From contig CANHBY010000029.1 in assembly GCA_947458895.1 (NCBI GenBank), positions 1-8,544 on the forward strand: a stretch of DNA of 8,544 bases. The letters run 5' to 3'. The stretch comes from Burkholderiales bacterium (GTDB taxonomy: Bacteria; Pseudomonadota; Gammaproteobacteria; Burkholderiales; Burkholderiaceae_C). This document shows positions 1-8,544 of the stretch, one piece after another. The notes beneath the pieces are model-generated. The model had not been told where the DNA came from. It made no database searches and was given only the letters and a program-made list of their open reading frames with translations. Position 1 is the first letter of the stretch. Every line of letters begins with the position of its first letter. Position numbers and translations under genes: made by a program.

Positions 1-1
1 T

Positions 2-1465
2 CGTGCTCGGCGGGAGGCCATGGCCGCTGATGTGGTGGTGGTCAATCACCATCTCTTTTTTGCCGACCTCAACCTGCGTGATACCGGGGTGGCCGAGCTC
101 TTGCCCAACATGGAAGCCGTCGTCTTTGACGAGGCGCACCAGTTGGTGGAGGCGGGGGTGCAGTTTCTCGGGGCTCAACTGGGCAGCGCGCAGATGCTTG
201 ATTTCAGCCGCGATGTGCTGCGCCTGGGCAGTGTGCAGGCGCGTGGTTTGCTGCCCTGGGGCGAGTTGGCCGGAGCTTTTGATCTGGCCGTCAAAAATTG
301 GCGTTTGGCTTGTACTGGCGCCCATTTCTCAGCCACGCAAGGGCTGAAGTTGGCCTGGTCCGAGAGGGCGCAAGACCCGGAATTTTGTCTCTGCCTTGCC
401 GGCCTGAGCGAAGCCTTGAGGGCTTTGACTGCGAGCTTGGCCCAGGTGGCTGGAGCATCAGCAGACCTCGGCAAGCTGCTGGAGAGGTCCGAGGGCCTGC
501 TGGCCCGCTCCGAAGCCTTTGAGCAAGAAGCTTCGGCCGATGCGGTTCGATGGATCGAACTCTCTTCGCTTCACGCTCGCATGGTCGAGTCGCCACTCGA
601 CATTCGCCTCACCATGCGTGAGCAAATTGAGGCCCATCCAAAGGCCTGGGTTTTTACCTCGGCCACACTGGGGGATGCCGAGTCGCTGTCATGGTTCACA
701 CAGGCCACTGGGCTTGATGATTCGGTGACCCTGCGTGCCGAGAGCCCGTTTGACTACGCCCAAAACGCCAGGCTTTATGTTCCGAGCAACTTTCCTGCGC
801 CGAGTGATGCTCGCCACTCACAGGCCGTTGCCTCGTTGGCTGCGCGCTGCGCGGTGGCCTTGGGTGGGCGAACCTTTGTGCTGACCACCACGCTTCGTGC
901 CCTGCGCAGTGTGGCCTCGGCATTGCAAACTGAACTGGAGCAGTTCAGTGAAACCTACAAAGTGCTGCAACAGGGCGAGATGCCCAAGCGGCAGTTGCTC
1001 GACGAGTTCTTGTCCACGCCGCGCTGTATCTTGGTGGGCTCACAGAGTTTCTGGGAAGGCATTGATGTGCCAGGTGATGCCCTGCAATGCGTGTTGATTG
1101 ACAAGCTGCCGTTCCCGCCACCTAACGATCCGTTGGTTGAAGCCCGTGTTCGGCGCCTGAAAGAGCAGGGCCGAAATGCATTTGCCGATTTCTTCGTGGC
1201 TGAGGCGGCGGTGTCTTTGAAGCAGGGGGCTGGGCGATTGATTCGCAGCGAAACAGACCAGGGCTTGCTGGTGGTTTGCGACCCACGAATGGCCAAGATG
1301 TCTTATGGCCGAAGGCTGCGATCTGCGCTGCCCCCCATGACGGTTTTGAATTCGGAGTCACAGGCCATGGCCTGGCTGGAGTTCCTCAGCCAGGCCCGCG
1401 CTTGCGAGGGCCTGTTTGAGCCAACCGCATTACCAAAGGCGCCACCAGGCTTTGGGGCCGCCTGA
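2..1465 (+). CDS. ATP-dependent DNA helicase, DinG/YoaA family (5'-truncated by window edge)
   Basis: Superfamily 2 (XPD-like) 5'-3' DNA helicase; relatives act in DNA repair and in resolving blocked replication or R-loops. The frame is open from base 2, so the true start, the Walker A motif and most of the iron-sulfur cysteines lie upstream. Visible in order: the ADVVVVNHHLFFAD stretch just after the Fe-S domain (from about base 26), the Walker B/DEAH box (128-139), the FTSATLG motif (653-673), the SFWEGIDVPGD helicase C-terminal motif (around 1048-1080) with DKLPFPPPNDPL after it, and motif VI QGAGRLIR (1223-1246). The NHHLF and DEAHQL signatures resemble E. coli YoaA more than DinG, but a symbol cannot be fixed from this fragment. 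Its last 36 bp overlap the 3' end of bamD on the other strand. The family call is very secure; the biological role is inferred from relatives. Confidence 0.95.
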   Translation, partial: RARREAMAADVVVVNHHLFFADLNLRDTGVAELLPNMEAVVFDEAHQLVEAGVQFLGAQLGSAQMLDFSRDVLRLGSVQARGLLPWGELAGAFDLAVKNWRLACTGAHFSATQGLKLAWSERAQDPEFCLCLAGLSEALRALTASLAQVAGASADLGKLLERSEGLLARSEAFEQEASADAVRWIELSSLHARMVESPLDIRLTMREQIEAHPKAWVFTSATLGDAESLSWFTQATGLDDSVTLRAESPFDYAQNARLYVPSNFPAPSDARHSQAVASLAARCAVALGGRTFVLTTTLRALRSVASALQTELEQFSETYKVLQQGEMPKRQLLDEFLSTPRCILVGSQSFWEGIDVPGDALQCVLIDKLPFPPPNDPLVEARVRRLKEQGRNAFADFFVAEAAVSLKQGAGRLIRSETDQGLLVVCDPRMAKMSYGRRLRSALPPMTVLNSESQAMAWLEFLSQARACEGLFEPTALPKAPPGFGAA

Positions 1466-2245
1466 GAGGTTCTCGCCAGAGATGTAGAGGCTGTTGGGAA
1501 AATTTTTTTCCAATACGCGTTGAGTGTCGTTGCGCAGGTCGGTCAGTCCCAGTTTGTCGTAGCTGCGAGCCATGATGGCCAGAGCCTCTTCGGCGGCGGG
1601 GGAATCATTGAACTCCTGAACAGCCTGCTGGGCACGGCTGGCAGCCGCCACGAAGGCGCCACGCTTGTAGTAATAGCGTGCCACATGGACCTCATGAACC
1701 GCGAGGGAATTCATGATGTAGTCCATCCGGGTGGTGGCGTCAGCCGCATATTTGGACTCGGGGAATTTCTCTGCCAGTTGCTTGAACGACTGGTACGAGT
1801 CTCGCGAGGCCTGCTGATCCCTTTCGGCCAGGTCTTGGCTGGTCAGTTTGCCAAGAATCCCCAAGTTATCGTTGAAGTTCACCAGCCCCTGAAGGTACAG
1901 TGCGTAGTCAAGCGCCGGGCTGGTGGGGTGGATCTTGATGAACCGCTCAAGGATGGCCAGAGACTGGGCCTTCTCGCCGGCCTTGTTCATCAGGTAGGCG
2001 CGCTCGAGCTGGGCTTGCTGCGACAGCAGGGTGCCCACAGCGCGGCCTTCCAGGCGCTCATAGAGCTTGGAGGCTCGTTCGTAGTTGCCTGCGGCCGCCA
2101 TTTCCTGGGCCTCGTTGGTCAGCTTGTCGGTACTCCAGTCGGCAGTTTCATCATGAGGCGTCGAGCTGCAAGCGCAGACTGTGGCCAGCACCAATGCTGA
2201 GAAGAAGAGCTTTACGCTTGATGAGCGATGCCAGGTGTGTGCCAT
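1430..2245 (-). CDS. bamD: Outer membrane protein assembly factor BamD (lipoprotein)
   Basis: Essential TPR-like lipoprotein of the BAM complex, which folds beta-barrel proteins into the outer membrane; it faces the periplasm and contacts BamA. The chosen start (2245) gives 271 aa, near the usual family length. The N-terminus has Arg7 and Lys12 followed by a hydrophobic run and a lipobox VCA-C, so Cys26 is the likely lipidated residue; LATV-C24 is a poorer match. A Ser/Thr/Asp-rich linker follows, then helical repeats carrying typical BamD features (GNYERASKLYERLEGR, ERFIKIHPTSPALDYALY, a KFPESKYAADA segment and VARYYYKRGAFVAAASRAQ). The frame runs 68 codons further upstream, but that part overlaps rluD on the other strand and has no signal peptide. 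No good Shine-Dalgarno is seen before the ATG. The last codons (WWRLW then TAA) lie inside the convergent helicase gene. Formerly called comL. Confidence 0.95.
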   Translation of the reverse strand: MAHTWHRSSSVKLFFSALVLATVCACSSTPHDETADWSTDKLTNEAQEMAAAGNYERASKLYERLEGRAVGTLLSQQAQLERAYLMNKAGEKAQSLAILERFIKIHPTSPALDYALYLQGLVNFNDNLGILGKLTSQDLAERDQQASRDSYQSFKQLAEKFPESKYAADATTRMDYIMNSLAVHEVHVARYYYKRGAFVAAASRAQQAVQEFNDSPAAEEALAIMARSYDKLGLTDLRNDTQRVLEKNFPNSLYISGENLSGGPKAWWRLW

Positions 2246-2272
2246 GAATTTGAAGTCGCAGACAAGCGACAC

Positions 2273-2277
2273 AGGAG
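2273..2277 (+). promoter_or_regulatory. Shine-Dalgarno that fixes the rluD GTG start
   Basis: AGGAG with a 7-nt spacer to the GTG at 2285. The ATG at 2281 is only 3 nt away and out of frame (it reaches a stop after three codons), and a TGA at 2282-2284 directly precedes the GTG in frame. The first in-frame ATG lies beyond the S4 domain, so GTG is the best start. Confidence 0.75.
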
Positions 2278-2284
2278 TGCATGA

Positions 2285-3274
2285 GTGATTGACGATTATA
2301 GAGAGCCCCTCCTGGAATCCCAGGGTCCAGCTGATGATGAAGACGAACCAACCTATGAGCTGCGGTCTGCCGCAGTCGGCCAGGGCGACCATGCCCAGCG
2401 ACTGGACAAGTTTCTTGCACGGTGGCTGGGCGAGTTTTCTCGCAGTCACCTGCAGGGTCTCATCGAGTCAGGGCATGTCCAAGTGGACGGCGAGGTGGTG
2501 CAGTCTTCATCGCGCAAGCTGGCGGTTCGTCAGCAGGTGTCTGTTGAGCTCGTTCCCACAGCGCAGAGCCTCTCTTTCAAGCCTGAATCGTTGCCACTGA
2601 GCATCGTGTTTGAAGACGAACACATGTTGGTGCTGGACAAACCCTCTGGCCTCGTTGTGCATCCGGCCGCCGGGAATTGGTCGGGAACGTTGCTCAACGG
2701 GCTCTTGGCGCATCACTCTGGCGCGCAACTTCTGCCCCGCGCCGGAATTGTTCATCGCTTAGACAAAGACACCTCAGGACTGATGGTGGTGGGTAAGAGC
2801 CAGATCGCCGTGACCGCCCTGGCTCGGGCCATTGCTGCGCGCGAAGTACATCGGCAGTATGTGGCGATTGCTCATGGCGTCATGCCCATGCCTGAACTTC
2901 AAATTGAGGCCCCGGTGGGGCGTGACCCCCGATCGAGAATCCGCATGGGGGTAGTCTCCAGCGGCAAAGCTGCGCGCACCGATGTCCAGCGTTTGGTGTC
3001 TCAGGGGGGGTATTCAGGAGTTCGATGCACCCTACATACCGGCCGCACCCACCAAATTCGCGTTCACATGGCCAGCAAAGGGTGGCCCTTGATAGGCGAT
3101 GTGCTTTATGGCGGTAAGCCAGCGTTGGGGCTCACAAGGCAAGCCTTGCATGCGGTAAAGCTGGAGCTGGCCCACCCCTGCACCAGCGAATGGCTTTCAT
3201 GGCGGGTGCAGCCACCCCCAGATTTTCGGCAGGCGTGGCAACAAATCGACTCAGCAGATCAATTCTGGGCTTGA
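2285..3274 (+). CDS. rluD: 23S rRNA pseudouridine synthase RluD (1911/1915/1917 type)
   Basis: RluA/RluD-family synthase that isomerises uridines in helix 69 of 23S rRNA, important for subunit joining and termination. The product is 329 aa from a GTG start, close to the 326 aa of E. coli RluD. Order: an acidic N-terminal tail of about 35 residues; an S4 RNA-binding domain (about 37-95, beginning RLDKFLARWL and including GHVQVDGEVV); then the catalytic domain (about 105-310) with LVLDKPSGLVVHPA, the signature HRLDKDTSGL whose Asp160 is the catalytic nucleophile, and the C-terminal TGRTHQIRVHM motif. The S4 domain separates it from RluA, and RluC is normally in a different context. It is divergent from bamD with a 39-bp gap. 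A run of seven G (3004-3010) lies in frame. No clear terminator follows. Confidence 0.95.
   Translation: MIDDYREPLLESQGPADDEDEPTYELRSAAVGQGDHAQRLDKFLARWLGEFSRSHLQGLIESGHVQVDGEVVQSSSRKLAVRQQVSVELVPTAQSLSFKPESLPLSIVFEDEHMLVLDKPSGLVVHPAAGNWSGTLLNGLLAHHSGAQLLPRAGIVHRLDKDTSGLMVVGKSQIAVTALARAIAAREVHRQYVAIAHGVMPMPELQIEAPVGRDPRSRIRMGVVSSGKAARTDVQRLVSQGGYSGVRCTLHTGRTHQIRVHMASKGWPLIGDVLYGGKPALGLTRQALHAVKLELAHPCTSEWLSWRVQPPPDFRQAWQQIDSADQFWA
2295..2300 (-). promoter_or_regulatory. Candidate -10 box for bamD, inside the rluD 5' coding region
   Basis: Read on the minus strand this is a perfect TATAAT, 49 bp upstream of the bamD ATG and within codons 4-6 of rluD. No convincing -35 hexamer sits at 16-18 bp spacing, so the support is one consensus box in the right place. 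If real, the bamD leader would be about 40 nt and its promoter would overlap rluD translation. Confidence 0.4.
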
Positions 3275-3297
3275 TTGAGGAAAAGCAAGGGTACAAT
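3271..3297 (+). promoter_or_regulatory. Candidate sigma70-type promoter after rluD
   Basis: TTGATT (3271-3276, overlapping the rluD stop) and TACAAT (3292-3297) with a 15-bp spacer, slightly short. The -10 is good and the -35 fair. It would start transcription near 3303-3305 and give scpB-rluB a leader of about 225 nt, or drive a small RNA in the gap. Confidence 0.35.
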
Positions 3298-3317
3298 AAG
3301 GTAGTCAGTTAATTTTG

Positions 3318-3444
3318 CTAGACCTGCCGTCTGTGCGTACCTCAACTCGGCTTGAGCCATCGCCAGCGAAATGATCGGTTGCGCTGCAAAGCAGCGGTGT
3401 GTAATTCGCCGAAGCCATCAATCTTGAAAAGATCGTTGTTCTAG
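3318..3444 (+). other. Intergenic region with weak nested dyads (possible structured leader or decayed palindrome)
   Basis: The 254-bp gap 3275-3528 has no gene I recognise. Within it, paired segments nest around one axis: CTAGA (3318-3322) with TCTAG (3440-3444), GGCTT (3349-3353) with AAGCC (3412-3416), GCGAA (3366-3370) with TTCGC (3405-3409), and CGCTG (3382-3386) with CAGCG (3392-3396). Each is only 5 bp, so chance is a real possibility. It does not match 6S, SRP, tmRNA or RNase P RNA as I know them. A run of seven C lies just outside, at 3462-3468. Confidence 0.25.
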
Positions 3445-3494
3445 AGCTGGCCCACATGCGGCCCCCCCTTCTTGCCATTGGGCGAGTGATGCGC

Positions 3495-3511
3495 GACCGG
3501 CGAATCCGGTC
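3495..3511 (+). promoter_or_regulatory. Hairpin abutting the scpB ribosome binding site
   Basis: GACCGG (3495-3500) and CCGGTC (3506-3511) form a perfect 6-bp GC-rich stem with a 5-nt loop. The putative Shine-Dalgarno AAGGA (3512-3516) begins at the next base, 12 nt before the ATG. Such a stem could modulate ribosome access; this is inference from position only. Confidence 0.4.
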
Positions 3512-3528
3512 AAGGAAACTGATACTGC

Positions 3529-4437
3529 ATGAACACCCAGGATGCGAAGCGCGTCCTTGAAACCGCGCTTATCTGTGCACGCGAGCCCATGCCCATGCGG
3601 GACATGCGCACGCTCTTCGATGATCGGCTCAGCGCTGACAGTGTGCGCAGCTTATTGGATGGGCTTCTCCTTGAGTGGCAAGGCCGAGGGGTTGAGTTGG
3701 TCACCTTGTCAACAGGCTGGCGCTTCCAGAGTCGCCCCGAAATGCGAGAGTACCTTGATCGTCTGCATCCCGAAAAGCCCCCGAAATATTCACGAGCCGT
3801 GCTCGAAACCCTCGCCATCATTGCCTACCGGCAGCCTGTCACGCGTGGTGATGTGGAAGATATTCGGGGTGTGGCGGTTAACAGCCAAATCATCAAGCAA
3901 CTTGAAGACCGCAACTGGATCGAAGTCATTGGTCACCGTGAAGCGCCCGGTCGTCCGGCCTTGCTGGCCACCACCAAAACATTCTTGAACGATCTGGGTT
4001 TGAACAGTTTGACCCAGTTGCCTGCCCTTGAAAGTCCTGGCACCCTCGGCCCGCTGAGCATGCTTGAGTCTGAGCTGGAAGGCGCCGAGCCGATTCATAA
4101 AGAACCCCCGCAAAACCTGGAACTGGCGCTTCACAGCCCAGACAGCCTAGTGTCATGTCAGGGCTCAAATGCCGCTTGCTCGCTTGCCCTCAACCCCGAT
4201 GGCGTCGTTGCTTCTCGTCGCCATAGCCCAAGCTATGACTCCTCGTCGCGCCTAGCCAGTGGGCTTGATGGCGGCGCGATCAAACGACATTTGAGCCCTG
4301 ACACGACACTAGCCCCCGAAGAGTCTGCCCAGCAGATCTCTGTGCTCAGCGAGCCGCTACCCCCTGCGGACGAGCTCGCCCCTACAACCGCCCCATTTGA
4401 GGCGGAATCCCTTGGCCCTCTGGAGCCTAAAGTATGA
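3529..4437 (+). CDS. scpB: Segregation and condensation protein ScpB, with C-terminal extension carrying a palindromic insertion
   Basis: ScpB is the winged-helix kleisin-binding subunit of the SMC-ScpAB condensin that organises and segregates the chromosome. The protein is 302 aa. Two winged-helix units fill residues 1-160, with the conserved YSRAVLETLAIIAYRQPVTR core (87-106), DIRGV (111-115) and GRPALLATT (141-149). The start at 3529 is forced: TGA stands in frame at 3520-3522, and MNTQDAKRVLETALI is the familiar beginning. From about residue 168 the tail is acidic, Pro/Ser-rich and probably disordered. Residues 207-261 come from an inverted-repeat element (see 4147-4312) and differ in character: they include both Cys residues of the tail and are rich in Ser, Gly and Arg. 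Without it the tail would read PDSLAPEES and the protein would be 248 aa. The stop overlaps the rluB start (ATGA), suggesting translational coupling. Confidence 0.93.
   Translation: MNTQDAKRVLETALICAREPMPMRDMRTLFDDRLSADSVRSLLDGLLLEWQGRGVELVTLSTGWRFQSRPEMREYLDRLHPEKPPKYSRAVLETLAIIAYRQPVTRGDVEDIRGVAVNSQIIKQLEDRNWIEVIGHREAPGRPALLATTKTFLNDLGLNSLTQLPALESPGTLGPLSMLESELEGAEPIHKEPPQNLELALHSPDSLVSCQGSNAACSLALNPDGVVASRRHSPSYDSSSRLASGLDGGAIKRHLSPDTTLAPEESAQQISVLSEPLPPADELAPTTAPFEAESLGPLEPKV
4147..4312. repeat. 166-bp palindromic (MITE-like) element inserted in frame in scpB
   Basis: The outer arms 4147-4171 and 4288-4312 are reverse complements at 24 of 25 positions, beginning CTAGTGTC and ending GACACTAG. 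Complementarity continues inward at 33 of the first 37 positions, then weakens with small indels. A perfect stem CATAGC (4222-4227) / GCTATG (4232-4237) with loop CCAA closes it. Both the arms and the central stem are symmetric about 4229.5, so this is one dyad rather than two chance hairpins. TA (4148-4149, 4310-4311) or CTAG at both ends may be a target duplication. Removing the unit plus one duplication takes out 162 bp, 54 codons, and the reading frame through it is stop-free. No transposase is encoded. It does not match REP, ERIC or Correia sequences as I remember them. Confidence 0.85.
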
Positions 4438-6236
4438 ACTCTCAAGACCCTACCATCCCCGAAGGCGGCCTGACGCCGGCCACCTTGGACGATCCCGCCG
4501 CTGAGGCACCTGCCGTCAAGACGCGTCGTCCTCGCGCGCGCAAGGTGGCCGAGGTGCCTGCGGGCTTAGCTTCGGCACCTGAGGGGGGTGAGCGTGAAGG
4601 CGTTACGCTTGACGCGCAGGTGGCTGTCCCGGCCCCAGCCGAAGGTGAGCCCGTTGAACAAGAGGCTGCAGCCCGGCCTCGCCGTCGTAAAAAGCCAGAA
4701 GCTGAAGTTCAGGCGCCGGTTGTTGAGCAGGCCGAGGGTGTTCCCGTTGAGGCCGCTGCCGTTGTGCAGGTCGATGGGCCAGAAGACGACTCGGCCGATG
4801 AGGCTGAAGTGATCAGCGCCCCCAGGCCCCAACCTGCAGAGGTGGGCGAGGTGTTTGCGCAAGTGTTGTCGGGTGAGTTTGATGTGGACTCGCCCGAGAT
4901 TCCGCCCATTCCTGCGAAGCGTGTGTTGTTGCCTGATCCTGATGCGCCCAAGCTGCACAAGGTACTGGCCCAGGCAGGCGTAGGCTCTCGCCGAGACATG
5001 GAGCAAATGATCGTCGACGGCCTGATCACTGTGAATGGCCACTCCGCCCACATCGGTCAGCGTATTTCATTTGGCGATCAAATCAAGGTCGATGGCAAAC
5101 CGATCAGGGTCAGCATTGTTCCGCCTCCTCCGCGCATCATTGCTTACCACAAGCCCGCTGGCGAGGTGGTGACCCATGATGATCCTCAGCATCGCCCCAC
5201 CGTGTTCCGCCGTTTGCCTCGCTTGCCAAAGGGCAAGTGGCAGTCTGTGGGCCGCCTTGACCTGAACACCGAGGGCTTGTTGCTGTTCACCAATTCTGGC
5301 GAGCTGGCAAACCAACTCATGCATCCACGCTTTGGCGTTGAGCGTGAATATGCGGTGCGCGTACTGGGTACGCTGGAGCCCGAGGCCAAAGCCAAGTTGT
5401 TGGAGGGGGTCGAGATTGAAGGCCAACAGGCCAGCTTCAAGTCGGTTGAAACAGGTGGCGGTGAGGGCGTGAACCGCTGGTACCGCGTGGTCATCACGGA
5501 GGGGCGTAACCGAGAGGTGCGCAAGCTCTTCGACTCAGTGGGCCTGACTGTGAGCCGATTGATCCGTATCCGTTACGGCACGGTCGTGCTTCCCCATGGC
5601 CTCAAGCGAGGCGCCTGGGTTGATTTGCACACCGATGATGTGCAAATCATTCGCCAGTTGGCTGGCGCAGGCACCCCTCGTTCGGGCCGTGACGGCCGTG
5701 ATTCACGCGACGCACGAGACACCCGTGGGGGTGGTCGAGATGGTGGTCGCGATGTTGTTCGTGATGGCGGCCGAAACCACCGAAACAAGCAGCGCGGCAA
5801 CGATGTTCAACGCCGCAATCAGCCACCCCAGGAACGATTTGCAGAGCGTGGTCAGCAGCAGGTTCGGCAAAATCCGGTGGTCCAGCGGACCGACGAATTT
5901 GAAGACGACTTCGACCCGCGTCAAATCCCTAACCCGCTGGAGCAAACCTTCGACAAGCGCTTTGTTTCGAACCCGCGATCACCAGCTGGTGGCCGGGGCT
6001 TCCGCAATGGCGGGGGCGGTTTTGGCTCGGGTGGCAGTGGCCCGGCGCCATCAGCGGCGCCCAAGAAGGGCGCCCCTCGTGAGCCCGATCCTCTGCAAAC
6101 CTCAGTGGGTTACATCGGCGCAGACGCATTCCACCGCAAAGGGGGGGGCGGTGGCCGCTCCGGTGGTGGAAGCCGTGGCGGGGGTGGGGGCTATGGCGGT
6201 GGCGGTGGCGGTGGCGGTGGCAGACGCGGCCGCTGA
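4434..6236 (+). CDS. rluB: 23S rRNA pseudouridine synthase RluB (2605 type), with long disordered N- and C-terminal extensions
   Basis: RsuA/RluB-family synthase, expected to make pseudouridine 2605 in 23S rRNA. The protein is 600 aa, about twice the catalytic core. Residues 1-160 are Pro/Ala/Glu-rich with basic patches (TRRPRARK, RPRRRKKPE). An S4 domain covers about 173-230 (KLHKVLAQAGVGSRR, then DGLITVNG). The catalytic domain, about 235-400, holds HKPAGEVVTHDD, the signature GRLDLNTEGLLLFTNSGEL with nucleophile Asp276, and EGRNREVRKLFDSVG. From 414 to the end is a low-complexity RNA-binding-like tail: GRD/SRD repeats, a Gln/Arg stretch, then glycine-rich RGG-like segments ending GRRGR. 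Long tails on RluB are common in Burkholderiales, so this is probably normal there. The ATG overlaps the scpB stop. A G8 run (6141-6148) and a GGCGGT repeat lie in the tail. RsuA or RluE is less likely given the size and the scpB neighbour. Confidence 0.95.
   Translation: MNSQDPTIPEGGLTPATLDDPAAEAPAVKTRRPRARKVAEVPAGLASAPEGGEREGVTLDAQVAVPAPAEGEPVEQEAAARPRRRKKPEAEVQAPVVEQAEGVPVEAAAVVQVDGPEDDSADEAEVISAPRPQPAEVGEVFAQVLSGEFDVDSPEIPPIPAKRVLLPDPDAPKLHKVLAQAGVGSRRDMEQMIVDGLITVNGHSAHIGQRISFGDQIKVDGKPIRVSIVPPPPRIIAYHKPAGEVVTHDDPQHRPTVFRRLPRLPKGKWQSVGRLDLNTEGLLLFTNSGELANQLMHPRFGVEREYAVRVLGTLEPEAKAKLLEGVEIEGQQASFKSVETGGGEGVNRWYRVVITEGRNREVRKLFDSVGLTVSRLIRIRYGTVVLPHGLKRGAWVDLHTDDVQIIRQLAGAGTPRSGRDGRDSRDARDTRGGGRDGGRDVVRDGGRNHRNKQRGNDVQRRNQPPQERFAERGQQQVRQNPVVQRTDEFEDDFDPRQIPNPLEQTFDKRFVSNPRSPAGGRGFRNGGGGFGSGGSGPAPSAAPKKGAPREPDPLQTSVGYIGADAFHRKGGGGGRSGGGSRGGGGGYGGGGGGGGGRRGR
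6195..6221 (+). repeat. GGCGGT hexanucleotide tandem repeat in rluB tail
   Basis: Four exact copies of GGCGGT (6195-6218) plus GGC, encoding nine consecutive glycines just before the final RRGR. Copy-number change would stay in frame and only alter the length of the glycine spacer. Confidence 0.85.
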
Positions 6237-6243
6237 GGGCCAA

Positions 6244-6280
6244 CTCCTGATTCGGCCTGAAGTGCCGGCTGAATCAGGGG
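6244..6280 (+). terminator. Strong hairpin after rluB (terminator-like, no U tract)
   Basis: A stem of 14 bp (6244-6257 with 6267-6280, including two G-U pairs) closes a 9-nt loop and starts 7 bp after the rluB stop. Its core CCTGATTC / GAATCAGG is perfect. No T-run follows, so it is not a classic intrinsic terminator. It may protect the 3' end of the scpB-rluB mRNA or work with Rho. Confidence 0.55.
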
Positions 6281-6300
6281 CAAATCACGCCGTAGGGCGC

Positions 6301-6464
6301 CAGTGCAGTGTTTCACTCTTTCTGGAACATAAAACCGTGCCTTTTGGGTCATGGCCGCGTTGCACATCCTCGCGATACCAATCGGTATCGCTGTGGTTTT
6401 CGCCTTGCCCTGACCCAAAGTGCATCGCTTTTATTTGTTCCATCAAGAGCAAAACACTGCACTA
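6301..6464. repeat. 164-bp palindromic (MITE-like) element upstream of ndk
   Basis: The outer arms pair at 24 of 28 positions (6302-6329 with 6436-6463), including a perfect 12-bp end AGTGCAGTGTTT / AAACACTGCACT and TGGAACA / TGTTCCA. Further in, TTTGGGTCA (6343-6351) pairs with TGACCCAAA (6411-6419). A perfect 8-bp stem GCGATACC (6372-6379) / GGTATCGC (6384-6391) with loop AATC closes the centre. The axes agree to within 1-2 bp, so this is one long dyad with small indels. The right end is TA (6463-6464) and the left is CA (6301-6302), compatible with a decayed TA target duplication. It has the same 164-bp span as the scpB element but mostly different sequence. The alternative is a structured leader RNA or regulatory region native to ndk. 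Confidence 0.7.
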
Positions 6465-6468
6465 GAAT
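6463..6468 (+). promoter_or_regulatory. Candidate ndk -10 box at the palindrome edge
   Basis: TAGAAT lies 38 bp before the ndk ATG. Its first two bases are the terminal TA of the palindromic unit. No good -35 is seen at normal spacing (the best, TTGTTC at 6435-6440, is 22 bp away), so the assignment is weak. Confidence 0.3.
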
Positions 6469-6506
6469 CGAGGACTTTGTTAAATAGTTGACCTTGGAGT
6501 TAGAAA

Positions 6507-6932
6507 ATGGCGATTGAACGCACCCTCTCGATCATCAAACCCGATGCCGTTGCCAAAAACGTGATCGGTCAAATTTACGCCCGCTTTGAAGGCGCTGGCT
6601 TGAAGGTGGTGGCAGCCAAGTTGGCCCACCTCTCCCGCGGCGAAGCTGAGGCGTTTTACGCCGTTCACAAGGCCCGTCCGTTCTTCAATGACCTGGTCAA
6701 CTTCATGATCTCTGGCCCTGTCATGATCCAAGCCCTCGAAGGTGAGAACGCCATCGCTGTGAACCGCCAGCTGATGGGCGCCACCGACCCCAAGAAGGCC
6801 GAGAAAGGCACCATCCGTGCCGATTTCGCTGACAGCATCGATGCCAATGCCGTACACGGCTCTGATGCCCCTGAGACCGCCGCCGTTGAAGTCGCCTTCT
6901 TCTTCCCAGGCATGAACGTTTACTCTCGCTGA
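6507..6932 (+). CDS. ndk: Nucleoside diphosphate kinase
   Basis: Transfers the gamma phosphate of ATP to nucleoside diphosphates through a phosphohistidine, balancing cytoplasmic (d)NTP pools. The 141-aa length is typical. Visible: the start [15 protein letters not shown] with the conserved KPDAV (11-15), the Ala-Gly-Leu-Lys-Val strand, RPFF (about 56-59), [20 protein letters not shown], and the active-site motif [12 protein letters not shown] in which His117 is the phosphorylated residue. The start is supported by GGAG (6496-6499) with a 7-nt spacer. It follows the 164-bp palindrome and probably has its own promoter there. Only 30 bp separate it from rlmN and no terminator is visible between them, so ndk-rlmN-pilF/pilW may be cotranscribed. 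Confidence 0.98.
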
Positions 6933-6962
6933 GCTTGGCCGCCTGCTCGCACGCGGCTCATC

Positions 6963-8132
6963 ATGGACCTAGAGAACCTGCTTGAATTTGATCTCGACGG
7001 TCTGACCGCCTATTGCGAGCAGCGTGGTGAAAAGCGTTTTCGCGCAGTCCAGCTGTTCCGCTGGATTCACCAAAAAGGCGCGCGAGACTTTGACCAGATG
7101 TCCGATTTGGCGAAGTCCTTGCGCGACAAGCTGCGCGAGGTGGCTGCCGTGCGTGATCTGCCTGTCATCAGTGAGCAGGCTTCATCAGACGGCACCATCA
7201 AATGGTTGTTTGATGTCGGTGGCGGCGACGCCATCGAATCGGTGTTTATCCCTGAAGATGATCGCGGCACGCTTTGCGTTTCATCTCAGGCTGGTTGTGC
7301 GGTGGGTTGCCGTTTTTGCTCTACGGGCCACCAGGGTTTCAGTCGCAACCTCACCACATCTGAAATTATTGCTCAGCTCTGGTTTGCCGAGCATCACCTT
7401 CGGCAACGCCTGAAGTTGCCGCCAGGCCAGCGCGCCATCACCAACGTGGTCATGATGGGCATGGGCGAGCCGTTGCAAAATTATGCGGCCCTGGTGCCGG
7501 CACTGAGGGTCATGTTGAGTGACCATGCCTATGGTTTGTCTCGCCGGCGTGTGACGGTGTCCACCTCGGGCATGGTGCCCATGATGGACCGCTTAAGAGA
7601 CGATTGCCCGGTGGCCTTGGCTGTTTCGCTGCATGCGCCCAATGATCTACTGCGCGACGATTTGGTGCCCCTCAACAAGAAGTATCCCATCAGCGAGTTG
7701 ATGGCTGCATGCAATCGGTACCTCGAAAAGGCACCGCGTGATTTTGTGACCTTTGAGTACTGCATGCTTGAGGGCGTCAATGACACGGTGGCCCATGCAC
7801 AGCAGCTTGTGGCCTTGGTGCGAAACCGCGTGCCTTGCAAGTTTAATTTGATCCCGTTTAATCCATTTCCGCAGTCTGGGCTGCGCTGTTCGCCAAGGCC
7901 CGCGGTGCAAGCTTTTGCCAACGTTTTGCAGGAAGCCGGCATCGTGACCACCATTCGCAAAACCCGTGGTGACGACATCGATGCGGCCTGTGGTCAGCTG
8001 GCCGGCGAGGTTCAAGACCGCACCAGCGTGAAGCAGCGAATTTTGGTGCGTGCGCCCATTACGATATCTCCGGTTGGGTCGTCGGCCGGCGGTTGTGAGC
8101 CACCGCATCTCACGAAGGACTTACCCACATGA
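6963..8132 (+). CDS. rlmN: Dual-specificity RNA methyltransferase RlmN (radical SAM)
   Basis: Radical-SAM enzyme that methylates C2 of A2503 in 23S rRNA and of A37 in a subset of tRNAs. It is 389 aa against about 384 in E. coli. An N-terminal accessory domain (about 1-90) contains [15 protein letters not shown]. The 4Fe-4S cysteines are Cys112, Cys116 and Cys119 in the motif CAVGCRFC. Cys105 (in LCVSSQAGC) and Cys343 (in AACGQL) match the two cysteines E. coli RlmN uses for methyl transfer, so all catalytic residues are present. [27 protein letters not shown] and [10 protein letters not shown] are also typical. The ATG has no obvious Shine-Dalgarno; a small stem (GCCGC 6938-6942 / GCGGC 6953-6957) lies just before it, and coupling to ndk is possible. 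The stop overlaps the pilF/pilW start. Loss of Cys343, as in some Cfr-like paralogues, is not seen. Confidence 0.97.
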
Positions 8133-8544
8133 AGCAATCATCCATCGCTGTATGTCTGATCGTTTTGGCGCTACTGACCGCTTGTGCACAAATGGGGGGC
8201 GACAGGGCTGAAGGTGCTGCTCCGGGTCGAGATCGACTGACCGAGTCTGATGAAACGCCTTTGAGTCGGCGTGCAAGGGTGCGTTTGGAGCTGGCCTCTG
8301 CTTACTTTGGGCGCGGCCAATTGACGACTGCGCTGGATGAGGTGAAGCTCGCGATCGCTGCCGACCCCAAGCTGGTTGGAGCTTTCAACTTAAGAGGTTT
8401 GATTTATTCCGGCTTGGGTGATGATGCTCTGGCCGAAGAGAGCTTTAAGTACGCGCTGCAACTTGATCCACGAGACGCTGACACGCTGCAAAACTTTGGC
8501 TGGCACCTTTGTCAGCGCAAGCGTTATGCTGAGGCTGATGGCCA
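8129..8544 (+). CDS. pilW: Type IV pilus biogenesis/stability lipoprotein PilW/PilF (3'-truncated by window edge)
   Basis: Outer-membrane TPR lipoprotein (PilF in Pseudomonas, PilW in Neisseria) that localises and assembles the PilQ secretin for type IV pili. 138 codons are visible. A signal peptide (MKQSS then a hydrophobic run) ends in the lipobox LTA-C, so Cys19 is the lipidation site. After a polar linker, TPR-type helix pairs occupy about 48-81 ([19 protein letters not shown]), 82-115 ([20 protein letters not shown], then ALQLDP) and 116 onward ([17 protein letters not shown]). The NFGW-L-C pattern in the third repeat is typical of the family. The Shine-Dalgarno GAAGGA (8114-8119) has a 9-nt spacer, and the ATG overlaps the rlmN stop (ATGA). 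The rlmN-pilF/pilW order is usual in proteobacteria and supports the call. The symbol differs between species; pilF would be equally valid. Confidence 0.93.

Follow-up and report, generated by a model that had tools for sequence, protein, structure and literature searches.

The scpB gene of the window (the whole stretch of 8,544 nucleotides analysed here) contains a palindromic insertion which is very probably a non-autonomous mobile element, likely cut and pasted in trans by a transposase of the IS630 family (Tc1/mariner-like) into the TA of CTAG. Many copies, empty sites in three genes, a shared pattern of ends and target, a length of about 164 bp in most relatives found and a compensated fold in very diverged relatives were observed, and genes assigned by sequence to the IS630 family were found between look-alike ends in other genomes.

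Structure of the element in scpB

The element (4147..4312, plus strand; recognised by direct reading, genome copies and ScpB alignment) lies within the C-terminal tail of scpB (3529..4437, plus strand; 302 aa, PF04079), and its in-frame placement was confirmed by the open reading frame and the homologue alignment. CTAG was read at both tips. The TA dinucleotides within these CTAGs (4148..4149 and 4310..4311) would be the two copies of a duplicated target, judging from the tips themselves and from the flanks of the other copies; measured from TA to TA (4148-4311), the element is 164 bp. The architecture described by the sequence-only reading was reproduced in all its parts: the left and right terminal inverted repeats, 25 bp each including CTAG (4147..4171, plus strand, and 4288..4312, minus strand), matched at 24 of 25 bases in inverted orientation, with one base different; the apical stem-loop CATAGC-CCAA-GCTATG (4222..4237) was centred on 4229.5, which is the centre of 4147-4312; and the 166 bp minus one CTAG left 162 bp, or 54 codons. 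Between arms and apex, a central asymmetric core hairpin was detected at 4192..4267 on the minus strand (model R1, 61.5 bits). The whole 166 bp resembled its own reverse complement (71% identity), a likeness which extends beyond the tips and the centre.

The folding check proposed earlier gave an RNA fold of -87.6 kcal/mol, compared with a mean of -50.8 for shuffled sequences (z -8.86; 0 of 200 shuffles as low), and a chance palindrome was rejected on these values. An assembly artefact was also discarded: an ScpB relative (P0002, 97% identical) has the insert in the same place. The element is short, encodes no transposase, has terminal inverted repeats and is multicopy, as miniature inverted-repeat transposable elements (MITEs) are.

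Copies in the source genome

In the source genome, G000, with 1.67 Mb spread over 299 contigs and a completeness of 66%, the element gave 72 alignments; as it is a near-palindrome, both strands were often listed. These corresponded to 43 non-overlapping copies or pieces on 38 contigs, 22 of them full-length. The 12-bp end TAGTGTCGTGTC was matched 123 times at one mismatch or fewer, vs. 7 times for the reversed control. CTAG was present at both tips of most copies, and c and g surrounded TA..TA in 12 of the 18 own 166-bp copies; TA inside CTAG on both sides of most copies may reflect duplication of a TA target.

Across the 78 contigs examined, internally shortened copies of 42 to 133 bp were found (e.g. 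L072 914-987, L083 2480-2554, L087 4613-4707 and L106 4462-4556), together with about two dozen single ends recognised by eye, in which 12-27 bp of one end were followed by unique DNA. At two loci (L060 3563-3890 and L062 105-211) the element is interrupted, at an identical position, by a copy that belongs to another end family, which suggests that the nested pair was itself copied; the nested insertion in L060 has a CCT repeat. Two element ends stood back to back across one TA in L085 (5571-5592).

Carriage by plasmids or phages was considered and rejected: the element was absent from the plasmid and phage collections searched, and no viral contig had both exact ends. A plasmid search with an element of genome G417 returned one Azotobacter plasmid, matched over 33% of the query.

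Empty sites and in-frame copies

ScpB was found in 79 of 80 genomes of the family, matches outside the own genome covering mainly the N-terminal part. In a separate protein search, 120 of 7998 matches were listed and ten of them aligned; among these ten, P0004 (248 aa) was exactly 54 residues shorter and read ALDSPDRP-APEES, and P0003 (245 aa) was 57 residues shorter and read ALHSP-VPEES; the search for empty sites in scpB relatives was therefore positive at the protein level for sites lacking exactly 54 residues. Two other genes behaved in the same way. Three relatives of a rhomboid protein (L033), P0121, P0122 and P0123, aligned on both sides of the insert and each lacked exactly the 54 residues, as did P0242, a relative of YhdP (L034). 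Another YhdP relative, P0241, was missing 50 residues, with VSCQG alone left of the insert, and reads as a remnant, a copy that would have been mostly deleted; single ends may arise in the same way, by deletion of a copy down to one tip. A third relative, P0243, was more diverged at the insertion site. The proposal of a MITE-like element in frame in scpB had been open to attack if relatives offered no empty site or the genome no further copies; empty sites exist, further copies are many, and the proposal now draws support from the 54-residue empty sites, the 43 copies or pieces and the CTAG tips.

The sense frame was free of stops in 15 of the 22 full-length copies of G000, and the other five frames always contained stops. 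In-frame insertion in conserved genes was found for ScpB, the rhomboid protein and YhdP. The element was also traversed by the open reading frames of a CheA-like kinase (L028; 1335 aa, the frame still open where the contig ends), of a protein with a molybdopterin-binding domain (L031, the true start of which is unsure because the domain starts just after the element), of an acyl-transferase-like protein (L026; Pfam match below the cut-off) and of an EarP start (L039), where positions 1-52 of the 372 of the profile precede the element and the contig ends 29 codons after it. In a flank test that joins nothing, the sense frame stayed open over 40 codons or more on either side of the element in ScpB, L026, L028, L031, L033 and L034; L026 has a longer antisense frame as well. 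Six loci (L027, L030, L032, L042, L043 and L046) showed only frames that the element would stop, either by chance or through disruption. Purifying selection would explain the in-frame state of the survivors within genes. The subfamily of this genome adds 162 bp with one open sense frame, so that insertions in tolerant parts of genes would survive as a 54-residue insert.

The coding tolerance that the sequence-only reading had proposed stands for the subfamily of this genome and does not extend to the wider family, in which 52 of 80 elements had no open frame at all and none of 24 gene-like placements, each flanked left and right by 60 or more open codons, was in frame (some of these may be chance frames).

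Distribution of the family

Genome contigs were scanned for both exact 12-bp ends separated by a gap of 125-155 (149-179 bp overall). Eighty-four stretches matched and 80 were listed; the latter came, by record prefix, from 47 assemblies with the labels of nine or ten phyla, most of them metagenome-assembled genomes (MAGs), in the labels of which binning errors occur. Record titles named Bacteroidota, several “Deltaproteobacteria” and Desulfobulbales, Binatia, Gemmatimonadales and Myxococcales, and further Acidobacteria, Marinimicrobia, Melioribacteraceae, Clostridia and Pseudomonadota. The element was also present in named cultured strains (Castellaniella sp. S9, two Candidimonas species and Anaerophaga thermohalophila, the last assigned by ends, length and fold and not by the core model), and two phyla are therefore independent of binning. 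The length was 163-167 bp in 63 of the 80 listed elements, where 149-179 was allowed, and the context c-TA..TA-g occurred in 58 of the 80. The end motif was found in 32 of 32 genomes chosen for holding the element, with 4 control matches in total, and the exact paired pattern in 2 of 300 genomes of its own order. Judged from these scans, the distribution of the family is wide but patchy. Thus, of the betaproteobacterial MITE family suggested earlier, the MITE in this genome is retained and the taxonomic confinement is not, the same ends occurring under nine or ten phylum labels. No description of the element was found in the portion of the open-licence literature that was searched, including by the letters of the ends and core.

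The putative mover

An IS630-type DDE_3 match was obtained in 10 of the 22 genomes searched, nine of them above the cut-off. IS630 genes lay between C-TA-GTGTGGCGTCTCA and an inverted near-copy of it in G128, and between CTAGTGTAGTGTCCC and CTAGTGTGATGTCTC in G574; in G482, an IS630-type gene adjoined CTAGTGTTGTGTCCC. The right end of an IS630 of a Flavobacteriaceae MAG (two overlapping frames) shared 36 of 47 bases with the small elements of that genome, and its left end agreed clearly over CTAGTGTC only. On one side of an IS630 gene of Fulvivirga (L259) the exact 12-bp end was present, no left end being seen. IS630-like ends with a TA target were thus found in other genomes. The G128 transposase was matched in 9 of 24 genomes, all 24 with an element bearing these ends, and gave no match in the remaining 15. 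In the own genome (66% complete), no intact IS630 with matching ends was found; two fragments of another subgroup were present, and its match to the G128 transposase was a fragment of another subgroup.

Insertion at TA is described for an IS630-family transposase in the part of the source drawn on here (PMC2170065), which cites a paper with a title on the preference of IS630 for the TA of CTAG. The ends, the TA/CTAG target and the look-alike ends of IS630 genes elsewhere make an IS630 transposase the likely mover; since IS630-like ends occur in other genomes and only fragments of another subgroup in this one, mobilisation is likely to be in trans, by a transposase that would recognise the ends of the element.

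Conservation of the fold

Forty of 82 elements were less than 80% identical to each other and formed the distinct set. Twenty-eight were used for covariation; the other 12 were dropped because their length was odd or their interior unlike the rest (L175, L181, L183, L194, L196, L204, L210, L215, L219, L226, L233 and L245), and the covariation was therefore measured on a selected set. RNAalifold returned for the 28 elements one long hairpin of 48 pairs, 36 of them with double changes, and 89.6% of cells were paired, compared with 65.2% after shuffling and 34-47% when slid. Of 29 other interiors, 8 were matched by a profile of 9 Pseudomonadota interiors, which matched none of 580 scrambles that preserve the palindrome (the Pseudomonadota L183 and L210 were in neither set, and orientations were fixed by best match to five references). 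The eight matched interiors were labelled Binatia, Deltaproteobacteria, Desulfobulbales/-aceae, Acidobacteria, Gemmatimonadales and Myxococcales; among the 29 tested, no Bacteroidota interior was matched.

An RNA with a cellular role, such as an RNase III-processed or regulatory hairpin, could in principle account for the conserved fold. The very stable fold, the covariation and the cutting of Correia transcripts by RNase III, as stated in the portion of PMC10969869 used, would suit such a role, which we nevertheless judge very improbable: copies sit at many unrelated places, in genes and outside, single ends and deleted copies are abundant, and Rfam gave no match above the gathering score in 11 loci including L001. 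The weak Rfam matches (up to E 5) were four, to three microRNA families and one IRES, and two of the four overlapped cores in L041; all were below gathering, and a known Rfam RNA family was rejected for these loci.

A second explanation, an ordinary MITE by descent, deserves more weight and is still rather unlikely. Length, ends and fold would come from one active ancestor that spread horizontally, and the pairing would be kept by hairpin-templated correction rather than by need. Correction of quasi-palindromes is a known process, and the interior identity between distinct relatives, barely above that of shuffled sequences (50.4% vs. 45.9%), also counts for this explanation. Against it, among 18 equal-length copies of the own genome, 33 paired positions varied and 1 pair co-varied significantly; changes in these settled copies are thus mostly unpaired, and correction is therefore not pervasive there. 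The three end families of one genome, moreover, have one length (see below). The free decay of settled copies suggests that pairing is kept in source copies: those from which new copies are made would need their arms paired and their ends correctly spaced, a need which we infer because settled copies decay without compensation.

The core hairpin and other ends

The core, which lies on the minus strand in this element, is a central hairpin of 76 nt that reads AGGCGC .. stem-loop .. GCAACG. Twenty cores were aligned initially, and 16 of them, from four genomes, were used for model R1; L095, L033, L098 and L073, of one family, were left out, their stem being out of register. The model replaced a loose core regular expression, the 590 matches of which were mostly false. 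With R1, 63 of 229 genomes of the class proved to contain the core. It was detected in 34 of the 80 end-defined elements and at five further places next to them; the 34 were labelled as about seven phyla, including Bacteroidota (a Fulvivirga MAG). The other 46 had no core by R1, and at least seven end-defined elements had a different central hairpin by eye (L175, L209, L181, L228, L245, L226 and L215); the core is therefore not required with these ends. Several end-defined relatives have a GTCATTCCCGCG-like centre, which we take to be reminiscent of GTAG/CGTC REPs.

Conversely, the core occurred in palindromes with other ends (GTGCAGTGTTT, GGGCCTGTTCGGAAAG and GGAACCTCTGAT), many of about 160-172 bp, others of about 90-121 bp and some of unclear length, as given by a crude arm alignment. 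One is in the window: a second element of the same build (6301..6464, minus strand; 164 bp, ends GTGCAGTGTTT, core hairpin at 6344..6419, minus strand, 69.8 bits) lies between the open reading frames 4434-6236 and 6507-6932, presumably rluB and ndk. Its left TA, in TA-GTGCAGTGTTT, is degraded. Core palindromes of 118-121 bp that have AGTTGRACG at one end and CTACG at the other were seen at L117, L125, L131, L119, L137, L098 and L109, and inverted core pairs about 30 bp apart at G397:C61, G544:C37, G540:C468 and C177. Three end families in G000, sought at a spacing of 140-200 bp, share their length: 18 of 23 members of the first measured 164 bp (one copy is entered twice among the F1 rows), and the values for the others were 164 in 4 of 7 (the F2 row L051 is probably an F1 piece) and 165 in 9 of 12. 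When a transposase was sought for another end type, one search yielded one element only, and another gave 26 end matches, paired about 165 bp apart or single.

The core might also be a separate mobile or recognised unit, REP-like, captured by different MITE ends. Its presence with many ends and in palindromes of both size ranges, the inverted pairs in G397, G544 and G540 and its occurrence in 63 of 229 class genomes agree with this account, which we consider unlikely. The core is at most a candidate for mobility on its own, and the associated genes examined were IS630. REPs, moreover, are given in the part of PMC3733652 consulted as 20-40 bp long and tagged GTAG or CGTC; the core exceeds that length and has an internal loop that is conserved.

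On the preferred account of an element moved by IS630, new end types would arise on the same scaffold, and different transposases could therefore move that scaffold. Taken further, the element would be a mobile chassis indifferent to the transposase that moves it: a palindrome fixed at about 164 bp, in many cases built around a single asymmetric hairpin, would exchange its ends while its build is kept, be moved by unrelated transposases and have spread unnoticed through many phyla. We put this forward tentatively, as less likely than not.

Comparison with known elements and significance

Correia elements have 26-bp ends and a TA duplication. The analogy drawn in the sequence-only reading with Correia elements/NEMIS holds for a MITE with inverted ends, but by description these are 204 bp long and belong to Neisseria (portion of PMC10969869 used). 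RUP of Streptococcus pneumoniae, a MITE of IS630-Spn1, is likewise small and non-autonomous, with IS630-like ends at TA; as described in the part of PMC2229807 referred to, it is, unlike the present element, 107 bp long, intergenic and restricted to one species, and a shared core or a length kept across phyla goes unmentioned there. Rickettsia palindromic elements (RPE) are also palindromic, of about 105-150 bp, and carry an open frame in frame in conserved genes (parts of PMC2229807 and PMC10969869), but they are described from Rickettsia, and the sequence in those passages, compared by description, has no TA motif, and an IS link goes unmentioned. GTAG/CGTC REPs share with the element short hairpin repeats, some within genes; in the same part of PMC3733652, GTAG REPs are linked to RAYTs and CGTC REPs to no transposase. 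The element, at 164-166 bp with long arms and TA-flanked ends, does not belong to that class.

In the present family, the ends, the length and the fold of one small hairpin are kept over great distances, and three kinds of ends have the same length in one genome. The usual view of bacterial MITEs is that they are the local debris of a single IS. Should mobility depend on pairing and spacing, these would constitute an unrecognised structural requirement in IS630/Tc1-mariner transposition. With the in-frame copies, the conversion of mobile DNA into protein segments of conserved genes gains an example beyond Rickettsia that is well populated.
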